Shown: one piece after another, positions 1 through 64,000 of the stretch
How positions within the stretch are numbered: position 1 is the first letter of the stretch
Layout of the letters: each line of letters begins with the position of its first letter
Assembly (NCBI RefSeq): GCF_001625445.1
Contig: NZ_LWHG01000004.1
Coordinates: 1-64,000 of the forward strand
Direction: 5' to 3'
DNA: 64,000 bases
Source: Haladaptatus sp. R4
Lineage (GTDB): Archaea; Halobacteriota; Halobacteria; Halobacteriales; Haladaptataceae
Notes under the pieces: generated by a model
Database searches by the model: none
The model's input: the letters and a program-made list of their open reading frames with translations, nothing else
Told to the model about the DNA's origin: nothing
Program-made: the position numbers and the translations under genes

Positions 1-55
1 CGTCTTCGCCCCGCCACCACCCCTCCACCCCACCCCCACCCTCTCCAACCGCCAA

Positions 56-708
56 AACAGCGAAACGATGGGGTGGGTGTCCCCTCCCCCATAATCTCGA
101 TTTCTCGTTATCGTCCGCTTCGTGTCTTACACACCGAACAACGGAAATCATGGGGTCTCTGTGTTCCCGTCTAACCCACCGATGACAACGAGTTCATGGC
201 AGAATCCATGGGAGCGTTGAATTGCTCTGGAATCGATTTCCGTGATGTCTCGTCCGTTCGATCTCGATTTCCTCTTCCCGAGACTCAGCATCTTTTCTAC
301 CCAACTTTATCAATGATCGTTCATACTTGTTTCCGGAACGAAATATGTTGACCCGATTTGTAGTGATCCGACCTCAATACCGGGTGTCTACACGACAAAC
401 CGGGATCAAAACGTCGCAAATAACAACGGAAACGATGGGGTCGATTATGACGGACGGTTATCGCCGGAAACAGCGGAAATCACGGGGTTGTTTATATATC
501 ACCCGAAATCCGGTGATCATGCGATCCGACATTCAGCGGTGACCCCCCTCGATAGAACTGAACCTGAATTCGTTCCGTTGCCACGAGCTCTCAGCTGCTT
601 ACAACAGTGATTAAGCACACTTGGACCGTCTCCCTCGATCCATGCCGCTGGCCGAAACGCTTCTGAGTACTCTTGTACTTCGCTTTAGAACAGCGGAAAC
701 GGTGGTGT
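56..708 (+). repeat. five copies of a 20-bp dispersed motif
   Basis: Consensus AACARCGGAAAYSRYGGKGT, read on the plus strand. Copies lie at 56-74 (one base shorter), 137-156, 422-441, 469-488 and 689-708. The GGAAA core and the following GG-rich half are kept while the middle varies. Two more matches occur on the minus strand at 57187-57227. Function is unknown; spacing is irregular, so it is not a CRISPR array. Confidence 0.6.
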
Positions 709-760
709 TGTGATGATCGACCGGTACTCGTATCGAACGACTTCTATACTGAATCCTTCC

Positions 761-910
761 TGCATTCTTCTTGGACCTATACCGCATCTATTCCGCATCC
801 ATACTGCATCTATTCCGCATCCATACTGCATCTATTCCGCATCCATACTGCATCTATTCCGCATCCATACTGCACCCACCCTGCATCCTTTTTGCATCCA
901 TACTGCATTC
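761..910 (+). repeat. 11/22-bp tandem repeat
   Basis: A 22-bp unit made of two related 11-mers, GCATCTATTCC and GCATCCATACT, is repeated four times almost perfectly from about 783 to 872, flanked by degenerate 11-mers (GCATTCTTCTT at the left, GCATCCTTTTT and GCATCCATACT at the right). The unit length is not a multiple of three and all frames through it give low-complexity peptides, so I treat it as non-coding minisatellite DNA. Confidence 0.85.
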
Positions 911-993
911 ACATCGACCGATACGCGTACTGGTCGGTCGAACTGTAACTGAACAATCTGGCCAAACTATAACTAGTCACTATTCGATTTTCG

Positions 994-1810
994 CTACTGA
1001 TTCTGTTCGACTTCGAGGATACGGGCATCACATCCTTGGCAGGTGGCGGCGACGACTTCCATCGAACGGCAACAGGATTCGACCGTTTCCTGTTCCGCGG
1101 TGATGTCGCCACCGCACTCGGGGCACGTGTCGAGGAAGATGCGGAGACCGCTCAGGATCCGACTCTGGTTATCGACCGAGAGTTTGTCCCAATCGTCGTA
1201 GCGATCACTCAACTCGCGAGCGGCGGCGAGGTACGGCGACGAGTGCGGCACGGGATTCCCACTGGCCGAGTCGCCGACCGTCCATTCGGGCGATGAAGGC
1301 GGCGTCGTGTTCTTCGAACTCCAATTCCTCCTCGTCCGCGCCGAGGATTCGACTCAAATCGCTCTTTTCCGCGCCGTCCTTCATGACTCGTTCCATGTTG
1401 TTGTGCCATACTTGGCGAAACTCATCGTCGAGACAGAGGTCGTCGATTTCCTCACAGGGTTGAACGACGTTCGCATCGACGAGAACGTTTTCCGGTTCGC
1501 GGTCCGTCGGTTCCGGTGATGCAGTCTGGACGGTCTGCATTTCGTGTTTGTCGAATTTTTTGAGCAGCCAGTCGGGGAAGTACGTTTTCGTAAACCACGG
1601 AGTTCCGGGTACGAGATACCCACGAACGTAAATCGCGGCCATACTGAACACAAAGAATGCGATTCCAATCGGCATCGCCGCAAATGTCAGTATCGTACTA
1701 GCGACGACGGCGATAACGACGTTAACGATCGTACACGGCGTACAGCGGTTTTCGCCGATGTATTCCGGCTGCCGGAAGCGGTCGATAACACCTGAAAGCT
1801 CGGTACTCAT
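994..1810 (-). CDS. membrane-anchored zinc-finger protein (frameshifted)
   Basis: Conserved-looking hypothetical protein of about 270 residues, function unknown. The N-terminus has a CxxC pair (Cys23, Cys26) followed by two membrane segments (about residues 28-68). A soluble acidic part follows, and the C-terminus has a zinc-ribbon-like set of cysteines (CPECGG, then CC and CQGC). The reading frame breaks near 1250: the upstream frame ends in an Arg-rich tail, while the frame that carries the C-terminal cysteines continues without an ATG of its own. I read this as one gene with a single-base indel. The start ATG at 1810 is followed by a gene-free gap of 164 bp to the histidine kinase gene. 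Confidence 0.6.
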
Positions 1811-1974
1811 TCCATCTCAATCATTTTGCCTCATCACTATATACTTATTGTTGGATAACTCCGACACTGTTTAAAAACAGATTAGAATAAAACAAAACTG
1901 ACGCGTTACCCGACGACTGGCAAATTGATTCCGTCGATAGTGGCAAATCGATTCGGTCGGTAATGACAAATCAG

Positions 1975-3561
1975 CTACTCAGTTGGCGGCTCCGCTTGTT
2001 GGAGGCGAACCGTCACGACGCTCCCCTGCGGATGATTGGTTTCGAAGATGAGTTCGCCGCCGAACTTTCCGACTATCCAGTTCGTCAACCACAGGCCCAG
2101 ACCGCTTCCGTGCTGGAGCGCGGTCTCCCGCCCCTCGTTTAGCACTGCTTGTTCTTCCTTCGGTATTCCCGGTCCATTGTCCGTGACTTCGATCTCGATC
2201 CAATTTTCCCGTTCGGACTTCACCGAAATCATCACGCTAGGTACCTCCTGATCGTTATGCTTGATTGCGTTTTCGACGATTTCAGTGATGACCGTATCGA
2301 GCGTCTTGTCCGCACAGACCCACGCCGTGTCCGGAAGGTCGGTAGCGAGGTCCACGTTCGGATACGTTTCCCGCAAGTCCGAACACGTCCGCTCGATCAA
2401 AGCAGTGACTTCGACGGCTATCCGCTTCTGACTGCGCTTGTCCAGCGTTCGACCGATTTCACGGGCCTTCTCACTGACGTCTATCAGGTCGCTCGCTTTC
2501 CGCTTGATGATCTCGGCACTCTCGGTGGCTTCGGGAATCGCTTCCTTGAGGTTGTCCGCATGCCCGAGGACGACGTTGAGGTCGTTTCGAAGGTTGTGTC
2601 GGAGGATTCGATTGAATACCTGCAGTCGTTGTTCCCGCCTGAGCAACTCCTGTCGTGTTCGAACCGAGTTGATGGCGTACGCCACGCTGTTCCCGAACTT
2701 CGAGAGAACACGTCGTTCCGTTTCGTCGAACGCGTATGGGTGATCGGAGTAGACGCTCAAAACACCGTATACGGTTCCTTCGTGTTGTATCGGAATGGTC
2801 GCCTTCGAGTAGTACTCCCGGTTTGGTCCGTTCCACCGTCTTTCGGACGACGAATCGGGACCGATATCGTGTGTCACCTGTATCGCCCCCGTTTTCAACG
2901 TACGGGAGGCATGTTCCAACTCGTCTCGATCCGCGTCGTCGGAAACCACCGTATCGAGACGTCCCGTTTCGTCTCCGGCGCGGACCCGAGGGACAACTCG
3001 ACCATCATCGTCCACTTTCCCCATCCATGCGAAGAGATACGATTCGGACGCCGCGAGTCGTTTGCAGACGGCTTCTTCGATCTCTTCACGAGTCGTTGCT
3101 TCGAGGAGCGATTGGCTGACGTCCCAGATGAGGTCGTTGATGGCCATCTGGCGTTGAACCGTTTGTTCGGCCCGGCGGTGAGCCACGGCGTTCTCGATCC
3201 GGTTTGCGAGGGCGACGAACTGCCGCTTTCCGGTTCCTTTCTTCAGATAGTCGGTTACCCCCGCGGAAATGGCCTCACTCGCTGTTTTTTCGCTTCCACC
3301 GCCCGTCATGAGAATGTACGGTGTTTGGGGGGCGATCTCTTTTACCGCGCCGAGCAGTTCGAGCCCGTTCATTTCCGGCATCTCGTAGTCACTGACGACG
3401 CAGTCGAACTGTTCCAGTTCGAGGCGGGCGAGAGCGTCCGTCGGGATGGTCTCCGTGTGAACGGTCACATCCGATATTTCCTGTGTCAGGATTTCGGACG
3501 CGACCTTTCCGAAGAACTCGTTGTCTTCGACATGTAGCACCCGAATCGGGCGACGTTCCAT
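1975..3561 (-). CDS. receiver-GAF-histidine kinase
   Basis: Cytoplasmic two-component sensor of 528 residues with no membrane segment. An N-terminal receiver domain (about 5-120) has the acidic pair at Glu12/Asp13, phospho-acceptor Asp58 and a conserved Lys near 107. A GAF-type sensor domain follows (about 145-300). The kinase core has the phospho-accepting His322 in a RHNLRNDL context, the N-box ENAIKHN, and the glycine motifs DNGPGIP and GSGLGLWL. This REC-first order is common in haloarchaea and suggests that the kinase is itself switched by an upstream kinase. The signal cannot be named, and no cognate regulator lies next to it. Confidence 0.9.
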   Translation of the reverse strand: MERRPIRVLHVEDNEFFGKVASEILTQEISDVTVHTETIPTDALARLELEQFDCVVSDYEMPEMNGLELLGAVKEIAPQTPYILMTGGGSEKTASEAISAGVTDYLKKGTGKRQFVALANRIENAVAHRRAEQTVQRQMAINDLIWDVSQSLLEATTREEIEEAVCKRLAASESYLFAWMGKVDDDGRVVPRVRAGDETGRLDTVVSDDADRDELEHASRTLKTGAIQVTHDIGPDSSSERRWNGPNREYYSKATIPIQHEGTVYGVLSVYSDHPYAFDETERRVLSKFGNSVAYAINSVRTRQELLRREQRLQVFNRILRHNLRNDLNVVLGHADNLKEAIPEATESAEIIKRKASDLIDVSEKAREIGRTLDKRSQKRIAVEVTALIERTCSDLRETYPNVDLATDLPDTAWVCADKTLDTVITEIVENAIKHNDQEVPSVMISVKSERENWIEIEVTDNGPGIPKEEQAVLNEGRETALQHGSGLGLWLTNWIVGKFGGELIFETNHPQGSVVTVRLQQAEPPTE

Positions 3562-3684
3562 TCTACAATACAGGTCTCGTATGTGATCAATATATAACTT
3601 TGTCCTCCACGCAGCGATCGAACTGCATTCTCTTTTAGTGATTATTCCTCTCGGTCAGCCTATCGGGGGAAACTTCCACCGACG

Positions 3685-4407
3685 TCAGTTGGCTTCCGGT
3701 GGCTCGGGAACGTTGCCGAACGACGGTCGCGATGCCTCGTCTGGAGCGGCCCATTCGACGGCGTTCCCCAGGATTTTTCGGATTTCCGGCTGTCGGTAAA
3801 TCGGATACGTCTCGTGTCCCGGTCGGAAGTAGAAGACACGCCCCGACCCGCGGCGGTAACAACAGCCACTTCGGAACACCTCGCCACCCTCGAACCAACT
3901 GACGAAGACGAGTTCGTCCGGAGCGGGGATGTCGAACTGCTCGCCGTACATCTCGGCGTTCGGGACGACGACCTGTTCGTCGATACCGTCGGCGATGGGG
4001 TGCCCGGAGTCAACGACCCAGAGGCGTTCGCGTTCACCGTCTTCTCGCCATTTCAGGTCACACGTGGTACCCATCAACTCCTTGAATATCTTCGAGAAGT
4101 GGCCGGAATGGAGCACGATGAGTCCCATCCCGTCGAGCACGCGTTGCTGTACGCGCTCCACGATTTCGTCCGCGACTTCGTCGTGTGCGATATGTCCCCA
4201 CCACATGAGGACGTCCGTCTCCGCGAGTACCTCCTCGGTGAGGCCGTGTTCTGGTTCGTCGAGCGTCGCCGTCCCGACGTCGAATCCCTGCTCTCCAAGT
4301 GCCGACGCGATGACCGTGTGAATGCCGTCCGGATAACACTCCTCGCTCGCTTCGTCTTCACGTTCGTGTCGAAACTCGTTCCACACCGTGACGCGCGTGC
4401 TGTTCAT
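3685..4407 (-). CDS. ThuA-like domain protein
   Basis: A 240-residue protein of the ThuA (trehalose utilisation) family, which has a glutamine-amidotransferase-like fold. Seen in the sequence: [15 protein letters not shown], the [11 protein letters not shown] segment and a C-terminal [14 protein letters not shown] segment, all typical of the family. The start ATG at 4407 follows the flavin reductase stop by 73 bp on the same strand, so the two may be co-transcribed. ThuA proteins are linked to disaccharide use in rhizobia, and an alpha-glucan locus lies 1.4 kb away, but the substrate here is inference only. The upstream reductase frame runs into this gene only because of a frameshift; they are not a real fusion. 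Confidence 0.8.
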
Positions 4408-4480
4408 ATACGGTTCCTCGTGGGTCGGTCGATTCACTGTTTCGGAACCCGCAATCGCCGCAGGGACGAACCGTTTTTCC

Positions 4481-5205
4481 TCACTCCTCCGAAACCTCGT
4501 CCTCTTCCCACCCTTCGCTGTAAATCCGCTCCTCGGGAACCCCAATCGCCTCCAATTCCTCTTTCGTCTCCACGACCATTCCGGGGACGCCACAGCAGTA
4601 GAAGTCGGTGGATTCGGGATCGCGACGACGCTTTCGACGTGTTCTTGGACGTGTCCGGTTCGGCCGTCCCACTCCTCGTCGGAGAGCGAGTAGGCCACGG
4701 TCAGGTTTTCGTTTTCAGCTTCCAGTTGATCCAGCGTCTCCCGGTACATCACGTCGTCCTGTGTCTTTTCCCCGTAGAGGAACGTCGCGTGCCCGTCGCC
4801 GTCGCGGAGGTAGTGTTTCACCATCGCCACCATGGGCGTGATTCCGGTCCCCGTCGAGACGAACGCCACGTCGGAGTCGAGATTCCGAAGATACAGGTTG
4901 CCGTCCGGTTCCTCGATTCGGATGGTATCCCCGAGCGTTCGCTCGTGCATGTACACGGAGGCAGTTCCCTCGTCGTATCGTTTTATCGCCAGGACGAGGT
5001 GATCCGTTCCCGGAATCGTCGTGGGCGTGTACGGACGAACGACTTCGTCGTCGCCCGACGCATCCACCTCGCTTGCTTCGCTCGCATCGAAGTGCAACTG
5101 TGTGTGTTGCCCGGGTTCGTAATCGAACGGTACGTCGTCGGCCAGTTCGAACTGCTTCACTCGGGGCGTCATCCGATGTATCGACGTGATTTCTACTTCG
5201 CGCAT
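4481..5205 (-). CDS. FAD/NAD(P)H ferredoxin-reductase-type oxidoreductase (frameshifted)
   Basis: About 240 residues with the ferredoxin-NADP reductase fold. The FAD-binding motif RPYTPTTI and the nucleotide motif STGTGITPM are present, as is the C-terminal [10 protein letters not shown] segment that closes this family. The last part lies in another frame, with the break near 4625. The start at 5205 (MREVEITS) is preferred because longer frames only translate the tandem repeat upstream. There is no fused ferredoxin or globin domain, so the electron partner is unknown. Confidence 0.8.
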
Positions 5206-5243
5206 GGCAGAGGAGGACGGCACGATTGTCCGTAAACGAACTG

Positions 5244-5313
5244 CCCTGCACCTTCCACCCTGCACCTTCCACCCTGCACCTTCCACCCTGCACCTTCCAC
5301 CCTGCACCTTCCA
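5244..5313. repeat. five tandem copies of a 14-bp unit
   Basis: Five perfect consecutive copies of CCCTGCACCTTCCA lie 39 bp upstream of the start of the flavin reductase. The copy number is exact over 70 bp. It sits where the promoter of that gene would be expected, so a regulatory or slipped-strand role is possible but unproven. Confidence 0.95.
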
Positions 5314-5417
5314 CCATTCCACCGGAATACTCCTCAGAATCTAGCGCTGGCGGCTTCGTTTCGACTTTCGACATACGCCGGAACGCATAACCCGCCCGAG
5401 TACCTGGATATACTCCC

Positions 5418-5789
5418 ATGAAACACGCCGACCTCCCCGAAAATCTACCCCGCTACAAGCGAAAATCGATCGAGCGGGTCCGAACGGTGAGCGACCTCCT
5501 CGACGAGGCGTTCCGCGTTCCCGGCACGAACTTCCGGGTCGGTATCGACCCGATTCTCGGCCTCCTCCCGGTCGGCGGCGACGCCGCGTCGGCGATCATC
5601 TCGCTTTACATCGCCCTCGAAGGCTATCGAATGGACGTCCCCCGTCACGTCCTCGGCCGCATGCTCGCCAACATCGCCATCGACGCGTTCGGCGGCGCGG
5701 TTCCCGTCCTCGGGTCGGTGTTCGACGCGACGTGGAAGGCGAACCGCAAGAATCGAGAACTGCTCGAAAAACACGTCTCGAACCACTGA
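5418..5789 (+). CDS. DUF4112 domain membrane protein
   Basis: A 123-residue protein matching the DUF4112 family: a short charged N-terminus, the conserved FRVGIDPILGLLPVGGD segment, a membrane-associated hydrophobic stretch and a C-terminal DATWKANRKN segment. The family is widespread in bacteria and haloarchaea and has no assigned function. It is transcribed convergently with the TrmB regulator, leaving an 18-bp gap. Confidence 0.85.
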   Translation: MKHADLPENLPRYKRKSIERVRTVSDLLDEAFRVPGTNFRVGIDPILGLLPVGGDAASAIISLYIALEGYRMDVPRHVLGRMLANIAIDAFGGAVPVLGSVFDATWKANRKNRELLEKHVSNH

Positions 5790-5807
5790 TCCCCTTTTCG
5801 ATTTAGA

Positions 5808-6877
5808 CTACTCCGCGAGTTCGAGCGTCACCGCTTCGGCTTCGAAATCCTCGACGAACGACCCCGAACCCCCGACGCTTATCTCGCCCTCGTCGGTTTC
5901 GATGACGAGCGCCGCTTCGACCGGGAACGCGTTGGATGCGGGTTCGAGCAGTCCCTGCCGAACGTCGATGAGGAGGCCTTCGATGGTTACCATATCGCTA
6001 TCACCGCCGACCGGTCGCCCCCGAATTCGTGCGACGATGGCGTCGTTCTCGCGGAGGTGGAGCGTCGCTTGGAGCACGGCCGAGCGGAAGTCGTCGAACG
6101 TCTTCGGCAACTCCACAGGTTCTGCGGCGTACACTTCGTTCGCCATCGGCCAGTAGTTGCCGAGGAACGACCCGACGAGGACGGGGACGAGTTGTTCCTG
6201 TGCGAAGGTGATCGCCTGTTTTTCGCTGTTCGACCGAACGATCATCTCGGTCGGAGCGACGAGACCGAACTGCTTGTCCACCGTGAGCGTCGTCGCCATC
6301 GGTTCGCGCCAGACGCGGACGGTACTTGCGAGTCCACCGAACTCCGCCGCATCGACGTCGTCACGATGGATTCCGCTGAGGACGAGCAGGACGAGGACGC
6401 CGCGTTCCACCGCGTCCGCGAGTTCGTCGGCGACTTCTGGGAGATGTTCGTACGGTATCGAGAGGGTGACCTCCTCGTTCGCCTCGGCGAGGCGGTTCTG
6501 AATCCGCTTGATGACCGTGACGCGGGATTTGATGACCTCGAACTGGTCCGGTTCGCTCGTCGTCGCGGAGTAGCGTTCGTCCAGCGCGGCCGCATCGTTT
6601 CCACCCGGTCGGAGAGCGTCCCGATGACCCGTTCGGGCGGATTCGCGCGGATCATGGTCGGGACGACGTGGTCGTTCACCTCCACGAATCCCCTGTCTGC
6701 CAACTTCTCGCTGGTGCTGTAGACGTAGCGTTTCGAGACACCGGCGTCGTCGGCGATGGTGCTGGCTTTCGCCTCGCCCTGTTCGAGAATGGCGAGATAG
6801 GTATCGACTTCCTTTTCGGAGAGACCGAACTGGCGGAGGAGGCTTTCGAGCGTGGTGTCGTCCATTTCCTGACTCAT
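5808..6877 (-). CDS. trmB: TrmB-family sugar-sensing transcriptional regulator (frameshifted)
   Basis: About 355 residues. The N-terminus is a winged helix (FGLSEKEVDTYLAIL, with recognition helix SKRYVYSTSEKL) typical of TrmB; the C-terminal half is the family's effector-binding domain, ending in an acidic beta-rich segment. The frame breaks near 6590 inside a GCGGCCGCG run and continues in the next frame (AALDERYSATTS). It starts 14 bp after the GH13 amylase stop, so the two are probably one operon. TrmB proteins bind maltose, trehalose or glucose and control sugar transporters, which fits the neighbouring importer and hydrolases. Which sugar it binds cannot be read here. Confidence 0.85.
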
Positions 6878-6891
6878 GATTTCTCGGGTAC

Positions 6892-8994
6892 CTATTTACT
6901 TTCCTCGGTGGTCCGAACGACGACGACGTCCGAAACCGACAGTTCGACTTTCGAATCCCTTCCAGTGGCGGTCGGAACCCGTTCTCCGGACACGAGGTTC
7001 ACGTCCTCGACGCGCTCGCCGATTCGAACCGTCTCGCTTCCGTCCGCGAAGTTCAACGCAACGACGACCCGCGATTCGCCATCGTCGCGGGCGAACGCGA
7101 CCACGCTCGAAGATTCGCTCTCCCATTCGATTCCCTCGACCGTCCCGCCTTCGAGCACGGGATGTTCGTTGCGGACTTCGACCAGCGACCGGTGGAACGC
7201 GGTCAACTCGTCGTCGCCGTCGTCCCAGCGCATCGTCCCGCGGTACTCGGTCATCCCGCGCTCCTGCCCGTAATAGATCATCGGTGCACCGGGGAGCGTG
7301 AACGTCGCGGCGGCCGCGGCTTTCAGCGCGTCGCGGTCGCAATCGTCGAGATACCGCGATTCGTCGTGGTTTTCGACGTACCGGAGGTGAACGGCGCTTT
7401 CGGGGAAGCCAGCACGCTCGGCGTCGGAGAGCGCGTCGAACACGGCGGATGCGGGTTTTTCACCGTTTCCGATTTTGCGCAGGGTCCCTGTACAGCGTCG
7501 TGTCGTAGTGATAGTGAATTCGCCCTCGTGGTAGGCTGGGTCGCGCGGAATCGTCTCGTCCAACAGCAGGAAATCGTCGGGGACGCGCGCGGCGAGTTCC
7601 TTCCAAAACTCGTGTGGGACGCCCCACGCCACGTCGCAGCGGAACCCGTCAACGACCCCCGCCCACTCGTCCACTACGTCGAGCAGGAATCGCCGGACTG
7701 CGAGTGAATCGAAGTTGTAGTTCGGGATTCGGTCCCAGTTGAAGTAGCGTTGTGCCTTCGGTTCCCCGGTCTCCTCGTCTTCCTCCCAGATGTACCAATC
7801 GCGGTACTCGGGCACCCCGGCGGCGCTCATCTGGAACGCCGGGTGGTCCCGCGAGGAGTGGTTGATGACGAGGTCGAAGACGACCCGAATTCCGGCGTCG
7901 TGGCAGGCCGACACGAAGGATTCGAACTCCCCGCGCGTGCCGAGGTCCTCGGCCGTCTCGAAGTAGTTCGTCGTGTGGTAGCCGTGGTCGGTCGGGCTTC
8001 CCAAAATCGGGGTCAGCCAGACGCAGTCCACGCCGAGCCATTCGAGATACGGGAGCCGTCGTTCCAACTCCTCGAACGTGGTATCGACCGTCTCGCCCGC
8101 GAACGACCGGACGAAAATCTCGTACACCGTGGCGGATTCGGCCCACTCCGGCGGGTCGTTGGGCCTGTGAATTCCCACTCCCTCGCTCCGTGGCACCTCG
8201 CTTCGCTCGGACCCGCTCCGCTCGGACAGTCCGAGTTCACTTTTTCCGCCAATCTCCACGCAGTCGGCGATGCTGTGGCGTTCGCCGACTGCGACGGCGT
8301 GAATCCTGAGTCCGTCCCCGATGTCGTTGCGGGGAATTCGGACGGTTCGCGGGCCGTCGGTCACGGCCCGCGAACCGTTTTCGTAAAGTTCCACCGTCAA
8401 CTCGTCGTCCGCGAACTCGCTGTCGGGTGCGGATTCGGTCGTCGCCGTGACGACGACCGAATCCGTTTCCACCGTGGCATCGAGGTGAATCCGTGGCCGT
8501 CCCGGTCCGGGGACGGTGAGCGTCCCCTGCACCTGCTCGGTTAGGTCGTCGTTCAGCAGGAATCCGTAGGGGTGCTCGCCCGGCGGAAGTTCCGTCTCGT
8601 ACACGTACGCCCCGTTTTCGTACGTCGGCCGGTCGCGGCCGACGAGGTGCTCGTTGAACGGCCCCGCGATGCAGACGGACTCCAGTTCCTCGTGGGGAAT
8701 CGGCAGGTCCGACAGCGGCAGTTCGAAGCGCGCGGGTCGGCGCTCGTCGGGGAACGCGCGGACGGTTCGTTCGTGGTCGCCGTCTGGCGCGGAGAGTCGG
8801 AGTCGGTAGACGCCCGGGACGTCCGGCGCGAAGTGGACGACCGGCGCGTCGTCCACGACCGCCGAACTGCCGTCCGGGCGCGTTTCGAGGTGCCACTCGT
8901 ACTCTCCGTTCGGATTCGGGTCGTGCGGCGCGAGTTCGACCGCCGCTCCGACCGTCGTGAATCGAGGGGGATCAGCAGTGTGCATGTGTTTCAC
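6892..8994 (-). CDS. GH13 alpha-amylase-type glycoside hydrolase
   Basis: A 700-residue intracellular enzyme with no signal peptide. An N-terminal beta-sandwich region and a carbohydrate-binding-like domain (about 90-165) precede the catalytic barrel. All four GH13 regions are visible: DLVINHSS, GFRCDVAWGV with the nucleophile Asp, LLLDETIP with the acid/base Glu, and YVENHDES. It probably cuts alpha-1,4-glucans or maltodextrins, similar to neopullulanase or cyclomaltodextrinase types. Two oddities: a linker of SER/GSER repeats around 8180-8235 made of short repeats, and a segment near 7488-7530 where the adjacent frame reads the expected HYDTTLYR, which implies two compensating indels. Divergent from the GH15 gene. 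Confidence 0.92.
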   Translation of the reverse strand: MKHMHTADPPRFTTVGAAVELAPHDPNPNGEYEWHLETRPDGSSAVVDDAPVVHFAPDVPGVYRLRLSAPDGDHERTVRAFPDERRPARFELPLSDLPIPHEELESVCIAGPFNEHLVGRDRPTYENGAYVYETELPPGEHPYGFLLNDDLTEQVQGTLTVPGPGRPRIHLDATVETDSVVVTATTESAPDSEFADDELTVELYENGSRAVTDGPRTVRIPRNDIGDGLRIHAVAVGERHSIADCVEIGGKSELGLSERSGSERSEVPRSEGVGIHRPNDPPEWAESATVYEIFVRSFAGETVDTTFEELERRLPYLEWLGVDCVWLTPILGSPTDHGYHTTNYFETAEDLGTRGEFESFVSACHDAGIRVVFDLVINHSSRDHPAFQMSAAGVPEYRDWYIWEEDEETGEPKAQRYFNWDRIPNYNFDSLAVRRFLLDVVDEWAGVVDGFRCDVAWGVPHEFWKELAARVPDDFLLLDETIPRDPAYHEGEFTITTTRRCTGTLRKIGNGEKPASAVFDALSDAERAGFPESAVHLRYVENHDESRYLDDCDRDALKAAAAATFTLPGAPMIYYGQERGMTEYRGTMRWDDGDDELTAFHRSLVEVRNEHPVLEGGTVEGIEWESESSSVVAFARDDGESRVVVALNFADGSETVRIGERVEDVNLVSGERVPTATGRDSKVELSVSDVVVVRTTEESK

Positions 8995-9090
8995 GCCACA
9001 GGGGAGTTATAACTATCTTGCGTTCTGTTGAGAATCTGTGAAGGATTATTTCACCAAGTCTTTTACCACCCCGACTCGTGGTGCTACCTG

Positions 9091-11149
9091 ATGACGCTCC
9101 GCGACGCACTTTCCGATTTCAAACGCCACCGCGGGAACGCGACCCGCTTCCCCGGTGAGCGCCGGACGACGGCGGGCCGGTTCTCCGGTTTCGACGCTCG
9201 ACTCGTCCACGTCGGCCCGCATGGGTCGCTCCGCGACTACTCCTACCCGCTCTCCGGCCGCTACGGACTCGACCGCTCACGATTCGGGGTTCGGAGGGAC
9301 GGAAACGCCGACATCGTGTGGTTCGACGCCGTCGATTCGACGCAACGCTATCACGAGGGGAGCGCCCTCGTCGTCACCGAACACGGGACCGCTGACTGGT
9401 CTATCACGCAGTACGATCTGACGTTCGGCGATTTCCATCTCACCCATTTTGCGGTCGACGATGCCGACGAAAACGACGCCGTTCCCGACGAACTCGTGGC
9501 CTACTTCGGGTTCGCGCCGGACGGCCGGGACGACAGAATCGGACAACTTCGCCACGGCGACGTGGTCGAGGTGTACCACACCGCGGAACACGATTACCTC
9601 GGAATGTCCGCCGCTCCCTCCGAAATAGACGGTCTCGTTCCGGCGGATTTCGAGGCGCTGGTCTCCGAGCAACCCAACGCGGTACCCGGTATCGCCGACA
9701 CCGGCCGTTACGAGGAGAGTCGCCTCAGCGGCGAACTCGTCGTCTCCCTCCCGCTCGATGGTGCGACGACGTTCGTTTCCCTGCTCGCCGACCACCGTGA
9801 ACTCCCCCGTGAGGATGCTCTCCGGCGAGTTCGGGAACTCGCCTCCGAGTACGATTCTCCCGCCCGAATTCGGGCCCTCGCCACCGACGAGACGTCCCGG
9901 AACCTTCTCGATACGACGCTCGACGCGCCGACGACGGACGGCCATCACCGACGACCTCCGGGTGCTCTCGTTTCTGTCGGCGGAGACGGGGGCGCGAATC
10001 GCCGGGCCGGATTTCGACCCGTTCTACCAGTACTCGGGTGGCTACGGCTACACGTGGTTCCGCGACGACGCGGAGATTTCCCGCTTCTTGCTCACGGCCG
10101 ACGACCACTTCGACCTCTCGCTGGCCGATTGGCACGAGAAAAGCGCCCGGTTGTATTGTAAAACCCAACGCCCTGACGGGACGTGGCCCCACCGCGTCTG
10201 GCCCCGCGACGGGACCATCGCCCCGGGGTGGGCGAACGCCCGCGTCGAGGCCGGTGACGGCGCGGACTATCAAGCGGACCAGACAGGAAGCGTGATCGCT
10301 TTCCTCGCCACCTATCTCCGAACGTCCGACCTCGATGCGGAACTCGAAACCGAAATCGAGGGAACCCTTCGTGCCGCGCTCGACGGATTGGACGACACCC
10401 TCGAAGCGGATGGCCTGCCGATCCACTGCCAGAACGCGTGGGAGAACATGACCGGGCGCTTCGCCCACACCGCCGCGACGTACCTCGAAGCCTACGCGGA
10501 ACTCGCCCGCGCGCCCGTCTCGGACGACGTTCGGGACCGAGCGCTGGAGGGAACGAAAGCGGTACTCGCCGGACTCGACCGCCTCTGGACGGGCGAGTTC
10601 TACGCGCTCGACTTCGTCGAGGACGACCGCGACGAGCGCCGTGATTCGAGCGCGCTCGCGCTCGCGGCCGCACACCGCGCGGCCGCATCGGTCGTCGACC
10701 TCGACTCCGAGCAGGTGGACCGACTCGTCTCCCACACCGAAGCCGTCCTCGACGGTCTCTGGCGCGACCCGGAGGAGAGCGAGATTCGCGGCCTCGCGCG
10801 TTTCGACGGCGACGATTGGCGCGTGCGCGAGCAGACGACGCCCAAAATCTGGACGGTTTCGACGGCGTGGGGAGCCAACGCCGCGAACGAACTGGCGGAC
10901 CTGCTCGCCGAGCGTGACGACCGCCGCGGCGTCGAGTTCGCCCGCCGCTCGCGCGACCTCCTTTCGTTGCTCCTGCCCGGCGGTTCGCTCTGTGCCGAAA
11001 CCGGCTACCTCCCGGAACAGTACTTCGACGTGGGCGAGGCCGACAGCGCGACGCCGCTCGGGTGGCCCCACGCGATTCGACTGGCGACGGTCGCGTCGCT
11101 GGACGAACGGGGGGAACTGGGACCGGCAAAACGAGCCGCAAACGACTGA
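9091..11149 (+). CDS. GH15 glucan 1,4-alpha-glucosidase (frameshifted)
   Basis: About 685 residues, cytoplasmic (no signal). The N-terminal beta-sandwich domain of prokaryotic glucoamylases is followed by the (alpha/alpha)6 barrel. Barrel motifs seen are GGYGYTWFRDDAE, QRPDGTWPHRVWPRDG, the YQADQTGSV segment and the LPEQYFD motif that carries the presumed catalytic base, followed by ATPLGWPHA. The frame breaks near 9940 between the two domains. It releases glucose from the non-reducing end of maltodextrins, complementing the GH13 enzyme. The start at 9091 (MTLRDALSDF) is preferred to an upstream in-frame codon. It converges on malK. Confidence 0.9.
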
Positions 11150-11161
11150 ATCGAATCGATT

Positions 11162-12293
11162 TCAGACCGACGCTTTTCCCGCCACCGTTTCGCTCTCACC
11201 GACGACGTCACCGGTCTCGCCGTCGAAGACGTGCAGGTCGTCCTCGTCGAACGTGATCCGAATCGTCTCGCCGGGTGCGGGTTCGACGTCGGAATCGACG
11301 CGCGCGATGAAGTCAGGTGCGAGATCGAGATAGAGGTAGTTGTCGCTCCCGATGGGTTCGACCACTTCGACGGTGGCCGAGAGGGCGTTCCGGTCGGACT
11401 CCGCCGCGGGGAAAATATCCTCCGGTCGGATACCGATGGTAAACGCCGCATCCGTGTTCTCGATTCGGTCGGAAAAGGACGGGGCGAGACGGCACGAAAA
11501 CGCACCGTGGTCGTCTTCGAGGACGACGGCGTCGCCGTCGCGCGCGCGCGAACGTCGATGAAGTTCATGCTCGGCGACCCGATGAAACCGCCGACGAAGC
11601 TGTTTACGGGTTGTTCGTACACGTTCGTCGTCGCGCGCCCATCTGCTGGAGTTCGCCGTCACGAAGGATAACGATGCGGTCGCCCATCGTCATCGCCTCC
11701 TCCTGGTCGTGGGTGACGTACACCGACGTGATCCCGAGTTCCTGCTGGATGCGCTGGATTTCGGTTCGCATCGTGGTCCTGAGTTTCGCGTCCAAATTCG
11801 ACAGTGGTTCGTCGAAGAGGAAGATGTCGGGTTCGCGGACGATGGCGCGGCCGAGCGCGACGCGCTGTTTCTGCCCGCCGGATAACTCGTCGGGTTTGTC
11901 CCCGAGCAGGTCCTCGATACCCATCATCTCGGCGGCTTCGTACACCTTCTCGTGGCGCTCGTCCTTCGAGAGGTCGGTACTCATCCGAAGTCCGAATCCC
12001 ATGTTCTGCTCGACGGTCTTGTGGGGGTAGAGCGCGTAGTTCTGGAACACCATCGCCACGTCGCGGTTCTTGGCGTGAACGTCGGTCACGTCCTCGTCGC
12101 CGATGTAGATGTGACCGTCGGTGGCGCTTTCCAACCCGGCTATCATGCGGAGTGTCGTGGTCTTCCCACACCCGGACGGACCGACGAGCGTGACGAACTC
12201 GCCGTCCTCGATATCGAGGTCGAGACCGTCCACGGCGACGATTTGGCCGCGGTCGAACTCCTTTCTGAGCGTCTCCAGTCGAAGGCTTGCCAT
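11162..12293 (-). CDS. malK: MalK/UgpC-type sugar ABC transporter ATPase (frameshifted twice)
   Basis: About 375 residues. Walker [12 protein letters not shown]-loop FQNYALYPH, signature LSGGQKQR, Walker B DIFLFDEP and the switch His in VTHDQEE are all intact in the first frame. The C-terminal regulatory (TOBE) domain, with the typical IGIRPEDI motif, is spread over two further frames, with breaks near 11640 and 11555. It energises the MalEFG-type importer encoded divergently. This ATPase class is shared among several CUT1 sugar importers. It is on the opposite strand from its permeases, so expression depends on a separate promoter in the 12294-12484 spacer. Confidence 0.9.
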
Positions 12294-12353
12294 TACTCGT
12301 GTGGTGTCGTACCACGGTAAAGTTCTTTCCCATCGAACCAAATCTGTGATGGG

Positions 12354-12456
12354 ATATTTCATACTACTTTTCAAGGCCGATATTCGACCGATTCGTCCCC
12401 TTTCTCAAATATGTCGATGAGAAAACGACACGAAAATCCCTAACGGTTAAATACGT
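12354..12456. promoter_or_regulatory. divergent promoter region of the sugar importer
   Basis: The 191-bp spacer between malK (minus) and the binding-protein gene (plus) holds the 10-mer ATATTTCATA twice, at 12354-12363 and 12463-12472, one near each promoter. A TATA-like TTAAATAC lies around 12447-12454, about 30 bp before the binding-protein ATG at 12485. The paired 10-mer is a candidate regulator site, but I cannot match it to a known TrmB operator. Confidence 0.4.
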
Positions 12457-12484
12457 GAAGTCATATTTCATAACGGATACAACC

Positions 12485-13768
12485 ATGTCGTACCCACGGC
12501 GGAAAATTCTACAGACAGGCGGCGCAGTGGCTGGTATCACCCTTGCGGGATGCATCAGCGTGAACAGCGACGAGAAAGACGGCAGCGGCGACAACGGCAA
12601 CGATGGCGGTGGTGGCGACGGAAACGGCGGCAACGGCAACGACGACACCTCCGGCGGCACCGGACAACTCTGGCATTCGCGTCCGAAGGGACCGAAGAAG
12701 AGCCTCGAATCGAACGTGAAGAAGTTCGAGGGACAATCCGACTATGCGATAAAACTCTCCGAGATTTCGGACCTGCAGAAGACCATCGAGAACAAACTCC
12801 CCGCCGGAAAAGGCCCGCATCTATTCCAGTGGGCACACGACTGGATCGGCGAGTACCAACCCGCCGGGTTCCTCTCGGACCAGAGCGACAACCTCTCGGT
12901 GGACCTCGAATCCACGTACACCAGCGCAGCGGCGGAGGCGGTGCAGTTCGACGGCGAAACGCTCGGCCTGCCGTACGCCGCCGAAACCGTCGCACTGCTC
13001 TACAACAAGGACATGGTGGACGAACCGCCCGAAACGGTTGCAGAGATGCAGTCCATCATGGAGGAACACCACGACCCGTCGAACGGGAAATACGGCCTCT
13101 CGTTCCCCATCGACCCCTACTTCATCAGCGGCTACGCGCAATCCTTCGGCGGCTACTACTACGACGAGAAGAAGGACGAACTCGGCCTCACGAAGTCGGA
13201 GACGCTCGAAGGATTCCGATTCGTGCGCGACGAACTGGCGAAGTACATCCCGAAGGATCAGAAATACGACCCGCAGGCCGCCGTGTTCAACGAGGGCAAC
13301 GCGCCGTTCGCCATCAACGGTCCGTGGTATCTCGGCACCGTCCGTGACAAGGGTCTCGATGTCGGCGTCGCCCCGCTTCCGAAACCGAAGGGCGGCAAAC
13401 CGAAACCGTACACCGGCGTGAAGATGTGGTACTTCGCCAAGAAGATGAACGAGGAGAACGGGAACACCGCGGCCGCTCGGAAGTTCACCGAGTGGCACAC
13501 CACGAACACTGACCTGCTCCTCGACCTCGCCAAGGATCACGGCTTCATCCCGGTTCACAAGGACCTCGCGGGCAGCGACGACCTTCCGCCAGCAGTCAAA
13601 GGCTTCTCCGAATCCGTCCAGATGGGAGAACCGATGCCGACGGCCCCGCACATGCAGAAGGTGTGGGATCCGGTCAAGTCCGCGTTCCTCAAGGTGCTGA
13701 AAGGCAAGCAGGACGCGAAACCGGCGTTCGAAGCGGCGGAGAAGACGATCAAGCAGAACTGGGACTGA
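12485..13768 (+). CDS. sugar ABC transporter substrate-binding lipoprotein
   Basis: A 427-residue extracellular binding protein (CUT1 type). The N-terminus has a twin-arginine motif (YPRRKILQTGG) and a lipobox ending LAGC, so it is exported by Tat and lipid-anchored, which is usual for haloarchaea. A low-complexity Gly/Asn/Asp linker separates the lipid anchor from the binding domain. The mature part has the periplasmic-binding fold with the family's GLPYAAETVALLYNKD and FAINGPWY segments. Start at 12485 gives a correct Tat signal; a longer frame from 12455 does not. First gene of the MalE-MalF-MalG operon; probable ligand is a maltodextrin or trehalose. Confidence 0.92.
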   Translation: MSYPRRKILQTGGAVAGITLAGCISVNSDEKDGSGDNGNDGGGGDGNGGNGNDDTSGGTGQLWHSRPKGPKKSLESNVKKFEGQSDYAIKLSEISDLQKTIENKLPAGKGPHLFQWAHDWIGEYQPAGFLSDQSDNLSVDLESTYTSAAAEAVQFDGETLGLPYAAETVALLYNKDMVDEPPETVAEMQSIMEEHHDPSNGKYGLSFPIDPYFISGYAQSFGGYYYDEKKDELGLTKSETLEGFRFVRDELAKYIPKDQKYDPQAAVFNEGNAPFAINGPWYLGTVRDKGLDVGVAPLPKPKGGKPKPYTGVKMWYFAKKMNEENGNTAAARKFTEWHTTNTDLLLDLAKDHGFIPVHKDLAGSDDLPPAVKGFSESVQMGEPMPTAPHMQKVWDPVKSAFLKVLKGKQDAKPAFEAAEKTIKQNWD

Positions 13769-13774
13769 GGCCAC

Positions 13775-14767
13775 ATGAGTATTCGCTCGACGTTCAATCG
13801 CGGCGCAAACGCGCTGGAAAATCCCGTGTTCGACCGGGACGACCTGCCCCTGCTACTGATACTGCCGGGGCTGTTTCTGTTCTCGGCGTTCATGTTCTAC
13901 CCCATCCTCTATTCGTTTTATCTGTCGTTGACGGATGCGACGAACCTGACGCTGTTCACACACGAGTACTCGTTCGTCGGATTCGACAACTACCGGAGGG
14001 TGCTGTTCGGCACGCCGCACTTCAAGCTGATTCTGTTCGGATTCAGCACGACGCTCCCGCTCAACGCGGGCTTTTGGAACTCGATGGGCATCTCGTGGCT
14101 GTTCGTGTTCACGAGCGTGGCCCTCAAAGTCGCGCTGAGCATCGGCATCGCGCTCGTGTTGACCAATCCCTACGTCATCGGTCGGCGCTACATGCGTTCG
14201 CTCATCATCATCCCGATGGGCCTGCCGACCATCTTCACCATCACCGTCTGGCGCGGCATCTTCAGCAACGCCCGATACGGCCTGGCGAATCAGGTACTCA
14301 CCGGACTGCACCTTCAGCCGGTTTTGTGGCTCGACCAGCGGTGGACCGCGTTTCTGGCGTACAACGTCACCGAAGCGTGGTTGGCCTACCCGTTCATGGT
14401 CATCATCATCGTGAGCGCGCTGCAGGACGTGCCCGAGGAACTCCACGACGCGGCGATGGTGGACGGCGCGGGATTCCTCAACCGGTTCGTGCACGTCACG
14501 CTTCCGTCCATCAAGCGACCCGTGCTCTTCGCGTCGATACTGACGGCGGCGGCGTCGTTCCAGCAGTTCCTCATCCCGTACGTGATGAACAAGGGTGGAC
14601 CGCTCCGCCAGAACGAACTGCTCATCGTCTACGGCTACCGTGAGGCGTTCCGCTTCGACAAGTACGGGAAGGGGGCCGCCATCATGACCGCGACGTTGAT
14701 CGTTATCAGCGGCTTCATGTTCCTGAACGTGAAACGCGGCCGCCTCGCGGAGGGGGTGAGCGAATGA
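13775..14767 (+). CDS. MalF-type sugar ABC permease
   Basis: A 330-residue integral membrane protein with an N-terminal membrane anchor (LLLILPGLFLFSAFMF) and further segments to about residue 320. The permease EAA loop EELHDAAMVDGAG, which docks on the ATPase, is intact. It follows the binding-protein stop by 6 bp and overlaps the next permease start as ATGA. It forms the translocation pore with the MalG-type protein. Confidence 0.92.
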   Translation: MSIRSTFNRGANALENPVFDRDDLPLLLILPGLFLFSAFMFYPILYSFYLSLTDATNLTLFTHEYSFVGFDNYRRVLFGTPHFKLILFGFSTTLPLNAGFWNSMGISWLFVFTSVALKVALSIGIALVLTNPYVIGRRYMRSLIIIPMGLPTIFTITVWRGIFSNARYGLANQVLTGLHLQPVLWLDQRWTAFLAYNVTEAWLAYPFMVIIIVSALQDVPEELHDAAMVDGAGFLNRFVHVTLPSIKRPVLFASILTAAASFQQFLIPYVMNKGGPLRQNELLIVYGYREAFRFDKYGKGAAIMTATLIVISGFMFLNVKRGRLAEGVSE

Positions 14768-15830
14768 GCGACGGAATCCTCGGCGGCTTCGCCGAGGACG
14801 TTCGACGTGCACTCGGGGCACCCGTCCGCGCGTCGAGTCGGCGCGGTACACCGTCCACGGCCTGCGAACCGGCGAAGTGTCGGCGCGACGAGTCGCGGCG
14901 AAACTCGTCGCCACCGCGTTCGCGCTGTTGATGGTCGGGACACTGCTGTTCCCGATCTACTGGATATTCCTCGCCTCCCTCTCCGGGACCGGCGGGTCGC
15001 TCTATAGTTCGAGCGGGATCCATCTCCTGCCACAGAAACCGTCGCTCGACGCCTACAAATGGGTACTCGGCGGCATGTCGATACCGAGCTACACGGTCGC
15101 GGTTCACCTGTTCGGCACGGAGATAGCGCTACGGACGCCCGGCGTCTCTACCACGGTGAACTGCGCGCGCTTCGACGGCTGTTCGCAGTTTCCGCTGTTC
15201 CTTTGGAACAGTTTCACCGTCGCGGTGCCCACCGTCATCCTGACGATGGCAATCGTGATCCCGGCGGCGTACGCGCTCTCGCGGCGGAAGTTCCTCTTCC
15301 GATCCAAGGTGCTCTACCTGTACGTCCTGTTCACGCAGGTCGGCGGCGGACTCGGCATCGCGGCGCTCATCGCGCTGTACGCCACGTTCGTCCAGTTCGG
15401 CCTCGACAACAGCAAACTCGCGCTGTCGTCGTACGACGCCGCGACCGCCGTCCCGTTCAACACGTGGCTGTTGAAAACCTACATGGACAACATCCCGACC
15501 TCCTACGAGGAGGCCGCGATGATGGACGGGGCGCCCACGTGGCGCATCGTCTGGGAGATAATCATCCCGCTGTCGAAGGCGGGACTGGCGACCGTCCTCG
15601 TCTTCAGCTTTCTCACCGGCTGGACCGAGTTCATCGTCGCCCAACTCCTGCTCAGCACCGGCAAGTACACCCTCCCGGTCGGCCTCTACAGCCTCGTCGG
15701 GAAGTACTCGACCCCGTGGGCGCGGTTCTCGGCTTTCGCGCTGACCTTCGCCACGCCCATCGTCTTGGTGTATCTGTTCGCACAGCGGTACATCGAGAGC
15801 GGGCTATCCTTCGGCGGTATGGAAGGTTAG
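14764..15830 (+). CDS. MalG-type sugar ABC permease (frameshifted near start)
   Basis: About 355 residues. The start ATG at 14764 overlaps the previous stop as ATGA. The first 20 or so residues are in that frame, and the rest, from a RVESARYTVHGLRTGE segment onward, is in the next frame; the break is near 14825. Six or so membrane segments follow, and the EAA loop EEAAMMDGAPTWRIV is present. An unusual feature is a loop after the first membrane segment with two cysteines (NCARFDGC), which could form an extracellular disulfide. It completes the importer. Confidence 0.88.
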
Positions 15831-16109
15831 GGCGAGTTGGGTGGATTTGATTCTTTCTTTCGTTCGGTGGCTACTGGGTGGTTCTGGTTTTTCGATGGTT
15901 GCAGTCGTTGGGAGTCGGATTTTGAACACTTTATCGGTCGTGAGGTGTTCTGTTTGATCTTGGTTTTGGTCTTGTTGTGACCGCAAATACAGACGTCAGT
16001 GAAAACCCCACCGCCCTCTAACCTCCCCAGCCTCCTCGGTTGCTTACTCGCGGATAAACCGCGCACATCAGCGCGCCCGCACGGGGTCTGGGCGACAGTG
16101 CTCTCCGAC
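15831..16109. other. intergenic spacer, no gene
   Basis: The first 150 bp are T/G-rich, then a C-rich stretch (CCTCCCCAGCC near 16023) and a GCGCGCCCGCAC string follow. Similar C-rich and GCGC strings and an AAAACCAGAACC string recur in the spacer at 59713-60340, so this may be a copy of a degenerate dispersed sequence. No coding frame is supported. Confidence 0.4.
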
Positions 16110-16316
16110 CTAACTCTCCTGATACCCGGCAAACACACTCCAGACCGTGTTTACGAGCGTGAAAGCGATGTACAGTCCGAACGTGAGCATCGCCAACTGC
16201 TGCAGCGCGGCGTCCATCGTGTGAATCCTATCGAGGACGGTGTAATCGAGTCCGACGGATATCACCGCGACGACGAAGACGAACAACAACTGGCGCCAAT
16301 TGACTATCGTGCTCAT
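16110..16316 (-). CDS. small two-helix membrane protein
   Basis: A 68-residue protein starting MSTIVNWRQL at 16316, with two predicted membrane helices (about 9-25 and 40-60). The upstream extension is basic and non-conserved in look, so I prefer this start. No family recognised. It stands alone between the permease operon and a beta-lactamase-fold gene. Confidence 0.6.
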   Translation of the reverse strand: MSTIVNWRQLLFVFVVAVISVGLDYTVLDRIHTMDAALQQLAMLTFGLYIAFTLVNTVWSVFAGYQES

Positions 16317-16409
16317 ATACGATAGTGGTCGAAACGCCGCATAAGTCTTCTTCACGCGTTTTCTTTCCAACTCGAACACCGTGGTCTATTCCGGGCGGCG
16401 GTGGGCCGG

Positions 16410-17403
16410 TTACCGCGAACTCACGACCATCCGCTCCGCGAACAGCGCGTCCAAATCCGGTTGCTCGATCAACTCGTACTCGTCACCCGCTCGTTCCACG
16501 TACCCTGCGTTCGCCAGATGTTCGAGGTGGGCGTAGGACTCGCCGGGGCCGTGGAGGAGGTGGATTCCTTCGAGTTCGCCGAACAGGTGGGCACCCATGG
16601 TCCACGGGTCGGTCGGGCCGTTTTCGTTCAGCACGCCGACCACGTCCTCGGCGCGTTCGCGGTGGTGGGCGTGGATTTCACGGGCGCGGGAGACGGCGTC
16701 GAGGGGGTCGCCGTGGCCGGGCCACGCGCGGGTGTAGGACTCCGAAACGACGTGCGAGAGGGTGTCGAGGTAGGCCTCAAGTGGGTTTTCGAGGCGAACG
16801 TCCGCGCGCCGACGTTGGGGGTGTACGCTTCGAGGAGGGCGTCGCCGCAGAAGAGTTCGCGGCCGTCTTCGCCGTCGAAGGCGAACCCGGCGAGACCGGC
16901 GGTGTGTCCGGGGAGATGGACGGCTTCGAGTTCGTAGTCGCCGCAGTCGAAGGTGTCCCCGGCGGAAAACGGTTCGACGGTGGGGGTTGGGCCGTCGAGG
17001 CGTCCGGCTTTGACCGCGTTCCGGAACACGGGTTCTTGGATCGGTTCCGGGAGTCCCCACTCGCCCAGTAGTCGCTGCTGTCTGGTTTCGATGGCGTCCC
17101 ACGCCGATTCGCGCTGGGCGACGAGCGCGGCGTCCTCCTCGTGGACGTGGACGGTGGCGCCGCTTCGCTCTTGCACGGTCCCGGCCAGTCCGGCGTGGTC
17201 GGTGTGCCAATGGGTGATGTACACCTGCGCGATGTCCTCGACCGAACAGCCGTGGTCCGCCAACCCGGATTCCAGCGACGCGAGCGTTTCCGGTTTTCTG
17301 ACGCTCGTGTCATGAGTGTCGTCGGGCCGTCGGAACTCGCGTTGAGGAGGTACACGCTGTTTTCTCCCTCGAACTCCGTGTTTTCGAGTCGAATTCGGTT
17401 CAC
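16410..17403 (-). CDS. metallo-beta-lactamase-fold hydrolase (frameshifted twice)
   Basis: About 330 residues. The metal motif THWHTDHAGL (HxHxDH), the LPGHTAG segment and the FCGDALL aspartate are in one frame. The N-terminal strand region (NSVYLLN) is in a second frame with the break near 17312. The C-terminal part (ADVRLENPLEAYLDTL, WPGHGDPL, then a winged-helix-like tail) is in a third, with the break near 16803. The order is that of LACTB2/glyoxalase-II-like hydrolases with a C-terminal helical domain. Substrate is unknown. Confidence 0.82.
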
Positions 17404-17530
17404 GGACGTTTTTGGGACTCCTCTAATATGATATTTTTTATAATTATCGCAATAACGAGAGCTGTGCGGTCTTTCTCGAAAAACACACTAAACGGTGTAG
17501 CTGTTCGGGTCTAGCGAGTTGCCAGCGACG

Positions 17531-18127
17531 TTATCGGTCGTCGGTTAGGATTTGGGCGAGCGACAACACGGTGAACGTCGTGACGAGGAGTCCACCCCAG
17601 ATGAGGTCGGGGATGGATGCTATCGGGGGGATGCCGGCCCACGCCGTCATCAGCAACAGAACGCCGACGGCCGTGACTCGCCGATAGTAGGTCAGCCACG
17701 GTACTGCTTGGTCGTCCGAGTCGTCGGTTTCTGGTTCGGTTTCGTAGTCCGTTTCCTCCGCCGTGTCGAGATATGGGTCGAACTGGTCCGCCAGTGGACC
17801 GCGTTCGACGATACCCCTGCTCTTGTTGTAGCGGATGACGCCCTCGCTTTCGAGTTTCGGGAGGTGGGACTGGTACAGCGCGATGTACACGCGCTGGCGT
17901 TCGTCGGACGTGAGTGCCTGGACCGTCGTGTCGTTTTCCCACGCGGCGACCTGTTCTGCGAGGTCCCGCATCTCGACGGCCCCGTCCGTATCCTTCAGGA
18001 ACCGGAGTGCATCCCTTCGGCGCTGTGTCTGGAGAATATGGAATATCTTGTCGCGCGAAAGGGGTTCGACCAGTTCCTCGGACGCGTGTTCGAACTCGTC
18101 TACCGCCGAGTCGGAACTGACGCTCAT
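17531..18127 (-). CDS. HTH (DUF7344-like) membrane protein
   Basis: A 198-residue haloarchaeal protein. Residues about 25-110 form a winged-helix-like domain (RRRDALRFLKD, then TSDERQRVYIALYQSHLPKLE), as in the DUF7344 group. An acidic linker leads to two C-terminal membrane helices (about 148-190), so it may be a membrane-tethered DNA-binding protein. A related soluble protein is encoded at 51168-51530. Function unknown. Confidence 0.75.
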   Translation of the reverse strand: MSVSSDSAVDEFEHASEELVEPLSRDKIFHILQTQRRRDALRFLKDTDGAVEMRDLAEQVAAWENDTTVQALTSDERQRVYIALYQSHLPKLESEGVIRYNKSRGIVERGPLADQFDPYLDTAEETDYETEPETDDSDDQAVPWLTYYRRVTAVGVLLLMTAWAGIPPIASIPDLIWGGLLVTTFTVLSLAQILTDDR

Positions 18128-18500
18128 TTACCCGGTCCCCGGTATGCGGTGCTTTCCGCTCCTCGAATCGCTGTCAGGCAAGGGGTTTCGTCGGAGCGAG
18201 ATGATTCATCGTAGAAGTGAATCCCATCAGATTGGAGGAAATCGTCGGGGGAGAGAGTGTCGTCGTTACTTCGGACCGGGACGGACTTCCGTCTCGGTAA
18301 TCGGTCGTTTCGTTGCTCGCGTGCCATGTAGTTCAATATCGGACGTAGATTTTAAAAAGGTATTGGGTCTACGTCAATGATAAAGCTCTAATTTATCTTC
18401 TGGCCGTCATCTGGTACGTTTATGTAGTGGATATGTTCGTTTCCATAGACGGGAGCGTCATCGGTCTTTTACTATACCGAAATGGAACCTTTCTCCGACG
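18128..18500. other. intergenic spacer
   Basis: AT-rich in the middle, with a TTTTAAAAAGG string near 18351 that could be a TATA element for either flanking gene. A possible 70-codon minus-strand frame (18124-18336) is basic, lacks any recognisable feature and overlaps the neighbouring start, so I do not call it a gene. Confidence 0.4.
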
Positions 18501-18851
18501 ATGGCGACCCTCGATGGACGGGAGTATCGGCAGATGGTCCGGCGACTCGCGCGAAAAGTCAACGATCGGATCGATGCCGGGATGAGCATGCGCGCCGCGC
18601 TGTATCGATCCGTCGGGGAGTGTATCGGCGACCTCTGGAATCGGGACGTGTCGCTTCGTGTCTGTGAACTCTCCGAACGGGAACCGGAGATCGAGATGGT
18701 GACCGAGATCGCCGCCGAGGATGCGACCGACACGCACGCCGATTATGAGGTATTTATTCGCGCCATGGCGTTCTCCGTCCTCGAACAGGACGTGCGCGAG
18801 GCGGTCGAAAACACCATCCCGGTCGAACGGGACGCTGCCCGTTCCGACTAG
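18501..18851 (+). CDS. conserved-type acidic hypothetical protein
   Basis: A 116-residue soluble, helical and acidic protein (MATLDGREYRQMVRRLARK at the N-terminus). Codon use and acidity match neighbouring real genes. No domain recognised and no informative context. Confidence 0.6.
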   Translation: MATLDGREYRQMVRRLARKVNDRIDAGMSMRAALYRSVGECIGDLWNRDVSLRVCELSEREPEIEMVTEIAAEDATDTHADYEVFIRAMAFSVLEQDVREAVENTIPVERDAARSD

Positions 18852-18888
18852 TCCATACGTTTAGGCACGTCCGGGTCGTGGTCCCTCC

Positions 18889-19077
18889 ATGCCCGACACA
18901 CCCCACCCGGACGAGGAGTTTTCGCCCTGTACCAACTGCGGAAAACTCGTCAATCTCGGTGAGTACCACCCGACGGTCGTCGTTCGTCACAGCGTCACCG
19001 CCAATCAAACCGAAAACGTGACGCTCCACTTCTGTAGCGAGGATTGTTTGGACGAGTGGACCGGCCCGTTTCCGTAA
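18889..19077 (+). CDS. small zinc-finger protein
   Basis: A 62-residue protein with CTNCGK near the N-terminus and FCSEDC near the C-terminus, spaced as in TRASH/FCS-like treble-clef zinc fingers of small haloarchaeal proteins. It starts 38 bp after the previous gene on the same strand. A role in protein or nucleic-acid binding is inference. Confidence 0.75.
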   Translation: MPDTPHPDEEFSPCTNCGKLVNLGEYHPTVVVRHSVTANQTENVTLHFCSEDCLDEWTGPFP

Positions 19078-19259
19078 TATCTCGAAAATTAGCCGCCGTT
19101 CCGTTCTACCGCTCCATTGCTCCACCGTTCCGCTCCACCGCTCTGCGCCGTCGATCACTGTTCCGCTGTACGCGGTAATCCGACCATACCCGTAGTTTTC
19201 CCACGAATTTCTCCGAAACGCTCAGCGATTTTTACCCGTCTCGGAACCGTGGTTCGGAT

Positions 19260-19448
19260 ATGGAGTTCGAACGTCCGGAATCGCGGTGGAAACGAGTTGC
19301 AATCATCGTCGGCATCGCGTTCGGGTTTCTCGCCGTTTCGTTCGTCGTGATTCCAGTCGTGCTGCTCGCCGGTGAACTCCTCGCCGGAATCGTCGTCGGG
19401 ATCGTTCGCGTGATCACCGAACCACGTACGGGTCAGCACCCGGCATGA
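19260..19448 (+). CDS. small single-pass membrane protein
   Basis: A 62-residue frame with a short charged N-terminus and one or two hydrophobic helices (about 13-50). Its last 35 bp overlap the 3' end of the convergent uracil-DNA glycosylase gene. Upstream, 19081-19155 is a run of CCGTTCC/CCGCTCC near-repeats. No family recognised. Confidence 0.45.
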   Translation: MEFERPESRWKRVAIIVGIAFGFLAVSFVVIPVVLLAGELLAGIVVGIVRVITEPRTGQHPA

Positions 19449-20097
19449 ACCGTCCCAGATCGACCGACTGCTGATACTCCGACGAAAGAATCCCGGTCAG
19501 TCGCTCGCGGAGTTCGTCGCCGTCGTCCGCATCCCACTCGCGGGGATCACGAATCGGGACGACGAGGAACCCCCGTCCCTTGATCTCTTCGGCGTGCAGC
19601 GCCGCCATGTCCGGTGTTCCGCCGTCGAAGCCGTATTTGTCGGCCTGCGCGGTGAACTCCCAGAAGACGTGCTCCGTCGCCGTTTCGCCGACCGGCAGGA
19701 GGACGTGTGCCGCGATGGCTCTGAGTTCGGCGTCGAAAAAGCGCTCCATATCGTCGTACTCCTTCGGCGTCGGTGGCCGACCGTCGGGAAGCCTGCTCAT
19801 GTGGAGGTAACTCATGAACAGGTTGGCGATGGTCGGTTCGTCGCTGTACACGTCGCCGAGGAGGCCGACGTCGTTCAGCACCGGTTGGAGTTTTTCGCCG
19901 ACTTCACCGCCGGTGAACGGGACGTTCGTCTCGGTGCCACCGTGCGTTCCCGGGTGGTCGCCGATGAGATGGAAATCCGCGTTCGCATCGCCGTAGCCGA
20001 ACACTGCACAGTCCCCGTCGTGCCGTTCTTCACACTGACAGGAGGGTCGCATTCCGAACGGGTTACGTACCCGTCCTTCTTCGTGGAGCCATTTCAC
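19414..20097 (-). CDS. uracil-DNA glycosylase superfamily protein
   Basis: A 227-residue protein of the UDG fold. The GDANADFHLIGDHPGTHGG segment carries the water-activating region, with a following VPFTGGEVGEKL segment, and VLLPVGETATEHVF corresponds to the family's central strand. The N-terminus has four cysteines or near-cysteines (CQCEERHDGDC) that could bind an iron-sulfur cluster as in family 4 enzymes, but the full four-Cys pattern is not clear. It may act in uracil repair or be a diverged relative. Confidence 0.75.
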   Translation of the reverse strand: MKWLHEEGRVRNPFGMRPSCQCEERHDGDCAVFGYGDANADFHLIGDHPGTHGGTETNVPFTGGEVGEKLQPVLNDVGLLGDVYSDEPTIANLFMSYLHMSRLPDGRPPTPKEYDDMERFFDAELRAIAAHVLLPVGETATEHVFWEFTAQADKYGFDGGTPDMAALHAEEIKGRGFLVVPIRDPREWDADDGDELRERLTGILSSEYQQSVDLGRFMPGADPYVVR

Positions 20098-20601
20098 ACC
20101 TTTCGTAGCAGTTCCGTATGAAAAAGCGCGTCGGTACGGGTGAATCTCATCGCTGACTGGCCGAGATTCTACGATCGTACGTCGCGTGTATGAACACTGA
20201 AAACGGTAGATGCATTGAGTGATGCACCGAACCAGACACAGAGGTATAGATTTGACAGGCGCAAAGCCGTGGATTTTCGTGGGTGATCCAATCCTTATTC
20301 GTTCCCTCCTTCCTGGTATGTCATAGCATATTCTACAATGGCCGGTTACTATTTAGTCTTTGTGGTGGTTTTGAACGCTAATCATCTCTATTGGAAACTC
20401 CAAGCCGAAAAAACAACACGAATCTAGTACTACGAGCACGATAATTTGAATATGTGGTTTCTCTCCCCCTCGCGTACTTTCGAGATGAGACGTATGACTC
20501 ATTTCTGCGGATGTGGTCGGTGGTCGGTGGTCGGTGGTCGATGGTCGATGCACCGCTCCCGGGAGTGTCGAACGCGAAAAATCGTGGGTCAACGCTCGTG
20601 G
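20098..20601. other. intergenic spacer with GT-rich direct repeats
   Basis: About 500 bp without a supported gene. Around 20515-20552 there is a run of GGTCGGT/GGTCGAT direct repeats. The rest is AT-rich. Short open frames here are translations of the repeat. It lies downstream of the EF-1A gene and upstream of the UDG gene, both on the minus strand. Confidence 0.5.
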
Positions 20602-21868
20602 TTACTTCTCGTTCACTTCCAGCACTCGGCCCGCCGCGATGGTCTGCCCCATGTCCCGCACCGCGAAACTCCCGAGTTCGGGAATCTCCGAGGACGGTTC
20701 GATGGAAAGTGGCTTCTGTGGCCTGACGGTCACGACGGCGGCGTCGCCGCTCTGGATGTAGTCCGGATTTTCCTCCACGACTTCGCCGCTGGCCGGGTCG
20801 ATTTTCTGGTCGATGGATTCGATGGTGCAGGCGTCCTGTGCCGTGTGGGCGTGGAAAACCGGCGTGTAGCCCGCCGTGATGACCGACGGGTGTTGCATCA
20901 CGACGATTTGGGCCGTGAACGTGTCCGCCACCTTCGGCGGGTCGTCTGCCGGACCGCAGACGTCTCCCCGTCGGATGTCGTTTTTCCCGACCCCACGCAC
21001 GTTGAAGCCGACGTTATCGCCTGGCCCCGCTTCGGGAACTTCCTCGTGGTGCATCTCGATGGTCTTCACTTCCCCGCTTACGTCGCTGGGTTGGAACGAA
21101 ACCGTATCGCCCATGTTCAGCATGCCGGTTTCGACGCGTCCGACCGGAACGGTCCCGATTCCCGAAATCGTGTACACGTCCTGAATCGGCAGACGGAGCG
21201 GCGCGTCGGTCGGTGCCTCCGGCATCGGCAGGTCGTTCAGCGCTTCGAGGACCGTCGAACCGTCGTACCACGGCATCTCGTCGCTCTGTTCGACGATGTT
21301 GTCGCCCGCGAGCGCCGAAATCGGGATGAACGACGCGTCTTCGGTGTCGAAGCGGACCTGATTCAACAGTTTCGTCACTTCGTCCACGACCTCACGATAG
21401 CGGTCCTCGTCGTAATTGACCGAGTCCATCTTGTTGACCGCGATGATGAGTTCGTTGATACCCAAGGTGCGCGCGAGGAAGACGTGCTCCTGCGTCTGCG
21501 GTGCAACGCCGTCGTCCGCTGCGACGACGAGACCCAGCGTTGTCCGCTTGGCTCGCGCCCGTGATCATGTTCTTCACGAAGTCGCGGTGACCGGGCGTAT
21601 CGACGATGGTGAAGTAGTACTCGTCGGTGTCGAACTCCTGGTGAGCGATGTCGATGGTGACACCGCGTTCCCGCTCCTCCGCGAGGTTGTCCATCACGTA
21701 GGCGAACTCGAATCCGCCTTTGCCTTTCTCCTCGGCTTCGCGCTTGTGCTGTTCGATGACGTGCTCCGGGACGCTTCCCGTTTCGAAGAGCAGTCGGCCG
21801 ACCAACGTGGATTTCCCGTGGTCGACGTGGCCGATAATCGCTAGGTTCTGGTGTGGTTTGTCTGGCAT
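20602..21868 (-). CDS. tef1a: translation elongation factor EF-1 alpha (frameshifted)
   Basis: About 421 residues, full length for an archaeal EF-1A that delivers aminoacyl-tRNA to the ribosome. GTPase motifs: [14 protein letters not shown] and NKMD. Domains II and III follow, ending [16 protein letters not shown]. One frame break near 21540, after [13 protein letters not shown]; the next frame continues [18 protein letters not shown] exactly as in the family. The gene is not next to rpsJ or fusA, which is its usual archaeal setting, so this may be a second copy. A frameshift in such a gene points to a sequence error. Confidence 0.93.
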
Positions 21869-22038
21869 TCCCCATTCCCCCGTGTAGGGAACGTATCGGT
21901 ACGAATGAGCAAAACAGTTGTGCCGACTCCATCGAAATCCGTGGGAGGAGATGCGCCGACCGGACGATCCGACGGTTAGATGGAATACACGGTCGATCGC
22001 GTCGGAAGTTTGATGAGAAACGAATCGAATGGTACCGT

Positions 22039-22476
22039 ATGGAAGCGCGGCGGAGAGGCTTCGGAGCGTTCCTCATCGGCGACGACCTCGGGCTAACCAC
22101 ACGATGGGGAGTGATCGCAGTGGGTCTCTTCACCCTCGTCCTCGCCATCTCCGTTTCCGGGTACTACCAAACCGTGTATGCCATCGTCCCCGGACGGGTG
22201 ATCGTCTACGGTGCGGCGACGCTACTGGTTCTACTGGCGGGGTGGCAGGCGTATCGGAACCGCGGCATCCTCGTCAGTATCTCCCTGTGTCTCGCTCCCG
22301 TGAGTGCCCTCTTCATTCGAATCATCGGCGAAGGGCAAACCGGCACCCCGACAGCCGTTGGAACGTTCCTCCTCGGCGTCGGTTGGGGAATGGCGTTCGG
22401 CGTTCCTCTCGGTATCCTCGGTTTCCTCCTCGGATACGCAGGGAGAAACGTGATGCCCACGGGAAAATCGGCTTGA
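22039..22476 (+). CDS. four-helix membrane protein
   Basis: A 145-residue integral membrane protein starting [11 protein letters not shown], with about four helices and a glycine-rich last pair ([20 protein letters not shown]). No family recognised. It converges with the YihY gene. Confidence 0.65.
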
Positions 22477-22504
22477 ATATCCGCCAGTTGGGTTTACACA
22501 CCGA

Positions 22505-23537
22505 TCAGTTCCTCCTCCGTGCCCCCTCTTTCCGGGCATGGTCCCTATCGTCGCTCCCTCCACTGATTCCTCTTTCCCTCCCGTCTCCGTCCGTCAACGT
22601 CAGTTCCTCCCGCAACCGCTTCCGTATCCCGTCCGACGAAACACCGTTCTCGCGCGCCCGTTCGGTGAGTCGATGGAGCGCCTCGCCGAACCCCTCTTCG
22701 TCCTCGACACCGCCGTTCGGTATCACTCCGTCCCCGATTCCCGCGGTCCGGTCGCCTGTCCGTCCGGCAGGACGGCGTGACCGCCGCGCCGAACAGGATG
22801 ACGAAACTGCCGACGTACAGCCAGACGATGACCAACAGGAGGTTTCCGATGGTTCCGTACAGGCTGGTGTTGTACGCCGACACTTGTGCGTACATGTGGA
22901 AAATAGCGTGCAGGAGTTGCCATCCCACCGCCGCGATGATCACGCCTGGGAGAACTTCGCGGATGGAAACGTCGATGTTCGGAAAGACGTAGTACATCGG
23001 GAAGAACGCGACGCCGAGGGCGAGTACCGACACGATTTCCGTCAGTGAACTGTCGAACGGAACCCGTTGCGGTGTCGGAAGCGTCGCGCTCGTCACGCCA
23101 ATGGTGACGACGACGATGATCAGTGCGACGAGGACGACGATACCGTCCTCCAGTTCGTCCACGAACGAGGTCTTTCGTTCCACGTCGTAGATGTCAGCGA
23201 ATGCGGCGTCGAGCGCTCGGAAGATGCGGAACGTCCCCCAGAGAAGCACTCCGACCACGACGATGGAGTCGCCGGGCGAGGGTGCGCCCGTTATCGCGTT
23301 TCTGAGGAAGATGTTGGCACTCGCCGGAAGGTAGGAACCGATCTCCTGTACCAACTGTTCCGCGAGTTGCTGGCCGCCGACGGTGGAGACGATGACCGTC
23401 AACAGCAGGAGGACGGGAAGCAGGGAGACGAACGAGTGGTACGCGATGCTCCCCGCCATGAACTTGATGTTCTCCTCCCGCACTTCCTGCACGATGTCCC
23501 GACTCAGCGAGACCACACGACGGAGCCGAGGGTTCAT
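22505..23537 (-). CDS. YihY/BrkB-family membrane protein (frameshifted)
   Basis: About 344 residues. Six membrane helices of the YihY/UPF0761 family are visible, with the conserved AGSIAYHSFVSLLPVLLLL first helix and YNTSLYGTIGNLLLVIVWLY near the end. The cytoplasmic tail is in other frames (breaks near 22785 and 22745) and ends in an acidic and basic stretch. Start at 23537 (MNPRLRRVVSL). Family function is unsettled; it was once mis-annotated as ribonuclease BN. Confidence 0.85.
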
Positions 23538-23662
23538 ACCCGATGTACGGGGAGGGAGCCTAAAAGTTCCACTTGCCATCCCACCGAATATCGCTCGTCA
23601 TTCCAACGAATCCCGCTTGCCCCGTCCCGCCGTTTTAAGCCCTTCTCGTCCCACTTTCGCGT

Positions 23663-24718
23663 ATGAAAGCCGCAGTCCTCAGAGAGTACGGCGAACCCCT
23701 CGAAATCGAAGCCGTGCCGCGTCCGGACCCCGAAGACCACGGCGTCGTCATCGAAACCGAGGCGTGTGGCATCTGCCGGAGCGACTGGCACGCGTGGCAG
23801 GGCCACGGCGAATGGGCCGACGACCAAGTCCCGCCCGGCCAAATCCTCGGTCACGAACCCGCGGGAACGGTGGTCGAAGTCGGCGAGGGGGTAACGGACG
23901 TCGCGGAGGGCGACCGAATCGCGGTGCCGTTCAACCTCGGACGAGGGCACTGTGAGTACTGTCGGAACGGCCACGGCAACGTCTGTGCGAACGGTATCGC
24001 GCTCGGTTTCGAGGAGGCCGCGCCCGGCGCGTTCGCCGAGGAAGTGCACGTTCCGTACGCCGACTACAACGCGGTGCGACTTCCCGACGCAGTCTCCCCC
24101 GTCGAGATGGCCGGTCTGGGCTGCCGGTTCGTCACGGCGTATCACGCACTCGCTCACCGTGCCGACCTGACGCCGGGCGATTGGGTAGCGGTTCACGGTT
24201 GTGGCGGCGTCGGACTCTCGGCGGTTCACGTCGCTGACGCGTTGGGTGCGAACGTCCTCGCGGTGGATTTGGACGAGGACAAACTCGATACGGCGCAGGA
24301 ACTCGGCGCTGACGAGACGCTCCGCGCCGACGAGGTGGACGTGCCGACGGTGATTCACGCGCGAATCGGCGGGGCACACGTCTCGGTCGATGCACTGGGC
24401 ATCGCGGAAACCTGTCGCAACTCCATCGACTCTCTCCGTCCGCGAGGGCAACACGTGCAACTCGGGTTGACCACGGACGAGGAACGAGGCGAAATCCCGT
24501 TCCCGACGGACGCCATGACGATGCGGGAAATCACGTTTCTCGGTTCGCGCGGGATGCCGCCGACTCGCTACCCCGAACTGCTTCGGATGATGGAGCGCGG
24601 TTCCATCTCGCCCGGCAAACTGGTGACGAAGACCGTTTCGTTGGCCGACGTCCCCGACCGCCTCGCCGCGATGAACGACTTCGGCACGTCAGGTATCGAG
24701 GTCGTCGAGTTTTCGTAG
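23663..24718 (+). CDS. zinc-dependent alcohol dehydrogenase (MDR family)
   Basis: A 351-residue medium-chain dehydrogenase. Catalytic zinc ligands are Cys38 (CGICRSD), His64/Glu65 (GHEPAG) and a Cys in GLGCRF. The nucleotide fold has HGCGGVGLSAVHVA and an acidic residue (LAVDLDEDK) after the second strand, which suggests NAD preference. The structural zinc lobe (HCEYCRNGHGNVC) has only three of the usual four cysteines. Substrate unknown. Confidence 0.9.
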   Translation: MKAAVLREYGEPLEIEAVPRPDPEDHGVVIETEACGICRSDWHAWQGHGEWADDQVPPGQILGHEPAGTVVEVGEGVTDVAEGDRIAVPFNLGRGHCEYCRNGHGNVCANGIALGFEEAAPGAFAEEVHVPYADYNAVRLPDAVSPVEMAGLGCRFVTAYHALAHRADLTPGDWVAVHGCGGVGLSAVHVADALGANVLAVDLDEDKLDTAQELGADETLRADEVDVPTVIHARIGGAHVSVDALGIAETCRNSIDSLRPRGQHVQLGLTTDEERGEIPFPTDAMTMREITFLGSRGMPPTRYPELLRMMERGSISPGKLVTKTVSLADVPDRLAAMNDFGTSGIEVVEFS

Positions 24719-24770
24719 TTTCTGCCCTCTTTCATCGAATATTTTACATATTTGAAACTCGACTAGCTGT

Positions 24771-24998
24771 ATGAATTCCGACGGTCTCTCCCTCGAACGT
24801 GCCGTTCTCATCGGCGCTCTCCTCCTGGCAACGCCGTTCGTCGCGTTCTTCCTCATCGCCGGAGCGATGATGGCGAATACCGGGCTGGTAGGATGGCTGT
24901 TGTTGGTAACACTCCCGTTATCCTTGTTCGCCGTCGGTCTCTGGCTTCTGGCTGGCGAGACGCTGGACTGGACGTACTGGGTTCGAAAATTCGCGTAG
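24771..24998 (+). CDS. small two-helix membrane protein
   Basis: A 75-residue protein with two clear membrane helices (about 11-32 and 38-60), a short charged N-terminus and a WTYWVRKF tail. No family recognised. It follows the dehydrogenase by 52 bp on the same strand. Confidence 0.6.
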   Translation: MNSDGLSLERAVLIGALLLATPFVAFFLIAGAMMANTGLVGWLLLVTLPLSLFAVGLWLLAGETLDWTYWVRKFA

Positions 24999-25020
24999 AA
25001 ACGCTTCGTTGGTTTCCGAT

Positions 25021-25296
25021 CTAGACCGGCACTTCGTTCAGGCAGTTCACCTGGTCCCAGTCGCCCGTCTCGTCCAATCGATAGAGTCGCTGGCGTGCGT
25101 CGGGGATGTACACTTCCTCCGTGACGGCTCCGATTTCCGTCAGGTTTTCCAGCGCGCTCCTGACCGTCCGTGCGGACAACCGCGACCGCTGAACGATTTC
25201 CTTCTGCGTATGTGAACCACTGTACTCCAGAACTTTGAAAACGAGCTTCGCACTGGGCGGTAGCTCACATAGGCAGGTCAGGGTCTGCTTCTCCAT
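25021..25296 (-). CDS. small winged-helix (MarR-like) regulator
   Basis: A 91-residue DNA-binding protein. The core ELPPSAKLVFKVL, the helix-turn-helix (TQKEIVQRSRLSARTVRSAL) and the wing ending PDARQRLYRL are typical of small haloarchaeal HTH proteins. A clear paralogue is encoded at 52677-53006. No metal or ligand site seen. Confidence 0.8.
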   Translation of the reverse strand: MEKQTLTCLCELPPSAKLVFKVLEYSGSHTQKEIVQRSRLSARTVRSALENLTEIGAVTEEVYIPDARQRLYRLDETGDWDQVNCLNEVPV

Positions 25297-25415
25297 ACGG
25301 TTTCCAACGGAACCAACCCACTAAACCGCTCGCTAACCGTATAGTAACCCGGTGGCATCCGTGTCACCGGGGAAAAAACGCAGGTTCTTTCATTGATGCC
25401 TGTGAATATAGTGAT

Positions 25416-25613
25416 ATGCAGCCTGAACTTGCAAGCAGAACGCGGTCCTCGGACATGGACCGGCTGTTCTGCCAGGAATGTGGGGAACGATTCGACGCCG
25501 ACGCTGCGACAGACGACGGCTGGCACTATCGATGTCCGAACGAGGACTGCGACGGCGCGGGTATCAGGGAGGACCTCTATCCGGTAGAGGACGTTCTTCC
25601 CTCGCGTCGATAA
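25416..25613 (+). CDS. zinc-ribbon micro-protein
   Basis: At most 65 residues; an internal ATG at 25455 (MDRLFCQECGERF) would give 52. Two cysteine pairs, CQEC and CPNEDC, form a rubredoxin-like zinc ribbon. Haloarchaea encode many such two-CxxC proteins. Function unknown. Confidence 0.65.
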   Translation: MQPELASRTRSSDMDRLFCQECGERFDADAATDDGWHYRCPNEDCDGAGIREDLYPVEDVLPSRR

Positions 25614-25705
25614 CGTTCGACTTCCGATCGAATCGTTCGGTTTCTTTCTTCCCACGTTCGATGGAAACCCTTTAAGTTCCCCGCCTGCGCCACAACGACC
25701 ATCGA

Positions 25706-26146
25706 ATGCGGTTTGACAGTTTCCTGATTCAGGCGCTCGCAACGCTCATGCTCGTGGCCGGTCTCGTTCTGGCCGGGTACGCACTCATTCAGCCGCCGCA
25801 AAGTTCGACGACGTACTCCCTTTCGATACAGCAAGCGGACAAGAACGATCCCGGCGTGCGCTCTTCGTCAGTCAGGTACGGCGACCTATCGGACGAGGCC
25901 AGAATCGCGTTCGGTCACGCGAAACTGCACGGCTCGTATCATATGTCCAGCAAACCGCCGGACTCGTTGCGGAGTCACTCGTACGTCATCGACCACGAGA
26001 GCGTCTACTCGCTCACTATATCGGAGACCGAACACATCACCGAGCGAATGGCGAACCTGTTCGGCGGGACGATGAGCGCCGTCATCGGGGCGTTCATCTT
26101 CGTCTCGTGGTTGGACGTGCTGTCGGGCTTTCGGGCGAACGAGTGA
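25706..26146 (+). CDS. two-helix membrane protein with extracytoplasmic domain
   Basis: A 146-residue protein with an N-terminal helix (about 10-30), a soluble middle of some 85 residues containing a HAKLHGSYHMSS segment, and a C-terminal helix (about 115-140). No family recognised. It converges with gshA, 4 bp apart. Confidence 0.6.
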   Translation: MRFDSFLIQALATLMLVAGLVLAGYALIQPPQSSTTYSLSIQQADKNDPGVRSSSVRYGDLSDEARIAFGHAKLHGSYHMSSKPPDSLRSHSYVIDHESVYSLTISETEHITERMANLFGGTMSAVIGAFIFVSWLDVLSGFRANE

Positions 26147-26150
26147 CGGT

Positions 26151-27222
26151 TCAGTTTTCGCCCATCAATCCGTCGATGTCCTCGCGGAGGGCGTCGGCGT
26201 ACTCACGACGGAGGCGAAGCGATTCTTCGTGTGGAAGCGTCCATCCTCCTTCCATCCGTTCCGAGATGGGGTGATAGCGCGTCACGTCGAACCCCATCGT
26301 GGTCAGGTAATCCTGCACGCGTAGCGACCCGATTCCCTCGCTGATGGCCGCCGTGCTGAGACCCCGAAGCTCCGGGAACGGTGGGATTCCGATCTGCTCC
26401 GTCCGGATTCCGGTTTCCCCCACGACCACGTCCTTGTAGTCCGCCTGATGCATGAGTTCCGTCACTTCACCCACGAGGCGGATTATCTCGCTCGGCAGGG
26501 CGGTGTCCGGGGCGCGCCACTCGACCGTCGGGGAGCGGTGGCGAAGTCGAACCGGCGTCAGCACGGCATCCTCGCGGTCGAAATGTTCGTTGAACGTTTC
26601 GGGATCGATGCCGCGTTCCCGCGCGATGAGTTTGAGGATGTAGTACTGCTCGTCGATTCGGGCTTCCCACTGCTCCTCGTTTTCGACGTAGTCCCAGAGG
26701 TCGCGGTAGCGGGCGAACGTCGAGTGAGATTCGTAGCGATACACCGCCGCGCGGGACGAACAGGCCAGTTTGCTCCCGTTGTAGTACGGCGAGGAACAGA
26801 CCAGCGCCAGCGCGGGGTCGAGCGCCGTCAGCAGGTTCAACTGTCGAACGACGTTTCCCTTATCGAAGTGGACGTGCGTCCCCGCACAGTTCATCGCGTA
26901 CTCCACGTCGTCGGCGTATATCCGCCCCAGCAGTTGCCCGCGTTCGCTCGTAATGTCGAGCGATTCCCGGGCAAGCGGCGTTCCGAGCGGGACGAGCGCG
27001 AGACCTTGCTCGTCGGCTTTATCACGGACGGCCTGTAGCACCGTCCCGAACTCGTGGCGCAGTTCCTCCGTGCTCGAAACGGGCGGCGTCTGCACCTCGA
27101 TCAGCGGTGCGACGAACTCCGGGACGACCGTAGTCGCTCACCTCGGTGAGATCTCCTGTGTCTGTTGCTAATTCGCCTGATTCCTCTATGACCCAGTATT
27201 CGGCTTCCAATCCTAGTTTCAT
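26151..27222 (-). CDS. gshA: glutamate-cysteine ligase (YbdK/GshA type, frameshifted)
   Basis: About 356 residues. Motifs are GLEAEYWVI at the N-terminus, IEVQTPPVSS around the frame break, YAMNCAGTHVHFD and RHRSPTVEWRAPDT. The N-terminal 30 or so residues are in a different frame, with the break near 27127 (VVPEFVAPLIEV restored in the next frame). It makes gamma-glutamylcysteine, which haloarchaea use as their main small thiol in place of glutathione. Confidence 0.85.
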
Positions 27223-27337
27223 CTATCCATCCCCCCGGTCGGTGACGGATGTCTCTCCGCAACAGAACTCGAACGTCACCGAACGATGGTTATAGTACGC
27301 CCTTCGCGGTCTAATAAGTTACGCGAATTATTTCAGT

Positions 27338-29167
27338 TCAGAGTCCCCAGAACGCCACGATTCCCCCGACCGTGACGACCGACAGGAGCAACTGAAGCGG
27401 CGCGCCGATACGGAAGTAGTCCGTGAACTTGTAGCCGCCCGGGCCGTACACGAACAGGTTCGTCTGGTAGCCGACCGGACCGAGGAAACTCGTCGAGGCG
27501 GCGAAGGTCACCGCGAGGACGAACGCGAACGGGTTCGCGCCGATGCGGGTCGCCGCTTCGACGCCACGGGAATCATCAGGACGACGCTGGCGTTGTTGCT
27601 GATGACCTCGGTAATGAGGCCGGTGGCGATGTAGAATATCCAGAGCACGACGATGATCGGGACGTAGTTCGCACTGGCGGCGACGAGACCCCCGAGCAGT
27701 TCCGCGCCGCCGGAGTTCTCCAGCGCGATTCCCAGCGGGATGACACCGGCGAGCAGGAAGATGACGTTCCACTCGACCGTTTCGTACAACTCGCTCGCCT
27801 TCAGGACGCCGGTCGCGACCATCGCCACCACGCCCGCGAGCGCCGTGACGAGGATGGGGTACACGCCGAGTGCGGCGAGCGCGACGACGCCGACGACGAT
27901 GGCGAGTGCGACTGGAATCTTTCCCGTGCGGTAGTCGGGGTCGCTCACCTGATGGGCGACGATGAAGTCCCGGTTCGCTGCGAGTCGGTCGATGCTGTCG
28001 GCCGACGCCTGCACGAGGAGCGTGTCGCCGACGCGAATCCTCACGTCCTCGGGACGCTCGTGGATGAGTTCACCGCGACTCCGGAACGCGAGGACCGCGG
28101 CGTTGTACCGCTCCCGGAACGTCGAACTCGACAGCGTGTCGCCGACGAGTTCGGATCCGGAGGGAATCACGACTTCCACGAGCGTCTGCTCCGTACCGGG
28201 GTCGATTTCGGCCTCCGTCGGTGTCCCGACGAGCGTCAGGTGTTCGAGCGTCGTGAGCGTTTCCAGCGTTTGCTTATCGATCCTGAGCGTGAGGTGATCG
28301 CCCGCCCGGATCGTCTTCTGGCCGATGGGTTCGATGAACGTCTCGTCGCCGCGGACGAGTTGGATGATTTCGGCGTCGAAGGCGGCCTCGTCGATGCGTC
28401 TCGACGGTCTCCCCGACGAACGGCGACCCTTCAGCGACTTCGACTTCCGTGAGATAGTCACCCATCTCGTACTCCTCGATGTAGTCCTCCTCGGGCGGGA
28501 CGCGTTCAGGCAGGAGTCGGTGACCGACGAACAGCAGGTAGAGGCCGCCGGTGACGAGGACGACGAATCCGAGTCCGGTGAACTCGAACATGCTGAATGT
28601 GTGGAGTTCTGGGTTGCCGGTCCTCGCCGCGAGACGCCCCGCCACGTTGCTGGCGAGGATGTTGGTCGAGGTGCCGATGAGCGTGAGCATCCCGCCGAGC
28701 ATCGAGGCGTAGGAGAGCGGAATGAGCAGTTTCGACGGCGAGGTCTTCCCCTCGTGTGCGAGGTCGGTGATGACCGGAACCAAAATCGCCACGACGGGCG
28801 TGTTGTTCACGAACCCGGACGCCGGTCCGGCGACGCTGATGGTGGCGAACAGTTGTTTTCTGAGATCGGTGCCCGCGAAATCAGCGAGCCGACTACCCAG
28901 CAACTGGACGACGCCGGTTCGACTGACGCCAGCGCTCAGGATGAGCATCGCCAGCACCGTGATGGTCGCCTCGTTGGAGAATCCGGAAATCCCCTCCGTC
29001 GTGCTGATTCCCGTCCACGGTTCGAGCACCATGAGCGTCACCATCACCAGAATCGCGGTCACGTCGACCGGGAGCAGTTCGGTCGCAAACAGCACCAACG
29101 CGAGGATAACCACCGCGAACACGACCAACATATCCGGTGTCACGCCCGCCAACCCGGTCTGCATCAT
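27338..29167 (-). CDS. SLC13-type anion permease with two TrkA-C domains (frameshifted twice)
   Basis: About 609 residues. Two blocks of membrane helices flank a cytoplasmic middle with two TrkA-C (RCK_C) ligand-binding domains (IRAGDHLTLRI; VRIRVGDTLLVQA). Conserved helix hairpins include FVNNTPVVAILVPV and EVISNNASVVLMIPVA. The frame breaks near 28395 and near 27560. This architecture is found in the citrate/sulfate/phosphate transporter family; the substrate is not determined. Start at 29167 (MMQTGLAGV). Confidence 0.85.
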
Positions 29168-29271
29168 ACCGTCGTATACGGATTTCCGTGTAAAAAAGGT
29201 TGCTGATAACTTATGGGAAACCATTCTGTAGCTCCCAAAAATATTTCTGTACCATCTCCGTTGTTTGTCAC

Positions 29272-29352
29272 ATGGCGTTTTCAGTGCTCTCCACGCTCGG
29301 TCTAGCCATTGCCGCGTTCGTGGTGTTCACCGTCGTTGGCGGGATTCTCTGA
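29272..29352 (+). CDS. 26-residue single-helix peptide (tentative)
   Basis: ATG at 29272, stop TGA at 29350. The translation is a single hydrophobic helix with a polar N-terminus (MAFSVLSTLGLAIAAFVVF then TVVGGIL). It sits alone between the permease and the zinc exporter. Short hydrophobic frames can arise by chance, so this is only a candidate microprotein. Confidence 0.35.
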   Translation: MAFSVLSTLGLAIAAFVVFTVVGGIL

Positions 29353-29469
29353 ACTTCGCGTTGGCGACGCCACCGGCGGTCGGTAGAACGCATCGAAAAA
29401 CACTCCCGCTCGATTTTTCGTTTCGGAACCGCCCGCTCTCCGCCCCATTCCCCAATTCAGACCGCGTTC

Positions 29470-30585
29470 TCAGACCGCGTGACCTGTTTCGCCCGCCGGA
29501 TAGCAGTCGAAGTCGGCCGTTTCGCAGTCGCCGCTCTCGGACTCGACTTGGATGGTCGCGTGGCCGATATCGTGGCGTTCGTTGAGGGCGTGACGCGCGG
29601 TATCGAGAACCGCGTCGCGGTCGGCGTCGTCCGCGACGACGACGTGTGCGCTACAGGCGAGACTGCGGTTGGTGAGCGCCCAGACGTGCACGTCGTGCAC
29701 GTCGAGTGCGCCGTCGAGACCGCGGAGCGTCTCGGAGATGTCGTCCACGTCCACGCTGGACGGCGTCCCCTGCAGGAGGATGTTGACGCTCTCGATGAGA
29801 AGGTCCTTCGCGGAGTAGAGCACCAGCGCGGCGATGACGAGGCTGAAGATGGGATCGAGGATGTAGGCGTCGGAGACGAGGAGTCCGATACCGAGGGCGA
29901 CGGCGGCGAGGCTTCCGGCCGCGTCGGTCAGCAGGTGCAGGTAGACGCCTTCGACGTTGAGGCTGTCGCGGCCGCCGTGGAGGACGTACGCACCGGCGAG
30001 GTTGGCGAAGAGGCCGACGATACCAACGGCGATGGTCGGCAGTGGCTTGACTGCTTGCGGGTCCTGGAACCGCATGATCGCCTCGTAGGCGACGTAGATG
30101 ACGATGGCGACGAGGAAGATGCCGTTCGCCAGCGCTGCGAGGATCTCGGCGCGCTGGTAGCCGTAGGTCCGCTTGGAGTCGGCGTCGAGGGTCGCGATCC
30201 ACGCGGCGAACAGCGCGAGGACGATGCTCCCCGAGTCCGTGAGCATGTGCCCGGCGTCCGCGAACAGCGTCAGCGAATTGGCGTACAGCGCGCCAGCGAT
30301 TTCCACCACGAAGAACGCGGTGTTGATGACGAGCGCGATTTTCAGCGCCTTCCGTCGTCCCCCCGAACTGCTCCCGTGTGCGTGAGCGTGGCCGTGTCCA
30401 TGCCCGTGACCGTGCTCGTGTCCGTTTTCGTCACCCTCCTCGTCGCTCTCGTGACCACCGTGGCCATGATCGTGGTCGTGGCCACTATCGTGGCTATGTC
30501 CGTCATCCTCGTGGTCGTGGCTGTGACCGTGGTCCTCCCGCCCATGGTCGTGCCCGTGACCGTGCGAGTGATCGCTCATGTACAA
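29470..30585 (-). CDS. cation diffusion facilitator (zinc exporter)
   Basis: A 371-residue CDF transporter. A cytoplasmic N-terminal tail of about 75 residues is dominated by His, Asp and Gly. Six membrane helices follow, with the metal site motifs FADAGHMLTDSG and HLLTDAAGSL (HxxxD in helices II and V), which point to zinc. The C-terminal ferredoxin-like domain is present (HDVHVWALTN). It probably exports zinc by proton exchange. Start at 30585 or at the third residue, 30579. Confidence 0.92.
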   Translation of the reverse strand: MYMSDHSHGHGHDHGREDHGHSHDHEDDGHSHDSGHDHDHGHGGHESDEEGDENGHEHGHGHGHGHAHAHGSSSGGRRKALKIALVINTAFFVVEIAGALYANSLTLFADAGHMLTDSGSIVLALFAAWIATLDADSKRTYGYQRAEILAALANGIFLVAIVIYVAYEAIMRFQDPQAVKPLPTIAVGIVGLFANLAGAYVLHGGRDSLNVEGVYLHLLTDAAGSLAAVALGIGLLVSDAYILDPIFSLVIAALVLYSAKDLLIESVNILLQGTPSSVDVDDISETLRGLDGALDVHDVHVWALTNRSLACSAHVVVADDADRDAVLDTARHALNERHDIGHATIQVESESGDCETADFDCYPAGETGHAV

Positions 30586-30718
30586 GCGGAGTCACCTCTC
30601 AAATATTAATGCCCCTGTCATCAAACGGGGTTTGAATGGTTGTCTCTAGTAATTATGCGATCTTCAGTTAATAATTCTTTGCGGAACAAACGGGGAAACG
30701 TCAGCGTGTATCGGCGAC

Positions 30719-33090
30719 TCAGTCCACGAGCCGCTCGATTAGCGCGATTTCGTCGTTCGAGAGCCCGTACGCCCGTGTGACGAGACGGTCTATTTCCGCG
30801 TCCGTTCGTTCGACTTTCGCGTCCAGTTGCGCCGCCGACCGACACGCCTCCACGAACGCCGTTGCCACGTCGAGCGACGGCAGTCGAGCGGCTTCGAGTC
30901 GGTCGAGGGGCGAAATGGTCTTCATCGCTTCCTCGGTAAACGCCTCGCTTTCCACGAATTGCGGGACGTACCACTTGAGGACGTCGCGCCACTCGTTGCG
31001 CTCGAATCCGCCCTCGTTCGAACCGTCGAAGGCGAGTGCTCGGATCGGTTCGGTCTCCGCGAACCCCCACGAATCGGTTTCACACTCCTCGGCGGGACGG
31101 TAGCGCGCCGTGGCCGAGAACACGAGCTCGCCTCCCTCGTCTTCGACCGACACCGACCCGAGGCGAAGTCGTTCCCGCGTTTCCGTCGTCTCGGTGAGTA
31201 TGGACCCGCCATCGATCCGCCGAACGAAGTTTCCGAGTCGCGGACCGTCGGGCGATTTGGGCAGTCGCGTCTCCATCTCCGCCCGTGTCTCCGTGAGCTC
31301 TTCCAATCGCTCCGCCAACTCGACCAGTTCGTCGCGCTCCCCCTCCCCGGTGGGTATCGGAAGCTGCGTCGTGAACATCGGTTTGAACCTGAGATAGCCC
31401 CCACTGACGTGAGTACCGCCGTACACCTGCTGGAACCAGCACGTGGAGACGGCGGAGTTGATGACCGAAAGGAGGTACCGAAGCGGGAGTTCGGGACGGG
31501 AATCGGCCGATTGGTCGGCGCGTGGGCGAACGCTGTAGAGCGTGTTGAGCGCGTACATCCCGCCCTCGTCGTAGGTCGCAACGGGACGTTCGCTGATGTC
31601 CCGCAGCAGTAGCTTTTCGGATTCGAAGACGGAACGGTCGCGCAGCGCCCCGTACTCCCCGTCGCCGATGAGCGACGGATCGAACCGAATCCAATCCCCG
31701 TCCCACTCCAATCCGTACCGCGACACGTCCCCGCCGCCGACGAGTCGCTCGCAGTCCGAACCCGGTTCGTCCACGACGAGTTTCTCGCGGACGTTTCCGG
31801 TGTGGATGCCCTCGGTCATCGTGACGTACGTTCCGAGCTTTTCGAACTTTCGACAGAGTCGCTCCGCGAGCGACGCGAATTCGGGTCGATACCGACCGGA
31901 ATCACGCGCCCACCGAGGCAGTCCACGAACGACCGAGAGAGGGTTGCTTGCGGTGATTCACCCGGTGTTACGTTTGCATCGGCCTGCCGAACCGAAATCG
32001 TCTCGGTCGGTCCCGAACCGACGTCGAACGTGAGCACCAGCGGGTAGACGCTCGCATCGGCGAACACCGACGCGTTCGAGACGTCGAGCAGTTCCACGAT
32101 TCGATACCGGTCGAGCAGGTGGTCACGAAGCGTGCGCCCGTATCGCGCCGTCGTCCACTTGTTCGGGACGATACAGGACACCCGTTCGCCGAGTTCCGCC
32201 ATGCGTTCGACGAACGCCACGTAGAGGTCGAACGCGCCGGTTACGGTAACAAAGCGCTCCCGAAGGTCGGCTTTCCTCCCCGAGGAAACGTGGCGACTTC
32301 AACGTACGGTGGATTTCCCACGACGGCGTCGAACGTTCGACCCTCGAACCATTCGGGGTCGGCGGCGAGCGCATCGCCGACCCGTAAGGTTTCGTCCGGC
32401 CAGACGCCCGTCTCGAACCAGACGGCGGTTCGGGCGAGTTCGACCGCCAACGGATCCACGTCCACCCCGAAGATGCGATTCTCGGCGACGAACCGCCGCG
32501 CTTGCGCTCGCGGTTCGTCACGCCCTCGTGCCAACCGATCGATGGCACAGGTGAGGAAGTTCCCGCTCCCCATCGCCGGGTCGATGAGTCGGGCGTCCTC
32601 CGCCCCGTCGAGTGCCTGTGAAACCGTGTACTCGACCACGGCGTCCGGCGTGTAGTACGCACCGACGGTGGCCCGTCGTGTCGCGTCCCCGGCGAGCCGA
32701 ATTCCACCACCGGTGAGTTCGGGTTCGTAGTCGAGCGACCGTTCGTACAGGCCGCTCACCTGCCGAAACGACAGCGAGTCGAACGCCAGCGACCCGATGG
32801 TCTCGTCGAGACGTTCGCTCGCCCCCGCCGACAGGGTTTCGAACCGTGCTCGCTCCGTTCGGAGTTCGTCGCCGGTTGCGAACGGCGGTCGGTCGACCCC
32901 TCGTGCGTCCGAAAATTCGTCCACGAGACGGCCGAACACGCCGACGAGGGCCGCGTCGAACGCCGACCGTAGACTCGTCGCTGTCGCTTCGGAATCAGTA
33001 ATCAAGTCATCTGTGGCGAGTTCGAGCGCCTGCCAGGACGGTTTCGTCCGGGAGTTCGGGGACGGATGGTTCGCTCCTGCGCGGAGCCAT
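30719..33090 (-). CDS. Eco57I-type N6-adenine DNA methylase (frameshifted)
   Basis: About 790 residues. Seen are the SAM-binding motif LIDPAMGSGNFL and the adenine-methylase motif VVGNPPYVEV, followed by the conserved IVPNKWTTARYG and VSGGYLRFKPM regions of the type IIG/Eco57I target-recognition part. Frame breaks lie near 33037, 32280 and 31825. The best start is ATG at 33090 (MAPRRSEPSV). No PD-(D/E)XK nuclease motif is visible at the N-terminus and no nuclease or specificity gene is adjacent, so it may be a solitary methylase. Confidence 0.8.
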
Positions 33091-33121
33091 TAGTTTCACA
33101 ACTCCCCGCAGTAGGATAAGT

Positions 33122-33394
33122 CTATTCCGCGTACAGTGAGTACGCTATCGAAGCGAACCCGAGCACGGTCAGCGTGCTTTCGATGACGAGCGCGAAGTCC
33201 TGATTGACGCTGAACGCTTGGTCAGCTACGCCCGCGGCGAAGGCTCCGAGAGTGACGACACCGAACCCGATTGCGAGCGACCTGAGCGCTGGCAGTTCGG
33301 TTCGACGGTACGCTTTGAACGCGAAAAACGTGATTATACCGCCGAGCAGGAGCGTGAGCGTTTTGAGGGTGATGATGAGTATCGTGAGGTTCAT
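33122..33394 (-). CDS. three-helix membrane protein (DUF7521-like)
   Basis: A 90-residue protein starting MNLTILIITLKTL, with three membrane helices and the LLLGGIITFFAFKAYRRT segment seen in a haloarchaeal family that is regularly encoded with an HTH gene. Its ATG overlaps the stop of that gene as ATGA, so the two are translationally coupled. Confidence 0.75.
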   Translation of the reverse strand: MNLTILIITLKTLTLLLGGIITFFAFKAYRRTELPALRSLAIGFGVVTLGAFAAGVADQAFSVNQDFALVIESTLTVLGFASIAYSLYAE

Positions 33395-33762
33395 GTTTCC
33401 TTCCGTATCTCCGTCCACAGCCGTTCGAGGCGTTCGTCGGTGGTCTTCGGCGGTCGGTCGATGGTGACTTGAAAGCCGCCGTCCTCGGTTATGGAGATGT
33501 TCACCGACTCGACAGTGATCCGGTAGCGAGACGTGTGATGGCCGTCCTCTCGAATCTCGGTCTCTTCGGCCACGAGTGCGGCTTCGCTCAGCAGGTCGAG
33601 CTTTCGGTAGAGGGTCGAAAGCGGGATATCCGTGGCGTCGGCGACCTCTCGTGCCGTCATCGGTTCACGTAGTTCCATGATTATCCGTCGACATGCGGGG
33701 TCATCGAGGGCGTCGAGAACGTCCTGTAAATCGGGCGTATCGTCTGCCAAATCCCGCACCAT
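33391..33762 (-). CDS. ArsR-like winged-helix regulator
   Basis: A 123-residue protein with an ArsR-type HTH: DPACRRIIMELREPMTAREVADAT and the recognition helix PLSTLYRKLDLLSEA. It is coupled to the small membrane protein by an ATGA overlap. CopA is upstream and on the same strand, 121 bp away; whether it controls copA is not shown. Confidence 0.8.
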   Translation of the reverse strand: MVRDLADDTPDLQDVLDALDDPACRRIIMELREPMTAREVADATDIPLSTLYRKLDLLSEAALVAEETEIREDGHHTSRYRITVESVNISITEDGGFQVTIDRPPKTTDERLERLWTEIRKET

Positions 33763-33882
33763 TCAATCGAACCTTTCGTTGCTCGGCACATAATTCGTTC
33801 GACTGCTGAAACGGTTCTCAGCTGTTGAGAATCATCGAAAATCGACGGACGATACCGCGACGAACACCACCCTTTCCGCTGT

Positions 33883-36553
33883 TCAGCGCAGGAAGCCCAG
33901 GAATCGATAGTCGTGATCCGGAACGTACCGCCGGAACGATAAGCTGTTCGTCAGAACGCTCACGCTGGAGAACGGCCATCGCCCCCGCCGCGAGCGCGGG
34001 TTGCAGGAGGCCGAGCGAGGCCAACGGGATCATCGCGGTGTTGTAGCCGAGCGCCCAGAAGAGGTTCTGCTTGATCTTCGACAGGGTGCCAGCCGAGATT
34101 CGAATCGCCTTCACCACGTCGCGCGGGTCGTCGCGCATCAGCGTCACGTCGGCCGCCTCGATGGCCACGTCCGTACCGCTTCCGATGGCGGTGCCGACGA
34201 ACGCCGCCGCGAGCGCCGGGGCGTCGTTCACGCCGTCCCCGACCATCATCGCGTTCCGGCCGCCGTTCGCCGTCCTCGACGACGTCGGCCTTTTCGTCGG
34301 GGAGCACTTCGGCGCGAACGTTCGCGGGGTCGTCCCCAGAACGGCTCCGCCGTTCTGGTGTGCCAACCGAGCTTTGCTCGAGACGATGCCGACCTGCTCG
34401 GCGACGGCGCGGGCGGTCCGCTCGTTGTCCCCGGTGAGCATGTGCACGTCCAACCCGCGCTCCCGGAGGTCGGAGACGGCTTCCTTCGCGCTCTCTTTCA
34501 CCTCGTCGGCGTTGGCGACGACGCCGACGAGCGAGTCGTCAACCGCGACCAACATCGCCGTTTTCCCCTCGCGTTCGAGTTGCTCCATCGCCTCTTCGGC
34601 CGGTTCGACCTCGATTCCGGCGTCGCGCAGGAGTTTCCGGTTGCCGACGAGGACGTTTCCGTGACTCGTCTCGGCGCGAATCCCGTGACCGGGAACGTTC
34701 TCGAACGAACTCGGGTCTTCGAGTTCGACGTCGCGTTCCTCCGCACCCGCCACGATGGCCTGTGCGAGCGGGTGCTCGCTTCCTCGCTCCGCGCTAGCCG
34801 CGGCGGAGAGGACGAACGCCTCGGTCCTCGATTCGGCGGCACTCCCCGCCGAATCGGCTACCTGTGCTCCGCCGTCGGCCATCGTCGTCCCGTCCCCGTC
34901 TTCGCTCGGAATCGCCACCACGTCGGTTAGCCGCATCTCTCCTTTCGTCAGCGTCCCCGTCTTGTCGAAGATGACCGTATCGACGTCCTTCACGCGCTCC
35001 AGCACGTCGCCGCCCTTGAACAGGACGCCGGTGCGCGCGCCGATGGCGGTCCCGACCATCGTGGCCGTCGGGGTCGCCAGACCGAGCGCACACGGACAGG
35101 CGATGAGCACCGCGCTGGCGAAGACGACGACGGCGAACTCGAAGGTCGTGACGCCGCCGGTCGCGCCAGTGGCACCGGCCACGTTCGGACCGCCAGCGAC
35201 CAGTCCCCAGAGCGGCAGGGCGTTCACGAACCCGGCCAGCGTTTCGGGGAAGAGGAACCAGAGGACGCCCCAGACCAGCGCGTTCGTGATGACCGCCGGG
35301 ACGAAGTACGCGCTGATGCGGTCGGCGAGGTTCTGGATTTCCGGTTGTCGGGCCTGTGCCTCCTTCACCATGCCGACGATTTGTTGCAGTGCGGTCTCCT
35401 CGCCGACCTTCGTCGCGCGAACCGTCAGCACGCCGTTTTCGTTGATGGTCGCGCCGATGACCTCGTCGCCTTCGGTCTTCTCCACCGGGACGGACTCGCC
35501 CGTCACCATCGACTCGTCGGCGGCGCTTTCGCCCTCCACGACCACGCCGTCGGTCGGGATTTTCTCGCCGGGGCGCACGCGCAGGAGGTCACCCTCCTCG
35601 ACTTCTTCGAGGGGGATTTCGTTCTCCTCGCCATCGTTCCCAATGACCGTCGCCGTATCGGCTTCCAGTTCGAGCAGTTCGCGGAGCGCGTCGCTCGCTT
35701 GGCCTTTCGACCGGGCTTCGAGCCAGTTACCGAGCGTGATGAACACGAGGATGAGCACCGCGCTGTCGAAGTAGGTTCCGCCCGGGATGAGCGACAGCAT
35801 CACCGCGACGCTGTAGACGTATGCCGTGGTCGAACCCAGTGCGATGAGCACGTCCATGTTCGCCGTCCGGTTCTTCACGAGCGCCTTGTAGGCGTTGCCG
35901 TAGAACTCCTTGCCCAGCCAAATCTGGACGGGCGTGGCGAAGACGAACTGCACCACTGCGACGTCGATTCCGAAGAGCGTCTCCCCGATCAGATCCGGGA
36001 AGAACAGGTGCTCGAACATGAAGAAGACGAGCGGTATCGCGAAGACGACTCCGAAAATCAGCAGACGGGATTGCTTTCGAATCTCGTCGTGGCGGGCGGC
36101 CTGTCGGGCGTCCTCCGCTTCTTCCTCCGCGCCGTCCTCCCGAACCGGGTCGTAGCCCGCGTCCTCCACGGCGTCGTAGAGGTCCGAGAGGCTCACTTGC
36201 GCGGGGTTGTACTCGACGCTCGCCTCGTCGGTGGCGTAGTTGACGTCGGCGTTCACCACGCCGGGCACCGATTCGAGGGCCGTCTCGTTCGTCTCCGCGC
36301 AGTTCGAACAGGACATCCCCGTGATGCCGATGGTCGCGCTCGCGCGAACTGGGTCGTATCCGGCGCCCTCGATGGCCGCGTAGATGTCCGCCAGCGAGAC
36401 GACCTCGGGGTCGTACTCGACGGTTCCCTCGTCCGTGGCGAAGTTGACGTTCGCCTCCCGGACGCCGTCGAGCGCGTTCAACGCCTCGCTGACCGTCCCT
36501 GAACAGTTCGCGCAACTCATCCCTCTGATTTCGAGTTGCGTTTTTTCCATCAT
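33883..36553 (-). CDS. copA: copper-transporting P-type ATPase CopA (frameshifts near C-terminus)
   Basis: About 885 residues. Two N-terminal heavy-metal domains carry GMSCANC and GMSCSNC. Eight membrane helices surround the actuator motif TGES, the ion-binding CPC ([12 protein letters not shown]), the phosphorylation motif DKTGT, the HP motif SEHPLAQA and the hinge GDGVNDAP. This is a PIB-1 type, so Cu(I) export is expected. Oddities: near 34336-34358 a perfect 10-bp inverted repeat lies in about 18 extra codons before [15 protein letters not shown], with two compensating frame breaks around it. A further break near 33985 moves the end to a stop at 33883 (YRFLGFLR). Confidence 0.9.
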
Positions 36554-36563
36554 CGTGGCTCTT

Positions 36564-36593
36564 GTTCATTCATACGGGACCCGGGTTCATTCA
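36564..36593. promoter_or_regulatory. direct repeat upstream of copA
   Basis: GTTCATTCA occurs at 36564-36572 and 36585-36593, start to start 21 bp, two helical turns. The pair lies 11 bp before the copA start codon. It is a candidate site for a copper-responsive regulator; no such repeat is seen upstream of copZ, which weakens the link. Confidence 0.3.
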
Positions 36594-36760
36594 CGTTGCC
36601 GTTTAGAAACTGCGATTTGTTGGATCAGAATCCTTCGATAGTAATGTCGAATCGAGGTTGGACGCTGCCACCGAAACTCTATTCGGGAATATCCTTTCTT
36701 GCTGTCCCCGTATCGGCTGTTCCGTACCTTTTTATATCATATCGATTCTATTTTCCCTCG

Positions 36761-37585
36761 ATGCGTCGTGCCCTCCTCGCATTCGTACTCGTCCTCTCGC
36801 TCGTCACGGCCGGGTGTAACGCGTTCACTTCGTCGGAGCCGAATCCCGCACCGAAAACGACGACGGAACTCTCCGGCCAACTCGTTCCCGGTCTGTCGGC
36901 GAGCGGGTTCACCGACCGGGAGAAACTGACCGCCGCTCATGATGAGATTCTTCGGGAGGATTCGTACACTGCTCGATATCGGGTCACCGAAAGGGCCAGC
37001 AACGGGAGCGTACTCGGTTACTTTCGCACACGCTACCGATCCGGTACGAACCGTGACCACTTCACCTATCACACCGTCCAGAACGGAACGCTGCTCGACG
37101 TAAACTCGTCGAAATACGTGGCTTCCGTGTGGTCGAACGGTAGTCTGTCGTTGCTCGCTCAAACGGTCGACGAGACGACGAATTACCGACGGATAGGCAA
37201 TACGGCTGCACGAGAAGGGCGAACCACGAACCGTGACCGACTGTACGTTCTCACCTCCGTGCTGAACGTGACGCGGATCGAGCGGACGAATGACTCGGGA
37301 ACCCCGATGTATCGAGTCGTCGCAAACGACCTCGTCCATCCATCGCTTCTCACAAACTTCGACACCGTCCACAACGCCTCGCTCGTGGCGGTCATCGATA
37401 CGTGGGGCGTCGTCCACCACTACCGATTCGAGGTATCCGGGACGAACGACGGCAAGGCGGTTTACCGAACCGAGACGTTCGACGTTTCGGACGTCGGGGC
37501 GACGGAAATCCGCCGACCGCCGTGGTACGCGGCCGCGATGAACGCCACGTCACGTCGTGGCAATTCGACGGCCCGATCATCCTAG
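36761..37585 (+). CDS. haloarchaeal lipoprotein
   Basis: A 274-residue protein with a Sec-type signal ending in a lipobox (LVTAGC, lipid-bearing Cys at residue 19). The mature part is beta-rich with Asn/Ser/Thr runs, as in the DUF7537 group of haloarchaeal surface lipoproteins. Start at 36761 gives a correct signal peptide. Divergent from copA with a 207-bp spacer. Confidence 0.7.
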   Translation: MRRALLAFVLVLSLVTAGCNAFTSSEPNPAPKTTTELSGQLVPGLSASGFTDREKLTAAHDEILREDSYTARYRVTERASNGSVLGYFRTRYRSGTNRDHFTYHTVQNGTLLDVNSSKYVASVWSNGSLSLLAQTVDETTNYRRIGNTAAREGRTTNRDRLYVLTSVLNVTRIERTNDSGTPMYRVVANDLVHPSLLTNFDTVHNASLVAVIDTWGVVHHYRFEVSGTNDGKAVYRTETFDVSDVGATEIRRPPWYAAAMNATSRRGNSTARSS

Positions 37586-37967
37586 TCCCCGCCGACCTCG
37601 TTCGCGTCGGTTGATCGACTCGCATCGAACGACGCGCCTCCCGAATGACGCGGCCGCCGAGGAAACAGAGGAGAACGCCGATGGCCGCGTCGCCCCACCG
37701 GGGAACCGGCCCGGTGGTTGCGACGAGGAACGGACGTGTCACCTGCCACAACCCGAGCAAGGCGAGGAGTATTCCCGCCGCGATGCTGATTCGTTTTTCT
37801 CGCCAGATACAGATCATCCCGTACAAAGCGAGAATCAGCACGGCCGTGCCGACGATGATGTCGTTCCAGAAGTTCGGCGCGAGCATTTCTCCGTACACCG
37901 CGAACGGCGCGACGAGCAACCAAGCGCCGAGCGGTGCCCCCGCGATGATGGTCTTGTCTCCCCACAT
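37582..37967 (-). CDS. SPW-repeat membrane protein (frameshifted near end)
   Basis: About 128 residues with four membrane helices and SPW-family features (GAWLLVAPFAVYG then WNDIIVGTAVLILA). The frame near 37630 changes; one frame would run through the opposite gene, the other ends DANEVGGD at 37582, touching the convergent lipoprotein stop. The latter is preferred. Function unknown. Confidence 0.7.
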
Positions 37968-38080
37968 CCGTCCATCCGCACGATGTGGGGGTGAATAAGT
38001 GAGACGGCCGTGAAAGCAAATAAACTTTCAATAACGCAAGTACAGATGATTTATCTGTGGGCGTCGTGTACGTCCGCTCG

Positions 38081-38557
38081 ATGAACGAAACGGAGACCCT
38101 CTCGGAATCCCACACGGTCATGAGCGAAATCCTGATGCCGAACGATACGAACAACCTCGGGCGGGCGCTCGGCGGGTCGGTGCTCCACTGGATGGACATC
38201 TGCGCCGCGATTTCGTCCCGCCGATTCTCGCGGCGGCAGGTCGTGACGGCGTCGATGGATCACGTCGATTTTTTGGGTCCTATCGATCTCGGCGACATCG
38301 TGACCGTGGAGGGGTACGTGTTCGAAACGGGGAAGACGAGCATGGACGTCGTCGTCACGGTCCGCGCCGAACGGCCCAGTCGGAACGAGAAGCGAGACAC
38401 CGCGACGTCGTTTTTCACCATGGTCGCGCTCGACGAGGACGAGCGACCGGCGTCGGTCCCGGACCTCGACTGCCCGACCGACGACCAGAAAACCCTGCGC
38501 GACGACGCGCTTCGTCGCCGCGAAAAGCGTCGTACGTCGATCAGCGCATCCCAATAA
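38081..38557 (+). CDS. hotdog-fold acyl-CoA thioesterase
   Basis: A 158-residue protein of the YciA/BFIT-like group: MPNDTNNLGRALGGSVLHWMD carries the catalytic Asn/Asp region, and the HVDFLGPIDLGD segment and the VVVTVRAE strand complete the fold. It hydrolyses acyl-CoA. ATG at 38081 is chosen over a GTG eight codons upstream. Convergent with nrdB, 9 bp apart. Confidence 0.85.
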   Translation: MNETETLSESHTVMSEILMPNDTNNLGRALGGSVLHWMDICAAISSRRFSRRQVVTASMDHVDFLGPIDLGDIVTVEGYVFETGKTSMDVVVTVRAERPSRNEKRDTATSFFTMVALDEDERPASVPDLDCPTDDQKTLRDDALRRREKRRTSISASQ

Positions 38558-38566
38558 GAACGACCG

Positions 38567-39559
38567 TTACCAGTCGAGCGACCCGCCGCTCTGATACTCG
38601 GTGACCTGCGTCTCGAAGAAGTTCTTCTCCTTGTTCAGGTCCACCTGCTCGGACATCCACGGGAACGGGTTGTCGGTGCCGTACTGCTCCGGGAGGTCCA
38701 ACTGTCCGAGTCTGCGGTCGGCGACGTGTTCGACGTACTCGGCGAACTGTTCCGCGCTCATGCCGAGGATTTCGTCGGGGCACGCCTCGTAGGCGTAGAT
38801 CTTCTCCAACTCGACGGCCTCGGTGATGAGCTCGGTCACCTCGTCGCCGAACTCGTCGGTCCACACGCCCGGGTTCTCGGTCCGAATCTCGTTGATGAGG
38901 TCCACGCCGAAGCCGACGTGAAGCGACTCGTCGCGCATGATGTACTCGAACTGCTGGCCGATGCCGACCATCTTGTTCTGGCGTTTCAGCCCGAGCATCA
39001 TGGCGAACCCGGCGTAGAAGAAGACGCCTTCCATGATGACATAGAAGCCGACCAGGTCGCGCAGGAATTCGCGGACGTCGTCTTCGGTGTCGATGGTGAA
39101 ATCCGGGCGGTTGATGGCCCGCGTCAGGTTCACCACGAACTCGTCTTTCTCCTCGATGGAGGGAACCCGCTCGTACATCCCGTACAGGTAGTCCGGGTCG
39201 AAGCCGAGCGAGTCACAGCAGTAGATGAACGTGTCCGTGTGAATCGCCTCCTCGTAGGCTTGTCGGAGGAGATACTGACGACACTCGGGCGCGGTCACGT
39301 ACTCGTACAGCGCGAGGACGATGTTGTTCGCGGTGAGCGATTCGGCCGTCGAGAAGAAGCCGAGGTTCCACTCCACGAGTTGGCGCTCGGCATCCGAGAG
39401 GGCGCTTCCGTTCCACTGGGAGATGTCGTCCTGCATGGGAATCTCCTCGGGAACCCAGTTGTTGTTGACGCCCGCTTGGTAGTAGTCGCGGGCCCAGTCG
39501 TAGTCCAGCGGGAGTATCCTGTTCGGGTCGTGTTCGGCGTCGTTGTTGATGAGTGGCAT
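38567..39559 (-). CDS. nrdB: ribonucleotide reductase small subunit, class Ic-like (R2c)
   Basis: A 330-residue four-helix-bundle ferritin-like protein. Metal ligands are Glu73, Glu104, His107, Glu177, Glu211 and His214. Two positions mark the class. The first ligand is Glu where E. coli R2 has Asp84. The residue four after His107 is Phe111, where class Ia has the radical Tyr122. Both match the Chlamydia R2c enzyme, which uses a Mn/Fe cofactor with no tyrosyl radical. It pairs with NrdA, 31 bp upstream, to make deoxynucleotides. The C-terminal tail (YQSGGSLDW) is the docking peptide for NrdA. Confidence 0.93.
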   Translation of the reverse strand: MPLINNDAEHDPNRILPLDYDWARDYYQAGVNNNWVPEEIPMQDDISQWNGSALSDAERQLVEWNLGFFSTAESLTANNIVLALYEYVTAPECRQYLLRQAYEEAIHTDTFIYCCDSLGFDPDYLYGMYERVPSIEEKDEFVVNLTRAINRPDFTIDTEDDVREFLRDLVGFYVIMEGVFFYAGFAMMLGLKRQNKMVGIGQQFEYIMRDESLHVGFGVDLINEIRTENPGVWTDEFGDEVTELITEAVELEKIYAYEACPDEILGMSAEQFAEYVEHVADRRLGQLDLPEQYGTDNPFPWMSEQVDLNKEKNFFETQVTEYQSGGSLDW

Positions 39560-39590
39560 GGATGGGTTGAAATGGTGATCGTGTGATCGA

Positions 39591-42038
39591 TTACTGACAG
39601 GCGTCGCACGTCGGGTCTTCGACGGTACAGAGGTCCTTCCCGTCCGCTTCGTCCGCCGGTCGTCCGCCGTCGGTCTCGGCCTCGTCGGCTCCGAACTCGT
39701 CCCGGTGCTGGCTCTTACCGTACTCGGCCATGTCGAGCGTCGACTTTTCGATTCCCGACGCGCCGAGCGTCCGCAGGTAGTAGGTCGTCTTCAGGCCCAA
39801 CCGCCACGCAGTCTTGTACACGTCGTCGAGGAGCGTACCGTCCGTGGACGGGAAGAAGACGTTGTGCGAGACCGATTGGTCGATCCACGTCTGCCGGTGG
39901 GCGGTCAGTTCCAGTTGGTGGCGCGGATCGATCTCGAACGCCCCGCGATACAGTTCCTTCAGGTCGTTCGGAACGGCGTCTATCTCCTGAATCGAACCGT
40001 CGTGATACTTGATTCGGTCCACCATCTCTTCGTCCCACTCGTCGATTTCTTGTAGGTCGTCAACGAGGTGGTCGTTGATGACGGTGAACTCGCCGGACAT
40101 GTTCGATTTCACGTAGAGGTTTGAGTACTGCGGTTCGATGGACGGCGTGGTTCCGTTGATGGTCGAAACCGTGGCCGTCGGCGCGATGGCCATCGTGTTC
40201 GAGTTGCGCATCCCGTGCTCCTCGACGTGTTCGCGGACGACGTACCAGTCGAGGGTCTCCTCGCGGTCGGTCGGAATCTCCCTCCCTCGTTCCGCTTCGA
40301 GCGAATCGACGGTGTCCTGCGGGAGCAGGCCGCGATCCCACTTCGAACCGTCGTAGGACGGATAGGGTTCTCGCTCGGCGGCGAGTTTCGAGGAGTTCAG
40401 GATGGCGTGGTAGGAAACGAACTCCTGCCAGCGGTTCGCGGCCTCGATACCCTCTTCGGAGTCCATCGGGATTCCGAGTTCCATCAGCGCGTCGTGGAAT
40501 CCCATCGTTCCGAGTCCGACCGGCCGGTGTCGCATGTTCGACTCCTCGGCCTCGTCGGTGGGGTAGAAACAGAGGTCAACGACGTTGTCCAACATCCGCA
40601 TGGCGGTTTCGATGGTGTCCGCGAGGTGGTCGCGATCGAGTTCATTTCCTTCGACGTGCGTAACGAAGTTCACGCTGCCGAGGTTGCAGACGGCGTGTTC
40701 GTCCTCGCTCGTGTTCAGCGTGATTTCGGTGCAGAGGTTCGAGGAGTGAACCGTCCCGACGTGGTCCTGCGGCGAGCGGACGTTACACGGGTCCTTGAAC
40801 GTCAACCACGGGTGGCCCGTCTCGAACAGGCGCGTGAGGGTTTTGCGCCACAGTTCCTTGGCATCGATGCGCTCGTACTGACGGAACTCGCCCTCGTCCG
40901 CCATCGCTTCGTACTCGCGATATTTCTCCTCGAAGGCGGCACCGGACAGGTCGTGGAGGTCCGGCACCTCGTCGGGGCTGAACAGCGTCCATTCCTCCCC
41001 CTGTTCGACGCGCTTCATGAACAGGTCCGGAATCCACGCCGCCGTGTTCATGTCCGGCGTGCGTCGGCGTTCGTCGCCCGTGTTCCGTTTCAGGTCGATG
41101 AAGGCGGGGAAGTCCAGATGCCAGCAGGCGAGGTACCCACAGGCCGCCCCGCGCCGCTTCCCGGAGCGGTTTATCACCGCCGTCACGTCGTTGCTGATGC
41201 GGAGGAACGGCACGACGCCGGTGGATTCCACGCCCGTCGATTCGATGAGCGCGCCGCCCGCGCGGAGGTTGGTCCAGTCGTTGCCGAGGCCGCCGCTCCA
41301 CTTCGAAAGCTGTGCGTGGCCTTTGTACGACTCGAAGATGTGTTCGAGGTCGTCCGAGACCGTCGTCAGGTAACACGACGACAGTTGCGGGTGGGTCGTC
41401 CCGCTGTGGAACAGCGTCGGTGTCGAGGGGGTGAACTCCAGTTTCGAGAGGACGTCGTAGAACTCCTCGGCCCGGCGCTGCGGTTCGTCCTCTTCGACAG
41501 CCAATCCCATCGCGACGCGCATCCAGAACGCCTGCGGCAGTTCGAGGTGCTCGCCGTTCTCCTCGGTTTTGAGGAAGTACCGCTGAATCAGCGTGTCCAT
41601 CGCCATGTGCTCGAACCGCTCGTCTCGGCTCAGTTCGAGGTAGTCGGCCAGCGATTCGAGGTCGAAGGTTTCGGTTAGTCGCGGGTCGAGACGGCCGATT
41701 TCGACGCCGTGTTCGAGGTTGTCGACGAACGTCGAGCGGTACTCCTTGTCCAGTTCGTACCCTTCCAAATCCTCGCCGATAACCTCGCGGTAGTACCGCT
41801 GGCGCGCCGCGGCCGCGGCGATTCTCTTGAACGTCGGGTCGCGTTCGACGCGCGCGGAGAGCGCGTCGACGACGGCTCGATACAGTTCGTCGGTGCTCGC
41901 GCCGTCGTAGGAGTTCCGCTCGATTTCGGTGACGATGTCGTCCCAGTCGTCCGCCGAAAGTATCGTTTCGTGGCCCGTTCGTGCTCGGTCCAGAATCGAC
42001 CGAGCGTCCGTCGTCGTCGCTGTTGATTGGTGGCTCAT
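39591..42038 (-). CDS. nrdA: ribonucleotide reductase large subunit
   Basis: An 815-residue class I catalytic subunit, intact in one frame. Active-site elements are SSCYLTTV (first redox Cys), NLCTEITLN (thiyl Cys with Glu) and AVCNLGSVNF (second redox Cys). The SGGLGND and PTATVSTINGTTPSIEPQ segments are typical. The C-terminal shuttle cysteines are in TCDAC after a long acidic linker. I see no KRDG-type ATP-cone at the N-terminus, so activity control by dATP at that site appears absent and control may rest on NrdR. Between nrdR (16 bp) and nrdB (31 bp). Confidence 0.95.
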   Translation of the reverse strand: MSHQSTATTTDARSILDRARTGHETILSADDWDDIVTEIERNSYDGASTDELYRAVVDALSARVERDPTFKRIAAAAARQRYYREVIGEDLEGYELDKEYRSTFVDNLEHGVEIGRLDPRLTETFDLESLADYLELSRDERFEHMAMDTLIQRYFLKTEENGEHLELPQAFWMRVAMGLAVEEDEPQRRAEEFYDVLSKLEFTPSTPTLFHSGTTHPQLSSCYLTTVSDDLEHIFESYKGHAQLSKWSGGLGNDWTNLRAGGALIESTGVESTGVVPFLRISNDVTAVINRSGKRRGAACGYLACWHLDFPAFIDLKRNTGDERRRTPDMNTAAWIPDLFMKRVEQGEEWTLFSPDEVPDLHDLSGAAFEEKYREYEAMADEGEFRQYERIDAKELWRKTLTRLFETGHPWLTFKDPCNVRSPQDHVGTVHSSNLCTEITLNTSEDEHAVCNLGSVNFVTHVEGNELDRDHLADTIETAMRMLDNVVDLCFYPTDEAEESNMRHRPVGLGTMGFHDALMELGIPMDSEEGIEAANRWQEFVSYHAILNSSKLAAEREPYPSYDGSKWDRGLLPQDTVDSLEAERGREIPTDREETLDWYVVREHVEEHGMRNSNTMAIAPTATVSTINGTTPSIEPQYSNLYVKSNMSGEFTVINDHLVDDLQEIDEWDEEMVDRIKYHDGSIQEIDAVPNDLKELYRGAFEIDPRHQLELTAHRQTWIDQSVSHNVFFPSTDGTLLDDVYKTAWRLGLKTTYYLRTLGASGIEKSTLDMAEYGKSQHRDEFGADEAETDGGRPADEADGKDLCTVEDPTCDACQ

Positions 42039-42054
42039 AAATCGTTAACTCGTT

Positions 42055-42539
42055 TTACTTGTCGGTCGGATGAGGAGGGTCGTCGTCCAGTTCCGCGTCG
42101 AGAACCGCGTCGAGTTCGCGGAGGAACTCCTCCGGTTCGGAGAACGCCTTGTACACGGAGACGAACCGGATGTACGCGACTTGGTCCAGTTCGCGCAGGC
42201 GCTCGGAGACGAGGTCACCGACGAGGCTGGACGAGACGATGCGCGTGTCCCGGTTCTGGAGGTCGGACTCCACTTCCTCGACCAGACTCGTCACGGATTC
42301 CTCGCTCACGTGGCGTTTTTCGACGGCTCGGTCGATCCCCGCACGGAGCTTCCGGCGGTTGTACGACTCGATGTTCCCGTCGCGTTTCTTCACCTGGAGG
42401 GAGTCCCATTCCGGACGCTCGTACGTCGTGAATCGAAACGAGCACCGTTGGCATCGCGCCGCCGTCGTACCGACGTTCCGTCGGCGCTCGTGGTGTCGAT
42501 GACTCGCGTCCGTTCGTTCCCGCAATCCGGGCAGTTCAT
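42055..42539 (-). CDS. nrdR: NrdR transcriptional repressor (frameshifted)
   Basis: About 160 residues. The zinc ribbon begins MNCPDCGNERTRVID at 42539 and resumes in the next frame as RCSFRFTTYERPEW; the break is near 42445. An ATP-cone domain follows (VKKRDGNIESYNRRKLRAGI). NrdR senses ATP/dATP and represses ribonucleotide reductase genes. Here it is the first gene of the nrdR-nrdA-nrdB cluster, so it probably represses its own operon. Confidence 0.92.
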
Positions 42540-42570
42540 GGTTGTCACTCCTTGTACCTCCTGTTGCTTA

Positions 42571-42616
42571 AACCCACATATGGGGTCTCGCTTCTTCCAA
42601 CCGCTATATGTGGTGT
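42571..42616. promoter_or_regulatory. pair of NrdR-box-like motifs upstream of nrdR
   Basis: Two related sites: 42571-42586 (AACCCACATATGGGGT, plus strand) and 42601-42616 (ACACCACATATAGCGG, minus strand). They match the bacterial NrdR-box consensus (acaCwAtATaTwGtgt) at about 10 and 12 of 16 positions, and their centres are 30 bp apart, about three helical turns, as in known paired boxes. A TTTAAG string on the minus strand at about 42565-42570 could be the TATA element of a leaderless nrdR transcript, so the boxes would sit directly upstream of it. Confidence 0.6.
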
Positions 42617-42778
42617 CCAGTCACTACGGCATAAACGTTTCCCAATCGAGTTTCAGTAATACAAATTTACTTGATTTGTGTCTGGCACGGCACTGCGTAC
42701 TCCGATGGACGGCCTTTCCACTACGAGTCCAAACCGACCAAAAAACGGTCCACCCGCCCGCTCGTAGTTACCGTCCGC

Positions 42779-44540
42779 TCAGTCCATCTCGTGGATATTC
42801 TCGCCTCGGTTGAGCCGTTCCGCGATTTGGAACGTCTGTTCGCCCGCCCGCCGCGTCGGCGTGTGCGCCGAGAGGTAGCGAGCGGTTCCGATGAGGTGAA
42901 TCCGCGCTCTTTCTTCGCTCTCCTCGATTCCTTCGCCCGCGAGCGTGTCGTACTGATCGAACGCCGCCTCGACGTTCTGCCGGGTGTGGAACCCGACGTC
43001 CTCGCGCAGGAGCGCCTCGCCGAGTTTCCGTTTCAGCAGGTCCGTGTCTCCCTCGGCTTCGAGATACTCCGCTGTCAGCCTTCCCGCTCTGTCCACTTCC
43101 GCGTTGGACTCCACCTCGAAGGTCTCCATCAGTTCGTCCAGCACGGCGTCGGGCGAGCGGTTTCCGTCCGGTTCCGGAAGTCGCGTCGGCGGCGTGTTGA
43201 GGAACCTGTCGAGGTAGACGCTCATCGCCGCGTCGAGACGCCGCGATAGGCCTCGGGCGCGTCCGTCCGCCCCGCGAGTCCGTACACCGCGTTCGCGTAG
43301 GTGTAGGTGTGGTGGACGGTGTTCCAGTCGCGGAACTCGTTCGACGTTCCGAACTGGGCGACGCGTCGCGCGGCGGCGAACGTCACGACTTGGGCGAGTT
43401 CCGCCGCCGTCGCGCCGTCCTCGATTGCGCCCGTGACCGCGTCCATGATGGCGTGCGGGTCCTCGCCGAGGAGAGTTTCGACGAAGTCGTCCGGTTCCGT
43501 CCACGTTTCTCCCTCCCCCGTTTCGAGCAACTCCGGCAGTTCGTCGGCGGCGTCGAAACACAATTCCGCCACGTCGATGGGTTGCCGCCACGAGGAGTTC
43601 TCTTCCGCCCGGTTCGCCGACGCGAGCCCCGGAACGAGGCTGGGGAGCACGTCGTCCGCGTGCTCCCACCCGACGTGGTCCAGCGTCTGGAACGCCTTGT
43701 TGATGAAATCCAGTCGGTGACCGGTGCCGAGGTAGAGGTGGTCGGTGACGGCGCGACGAGCATCCCCGCGATTTTCGACTCGTCCAGTCCTTCGCCGATT
43801 GCGGCTCTGAGTACGCGTTCCGCCCCGTCCGAGTCCCGCACCTCGATGTTGTCGCGGAACCACTCGGTCAGGCGCCCCGCGGACACGTCCTCCGTCGAGA
43901 GCGACTCCTGGACGAAGAACGGCGGTTCGCCCGAACACTCGTCGGCGACTTCGGTCAGTCCGACGTAGAGCGCTCGCCGACGGTCCTCCGCCCGCACGTC
44001 GTCCAACAGGTTCGCCATCACGCCGAGCGTCGTCAACCCTCGTCCCCATCCGGCCTGTCGATAGTGGGTGCCGAACTCCGCCCCGAGTTCCACCGGGACG
44101 GTGGACGGGACGCCTTCGGACTCCAACCCGATGACGGCTTTGGCGACCACGAGGTCGATGTTCTCCTGCAATCCGTGTTCGAGACGGTTGCGCCAGTGCT
44201 CCTCGGGTGGTTCCGTCCGCGGCGGGTTCGGTTGGACGTACACCTCGCCGTCCCGAATCTCGACGGGGTAGGTCTGCACGTCGTCGGCGAACGGATCGAA
44301 GGTATCCCCGCAGGACATCTCGAATCGCGCGTGATGCCAGTGGCAGGTCAGGACGCCGTCGTCCACCGATCCTTTCGTCAGTGGGAAACCCATGTGCGGG
44401 CAGCGGTTATCTATCGCGTAGAACTCGTCCTCGTGGAAAAATAGCCCGATGGAGTGGCCGTTCGCCTGTACGATCTGCGGGGTGTCCTCTCGGAGTTCGT
44501 CCGCGTCAGCGACTCGGACGAACGAACCTTTCGTTGCCAT
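42779..44540 (-). CDS. Rieske [2Fe-2S] protein with long helical C-terminal domain (frameshifted)
   Basis: About 587 residues. The first 110 are a Rieske domain with CPHMG and CHWHHARF (Cys-x-His and Cys-x2-His) as cluster ligands. The remaining 475 or so residues are mostly helical, with the His-rich segment DHLYLGTGHRLDFINKAF and later HHTYTYANAVYG. Frame breaks near 43755 and 43235. No catalytic iron motif of ring-hydroxylating oxygenases is recognised in the helical part. It could be an electron-transfer protein or an unusual oxygenase. Start at 44540 (MATKGSFVRVAD). Confidence 0.75.
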
Positions 44541-44603
44541 GGTTGGTATATTGTCACATGGAATCAAAACCCTTCCCTGAAACGGATTTATGTAACCGTC
44601 CCG

Positions 44604-45200
44604 TCAGTCAGCCACGCCTTCCTGCAGGCGCTCGTACCGCTCGGCGAACTGGGATTTACACGACGAACAGCAGAAGTGATACAGTTCGTCCTCGATGCGC
44701 GTCGATTCACCCTCGTTCGTGACGGTGTTGCCACATTCCACGCAGTCGGGGGCGAACTCGATGGTTCCCGGTTGCGGGTTCCACTCCTCGTCCACGAGCA
44801 ACTGGACGTCGTAATCGCGGACGGCGTCACCTTCGATGGCGTCCGAGAGCAGCGTTTCGACCGCCCGTTCGTGGAGGTTCGCCTTACAAACGACGTGCGA
44901 GTCGGCGGTGACGAAGATGTGTTCGACCCCGTCGAACGACCCGAGCGATTCCTTGATTGCATCGACGTGACCCGGTTTGGCGTTGATCGTGACGAGCAGC
45001 GCGAGTCCGTCGATGAGGATTCCCTGATCCAAATCCGCGGTGAACCGGCGGATGATTCCGATCTCTTGGAGGCGGTCGACCCGGTCGGAGACCGTCGGCG
45101 GGGAGAGATCGACCGTGTCGGCGATTTCGTTGTAAGGGCGGCGTGCGTCCTCTACGAGCAACCGGATGATTTCCCGGTCAGTGTCGTCGAGTTGTCGCAT
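44604..45200 (-). CDS. Lrp/AsnC regulator with TRASH metal-sensing domain
   Basis: A 198-residue protein. An AsnC-type HTH (RRPYNEIADTVDLSPPTVSD) and an effector-binding RAM domain precede a C-terminal TRASH domain with CVECGN and FCCSSC. In Halobacterium a protein of this architecture controls copper-exporting ATPase expression. It is divergent from copZ with a 266-bp spacer that holds a perfect palindrome, so copper regulation of copZ, and perhaps copA, is likely. Confidence 0.9.
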   Translation of the reverse strand: MRQLDDTDREIIRLLVEDARRPYNEIADTVDLSPPTVSDRVDRLQEIGIIRRFTADLDQGILIDGLALLVTINAKPGHVDAIKESLGSFDGVEHIFVTADSHVVCKANLHERAVETLLSDAIEGDAVRDYDVQLLVDEEWNPQPGTIEFAPDCVECGNTVTNEGESTRIEDELYHFCCSSCKSQFAERYERLQEGVAD

Positions 45201-45265
45201 TGTGCTGTTCTTCGTGTTATAGGTGGAAAACAGTTTTTGTCATCACGCATCTCTGCCGGTGACTT

Positions 45266-45279
45266 CGAATATATATTCG
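45266..45279. promoter_or_regulatory. perfect 14-bp palindrome, candidate copper-regulator operator
   Basis: CGAATATATATTCG is a perfect inverted repeat, 66 bp upstream of the Lrp-TRASH start and 188 bp upstream of copZ. It overlaps an AT-rich tract that could serve as the TATA element for the regulator gene. Lrp-family proteins bind short palindromes, so autoregulation is plausible. No experimental support. Confidence 0.45.
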
Positions 45280-45466
45280 GGTGAATACAAAATTTCACTT
45301 GTTTAAAAAATGAATTATCTGTTCCATCTGGAACTCCTCCGGTATCCATCCGACGTCAGTTCGGCACCGGACGGAAACGGTGGTTCTCTCCCCCTTACCT
45401 CGTTCCGCTGGCTACCTTCGGATTTTTCCCGAAATCGCAAAAAGTAAGCGGTGAGTATGCTGTTGC

Positions 45467-45664
45467 ATGGTCGAAACCATCGACGTAGACGGAATGAGTT
45501 GTGGCGGTTGTGAACGGAACGTCGTCGAAGCGCTCGAAGACGTCTCGGGTGTCTCCGACGCCAACGCCGACCACGAGGCCGGGACTGCGACCGTCGAGGG
45601 CGACGCGGATACCGCTGACCTCGTCACCGCGGTTCAGGATGCTGGCTACGACGCCTCGGCCTGA
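45467..45664 (+). CDS. copZ: copper chaperone CopZ (HMA domain)
   Basis: A 65-residue heavy-metal-associated domain with the metal motif MSCGGC (Cys12 and Cys15) and the typical alternating beta-alpha pattern ending DAGYDASA. It carries Cu(I) to CopA in the cytoplasm. Divergent from the Lrp-TRASH regulator. Confidence 0.92.
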   Translation: MVETIDVDGMSCGGCERNVVEALEDVSGVSDANADHEAGTATVEGDADTADLVTAVQDAGYDASA

Positions 45665-45705
45665 AGAGTCGAAACGCTTAGACGCTATCCGGCCAATTTC
45701 GAGCC

Positions 45706-46710
45706 ATGAGCGACCTGTTGGTTCGTGCCGCGCGCGGCGAACGTACCGAACGCCCGCCGGTCTGGTTGATGCGGCAGGCCGGACGATATATCCCGGAGTA
45801 CCGCGACATCCGAAGCGACTACTCCTTCAAGGAGGCCATCAAGACGCCGGAGGTGGCCGAACGAATCACCCTTCTGCCGTGGGAGTTGTTCGAACCGGAC
45901 GGTCTCGTCATGTTTTCGGACATCCTCACCGTCCTCGAACCCCTCGGCTTCGAGTACCACATCGAGAGCGGCGTCGGTCCGGTCGTCTCGAATCCCGTCA
46001 GCGGTCCGGACGACGTCCCGACGGCGTTCACCGACGTCGCCACCGAAATCGACTACGTCGGGAAACTGCTGAATCGATTGCAGGACAGCATCGGCGACAA
46101 AACGAGCATCATCGGTTTCTCCGGTGGGCCGTACACGCTCGCCTCGTACGTGGTCGGCGACGAACCTACGTCGCGGAAACCGATCCGTCGGTTCCGGACG
46201 AACCACCCCGAAGCGTTCCGCGACCTCCTCGAAATCTTCACCGACGTCGTGGTGGAGTACGTCAAGTACCAACAAGCACAGGGTGCGGACGTGATACAGG
46301 TGTTCGACACGTGGTCGGGCGTGTTGACCCCCGACGACTACCGGGAGTTCGTCCTGCCACTCCACCAACGCATCTTCGACGCCATCGACGTGCCCTCCAT
46401 CGTCTTCGCGCGCCACCCCGGCGGCAAACTCGACCTGCTCGCCGAATCGGGCGCTGACGTGGTCGGCCTCGACTGGACCATCGACATGGCCGACGCCCGT
46501 GAGCAGTTGGGCGACACGCCGGTTCAGGGTAACCTCGACCCGTCCTACCTGCTCGGCAGTCCGGAGTTCATCAAGGAGATGACACACGAGGTCATCGAGA
46601 AAGCGGGCGACTCGGGCCACATCCTCAACCTCGGCCACGGCATCGACCGGACGACGCCGGTCGAAAACGCGCAGGCGTTCGTCGAGGCGGCGAAGGAAGT
46701 CGAACGATAG
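45706..46710 (+). CDS. hemE: uroporphyrinogen III decarboxylase
   Basis: A 334-residue cytoplasmic enzyme. Signature 1 PPVWLMRQAGRYIPEY, the MFSDIL aspartate and signature 2 IIGFSGGPYTLASY are intact, and the C-terminus has NLGHGIDRTTPVEN. It decarboxylates uroporphyrinogen III to coproporphyrinogen III. Starts 41 bp after copZ. Together with hemG and hemH 0.9 kb downstream it implies a coproporphyrin or protoporphyrin branch of heme synthesis, unusual for archaea. Confidence 0.93.
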   Translation: MSDLLVRAARGERTERPPVWLMRQAGRYIPEYRDIRSDYSFKEAIKTPEVAERITLLPWELFEPDGLVMFSDILTVLEPLGFEYHIESGVGPVVSNPVSGPDDVPTAFTDVATEIDYVGKLLNRLQDSIGDKTSIIGFSGGPYTLASYVVGDEPTSRKPIRRFRTNHPEAFRDLLEIFTDVVVEYVKYQQAQGADVIQVFDTWSGVLTPDDYREFVLPLHQRIFDAIDVPSIVFARHPGGKLDLLAESGADVVGLDWTIDMADAREQLGDTPVQGNLDPSYLLGSPEFIKEMTHEVIEKAGDSGHILNLGHGIDRTTPVENAQAFVEAAKEVER

Positions 46711-46744
46711 GAAATTTTATTTCTACCTGACGACACGACCCTGT

Positions 46745-47562
46745 ATGTCCCTCCGATTGGTGGCCCGCAAGGATTTTCTCGATTTTGCTCGGAAAAAGTC
46801 GTTCTGGGCCGTTTCGGTCGTCCTCGCCCTGCTCGTCGTTCTGTGGTCGTACTTCTACACGATTCACTCCTACAGCACCGGAACCGCGGTGGACGTAGTG
46901 CAGTACGTTTACTCCGCGGCACAGGTGCTCGTTCCCCTGATCGGACTGTTCGTCGGGTACAGCGCGGTCGCGCCGAACGCGAGTCGGGAACGCTAAAGCT
47001 CCTGCTCGGACTGCCCCACTCCCGGCGAGACGTGTTCGGCGGCAAGTTCATCTCCCGCTGCGGCGTCGCCCTCATCCCCTCGTTGGCGAGTTTCCTCCTC
47101 GCCGTCGTCTTCATCGTCTCGCAGTTCGGCCGGTTTTCGTTCGGACCGTACGCGCTGTTCACGGCGGCGACGGTCCTCCTCGGTGCCGTGTACGTTGCGA
47201 TCGGCGTCGGACTGTCGGGATTGGCGAAATCGAACCGCCGCGCCGGAATCCTCGCGGTCGGCGCGTTCGCCCTCTTTCAGTTGTTCTGGGGTACGCTGGT
47301 CAATATCGTCGCGTACCTCAAAACGGGTTCTTCGATGATGGTCGCTCCCTACCCGGCGTGGACCTACCTCGTGAAATGGCTGAGTCCGTCCGGCGCGTAC
47401 GAAGGATTGCTTCATTTGTCCTTGCTCCCGTCCCTCCGAATCGCCTCGGGCGGCCAACCCCCGACGTATCTCTCCCCGTGGCTGGTCGTCGTCCTGCTCG
47501 TCTGGGGAATCGTTCCGTTCGCAGTCGGTTACTGGCGGTTCGAAAATGCCGAACTGGACTGA
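46745..47562 (+). CDS. ABC-2-type transporter permease (frameshifted)
   Basis: About 272 residues with six membrane helices. The N-terminus RLVARKDFLDFARKKSFW and the GTLKLLLGLPHSRRDVFGGK segment are typical of haloarchaeal ABC-2 permease subunits. The frame breaks near 46980. No ATPase gene is adjacent. Its stop directly abuts the hemG stop (convergent, no gap). Substrate unknown. Confidence 0.82.
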
Positions 47563-48846
47563 TTACTTCGCCAACTGCCCCGCCAACGCCTTGGCCTCCC
47601 GAATTCGGCTTGGAACGCCCATCCTCGCGGTGTAGTTCGTGGCGAGGTGGACTCCGTCCGGCGTTTCGAATTCATCCAGCGCGTCCCACGACTCGTCGTA
47701 GGCCGGGAATCCCCGGTGGAGTTTGTGAACGCTCAGCACCTCGGCGTCGCTTCCCATCACCTCGGCGAACTCCGTGGCTGCAATTTCGCCGAGCGTCTCG
47801 TCGCTCTCTTCGAGCAGTTCCGGGTTCTTCATCCCGCCGAGGAAGACGGTGTACACTCCTTTACTCCCCGACTTCCCGGTCCGTCCGAACATGCTCGCAT
47901 TCCAGGAGACGCCGAGCGTGTCGAGTCCTTCGTCGTGGCGCACTTGATAGCCGAAGCCGTCCCGGTCGGAATCGGCCCGGAGGTGCACGAACGCGAGCGG
48001 GTTGTAGTTCAGCCTTCGGAGCGATTCGGCCGTGTCGCTGAGATTCGACAGGAGGTCGGCGCTCACCGCGGCGGGCGTGGTGACGACCACGTCGTCCACG
48101 TCGAACGACCCGTCGTCGGTTTCGAGGACGAACCTTCCATCCCCATCTCCCTTTTTTCGAATTTCGGTAACCGGCGTTTCGAGACGGACGTTCTCCTCGT
48201 GGGCGTCGTAGAGTGCCTCCGGGAGCCGCTGGACACCCTCCTCGAAGGTCATCGCGGGGGCGGAACTGCCGTCGGCCATCGCGCGTTTGAGGACGGGCGT
48301 CAGCAGGTCGCCGTACGTTTCCTCCATTCGCATGACGCCGGAGAGCGAATGCTTGACCGGCATTCGATGGGGGAGTGAGCCGTACGTCCCGCCGAACAGC
48401 GGGCCGATGAGGTTCTCGTACGCTTCCTCGCCGAACTTCCGGGTGAACATCTCCGCCGCGGTTTCCTCGGGGTCCACCGGGTCGGTTTGTGGCTCCTCCA
48501 GCACGTCCAGTTTGCCGCGCCAGGACAGCAGGTCGGTGGTGCCGAACTCCTCGATGGAGAACGGCGCGCGACGGAGCGCGCCGTTCGCGTAGACGAACAG
48601 TTTCGTGTCCCCGGCTTCGATGACTTCGTCCTCCAGGCCGAGGTCGGCGATGAGTTCGTCCACCGGTCCCGTGCGTCGCAGGCGCTGTGGTCCCCACTCC
48701 AGCAGGTAGCCGTCGACGCGGCCGCTCCGAATCACGCCGCCGGGTTCGTCGTCGGCTTCGAGGATGACGTGGTCGATTCCCGCCTCGTCGAGATTGTGTG
48801 CGAGCGCGAGGCCGGTGATGCCCCCGCCGACGATTCCGACCGTCAT
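47563..48846 (-). CDS. hemG: HemY/HemG-type (copro)protoporphyrinogen oxidase
   Basis: A 427-residue FAD-dependent oxidase. The dinucleotide fold VGIVGGGITGLALAHNL is followed by an acidic residue (ILEADDEPGG), and the LLEWGPQRLRRTGP segment and the C-terminal THYTARMGVPS-like end (HLATNYTARMGVPSRI) match the family. It oxidises a porphyrinogen to the porphyrin. Its ATG overlaps the hemH stop as ATGA, so hemH-hemG is a translationally coupled operon. Confidence 0.9.
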   Translation of the reverse strand: MTVGIVGGGITGLALAHNLDEAGIDHVILEADDEPGGVIRSGRVDGYLLEWGPQRLRRTGPVDELIADLGLEDEVIEAGDTKLFVYANGALRRAPFSIEEFGTTDLLSWRGKLDVLEEPQTDPVDPEETAAEMFTRKFGEEAYENLIGPLFGGTYGSLPHRMPVKHSLSGVMRMEETYGDLLTPVLKRAMADGSSAPAMTFEEGVQRLPEALYDAHEENVRLETPVTEIRKKGDGDGRFVLETDDGSFDVDDVVVTTPAAVSADLLSNLSDTAESLRRLNYNPLAFVHLRADSDRDGFGYQVRHDEGLDTLGVSWNASMFGRTGKSGSKGVYTVFLGGMKNPELLEESDETLGEIAATEFAEVMGSDAEVLSVHKLHRGFPAYDESWDALDEFETPDGVHLATNYTARMGVPSRIREAKALAGQLAK

Positions 48847-49892
48847 TCGTCGAGGGGAGCGTTGAGACACATCGTTCCCGGCGTATCCTTACACTGACAC
48901 TGGCGGAACTGGTAGTACGACGGGTCGAACCCGGCGACGAACGGTTCCACGAGGTCGGCGAGAACGTCGGCGAATCGCTCGTCGTCGTGCGGAACCGGTA
49001 CGCGGTAGAAGTCGAGACCCGCTTCTTCGGCTTCCTCGCGGAGTTCGTCGTCCAGTTCGGACAGCGTCTCGCTCTGTTCGTGCATGAAGCTGATGGGGTC
49101 CACGACCACGCGCTCCGCGTCGAGGTCGGCGACGACCTCCTCGACTTCGGGTTCCGTCCACGGAATCTCGCGGTTACCGTGGTTCTGGAAGCCGAGCGCG
49201 TACGATTCGAGGCCGAGTTCGCTCGCCATCACGTCGCAGAACTCGTTCACGTACACGTCGTAGCGACTGCCCTCGTCCAGATAGTGGCTCGGCGTTCCGT
49301 GTGCCGAAAACAGCAGTTCGGTGTCGTCGTCGGTCAGGTCGAGGTCTTCCTCGTCGGCGTACTCGCGGATGTTCTCCGCGCGGATCCGGTTGTACGTCGG
49401 GTGTCTGTGCCATCCCGTCACCTCGTGGACCGGCACGTCCCAGTCCCGCTCCTCTACCGCGTTCGTGAGTTCTTCGAGCGAGGCGACGGTGGTCGAGGCT
49501 CCACAGAGCGGGTAGGCGGGAAGCCCGATGAGTTCATCGACGCCGTCCTCGCGGGCCTGCTCGACTGCGTCCCCGATGTACGGTTCGGTGAACTGGAACC
49601 CGACGTAGGTCGTCGCGTCGAATCCCCGTTCGTCGAGTTCGGCCTCCAGCGCGTCGGCTTGCGCTTTTGCCTGTGGGTCGAGCGGCGAACCGCCGATTTC
49701 CTCGTACTCCTCGATGAGTCCGGGGGCGCGTCGCTCGGCCAACTGCCGGGACCGTTGGCGCGCTTCCTCCTCGGTGGTGTCCCCTTCGAGGTCGGCGTTG
49801 TTCATGAAAATGCGCTCGAGATAGCCGAGCACGTTCTCCCGCGTCGGTTCGTCCGGCTCGCCGAAATTGAGTACCACGACGCCAGTCGTCAT
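48843..49892 (-). CDS. hemH: ferrochelatase
   Basis: A 349-residue enzyme inserting ferrous iron into a porphyrin. The catalytic His is in LLFSAHGTPSHYLDE, and SFMHEQSETLSELD carries the conserved Glu. The IGGSPLDPQA and VGFQFTEPYIGDAV segments are typical. The C-terminus has three cysteines in CQCKDTPGTMC, resembling the [2Fe-2S] ligand cluster of some bacterial and animal ferrochelatases; a fourth ligand is not obvious. Start at 49892 (MTTGVVVLNFGEPDEP). Confidence 0.92.
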   Translation of the reverse strand: MTTGVVVLNFGEPDEPTRENVLGYLERIFMNNADLEGDTTEEEARQRSRQLAERRAPGLIEEYEEIGGSPLDPQAKAQADALEAELDERGFDATTYVGFQFTEPYIGDAVEQAREDGVDELIGLPAYPLCGASTTVASLEELTNAVEERDWDVPVHEVTGWHRHPTYNRIRAENIREYADEEDLDLTDDDTELLFSAHGTPSHYLDEGSRYDVYVNEFCDVMASELGLESYALGFQNHGNREIPWTEPEVEEVVADLDAERVVVDPISFMHEQSETLSELDDELREEAEEAGLDFYRVPVPHDDERFADVLADLVEPFVAGFDPSYYQFRQCQCKDTPGTMCLNAPLDE

Positions 49893-50115
49893 AGTCGATG
49901 TTCGGGGCGGATACGCCGAATAGTTGTCGTTTGCCGCGTCGTCGAGGATTTTATCACGGGGTAGACGGCGTCCAGTTTGGGAAACGAATGTCATCCGAAA
50001 CCCCGCATCTGTGCCGTCGAATCGTCCGAAAAGACGCATATTTCGTTCGATACGGACATCGCCGGAGATGTCTCTCGTGAACGATTCCCAGTTTTCCCCT
50101 CGATTCCTTTTTAGG

Positions 50116-50423
50116 CTAGAGCCACTCGGCGGCCCACAGTTCTAGCTCCTCGAAGATCGGACAGAGCGAGCGACCTTTCTCGTTGAGGCTGTAGTAGGTC
50201 GCTATCGGCGCGTCTTCCTCGGTACGGCGACTGACGAAACCCATCTCGCCGAGGTCGTCCAACACGCGCGAGAGCGTCCGCGAACTCGCACCCGTCGAGC
50301 GTTTGAGTTCGTTGAAGCGCTTCTCGCCGTCCTGTAGATCGTGGAGGACGACAACCGCCATTGGGACCCGATTTGCTCGACCGATTTTACGACCGGGCAG
50401 ACGTCAAGAGATTCCGAAGACAT
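50116..50423 (-). CDS. HxlR-family winged-helix regulator (frameshifted)
   Basis: About 102 residues. N-terminus MSSESLDVCPVVKSVEQIGSQW and the core VVLHDLQDGEKRFNELKRSTGASSRTL are in different frames, with the break near 50360. The wing and tail (GRSLCPIFEELELWAAEW) fit HxlR proteins, which often sense redox or aldehyde stress; Cys8 is in the position used for sensing in some members. Confidence 0.82.
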
Positions 50424-50657
50424 ACGTGTTCTCGTTGCACCCAACTCCGCGAAGGTATATATCGGTTCGTATTCCAACCACGTAACAAAGTGATACCGAA
50501 CATAGTCGGCAGGTTGGTCGGAAGGTCGAGCGTCGGATCGGGAGGTTTCTCACCGACTCGTCGAAACGTTTCGAGCTAGTAACTCGTCGACCCACTCGCT
50601 CGATGACGCCAACCTCTAACCTAAATTATTTATTCTCTGGGTTTGGCAATATTTGGT

Positions 50658-51105
50658 ATGAAACGGGCACTCGCCGTCATCGAGGCATCCGAGTCGGCAA
50701 AAGAATTGGTTCGGGAAGCGGGCGAACTCGCTGCGGGCGTCGAGGCGGAACTCGTCTTGCTCCACGTCACGACCAACGACGAGTACGAGGAGACGCGAAC
50801 GTCCCTGGAACGAATTCCGAACCTCGAAAGCTCCTACACCGCAGGGCAAGCGCTCGAAGGTGCTCGACAGTTCGCTGCTGACCTCGGGCGACGAGGTGCT
50901 CGACGGCGTCGACGTCGAACACGAGTCGGTGGGTCGCATCGGCGACGAGCGCGACGAAATTCTCGCCACCGCGAACGACCTCGGCTGTGACCACGTCTTC
51001 CTCGCGGGCCGGAAGCGTTCCCCGACGGGGAAAGCGCTGTTCGGCGACCGAACGCAGTCGGTCATCCTCGATTTCGACGGCGCCGTCACCGTCGTCACGG
51101 AATGA
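50658..51105 (+). CDS. universal stress protein UspA (frameshifted)
   Basis: About 149 residues. Motifs are MKRALAVIEASESAKE and ELVLLHV at the start, and DHVFLAGRKRSPTGKALFGD and SVILDFDGAVTVVTE at the end. The last motif is the usual nucleotide-binding GRxxxGKALFGDxxQxVI type. The break is near 50885. Cytoplasmic stress-response protein; ligand unknown. Confidence 0.85.
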
Positions 51106-51167
51106 TCCTCCCGTCGTTTCCTCCGAACCACAACACGTAAGTTGATGCTCCGCTGACAATCGTATCA

Positions 51168-51530
51168 ATGTTGGGACGATTGTTCGGTAGTGAACCTGTT
51201 TCTTCACCGATAGAGCTGTCCCACGACGACCTGTTCAACCTGTGTCGCGTCGAACGCCGACGACACGCCATCTCCATCATGGCGAACGTGTCAGACGTGA
51301 TTCCGATGCGGACGCTCGTGGACGAAGTCACCGCTCGGGAGTTCGGCTCTGATTGGACGACGGACAACCGAACGACCGTCTACACGACGTTTTATCAACA
51401 GCACATCTCGGTCCTGGAGGACGCCGACGTGTTGTCCGCGCCCGACGGTCCCAGCGGCACGCTGTATCCGGAAGGCAACGCGGAACCGCTCGCGGAGCTG
51501 ATCACGTTCATCGGGACGATTACCGACTGA
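51168..51530 (+). CDS. DUF7344-like HTH protein
   Basis: A 120-residue haloarchaeal protein with the ELSHDDLFNLCRVERRRHAISI start and a VYTTFYQQHISVLEDADV helix, the same plan as the HTH part of 17531-18127 but without membrane helices. Probable DNA-binding regulator of unknown target. Confidence 0.7.
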   Translation: MLGRLFGSEPVSSPIELSHDDLFNLCRVERRRHAISIMANVSDVIPMRTLVDEVTAREFGSDWTTDNRTTVYTTFYQQHISVLEDADVLSAPDGPSGTLYPEGNAEPLAELITFIGTITD

Positions 51531-51537
51531 CTCGTCG

Positions 51538-52080
51538 TTACCAATCGCCATCGAGCTTCCGTCGTGCGACCAGATAACCGGCGTGCGTTCGCCATCGTCT
51601 CCCGCTCTCGACGTGCTCCACCCGGTACCGCGAACCACAACTTCCGCACCGTCGTTCCGCCGGTCTCTTGACCGCCTCGGAGGCACGAAACCGCCGTGCC
51701 TCCCAGTCACAGGACGAACAGACGAGGCGGAGACGCGCGTCCGCGAACGAACGACAGTGACGTGGTGCGTCGAGTTCGCGCGCCTTCGCTTTGAACCGTC
51801 GTCCGTGTCCGGACTCGCTGAACCGTTGAAACTCCCACGCGTGAACCAGTTCGTGTCGAATCGTCCCCGTGAACTCGTCCCACCCGAACGAGCGATAGGC
51901 CTCCCACGTCAACCGAATCGTCACCTGCTCGGTTCGGTGATCGTAGAGACAGGCACCCGCACGGCGGACTGCGCGGTCCGAACACTCCCACTCGATCCGT
52001 TCGAAATCTACCGGGATCGGAACCGTTCTGGCGTAGCGTTCCGCTGCGTCGAGCAACTCATCGCGGGTTTCCGGCCCCAT
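51538..52080 (-). CDS. SprT-like zinc metalloprotease
   Basis: A 180-residue protein. The zinc-peptidase motif HELVHAW (HExxH) and a third His in SGHGRRFK are present, followed by a zinc ribbon with CSSC and CGSC. SprT/Spartan-like proteins act on DNA-protein crosslinks in eukaryotes; the archaeal role is unproven. Starts 59 bp before the gene downstream on the same strand. Confidence 0.85.
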   Translation of the reverse strand: MGPETRDELLDAAERYARTVPIPVDFERIEWECSDRAVRRAGACLYDHRTEQVTIRLTWEAYRSFGWDEFTGTIRHELVHAWEFQRFSESGHGRRFKAKARELDAPRHCRSFADARLRLVCSSCDWEARRFRASEAVKRPAERRCGSCGSRYRVEHVESGRRWRTHAGYLVARRKLDGDW

Positions 52081-52139
52081 CGGACGATGGTTCGAATCGA
52101 CGGATTATAGCGTTGCCCGTCTCCACCAGTCCGACCCGA

Positions 52140-52427
52140 CTACAGCCGATGGAGCCGACCGGTCTGACAGTAGGGGCACCTATCGTCGGGTTCCGGCCGT
52201 GTGCTGACCCGTCCACACATCGAACACACCCGAAGGACTCGTTCCCACCGCTCCCGTTCCGCTTCGAGCGTCGCCACTCTTCGCTGGGTTTCCGCGAGGC
52301 GTCGATGCAGGGACTCGATTTCGGCGTGTAACCGCTCGTAAAGTCGATGTTCCGTTTCGTGTTGTGGGTCCGAAGCTTCGATTCGTGGACGGCGAGAACC
52401 CATTCCACCGTGGTTGTCCGACGTCAT
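52140..52427 (-). CDS. coiled-coil zinc-ribbon protein
   Basis: A 95-residue protein starting MTSDNHGGMGSRRP. A predicted coiled coil (about 30-65, heptad-like, LHRRLAETQRRVATLEAE) leads to a zinc ribbon with CSMCGR and CPYC. It is immediately upstream of the SprT gene on the same strand. No family recognised. Confidence 0.65.
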   Translation of the reverse strand: MTSDNHGGMGSRRPRIEASDPQHETEHRLYERLHAEIESLHRRLAETQRRVATLEAERERWERVLRVCSMCGRVSTRPEPDDRCPYCQTGRLHRL

Positions 52428-52676
52428 GCTTCTCGATAAACGAACGTGACGAACGACCATGAATGGGACGGCGCCGTCCGACCGGCCCTTGCTATATAAT
52501 GCACTTGTAATGGAAAGCCGAACCGCGAATAGCCGAGGGCTTTTTGTTTTCGTTGGGGACGGTGGCGGAACGTGTTGACGACTATCAGTCAGGCTACGCA
52601 CCTTCCCGGTGCGTTTATCTATACTTTACACTCACGAGACTATTCTTCCTATATTTCGCAAGAATGGGAGGTTTAG

Positions 52677-53006
52677 CTACTCCGTCACATCGTCGGGTCG
52701 CACGACTTCGAGTGGTGCGTAGAGTCGCTTTCGAGCGTCGGGAAGATATAACCGTTCCTCGATGAGGTTCTCCTCTTTGAGTTTCATCAGTGCATCACGT
52801 GTCGTGCGTGCCGGTAGCAAGGCATCCGTCCGAACCTGCTGTTGTGTCATCGGCGCTTCGTCCGTGAGAACCCGATAGACGAGTTTCGCACTCGGTGGCA
52901 GTTCGATGAGCCGTTCGAATCGGTCTTGGGGGGTAGTGTTACTGCCGGAGCGTCCGGCAAAATCGACCACTGGAGTTCGGCATACCAGTCCTTTCTTCGG
53001 AGTCAT
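52677..53006 (-). CDS. small winged-helix (MarR-like) regulator, paralogue
   Basis: A 109-residue DNA-binding protein with IELPPSAKLVYRVL, the helix-turn-helix TQQQVRTDALLPARTTRDAL and the wing LPDARKRLYAPLE. It clearly resembles the protein at 25021-25296. Its N-terminal extension of 25 residues is uncertain. Confidence 0.8.
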   Translation of the reverse strand: MTPKKGLVCRTPVVDFAGRSGSNTTPQDRFERLIELPPSAKLVYRVLTDEAPMTQQQVRTDALLPARTTRDALMKLKEENLIEERLYLPDARKRLYAPLEVVRPDDVTE

Positions 53007-53170
53007 CCCTGTTATTTATTCCGGTATTGGTGAATGTATGCTAGACCGGATGCTTAAGCACATATTTAACTATTCTTGGATTTCGTAACCACAAGATATA
53101 AAGATGCTTTAGCGAATGGTTCATTAACAAATTCCGTTCGGTGGAAAAACCGGCACACTCGAATCCAATC

Positions 53171-53737
53171 ATGGCTGTTGAAGAACCAACGATACTCGTC
53201 GTCGATGACGAGGCAGACGTAACCGACCTCTATGCGACGTGGTTAGAGGACTCCTACGACGTTCAGCGAGCGTACGAAGGCCGTGAGGCGCTGGACATGC
53301 TCGACGACGAGGTCGATGTCGTCTTGCTCGACCGACGAATGCCCGGTCTCTCCGGCGACGAGGTGCTCGCGGAACTTCGAAACCGCGAACTTCACTCCCG
53401 AGTCGTGATGGTGACTGCCGTCAAACCCGATTACGACATCATCGATATGGGATTCGACGACTATCTCGTCAAACCCGTCTCGAAGGACGACCTGTACACG
53501 ACCGTCGGTGGAATGCTGACGCGGGTCGAATACGACGCGAAGATGCAGGAATACTTCTCGCTCGCCTCCAAGAAGGCCGTCCTCGAAACGGAGAAGGACG
53601 AAGACGAACTCCACCGGAACGAGCAGTATCAGGAACTGCAGGCGGAAGTCGAGCGACTTCGTGAGTCCGTCGACGACTCCCGAGACGACCTTGACAGCCA
53701 CGACGACTTCGTCGGCGCGTTTCGCGACCTCGACTGA
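53171..53737 (+). CDS. HalX-domain response regulator
   Basis: A 188-residue protein: a receiver domain (VVDDEADV; phospho-acceptor Asp in VVLLDRRMPG; Lys in YLVKPVSK) followed by a HalX domain (EYDAKMQEYFSLASKKAVLE) with a helical tail. No DNA-binding domain is recognised. HalX proteins are specific to haloarchaea; a partner kinase is not adjacent. Confidence 0.9.
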   Translation: MAVEEPTILVVDDEADVTDLYATWLEDSYDVQRAYEGREALDMLDDEVDVVLLDRRMPGLSGDEVLAELRNRELHSRVVMVTAVKPDYDIIDMGFDDYLVKPVSKDDLYTTVGGMLTRVEYDAKMQEYFSLASKKAVLETEKDEDELHRNEQYQELQAEVERLRESVDDSRDDLDSHDDFVGAFRDLD

Positions 53738-53770
53738 ATCGACCGATTCGACCGATTCAACTGATTTTCC
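53738..53770. repeat. CGACCGATT tandem repeat after the HalX gene
   Basis: Three near-copies of a 9-bp unit (CGACCGATT, CGACCGATT, CAACTGATT) follow the HalX stop codon and precede a T-rich stretch. It could be part of a transcription end. Not an insertion sequence. Confidence 0.5.
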
Positions 53771-53809
53771 GGTCGATACGTTTTTGGGTTCGTTCCGACC
53801 TGTTCTCGT

Positions 53810-54604
53810 ATGAATCTTCCCGACGACTGGACGACGGACTCCCGTCCCGTGAACGGAGTCGATTTACAGTACTACCGCACCGGCGAGGGACCGTCGTTGG
53901 TCATGGCACACGGCTTCTACGCCAACGGTCGATGTTGGGAACCGCTGGTGGCCGATTTGGCGGACGAGTACGACATCGTGACGTACGACGCCCGCGGTCA
54001 CGGTCGGTCCGAGGCCCCAGAATCGGGGTACGGAATCGAGGACCGCGTCGCCAACCTCGTCGGACTCGTCGAAGCGCTCTCCCTCGACGACCCGATCCTG
54101 CTCGGCCATTCGATGGGTGGCTCGACGGCGGCGTGGACGGCCGCGACGCACCCCGACCTCCCGCGTGCGATCGCTCTCGAAGACCCCGCGGGGATGTACG
54201 GACCGCCCGATATGGGTCCGGACGAGCGGGCGGAGACGGTTCGTGAGAACGTCCGCGAATGGTCGAACAGTACGCTTGAGGAACTCGAACGCGACCATCC
54301 GAACTGTGATCCCGGGTTGGCGCGTCGCCTCGCCGTTGCGAACACGGAATGTCGCCCGCAAATCGCCGAAATACCGCGCGAAGGCTATCCCCGTCTGGAG
54401 AGGGCGTTCGCGGATATCACCTGTCCGACGCTCGTGCTCAAGGCGGACGCCGATACGGAGACGCGGGCCGAAGATCTCGACATCGCCGAAAACCTGTCCG
54501 ATGGGCGATTGGTTCACATCCCCGACGCCGGTCACTGCATCTTCCGCGAGCGATACGACCCCGCATACGCCGAGTTACGGGCGTTTCTTCATCGGCTGTC
54601 GTGA
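53810..54604 (+). CDS. alpha/beta hydrolase
   Basis: A 264-residue cytoplasmic enzyme. The nucleophile elbow LGHSMGGS, a catalytic Asp in the LKADADTETRA region and the His in IPDAGHCIF fit the family. The cap domain is short. Substrate unknown. Confidence 0.88.
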   Translation: MNLPDDWTTDSRPVNGVDLQYYRTGEGPSLVMAHGFYANGRCWEPLVADLADEYDIVTYDARGHGRSEAPESGYGIEDRVANLVGLVEALSLDDPILLGHSMGGSTAAWTAATHPDLPRAIALEDPAGMYGPPDMGPDERAETVRENVREWSNSTLEELERDHPNCDPGLARRLAVANTECRPQIAEIPREGYPRLERAFADITCPTLVLKADADTETRAEDLDIAENLSDGRLVHIPDAGHCIFRERYDPAYAELRAFLHRLS

Positions 54605-54681
54605 CGAATGCGCTACCACCTAACGAAATTCTGATGTGATTATCCAAAATGGTAAAGTAGCTGAGTTCACAGCTTTCGGAC

Positions 54682-55044
54682 ATGGGTGACGAGGAGGAAG
54701 CGGAGATACGGAGCGCCCTCGGGTTGGACGACGGAGCGGCCGAATCACCGGAACGACGGTTCGAACGGCGATTGTGCGCCGCCTTGGTGGATGCACGCCG
54801 TGCCGGTGTGGATTACTGGCGACTGTTCGAACTTCTCGAAGGGCAGCAACGCGCGGCGGTTCGAGCGTCGTTTTCGCAGGGTGAGTTCGGTCCCGACCAT
54901 TCGACGGTATCCGAGGAGACCATCCAGTACTCGGAGGTGGTTTACGCCACCGCGACTGCGCTCGATGCGGGCGGGTCGAAGCGCCAACTGCTGTTCAACC
55001 TCGCCAGCGCGTATCAGTTGTTCGAGGACGATTGGTCGGAATAG
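54682..55044 (+). CDS. acidic hypothetical protein
   Basis: A 120-residue acidic, mostly helical protein with no recognised domain. Composition fits a real haloarchaeal gene. Spacing to the hydrolase is 77 bp. Confidence 0.6.
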   Translation: MGDEEEAEIRSALGLDDGAAESPERRFERRLCAALVDARRAGVDYWRLFELLEGQQRAAVRASFSQGEFGPDHSTVSEETIQYSEVVYATATALDAGGSKRQLLFNLASAYQLFEDDWSE

Positions 55045-55140
55045 CCGCCGCTACCCGTGTAGATAAAGAAATACCTCGTGTACCCCTACCCGAGGTACGC
55101 GAGAATTGACGGGGATGTGGTAAATGCTTTGTGTTCTTAC

Positions 55141-55626
55141 TCAGAGTGCGACCGTGTATACCGATTCCCCGTACTCCCCGTCGCCGATTTCCACCGTCGC
55201 CTCGTCGCTCTTCTCGAACCCTAACCGCCGGTAAAATCCGGTTCCCCTCGTGTTCTCCGAGAGCACCATCGCCCGGATTCGTTTCATGTTGATGTCGCGC
55301 AAGTCGCTCCGTAACCGCTCGTACAGCGCGCTTCCGATGCCATCCCCCCAGTGGTCCGGATCGACGTACAGTCGGAGCAGGTCCCCTTCATCCTCGTGAC
55401 ACATCGCGTGACAGAAACCGAGCACGTCGTCGTCCCTGGTCGCCACGAGAAATATCGTCCCCGGTCGCTCGACTGCATCCGTTAGCGAGTCGTCGGAGTA
55501 CCACGAGGCAATCGTTCCGTCGATACTCTCGCCGTCCATGATTTCGGCGTAGGCGTCGCTCCACGCACGACGTGCGACGTCCCGAACCGATTCGAAATCG
55601 TCCTCGTTCGCTGGCCGAATCTTCAT
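55141..55626 (-). CDS. GNAT-family acetyltransferase
   Basis: A 161-residue protein with the GNAT fold. MKIRPANEDDFESVRDV is the N-terminal strand and helix; LYVDPDHWGDGIGSALYE is the acetyl-CoA pyrophosphate-binding motif; ENTRGTGFYRRLGFE is the C-terminal motif. Start at 55626. Substrate unknown. Confidence 0.88.
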   Translation of the reverse strand: MKIRPANEDDFESVRDVARRAWSDAYAEIMDGESIDGTIASWYSDDSLTDAVERPGTIFLVATRDDDVLGFCHAMCHEDEGDLLRLYVDPDHWGDGIGSALYERLRSDLRDINMKRIRAMVLSENTRGTGFYRRLGFEKSDEATVEIGDGEYGESVYTVAL

Positions 55627-55703
55627 TTGTCTCCCCCGGATGGGGGTTCGCCGTGCTCCGTGGTAACGATGATGAATCACAACTCGTGTTGCGGAACGAA
55701 AAG

Positions 55704-56231
55704 TCAGCTTTGTTCGGTCGTCGGTGTTCCGTCCTCGAACACGAGTTTCGTCCCCGACTCGATGCCCGCCCGCTTTGCGAACCCCTGTCGCATCTCGACG
55801 ACGTACTTCGCGTTCCCGTCGCTCCGGTACTCCCGAAGTTTCCAATCGCTCGCGTTCGGTTGCGTGTCCGCGTGGGCGACGTTGAGGACGGTGCCGTCCG
55901 GGCCGACGAAGATCATATCGAGCGGAATCAGCGTGTTCTTCATCCAGAACGACTGTATCTGCGGGTTGCCGAAGACGAACACCATCCCGTGGTTTTTCGG
56001 CAGCGATTTTCGGTACATCAATCCGTGTTCGCGCTCGCTCGGCGAGTTCGCGACTTCGAGCGTCACCGCCGTCCGGTTCTCACCCGCGACGAACGCGGCA
56101 CCGACGGTCTCTTCGACCTTTGTCGTCCGATGTTCGTCCCCGTTTCCACGCTCCTGCCCGAATCCGATGCCCCCGGTACACCCGGCCAGTACGACGAGAC
56201 AGACGACCAACAGGGTCGCGCTCACACGCAT
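55704..56231 (-). CDS. DUF192 lipoprotein
   Basis: A 175-residue protein with a signal peptide ending in the lipobox LAGC (Cys18), then the DUF192 beta-barrel (EREHGLMYRKSLPKNHGMVFVF, FWMKNTLIPLDMIFV). The family is secreted in many prokaryotes; function unknown. Start at 56231. Confidence 0.85.
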   Translation of the reverse strand: MRVSATLLVVCLVVLAGCTGGIGFGQERGNGDEHRTTKVEETVGAAFVAGENRTAVTLEVANSPSEREHGLMYRKSLPKNHGMVFVFGNPQIQSFWMKNTLIPLDMIFVGPDGTVLNVAHADTQPNASDWKLREYRSDGNAKYVVEMRQGFAKRAGIESGTKLVFEDGTPTTEQS

Positions 56232-56333
56232 GCGCCTGAAAACGGGAGCAACTGACAAAAATACGTGGTGCGATTCGACTGACCGTCATCCGTTTACAAT
56301 TGCCGAGAACCGAACTCGCTTCGTCTCTCCGCC

Positions 56334-57089
56334 TCACTCCTGCGTCTCGTCCTTCTGGACCGTCTCCTCGCCGATGAAACGGGGACGCTTTTCGAGCGCG
56401 AGGAAGTTGTTCACGTCCTCGCGGGCCTCCTTCGCTTTGCCCTTCTCGGGATCGTAGTCGCGGCTTCCCTCGCTGCCGAGCGCGTCGTGAAGCGCGTCCA
56501 GGTCCTCGAAGTACAACTCCGCGATGCCGTCGAATTCGGCGTTCTCGGGGTCCGTCGGGAGGACGGTGTCGTACTTGACGACGCCTTCGATTTCGCGGGC
56601 GATGGGCGTGTGGTTGTTCTGCCAGTGGTCCACGAACTCCTCGTGGGTCATGCCGTCCTTGCGGACGAGGAACGCGCTGTGTTTGTACAGGCCGTCGGTG
56701 TCGCCGTTCACGTCGTCCTCGCGGTCGGTACCTCGCGCTGCGGTTTCGTCCTTCTGGGTGACGACTTCGCCGATGAAGCGAGGACGCTCGTTCACGTCGA
56801 GGAAGTTATCGACATCCTCGCGGGCTTCCTTCGCTTTGCCCTTCTCGGGGTCGTAATCGCGGTTGCCCTCGCTGCCAAGGGCGTCGTGGAGCGCGTCCAA
56901 ATCCTCGAAGTACAGTTCGGCGAGTCCGTCGAACTCCGCGGCGTCGGGCGTCACCGGGAGGACGGTGCTGTACTTGACGACGCCCTCGATATCACGTGCG
57001 ATCTTCGTGTGATTGTTCTGCCAGTACTCCACGAACTCCTCGTGGCTCATATCGTCCTTTCGAACCAGCAGGGCAACGTGTTTGTACAT
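56334..57089 (-). CDS. tandem EthD-domain protein
   Basis: A 251-residue protein made of two copies of an EthD-type ferredoxin-like domain (about 1-120 and 135-251). Each starts with a KH.A.LVRKD segment and holds HEEFVxxWQNNHT and YFEDLDALHDALGSEG, then DYDPEKGKAKEAREDV. EthD domains are found in ETBE degradation and in small dimeric barrels. The fusion would make one polypeptide act as a dimer. Start at 57089. Confidence 0.85.
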   Translation of the reverse strand: MYKHVALLVRKDDMSHEEFVEYWQNNHTKIARDIEGVVKYSTVLPVTPDAAEFDGLAELYFEDLDALHDALGSEGNRDYDPEKGKAKEAREDVDNFLDVNERPRFIGEVVTQKDETAARGTDREDDVNGDTDGLYKHSAFLVRKDGMTHEEFVDHWQNNHTPIAREIEGVVKYDTVLPTDPENAEFDGIAELYFEDLDALHDALGSEGSRDYDPEKGKAKEAREDVNNFLALEKRPRFIGEETVQKDETQE

Positions 57090-57186
57090 TTCATTCGAGG
57101 ACACAATCCGTGGTATCATAAAGCACCCGAAGCCGCTCCCGTCCCCTTTTTTCGAACGTGAATCCGTTCCGAGCAACTCCCCCGTT

Positions 57187-57227
57187 AACACCACTATTTC
57201 CGGTGTCACACCACCGTTTCCGATGTT
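57187..57227 (-). repeat. two further copies of the 20-bp motif
   Basis: On the minus strand at 57208-57227 (AACATCGGAAACGGTGGTGT) and 57187-57206 (ACACCGGAAATAGTGGTGTT), spaced 21 bp. They lie 98 bp upstream of the EthD gene and 111 bp from the divergent M24 gene. The first matches the motif of 56-708 closely. Confidence 0.6.
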
Positions 57228-57337
57228 CACAAGTGGTTTCGAAGCGGCGAAAATCCCACCCGATATGGCAGTGCGTCCCCCGAGCACCGACGGGTAAGTC
57301 ACCTACTTTCAATACAAACCTCGGAGTAACGAGAATC

Positions 57338-58611
57338 ATGGGGTTCTATCAACGCGGTTTCATGGAAGGGACGCGCGGAACGATGGGCGTCGATTGGGAG
57401 GAACGGATCGACATGAAGCGGATGCGCGAGGAGCGAAAGGAACGCGCTCTCGAACGAATGCGCGAGGCGGGATTGGGCAGCATGCTCCTCATCAACGACC
57501 CGAACGTCCGCTACGTGACGGGACTCGCCATGACCGGCGGGTCGGGTGCCGACCACTACACCCTTCTCACCGAGGACGGCGACATCGTCCACTGGGACAC
57601 CGCCGACCACGCGAGCAACCAGAAGTTCAACTGTCCGTGGATTTCGGACATCCGCTACGCCTGCCCCGGACTCGGAAACGTCCCGCGAGCGTCCGGTCGG
57701 GATTCGGCCCGAAACTGGCTGAAGGACAAGATGGCTGGACTCGTTTACGAGGCGATGGAGGAGTACGGCGTCGCCAAGGAACCGATGGGCATCGACATCG
57801 GCAACGCTCCGCTCATCTCGAAGTTCGAGGACCGTGGCGTGGACGTGCGCACCGACGACTGCGCGAAGGTGATGGAGGACGCCCGGAAGGTCAAGACGCG
57901 CGACGAAATCGAGTGCCTGCGGATGGTCGCCGCCCTCTGTGAGGCCGGGTTCCAGCGCATCACGGAAACCGCGAAACCCGGCGTCCGCGAGTCGGAAGTG
58001 TGGGGCGAAGCCAGCAGCGAACTCTGGCGTCTCGGCGCGATGGTGCAGGGTGGCTACGTCACCTCCGGGCCGAACACGTGGCCGAAACACCAAGCCAACA
58101 CCACCGACCGGATCATGCGCCCCGGCGACATCGTCTACGCCGACTTCTACAACATCGGTTTCATGGGCTATCGCTCCTGTTACTACCGGACGTTCAGCAT
58201 GGGTGAACCCACCCAAGCCCAAAAGGATGCCTACGAAATCGCCCGCGACAACCTCCACGACGTGCTCGAACGCATCGAACCCGGCGCGACGACGGACGAG
58301 ATTTGCGAGGGGTTCCCCGACATGGAGGCGAACACGCCGACTGGTACGACGCCACCGACCACTGGCAGATGACGACCAACCACTGGGCGCACGGCCTCGG
58401 CCTGCAACTGTACGAAGTGCCGCTCATCTGGCGCGGTATCTCGCCCGACCATCCCATCGAAATCGAGGAGGGCATGACGATGGCCGTCGAGACGATGGAA
58501 CCCGCCGACCGGCAGGGCGTCCGTGTGGAAGAGATGGTCGTCGTCCGCGAGAACGGCGTCGAGATACTGAGTCAGTGGCCCGTCGAGGAAATCACGCGGA
58601 TAGACTACTGA
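57338..58611 (+). CDS. M24 (pita-bread) fold protein (frameshifted)
   Basis: About 424 residues: a creatinase-like N-terminal domain, then the M24 fold. Of the usual five metal ligands, the first Asp (VYADFYNIGFMGYRS), the His (NHWAHGLGLQLYEVP) and two Glu (EIEEGMTMAVE, RVEEMVVV) are seen. The second Asp is replaced by Cys (YRSCYYRTF). The fold is therefore right but the metal site is altered, which favours a non-peptidase role as in creatinase. Break near 58335. Confidence 0.8.
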
Positions 58612-58677
58612 TCGGTTCGGCCGCGTCTGACCGGTGCGGTCGCGTACGGATTTTCTCAACGGCCCGTCATCGTTCAC

Positions 58678-59622
58678 TCAGTCCGCTCTCGAAGACTCGG
58701 CGTTCCCGGCGGTTCCCTCGTCGAAGTAGTCACGCACCGATCCGACGACCCGCGGCCACTTCACGAGCAGGAACCCACCGAGGATGGCGAGAAAACCGCC
58801 GCCGGTGGTCGGGGTGAGTCCCTCGCCAAGGACGAACCAGCCGAAGACGGCGGCGAAGGGCGGGATGACGTACTCGATGAGTCCCATCTCGATGGGGCCG
58901 AGGCGGTGGAGGAGGCGGAAGTAGATGAGGAACCCGGCGGCACCGGGAACGACGGCGAGATAGCCCACCCACGCGAGCGAGGTGGTCGTCGGCGTGGCGG
59001 CGGCGAACCCTTGGCCGGGGACGACGAACGTGGCGATATCGAGGCCAGCGCACCGACGGCGAGCACTCCACGCTTGGAGGCTGAGACCTGGGAGTCCGGC
59101 GTCGTTTTCGTCGGTGAAGACGGCACCGACGACCCACGCGACGGCGCACCGAGGACGAACCAGACGCCGATGTCGCTCAGCAGGTGTCCGCCGCTCGGGT
59201 TCGCGATGAGGACGACGCGACGAACCCGAGAACGACACCGACGACCCCTCGTGCGGAGATGGACTCGTCCGGGCGGAACACCGAGGTGACGACGGGCGTG
59301 AGGACGGGGACGAGACCCAACAGGGTCGATGCGACGGCCGCTCGTGACGTACTGCTGTCCGGCGAACAGGAGCGCGTGATGGAGGCCGATGTTGAAGAGG
59401 CCGCCGACGAGGATGGGCGTCCAGTCCCCTCGCCCCCGGGGGATGAGGGAGCGGCCGGACGCGGCGGCGACGGCGAGGAGGACGGAGCGCGGCCAAGTCG
59501 AAGCGGACGGCGGCGAGGGCGACCGGTCGAAATCCTTCGAGCGCCGCCTCCGTGGCGGGGAACGCGGTTCCCCAGATGGCGGCGAGCGCGAGATAGAGGA
59601 CGACGTCGCGGCGACTGGCCAT
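58678..59622 (-). CDS. EamA/DMT-family transporter (several frameshifts)
   Basis: About 314 residues; ten-helix drug/metabolite transporter family. The N-terminus (LYLALAAIWGTAFPATEA) is in one frame. A mid part (VASTLLGLVPVLTPVVTSVF) is in a second. The C-terminus (LAWVGYLAVVPGAAGFLIYF, IEYVIPPFAAVFGWFVLGE) is in the first again. At least four breaks. Start at 59622 (MASRRDVVLYL). Confidence 0.75.
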   Translation of the reverse strand: MASRRDVVLYLALAAIWGTAFPATEAALEGFRPVALAAVRFDLAALRPPRRRRRVRPLPHPPGARGLDAHPRRRPLQHRPPSRAPVRRTAVRHERPSHRPCWVSSPSSRPSSPRCSARTSPSPHEGSSVSFSGSSRRPHREPERRTPAERHRRLVRPRCAVAWVVGAVFTDENDAGLPGLSLQAWSARRRCAGLDIATFVVPGQGFAAATPTTTSLAWVGYLAVVPGAAGFLIYFRLLHRLGPIEMGLIEYVIPPFAAVFGWFVLGEGLTPTTGGGFLAILGGFLLVKWPRVVGSVRDYFDEGTAGNAESSRAD

Positions 59623-59712
59623 TACCTCCATCTTGCTGTCGCGGTTTAGGTGGGTTTCGATACGAAACGCGAGGACGAGAAAACACCGACCTTGAGTTAG
59701 AGGCGTCATCAC

Positions 59713-60340
59713 AGTAGCTTAGACTAAAATCGCTACGAACGACCGTCGCGGTTTTATCGTGATTTCCTGTACCGGGCCGCGTGAAGATTGCTTCCGCACT
59801 GCGAAAGACACTCCACCCCACCCAATTCCTCGCTATCCTCCTCACTTCGTCAGCGCGCGCCGTGCAGTTAGATGGGCTAACCGATTATGACCCAACAACA
59901 CGGCGCGCGAAGGCGTACGCTAGTGCGCCCGCGCGAGGGATGACCGAAGGTGTGACCAGCGGGAGCACTGTAGGGAATCGGCTGGGGAGGGTGTGGTGCG
60001 TTGCAGGTGTGTTGTTTGGGTGGAATGAAAGGGGCCGCCCGCTCGCGCTTGTTTTAGTCGCTGTGGAGGCCACTATTTTGGCCGAGCGGCGTGAGGCCAA
60101 AATATCCTGCAACAGCGGCCGCGAGCGGGCGGGGGCTTTCGACTTCCTCGTAGCTGCTGAAATCGCAACCCCACCAAACACGTCTCGTCGGAGCGAACGA
60201 GCGGGGAGGTTTTGGCTCTTCATCGTAATTACTGTGTTCACAAGAAAACCAGAACCAAACACATCTCCTCTTCACAACCGCCCTTCCCGCGACATTCTCA
60301 TCACGAACCATTACGTTCCCGCGAACGAAATTCATCCCGC
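59713..60340. other. long gene-free spacer with structured element
   Basis: About 630 bp with no supported gene. It contains the stem-loop listed separately and C-rich/GCGC strings like those at 15831-16109. No frame has haloarchaeal protein character: the open frames are basic and short. Confidence 0.6.
60027..60140. other. nested inverted repeat, candidate structured RNA or mobile-element remnant
   Basis: The outer arms CCGCCCGCTCGCG (60035-60047) and CGCGAGCGGGCGG (60120-60132) are a perfect 13-bp complement. An outer pair GAAAG/CTTTC (60027-60031, 60136-60140) adds five base pairs after a small internal loop. Inside, TATTTTGGCC (60074-60083) pairs perfectly with GGCCAAAATA (60095-60104), with an 11-nt loop. 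Such nested pairing is unlikely by chance in a spacer. Confidence 0.65.
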
Positions 60341-60932
60341 ATGAGCGAACCGGAGTACCGCGAACAGGTCGAGGCCGCGTATCCCGAACTCCAGTCATCG
60401 AGGACGACGACTGCGCGAGAAGGTCATCGAGGCGTGGGTACTGGCCCTGGACCGCGGCGGATGGAAGGACATCGAGGACATCCCGTACGCGTGGAACATC
60501 CACGAGAAGACGAACGTCGAGCACGTGCGGGGCGTAACCCGAATCGCCATGCGCTCGGCGGAGGAACAGCGCGAGTTCCACGGTGCCGACCCGGACGACG
60601 ACGCCATCATCGCGGCGTGTCTGCTCCACGACGTGGGGAAATGCTACGAGTACGTTGACTTCGCCGACGAGGACCAACTGCTCGACCCCGACCCGACGTA
60701 CGCCACCGAGGAGATTCCCCACTCCCTGTCGGGGTACGCGCTGGCTCACGAGGTCGGCTGTCCGATTTCCGTCCAGCGAGCGATTCCACATTTCCTCGGC
60801 GAGATTCCGACCCGGACGCTCGAAGCCGAACTCGTCAAGAGCGCGAACTCGGCGAGTTCGAACGCCATCACCCAGTCCGCGATGGGAATCACGCTCCAGG
60901 AGTGGGTCGAGAAGTACAGTCAGACACAGTAA
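60341..60932 (+). CDS. HD-domain phosphohydrolase-like protein (frameshifted)
   Basis: About 197 residues. An N-terminal stretch MSEPEYREQVEAAYPELQ is followed, after a break near 60410, by an HD domain with EHVRGVTRIAM and CLLHDVGKCYEY as metal motifs. It may hydrolyse phosphate esters of nucleotides; the substrate is unknown. Confidence 0.8.
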
Positions 60933-60959
60933 CTCTCGATTTTACCGCAACCCCCGATT

Positions 60960-61655
60960 TTATTTCAACCACTTACGGCCCGACGACACGATGTCAACGC
61001 CGGAACTGTAGTAACAGGTCGGCTCCCCGTCCGGTTCGGCGAAGTTGTTCGCCCGAAAAATCTCGTTCTTCCGGAATTCCACTGTCGCGGGGCGGAGCGA
61101 CCACACGTCGTGATCGACGTTCGCGTACGCAATCGTTCCACCCGGGCCGCCGACGTAGAACCGATAGCGTTCGGTGAGAAAGGCCGCCAGCGACCCCGGT
61201 TCGGCGTCGAGTCGGTCGCCGGTCGGTTCGTACTGCGCGTCGAACCGCAACGGTTGATCACCCGGATGCGCGCGCCGACTGCGGTAGCGGATCGCCCCGT
61301 CCCGTTCTACTATTTTTATGTCCGCGTTGTAGTACGGCAGCCCGAATGTCAACCGAGCGCCGAGGACGGAGAGCCATCCATCGGCATCGAGGCTGTAGAA
61401 GAAGACGGCCGGTCTGTCCTCCCCCGGCACCGTGACGTAGGTCCGGAGGTTGAGTTCGGGGAGGTCCACCCCGATGCTGTCGGGAAGCCCTCGGGGACGA
61501 ACCGCGACGTTCGTGAACGGGACGACGCTCAGCCACGCCTTCCCGTCGTACGTGTCTACCTCCAACCCTTCGGGTAGCCCTCGCTCCACGACTTCCGGTT
61601 CGACCGGCCAATTGGCGAACAGCAGTTGTCGCCATCCCATCTCGACACCAATCAT
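60960..61655 (-). CDS. DUF2071 (YqjF-like) protein
   Basis: A 231-residue cytoplasmic protein of the YqjF/DUF2071 family: MGWRQLLFANWPVEPEVVE, NLRTYVTVPGEDRPAVFFYSLD and PYYNADIKI are characteristic. No function is established. It converges with the HD gene, 27 bp apart. Confidence 0.85.
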   Translation of the reverse strand: MIGVEMGWRQLLFANWPVEPEVVERGLPEGLEVDTYDGKAWLSVVPFTNVAVRPRGLPDSIGVDLPELNLRTYVTVPGEDRPAVFFYSLDADGWLSVLGARLTFGLPYYNADIKIVERDGAIRYRSRRAHPGDQPLRFDAQYEPTGDRLDAEPGSLAAFLTERYRFYVGGPGGTIAYANVDHDVWSLRPATVEFRKNEIFRANNFAEPDGEPTCYYSSGVDIVSSGRKWLK

Positions 61656-61766
61656 CGTCCGAAACTTGTGACGGATCGCTCAAAGGGGTTCCGTCGGATG
61701 CGTCTCCGGGACGAAGTGGTCGTCTCACACGGTCGCTTCTTTGGAATCACAAATGGATTTCTCGAT

Positions 61767-61995
61767 AGCTATCCGGAGAGATTTCTATCAATCCATTCGG
61801 TCCGCGAACTCCTGTTTCCGTCCCTGCCCCTTGCTCCTGTCCCTGCCCGGCGTCCACCGATACCGGTAGATTACTCCATCGAACCGTCGTCTCTCTCTTA
61901 TCGTTTTCTGCCGCTGACTCGTCGCCATCTTGTGGATTTTCACAAAGCTATCCGGAGAGATATCTGGAGAGCTATCCGAATAGCTATCTAAATAG
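61767..61995. repeat. four copies of an AGCTATCCGRRnAG motif
   Basis: AGCTATCCGGAGAG occurs at 61767-61780 and 61946-61959. Variants AGCTATCCGAATAG (61970-61983) and AGCTATCTAAATAG (61982-61995) follow, the last two overlapping by two bases. They lie in the 434-bp spacer (61656-62089) between the DUF2071 gene and the epimerase gene. No coding frame is supported there. Confidence 0.6.
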
Positions 61996-62089
61996 ATGCT
62001 CGAATGATTTCGCCGTTGGCTCGGGATGGTCACTCTCGATGCGACAGTTCTCCAAAAACGTCAGCGACCGCGGCGAAAACAGAGACTCC

Positions 62090-63055
62090 TCAGACCGTTT
62101 CCAGCCCGTTCTCCTCGCGGAGGACGTTGATGTACGACCGGAAGCCGCTTTCCAGGTCGTAGCGCGGTTCGTAGCCCATATCCTCCTGAATCGCGGTCAT
62201 GTCGAGCATTTGGGTCCACGGGAGTTCGCCCTCGTCGGAAACGTCGAGGTCGGCGTCGGGCATGATTTCCTCGACCGTCTCGGCGGCTTCCCGAATCGTC
62301 GCCACGGTGCCGCGGACGTTGTAGACGCGCTGGCTCAGGTCCTCGTCGGGCGTGAACGCCGCGCGGCGGAACGCCTGCGCGATGTCCTCGACGTGCTGCC
62401 AGTCGATGACTTGGTCGCCGTACTCCACCGCGAACGGTTCGCCGAGCGCGGGTTTTTCGATGATGTTCGCGAGGAACGCGGAGCCACCGGTTTCGCGGTA
62501 CGGGCCGTACGCCACGGTCGGGCGGAGCGCGACGTGCGAGACGTCGTGGTCCTCGAAATAGACTTTCGCTTGGTGTTCGTTGAACTCCTTGGCCGCGCCG
62601 TACAGCGTGTCGGGGTAGACGAGGTCGTCCTCGGTCACCCACTCGGTGTCGTAGTTCGTCGGCGGCGCGAACACCGCCGCCGAGGACGCCCACGCCACGC
62701 GCTCGACCTGGTCGGAGAGCGTTCGAGCGGCCTCCATGACGTTGTTCGTCCCCAGCACGTTCACTTCGATTCCGGCCCGCGGGTTCTCGCGGGCCGTCGT
62801 CGTCAGCAGTCCCGCGAGGTGGACGATGCGGGTCGCACCCGACTCCTTCACCGCGCGAATCACGTCCGTCGAGTCGGTGATGTCGCCGCGTCGGATATCC
62901 ACGTCGTCGGCGATGCCGAGTTTCTCCAGAATGCGCGGGTCGGTCGAAAGGTCGTAGGCGACCACGTCGTGCCCCTGTTCGAGGAGTTCTTTCGCGGTGT
63001 ACGACCCGATGAAACCTGTTCCGCCAGTGACGAGCACCGTCTCGCTTTGCGCCAT
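62090..63055 (-). CDS. NAD-dependent epimerase/dehydratase
   Basis: A 321-residue extended short-chain dehydrogenase, UDP-sugar-epimerase type. Rossmann motif TGGTGFIGSYTAKEL, the active-site Ser region ASSAAVF and the YGAAK catalytic Tyr/Lys are intact. It may modify a nucleotide sugar for glycosylation; the substrate cannot be told. Confidence 0.88.
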   Translation of the reverse strand: MAQSETVLVTGGTGFIGSYTAKELLEQGHDVVAYDLSTDPRILEKLGIADDVDIRRGDITDSTDVIRAVKESGATRIVHLAGLLTTTARENPRAGIEVNVLGTNNVMEAARTLSDQVERVAWASSAAVFAPPTNYDTEWVTEDDLVYPDTLYGAAKEFNEHQAKVYFEDHDVSHVALRPTVAYGPYRETGGSAFLANIIEKPALGEPFAVEYGDQVIDWQHVEDIAQAFRRAAFTPDEDLSQRVYNVRGTVATIREAAETVEEIMPDADLDVSDEGELPWTQMLDMTAIQEDMGYEPRYDLESGFRSYINVLREENGLETV

Positions 63056-63128
63056 GTTTTTTTACTCGCTGGATGGCAGGAAAAGGTTTCCTTCCTGTTT
63101 TTTCGTGATGTGTTCGACTCGGTTGTTG

Positions 63129-64000
63129 TCACTCGTGCAGTCCGCCGGTTTCGGCGTAGAACGACGACGCCAACTGGTCGGCCATGTCCTCCTCGCGGTC
63201 GATTCGCGCGTCGATGACGAACGGCAGGTCGCTCTCCTTTCCTTCCCGAAGTGCGTCGGCCAGTTCGTCCGGCGTCGTGACTCGCGTTCCCGCGGCACCG
63301 AAGCCTTCGGCCACTTTCACGAAGTCGGTGTCGTGGAACTCGACGCCCGCGATGTCGCCGTCTTCTTTCTGCATCTGGCGAACCATGCCGAGGCTGGTGT
63401 CGTTCAGCACGACGAACGTCGGGGCGACGCCGTTCTCGACGGCGATTTCGACGCTGGTCATCGTCATCGTAAAGCCGCCGTCGCCCGCGACGCCGATGAC
63501 GTCCTTGTCCGTGGTGATGGCGGCGCTGACGGCGGCCGGGGCGGACCACCCCATCCCGCCGACGCCGCCCGACCCGAAGTACGTCCGGACGGCGGGCGTC
63601 TGGAGGTAGTTCAACAGCCAGAATCGGTTGTTGCCCGAGTCGGCCGTCACGATGGTGTCCTCGTCCACCATCGCCTCTATCTCCTTCACGGCGCGCTGGG
63701 GTTTGATGGGCGCGGTGTCGCTCTCGCACTTCTCGGTGAAAAACGACTCCCGAGCCGTTTCTGCCCGTCCGCGTGCCCAGTCGTTTTCGGCGCTCCCGGC
63801 ATCGAAAAGCGCCCGGAGGCTCTCCTTCGCGTCGCCGATGAGGCCCACGTCGGCGGGGTACACCCACCCGGCGTTTCGCGTGTCGATGTCGGCGTGGATG
63901 ATGGTCTGTTCGTCGGCCGGATGAACGACGGTGCCTGCCAGTTCGTGTCCATCGGGTTCATTCGACACCCGACGACGAGCAGGGTATCGGCCTCGCTGAC
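63129..64000 (-). CDS. thiamine-diphosphate-dependent enzyme, partial
   Basis: The C-terminal half of an acetolactate-synthase-like ThDP enzyme; the N-terminal half lies beyond the right edge. The central domain (ADVGLIGDAKESL) and the ThDP-binding motif GDGGFTMTM with a downstream Asn-Asp (VVLNDTSLGM) are present. A break near 63918 separates a segment reading VVGCRMNPMDTN to the edge. Could be acetolactate synthase, a decarboxylase or a related carboligase. It starts 73 bp upstream of the epimerase on the same strand. Confidence 0.85.
   Translation of the reverse strand, partial: QRGRYPARRRVSNEPDGHELAGTVVHPADEQTIIHADIDTRNAGWVYPADVGLIGDAKESLRALFDAGSAENDWARGRAETARESFFTEKCESDTAPIKPQRAVKEIEAMVDEDTIVTADSGNNRFWLLNYLQTPAVRTYFGSGGVGGMGWSAPAAVSAAITTDKDVIGVAGDGGFTMTMTSVEIAVENGVAPTFVVLNDTSLGMVRQMQKEDGDIAGVEFHDTDFVKVAEGFGAAGTRVTTPDELADALREGKESDLPFVIDARIDREEDMADQLASSFYAETGGLHE

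Follow-up and report, generated by a model that had tools for sequence, protein, structure and literature searches.

Bacterial NrdR loaded with ATP and dATP binds two boxes as a tetramer, and in the S. coelicolor protein the DNA-contacting residues are D15, RRRR 26–29 and R37, with R17 contacting bases (PMC9110341). Spacers of 14–17 bp between the boxes were tolerated by four bacterial NrdRs in vitro (PMC12051234). NrdR has been described as rare in archaea (PMC9110341) and its boxes have so far been studied in bacteria; no description of archaeal NrdR boxes was found in the literature searched, a search that left the original NrdR regulon work outside its range. The haloarchaeal nrdR operon and its transfer to haloarchaea are already published, and the portion of that paper drawn on here concerns gene order and RNR phylogeny, not operators or the promoter (PMC3019208). 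Our analysis of a 64-kb stretch of DNA from Haladaptatus sp. R4 (the window) leads us to propose, with a probability of roughly 0.9 judged from sequence comparison, that two palindromes ahead of nrdR-nrdA-nrdB form the operator of NrdR on its own operon.

Organisation of the nrdR operon

On the minus strand of the window, nrdR (42055–42548) precedes nrdA (39591–42038), which encodes the 815-aa large subunit of a class I RNR, and nrdB (38569–39570, approximate bounds; PF00268 match at 38666–39520), which encodes the small subunit. The radical-tyrosine position in the nrdB product was placed with the pattern E-x-x-H-x-x-x-Y, which we take to mark it, and is occupied by Phe (sequence EAIHTDTF), making the protein class Ic-like. 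The comparison of this position also made use of published work (PMC3019208). NrdA matched only PF02867 and PF00317 in the Pfam search, with no ATP-cone detected, and the one ATP-cone found in the whole genome is that of NrdR. As carrier of the sole detectable ATP-cone, NrdR may therefore be alone in exerting dATP feedback on reductase supply through an ATP-cone, and if so its frameshift or loss would be physiologically interesting.

The nrdR gene gave two TIGR00244 matches in different frames, while intact relatives score above the cut-off of this family. Nucleotide alignment with four related loci (L002, L003, L004 and L006) placed a single missing base between 42453 and 42454, corresponding to the G of a GAG codon in the relatives; the ATP-cone was found in the window copy, the reading frame of which is not intact. 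Differences from L002 number 7, 8 and 46 by codon position, mostly third positions, a bias which implies that the frameshift is either very recent or a sequencing error. The remainder of the frameshifted gene still shows substitutions of the purifying type. Unless the missing base is such an error, the NrdR of the window may be broken, which, given a correct base call, would leave the operon unrepressed at present.

Putative NrdR boxes in the window

The sequence-only reading had reported two sites matching the bacterial NrdR consensus at 10–12 of 16 positions with their centres 30 bp apart, and recounting reproduced these figures: compared with the bacterial box acaCwAtATaTwGtgt, the plus-strand sequence AACCCACATATGGGGT at 42571–42586 agrees at 10/16 positions and CCGCTATATGTGGTGT at 42601–42616 at 12/16, and the axes are 30 bp apart, equivalent to a 14-bp spacer. 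Read on the minus strand, the putative TATA-proximal box 1 (42601–42616, axis 42608/42609) is ACACCACATATAGCGG and the putative box 2 (42571–42586) is ACCCCATATGTGGGTT. Both possess C4 and G13, nine bases apart, together with the A8/T9 of an AT core.

Single sites of at least 10/16 are frequent in the window (52, against 46 expected, which is ordinary) and would suit a chance resemblance; the rarity lies in the pairing. When a pair was defined as one site of at least 12/16 and a partner of at least 10/16 with axes 29–32 bp apart, 42571–42616 was the sole pair in the 64 kb, and no such pair occurred in 60 first-order Markov randomised windows. Chance, refuted by the conservation tests and at odds with both the pairing and the correlation with nrdR (see below), retains a negligible probability. 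A haloarchaeal box-pair model that includes close relatives of the window, when scanned over the whole 4.9-Mb genome, returned one site, that at nrdR (E = 3.2e-9); nrdJ, the class II RNR gene of the same genome, had no box pair (−11 bits).

Promoter architecture

The minus-strand order of elements is a double CAA..TTG palindrome, TATA, box 1, box 2, an SD-like AGGAGG and then GTG 42548/ATG 42539. The TATA element (GTTTATGC, 42629–42636, minus strand) is centred 24 bp upstream of the box 1 axis, the distance from the TTTA centre to this axis is 23–24 bp in 60/66 loci, and TATA is also retained in class I RNR operons that lack nrdR. Here the sequence-only reading has to be revised, as it had put the boxes upstream of the nrdR TATA: the conserved TATA is instead upstream of both boxes, which are located between it and the start codon, box 2 falling in the predicted 5' untranslated region. 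The element originally taken for TATA may be a weak TTTAAG at 42567–42572, which is poorly conserved among the loci. Archaeal transcription starts about 25–27 bp after TATA, and this spacing, combined with the 24-bp distance from TATA to box 1, predicts a start site inside box 1.

The start codon of nrdR is probably GTG 42546–42548, in frame with ATG 42537–42539, because the sequence AGTGACAACTATG is widely conserved. Across 42537–42562 (minus strand), the SD-like AGGAGG is followed by the in-frame GTG, three codons ahead of the ATG. A different layout, in which transcription from the proximal TTTAAG (42567–42572) yields a leaderless mRNA beginning at GTG 42548 and the NrdR boxes lie upstream of the promoter, would fit the GGTTAAG that follows box 2 in many loci and the commonness of leaderless mRNAs in haloarchaea. 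We consider it unlikely, since the proximal element is missing in many loci (e.g. L036, L038, L045 and L051) and its columns are weakly conserved, whereas the distal TTTAT shows near-maximal conservation, keeps a fixed distance to box 1 and is common to nrdR-less operons; moreover, an mRNA with a leader is suggested by the SD-like GGAGG located 8 nt ahead of the GTG.

Box 2, positioned in that predicted leader, is able to form a CCCCAnATnTGGGG hairpin, and the conserved sequence might accordingly be read as acting at the RNA level in the 5' leader (as a hairpin or riboswitch) and not as a protein site on DNA. This is highly improbable given that the predicted start site would cut box 1, that the three-turn helical spacing of the boxes is retained, that an Rfam search of the promoter gave no match and that presence of the sequence tracks nrdR.

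A second conserved element upstream of TATA (42641–42674, minus strand; CAA-N6-TTG-N8-(C/A)AA-N5-TTGG) is made up of a pair of CAA..TTG palindromes spaced at about 20 bp and is not a NrdR box. It was matched in 35/42 nrdR-containing and 24/27 nrdR-less class I RNR promoters, and its sole strong match in this genome is at 42641–42674. The element occurs with either class I operon type, with or without nrdR. CdrS was considered as its binder and set aside, RNR genes not being named among CdrS targets in the part of the source considered, and the Halobacterium UV motif TTTCACTTTCA bears no resemblance to the element.

Conservation of the box pair with nrdR

NCBIfam TIGR00244 identified nrdR in 64/391 Halobacteria genomes, and in 6/9 genomes of the genus of the window, its own genome counted; 70 nrdR loci, 42 of them non-redundant, were analysed. 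A scored pair was present in 66/70 loci, with the axes 29 or 30 bp apart in 63/66 and a spacing of 29 bp (13-bp spacer) in about half of the loci. Absence of the pair from close relatives had been named beforehand as the outcome that would speak against the sequence-only reading; the opposite was found, the paired-box motif being detected by leave-one-out scoring upstream of 37/42 non-redundant haloarchaeal nrdR genes, with scores mostly of 26–49 bits versus −12 ± 5.5 for shuffles (maximum 11.2), and five of the 42 loci falling below 15 bits when scored by the haloarchaeal model. The pair was also seen at loci of Haladaptatus litoreus, Halorubrum, Halomicrobium, Halovenus, Halorhabdus and others.

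The haloarchaeal consensus is aCACCAnATATTGCGG for box 1 and nCCCcAcATaTgGGgt for box 2. In the latter, C4, A8, T9 and G13 are invariant in the 24 seed pairs, for which C4, A/T at 8–9 and G13 (the C/G/AT core) were, together with a spacing of 29 or 30 bp, also the grounds of selection. Compared with the nearest sister locus (L002), box 1 has 0/16 changes and TATA 0/7, against 9/13 in the spacer before box 1. In whole-genome scans, a model site at E ≤ 0.01 was found in 35/40 nrdR-containing genomes, each adjoining nrdR (one strong site per nrdR), with no strong site away from nrdR in the nrdR-containing genomes scanned, and in 0/40 genomes without nrdR; because nrdR-containing loci went into building the genome model (R1), the genome scan alone is partly circular. 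Two equally scoring nrdR loci occur in each of two genomes, namely Haladaptatus pallidirubidus (G005; L006 and L008, ~550 kb apart) and G360 (108 kb apart).

In 13 aligned haloarchaeal NrdRs, C3, C6, C31 and C34 (zinc), D15, RRRR 26–29 and R37 are all invariant. Position 17 is R in some haloarchaeal NrdRs (L012, L030), but most have E, G or T there; R17 is known from the S. coelicolor protein and is not demanded by the TIGR00244 family model. NrdR residue 17 seemed to covary with box base 5, a signal that stems from one clade.

Class I RNR promoters without nrdR

Natural controls were provided by 29 nrdA promoters (27 non-redundant) of class I RNRs without nrdR. They mostly retain TATA and the upstream CAA..TTG element, and none of the 27 non-redundant promoters carried the box pair, the best score of 12.4 bits being at background level. 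The contrast between 37/42 nrdR-containing and 0/27 nrdR-less non-redundant promoters corresponds to a Fisher p of about 2e-14, and that between their scores to a Mann-Whitney p of 2.5e-12; by inspection, class Ia nrdB promoters without nrdR had no evident pair either. In a sister Haladaptatus (G001, locus L142), only about a dozen codons of nrdR are left after its deletion, the ATG and a cysteine codon being mutated, and the boxes beside this stub have decayed to 24 bits versus about 44 in the window, while a similar relic (first codons) stands ahead of nrdA at L095 (G127), where the boxes are decaying. The leaders of nrdR-less nrdA genes (L078–L117; e.g. L078, L079 and L115) often hold a AGTGGCAACGCTGTC-like sequence before nrdA, which resembles the nrdR start and is possibly a worn nrdR relic.

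These controls bear on whether another class I RNR regulator, rather than NrdR, binds the palindromes, as could be argued from a consensus match of just 10–12/16, the 13-bp spacers of half of the loci and the absence of R17 from most haloarchaeal NrdRs. Such a regulator seems very unlikely, because the sites track nrdR and not RNR type (class Ic and class Ia alike, and absent without nrdR on either), the boxes decay after nrdR deletion and nrdR-containing genomes hold no further strong site. For the NrdR-operator reading, which we continue to favour, the points counted on the debit side were the general lack of R17, the 13-bp spacers, the frameshift in the window and the 5/42 low scores.

Two reductase types and spread of the unit

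The pair is shared by both gene orders, being present in 37 of the 38 nrdR-nrdA loci (class Ic-like) and 29 of the 31 nrdR-nrdB loci (class Ia-like). Mapping the nrdA/nrdB labels onto the NrdR tree requires four changes, and well-supported branches force no fewer than three of them, from which we infer that the nrdR-promoter unit and the downstream reductase genes have recombined more than once. Pairs 31–33 bp apart also precede nrdR in Aenigmatarchaeota and one Micrarchaeum (loci L222, L223, L226 and L218), each outscoring all, or nearly all, of its 300 shuffles. By the bacterial consensus, no pair was seen at two Micrarchaeota nrdR loci (L213, L219). Several Chloroflexi nrdR promoters have pairs at 30 bp, and Chloroflexi NrdRs are among the nearest bacterial relatives (46–50% identity).

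On balance we lean towards a joint reading in which NrdR and its operator constitute a transferable dATP-sensing cassette functioning on archaeal TATA promoters, the haloarchaeal unit, with a shortened 29–30 bp operator, having been coupled repeatedly to two unrelated class I reductases, with recurrent nrdR deletion followed by operator decay and with a second regulator at the CAA..TTG element upstream of TATA.

Proposed mechanism

At high dATP, a tetramer of NrdR carrying both ATP and dATP would occupy the two boxes together and bend the DNA, the complex sitting on the predicted start site (box 1) and the early transcribed region, the 5' untranslated region (box 2), of its own operon. From there it would keep TBP, TFB and RNA polymerase off the promoter or prevent promoter escape, so that reductase and NrdR would be shut off alike; once dATP levels drop, the complex would come apart and allow expression of the operon. 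NrdR binding, its dependence on ATP/dATP and repression on an archaeal promoter are all predictions drawn from the DNA. That nrdR represses itself, as originally proposed, is implied by the pair at the nrdR-nrdA-nrdB promoter and is, at this predictive level, strongly supported. The accompanying suggestion of a bacterial-type NrdR operator pair on an archaeal promoter is likewise strongly supported, the pair being conserved with nrdR and missing without it. The sequence-only reading as a whole is upheld in part, since the boxes lie downstream of the conserved TATA and nrdR is frameshifted in this genome.

A conserved operator at archaeal promoters would illustrate a way in which a repressor of bacterial type can be made to work with the TBP/TFB machinery, and the intact, box-less and decaying promoters that exist in nature, some within one genus, offer a ready test system.

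Comparison with known systems

The operons are those described as haloarchaeal nrdR-nrdA-nrdB and nrdR-nrdB-nrdA by Lundin et al. 2010 (PMC3019208). In Aenigmatarchaeota and Micrarchaeum, as in haloarchaea, the box pair lies between a TATA-like element and the nrdR start codon, although these lineages differ in RNR class (nrdR-nrdD-nrdG in Aenigmatarchaeota and nrdR with another RNR gene in Micrarchaeum, the RNR genes being named by eye), in their 31–33 bp spacing and in the distance to TATA.

Unlike the bacterial pairs, the haloarchaeal boxes are placed on a TATA-type promoter, where box 1 covers the predicted +1, their axes are 29–30 bp apart where bacteria usually have 31–32, their outer bases are richer in G+C (CCCC..GGGG in box 2) and strong sites are found at nrdR only; most haloarchaeal NrdRs also lack the R17 of S. 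coelicolor NrdR. The 14-bp spacer of the window is within the bacterial range and the 13-bp spacer of many relatives just outside it, so that haloarchaeal NrdRs are predicted to prefer a shorter spacing. Notwithstanding these differences, the haloarchaeal pairs resemble those of S. coelicolor nrdRJ and E. coli nrdHIEF in their palindromic 16-bp boxes, where a conserved C and G flank an AT core at a distance of nine bases from each other, in the separation of the two boxes by about three helical turns and in their place over the promoter and start region of an RNR operon (PMC9110341, PMC12051234), and, as in S. coelicolor nrdRJ, nrdR itself is inside the operon.
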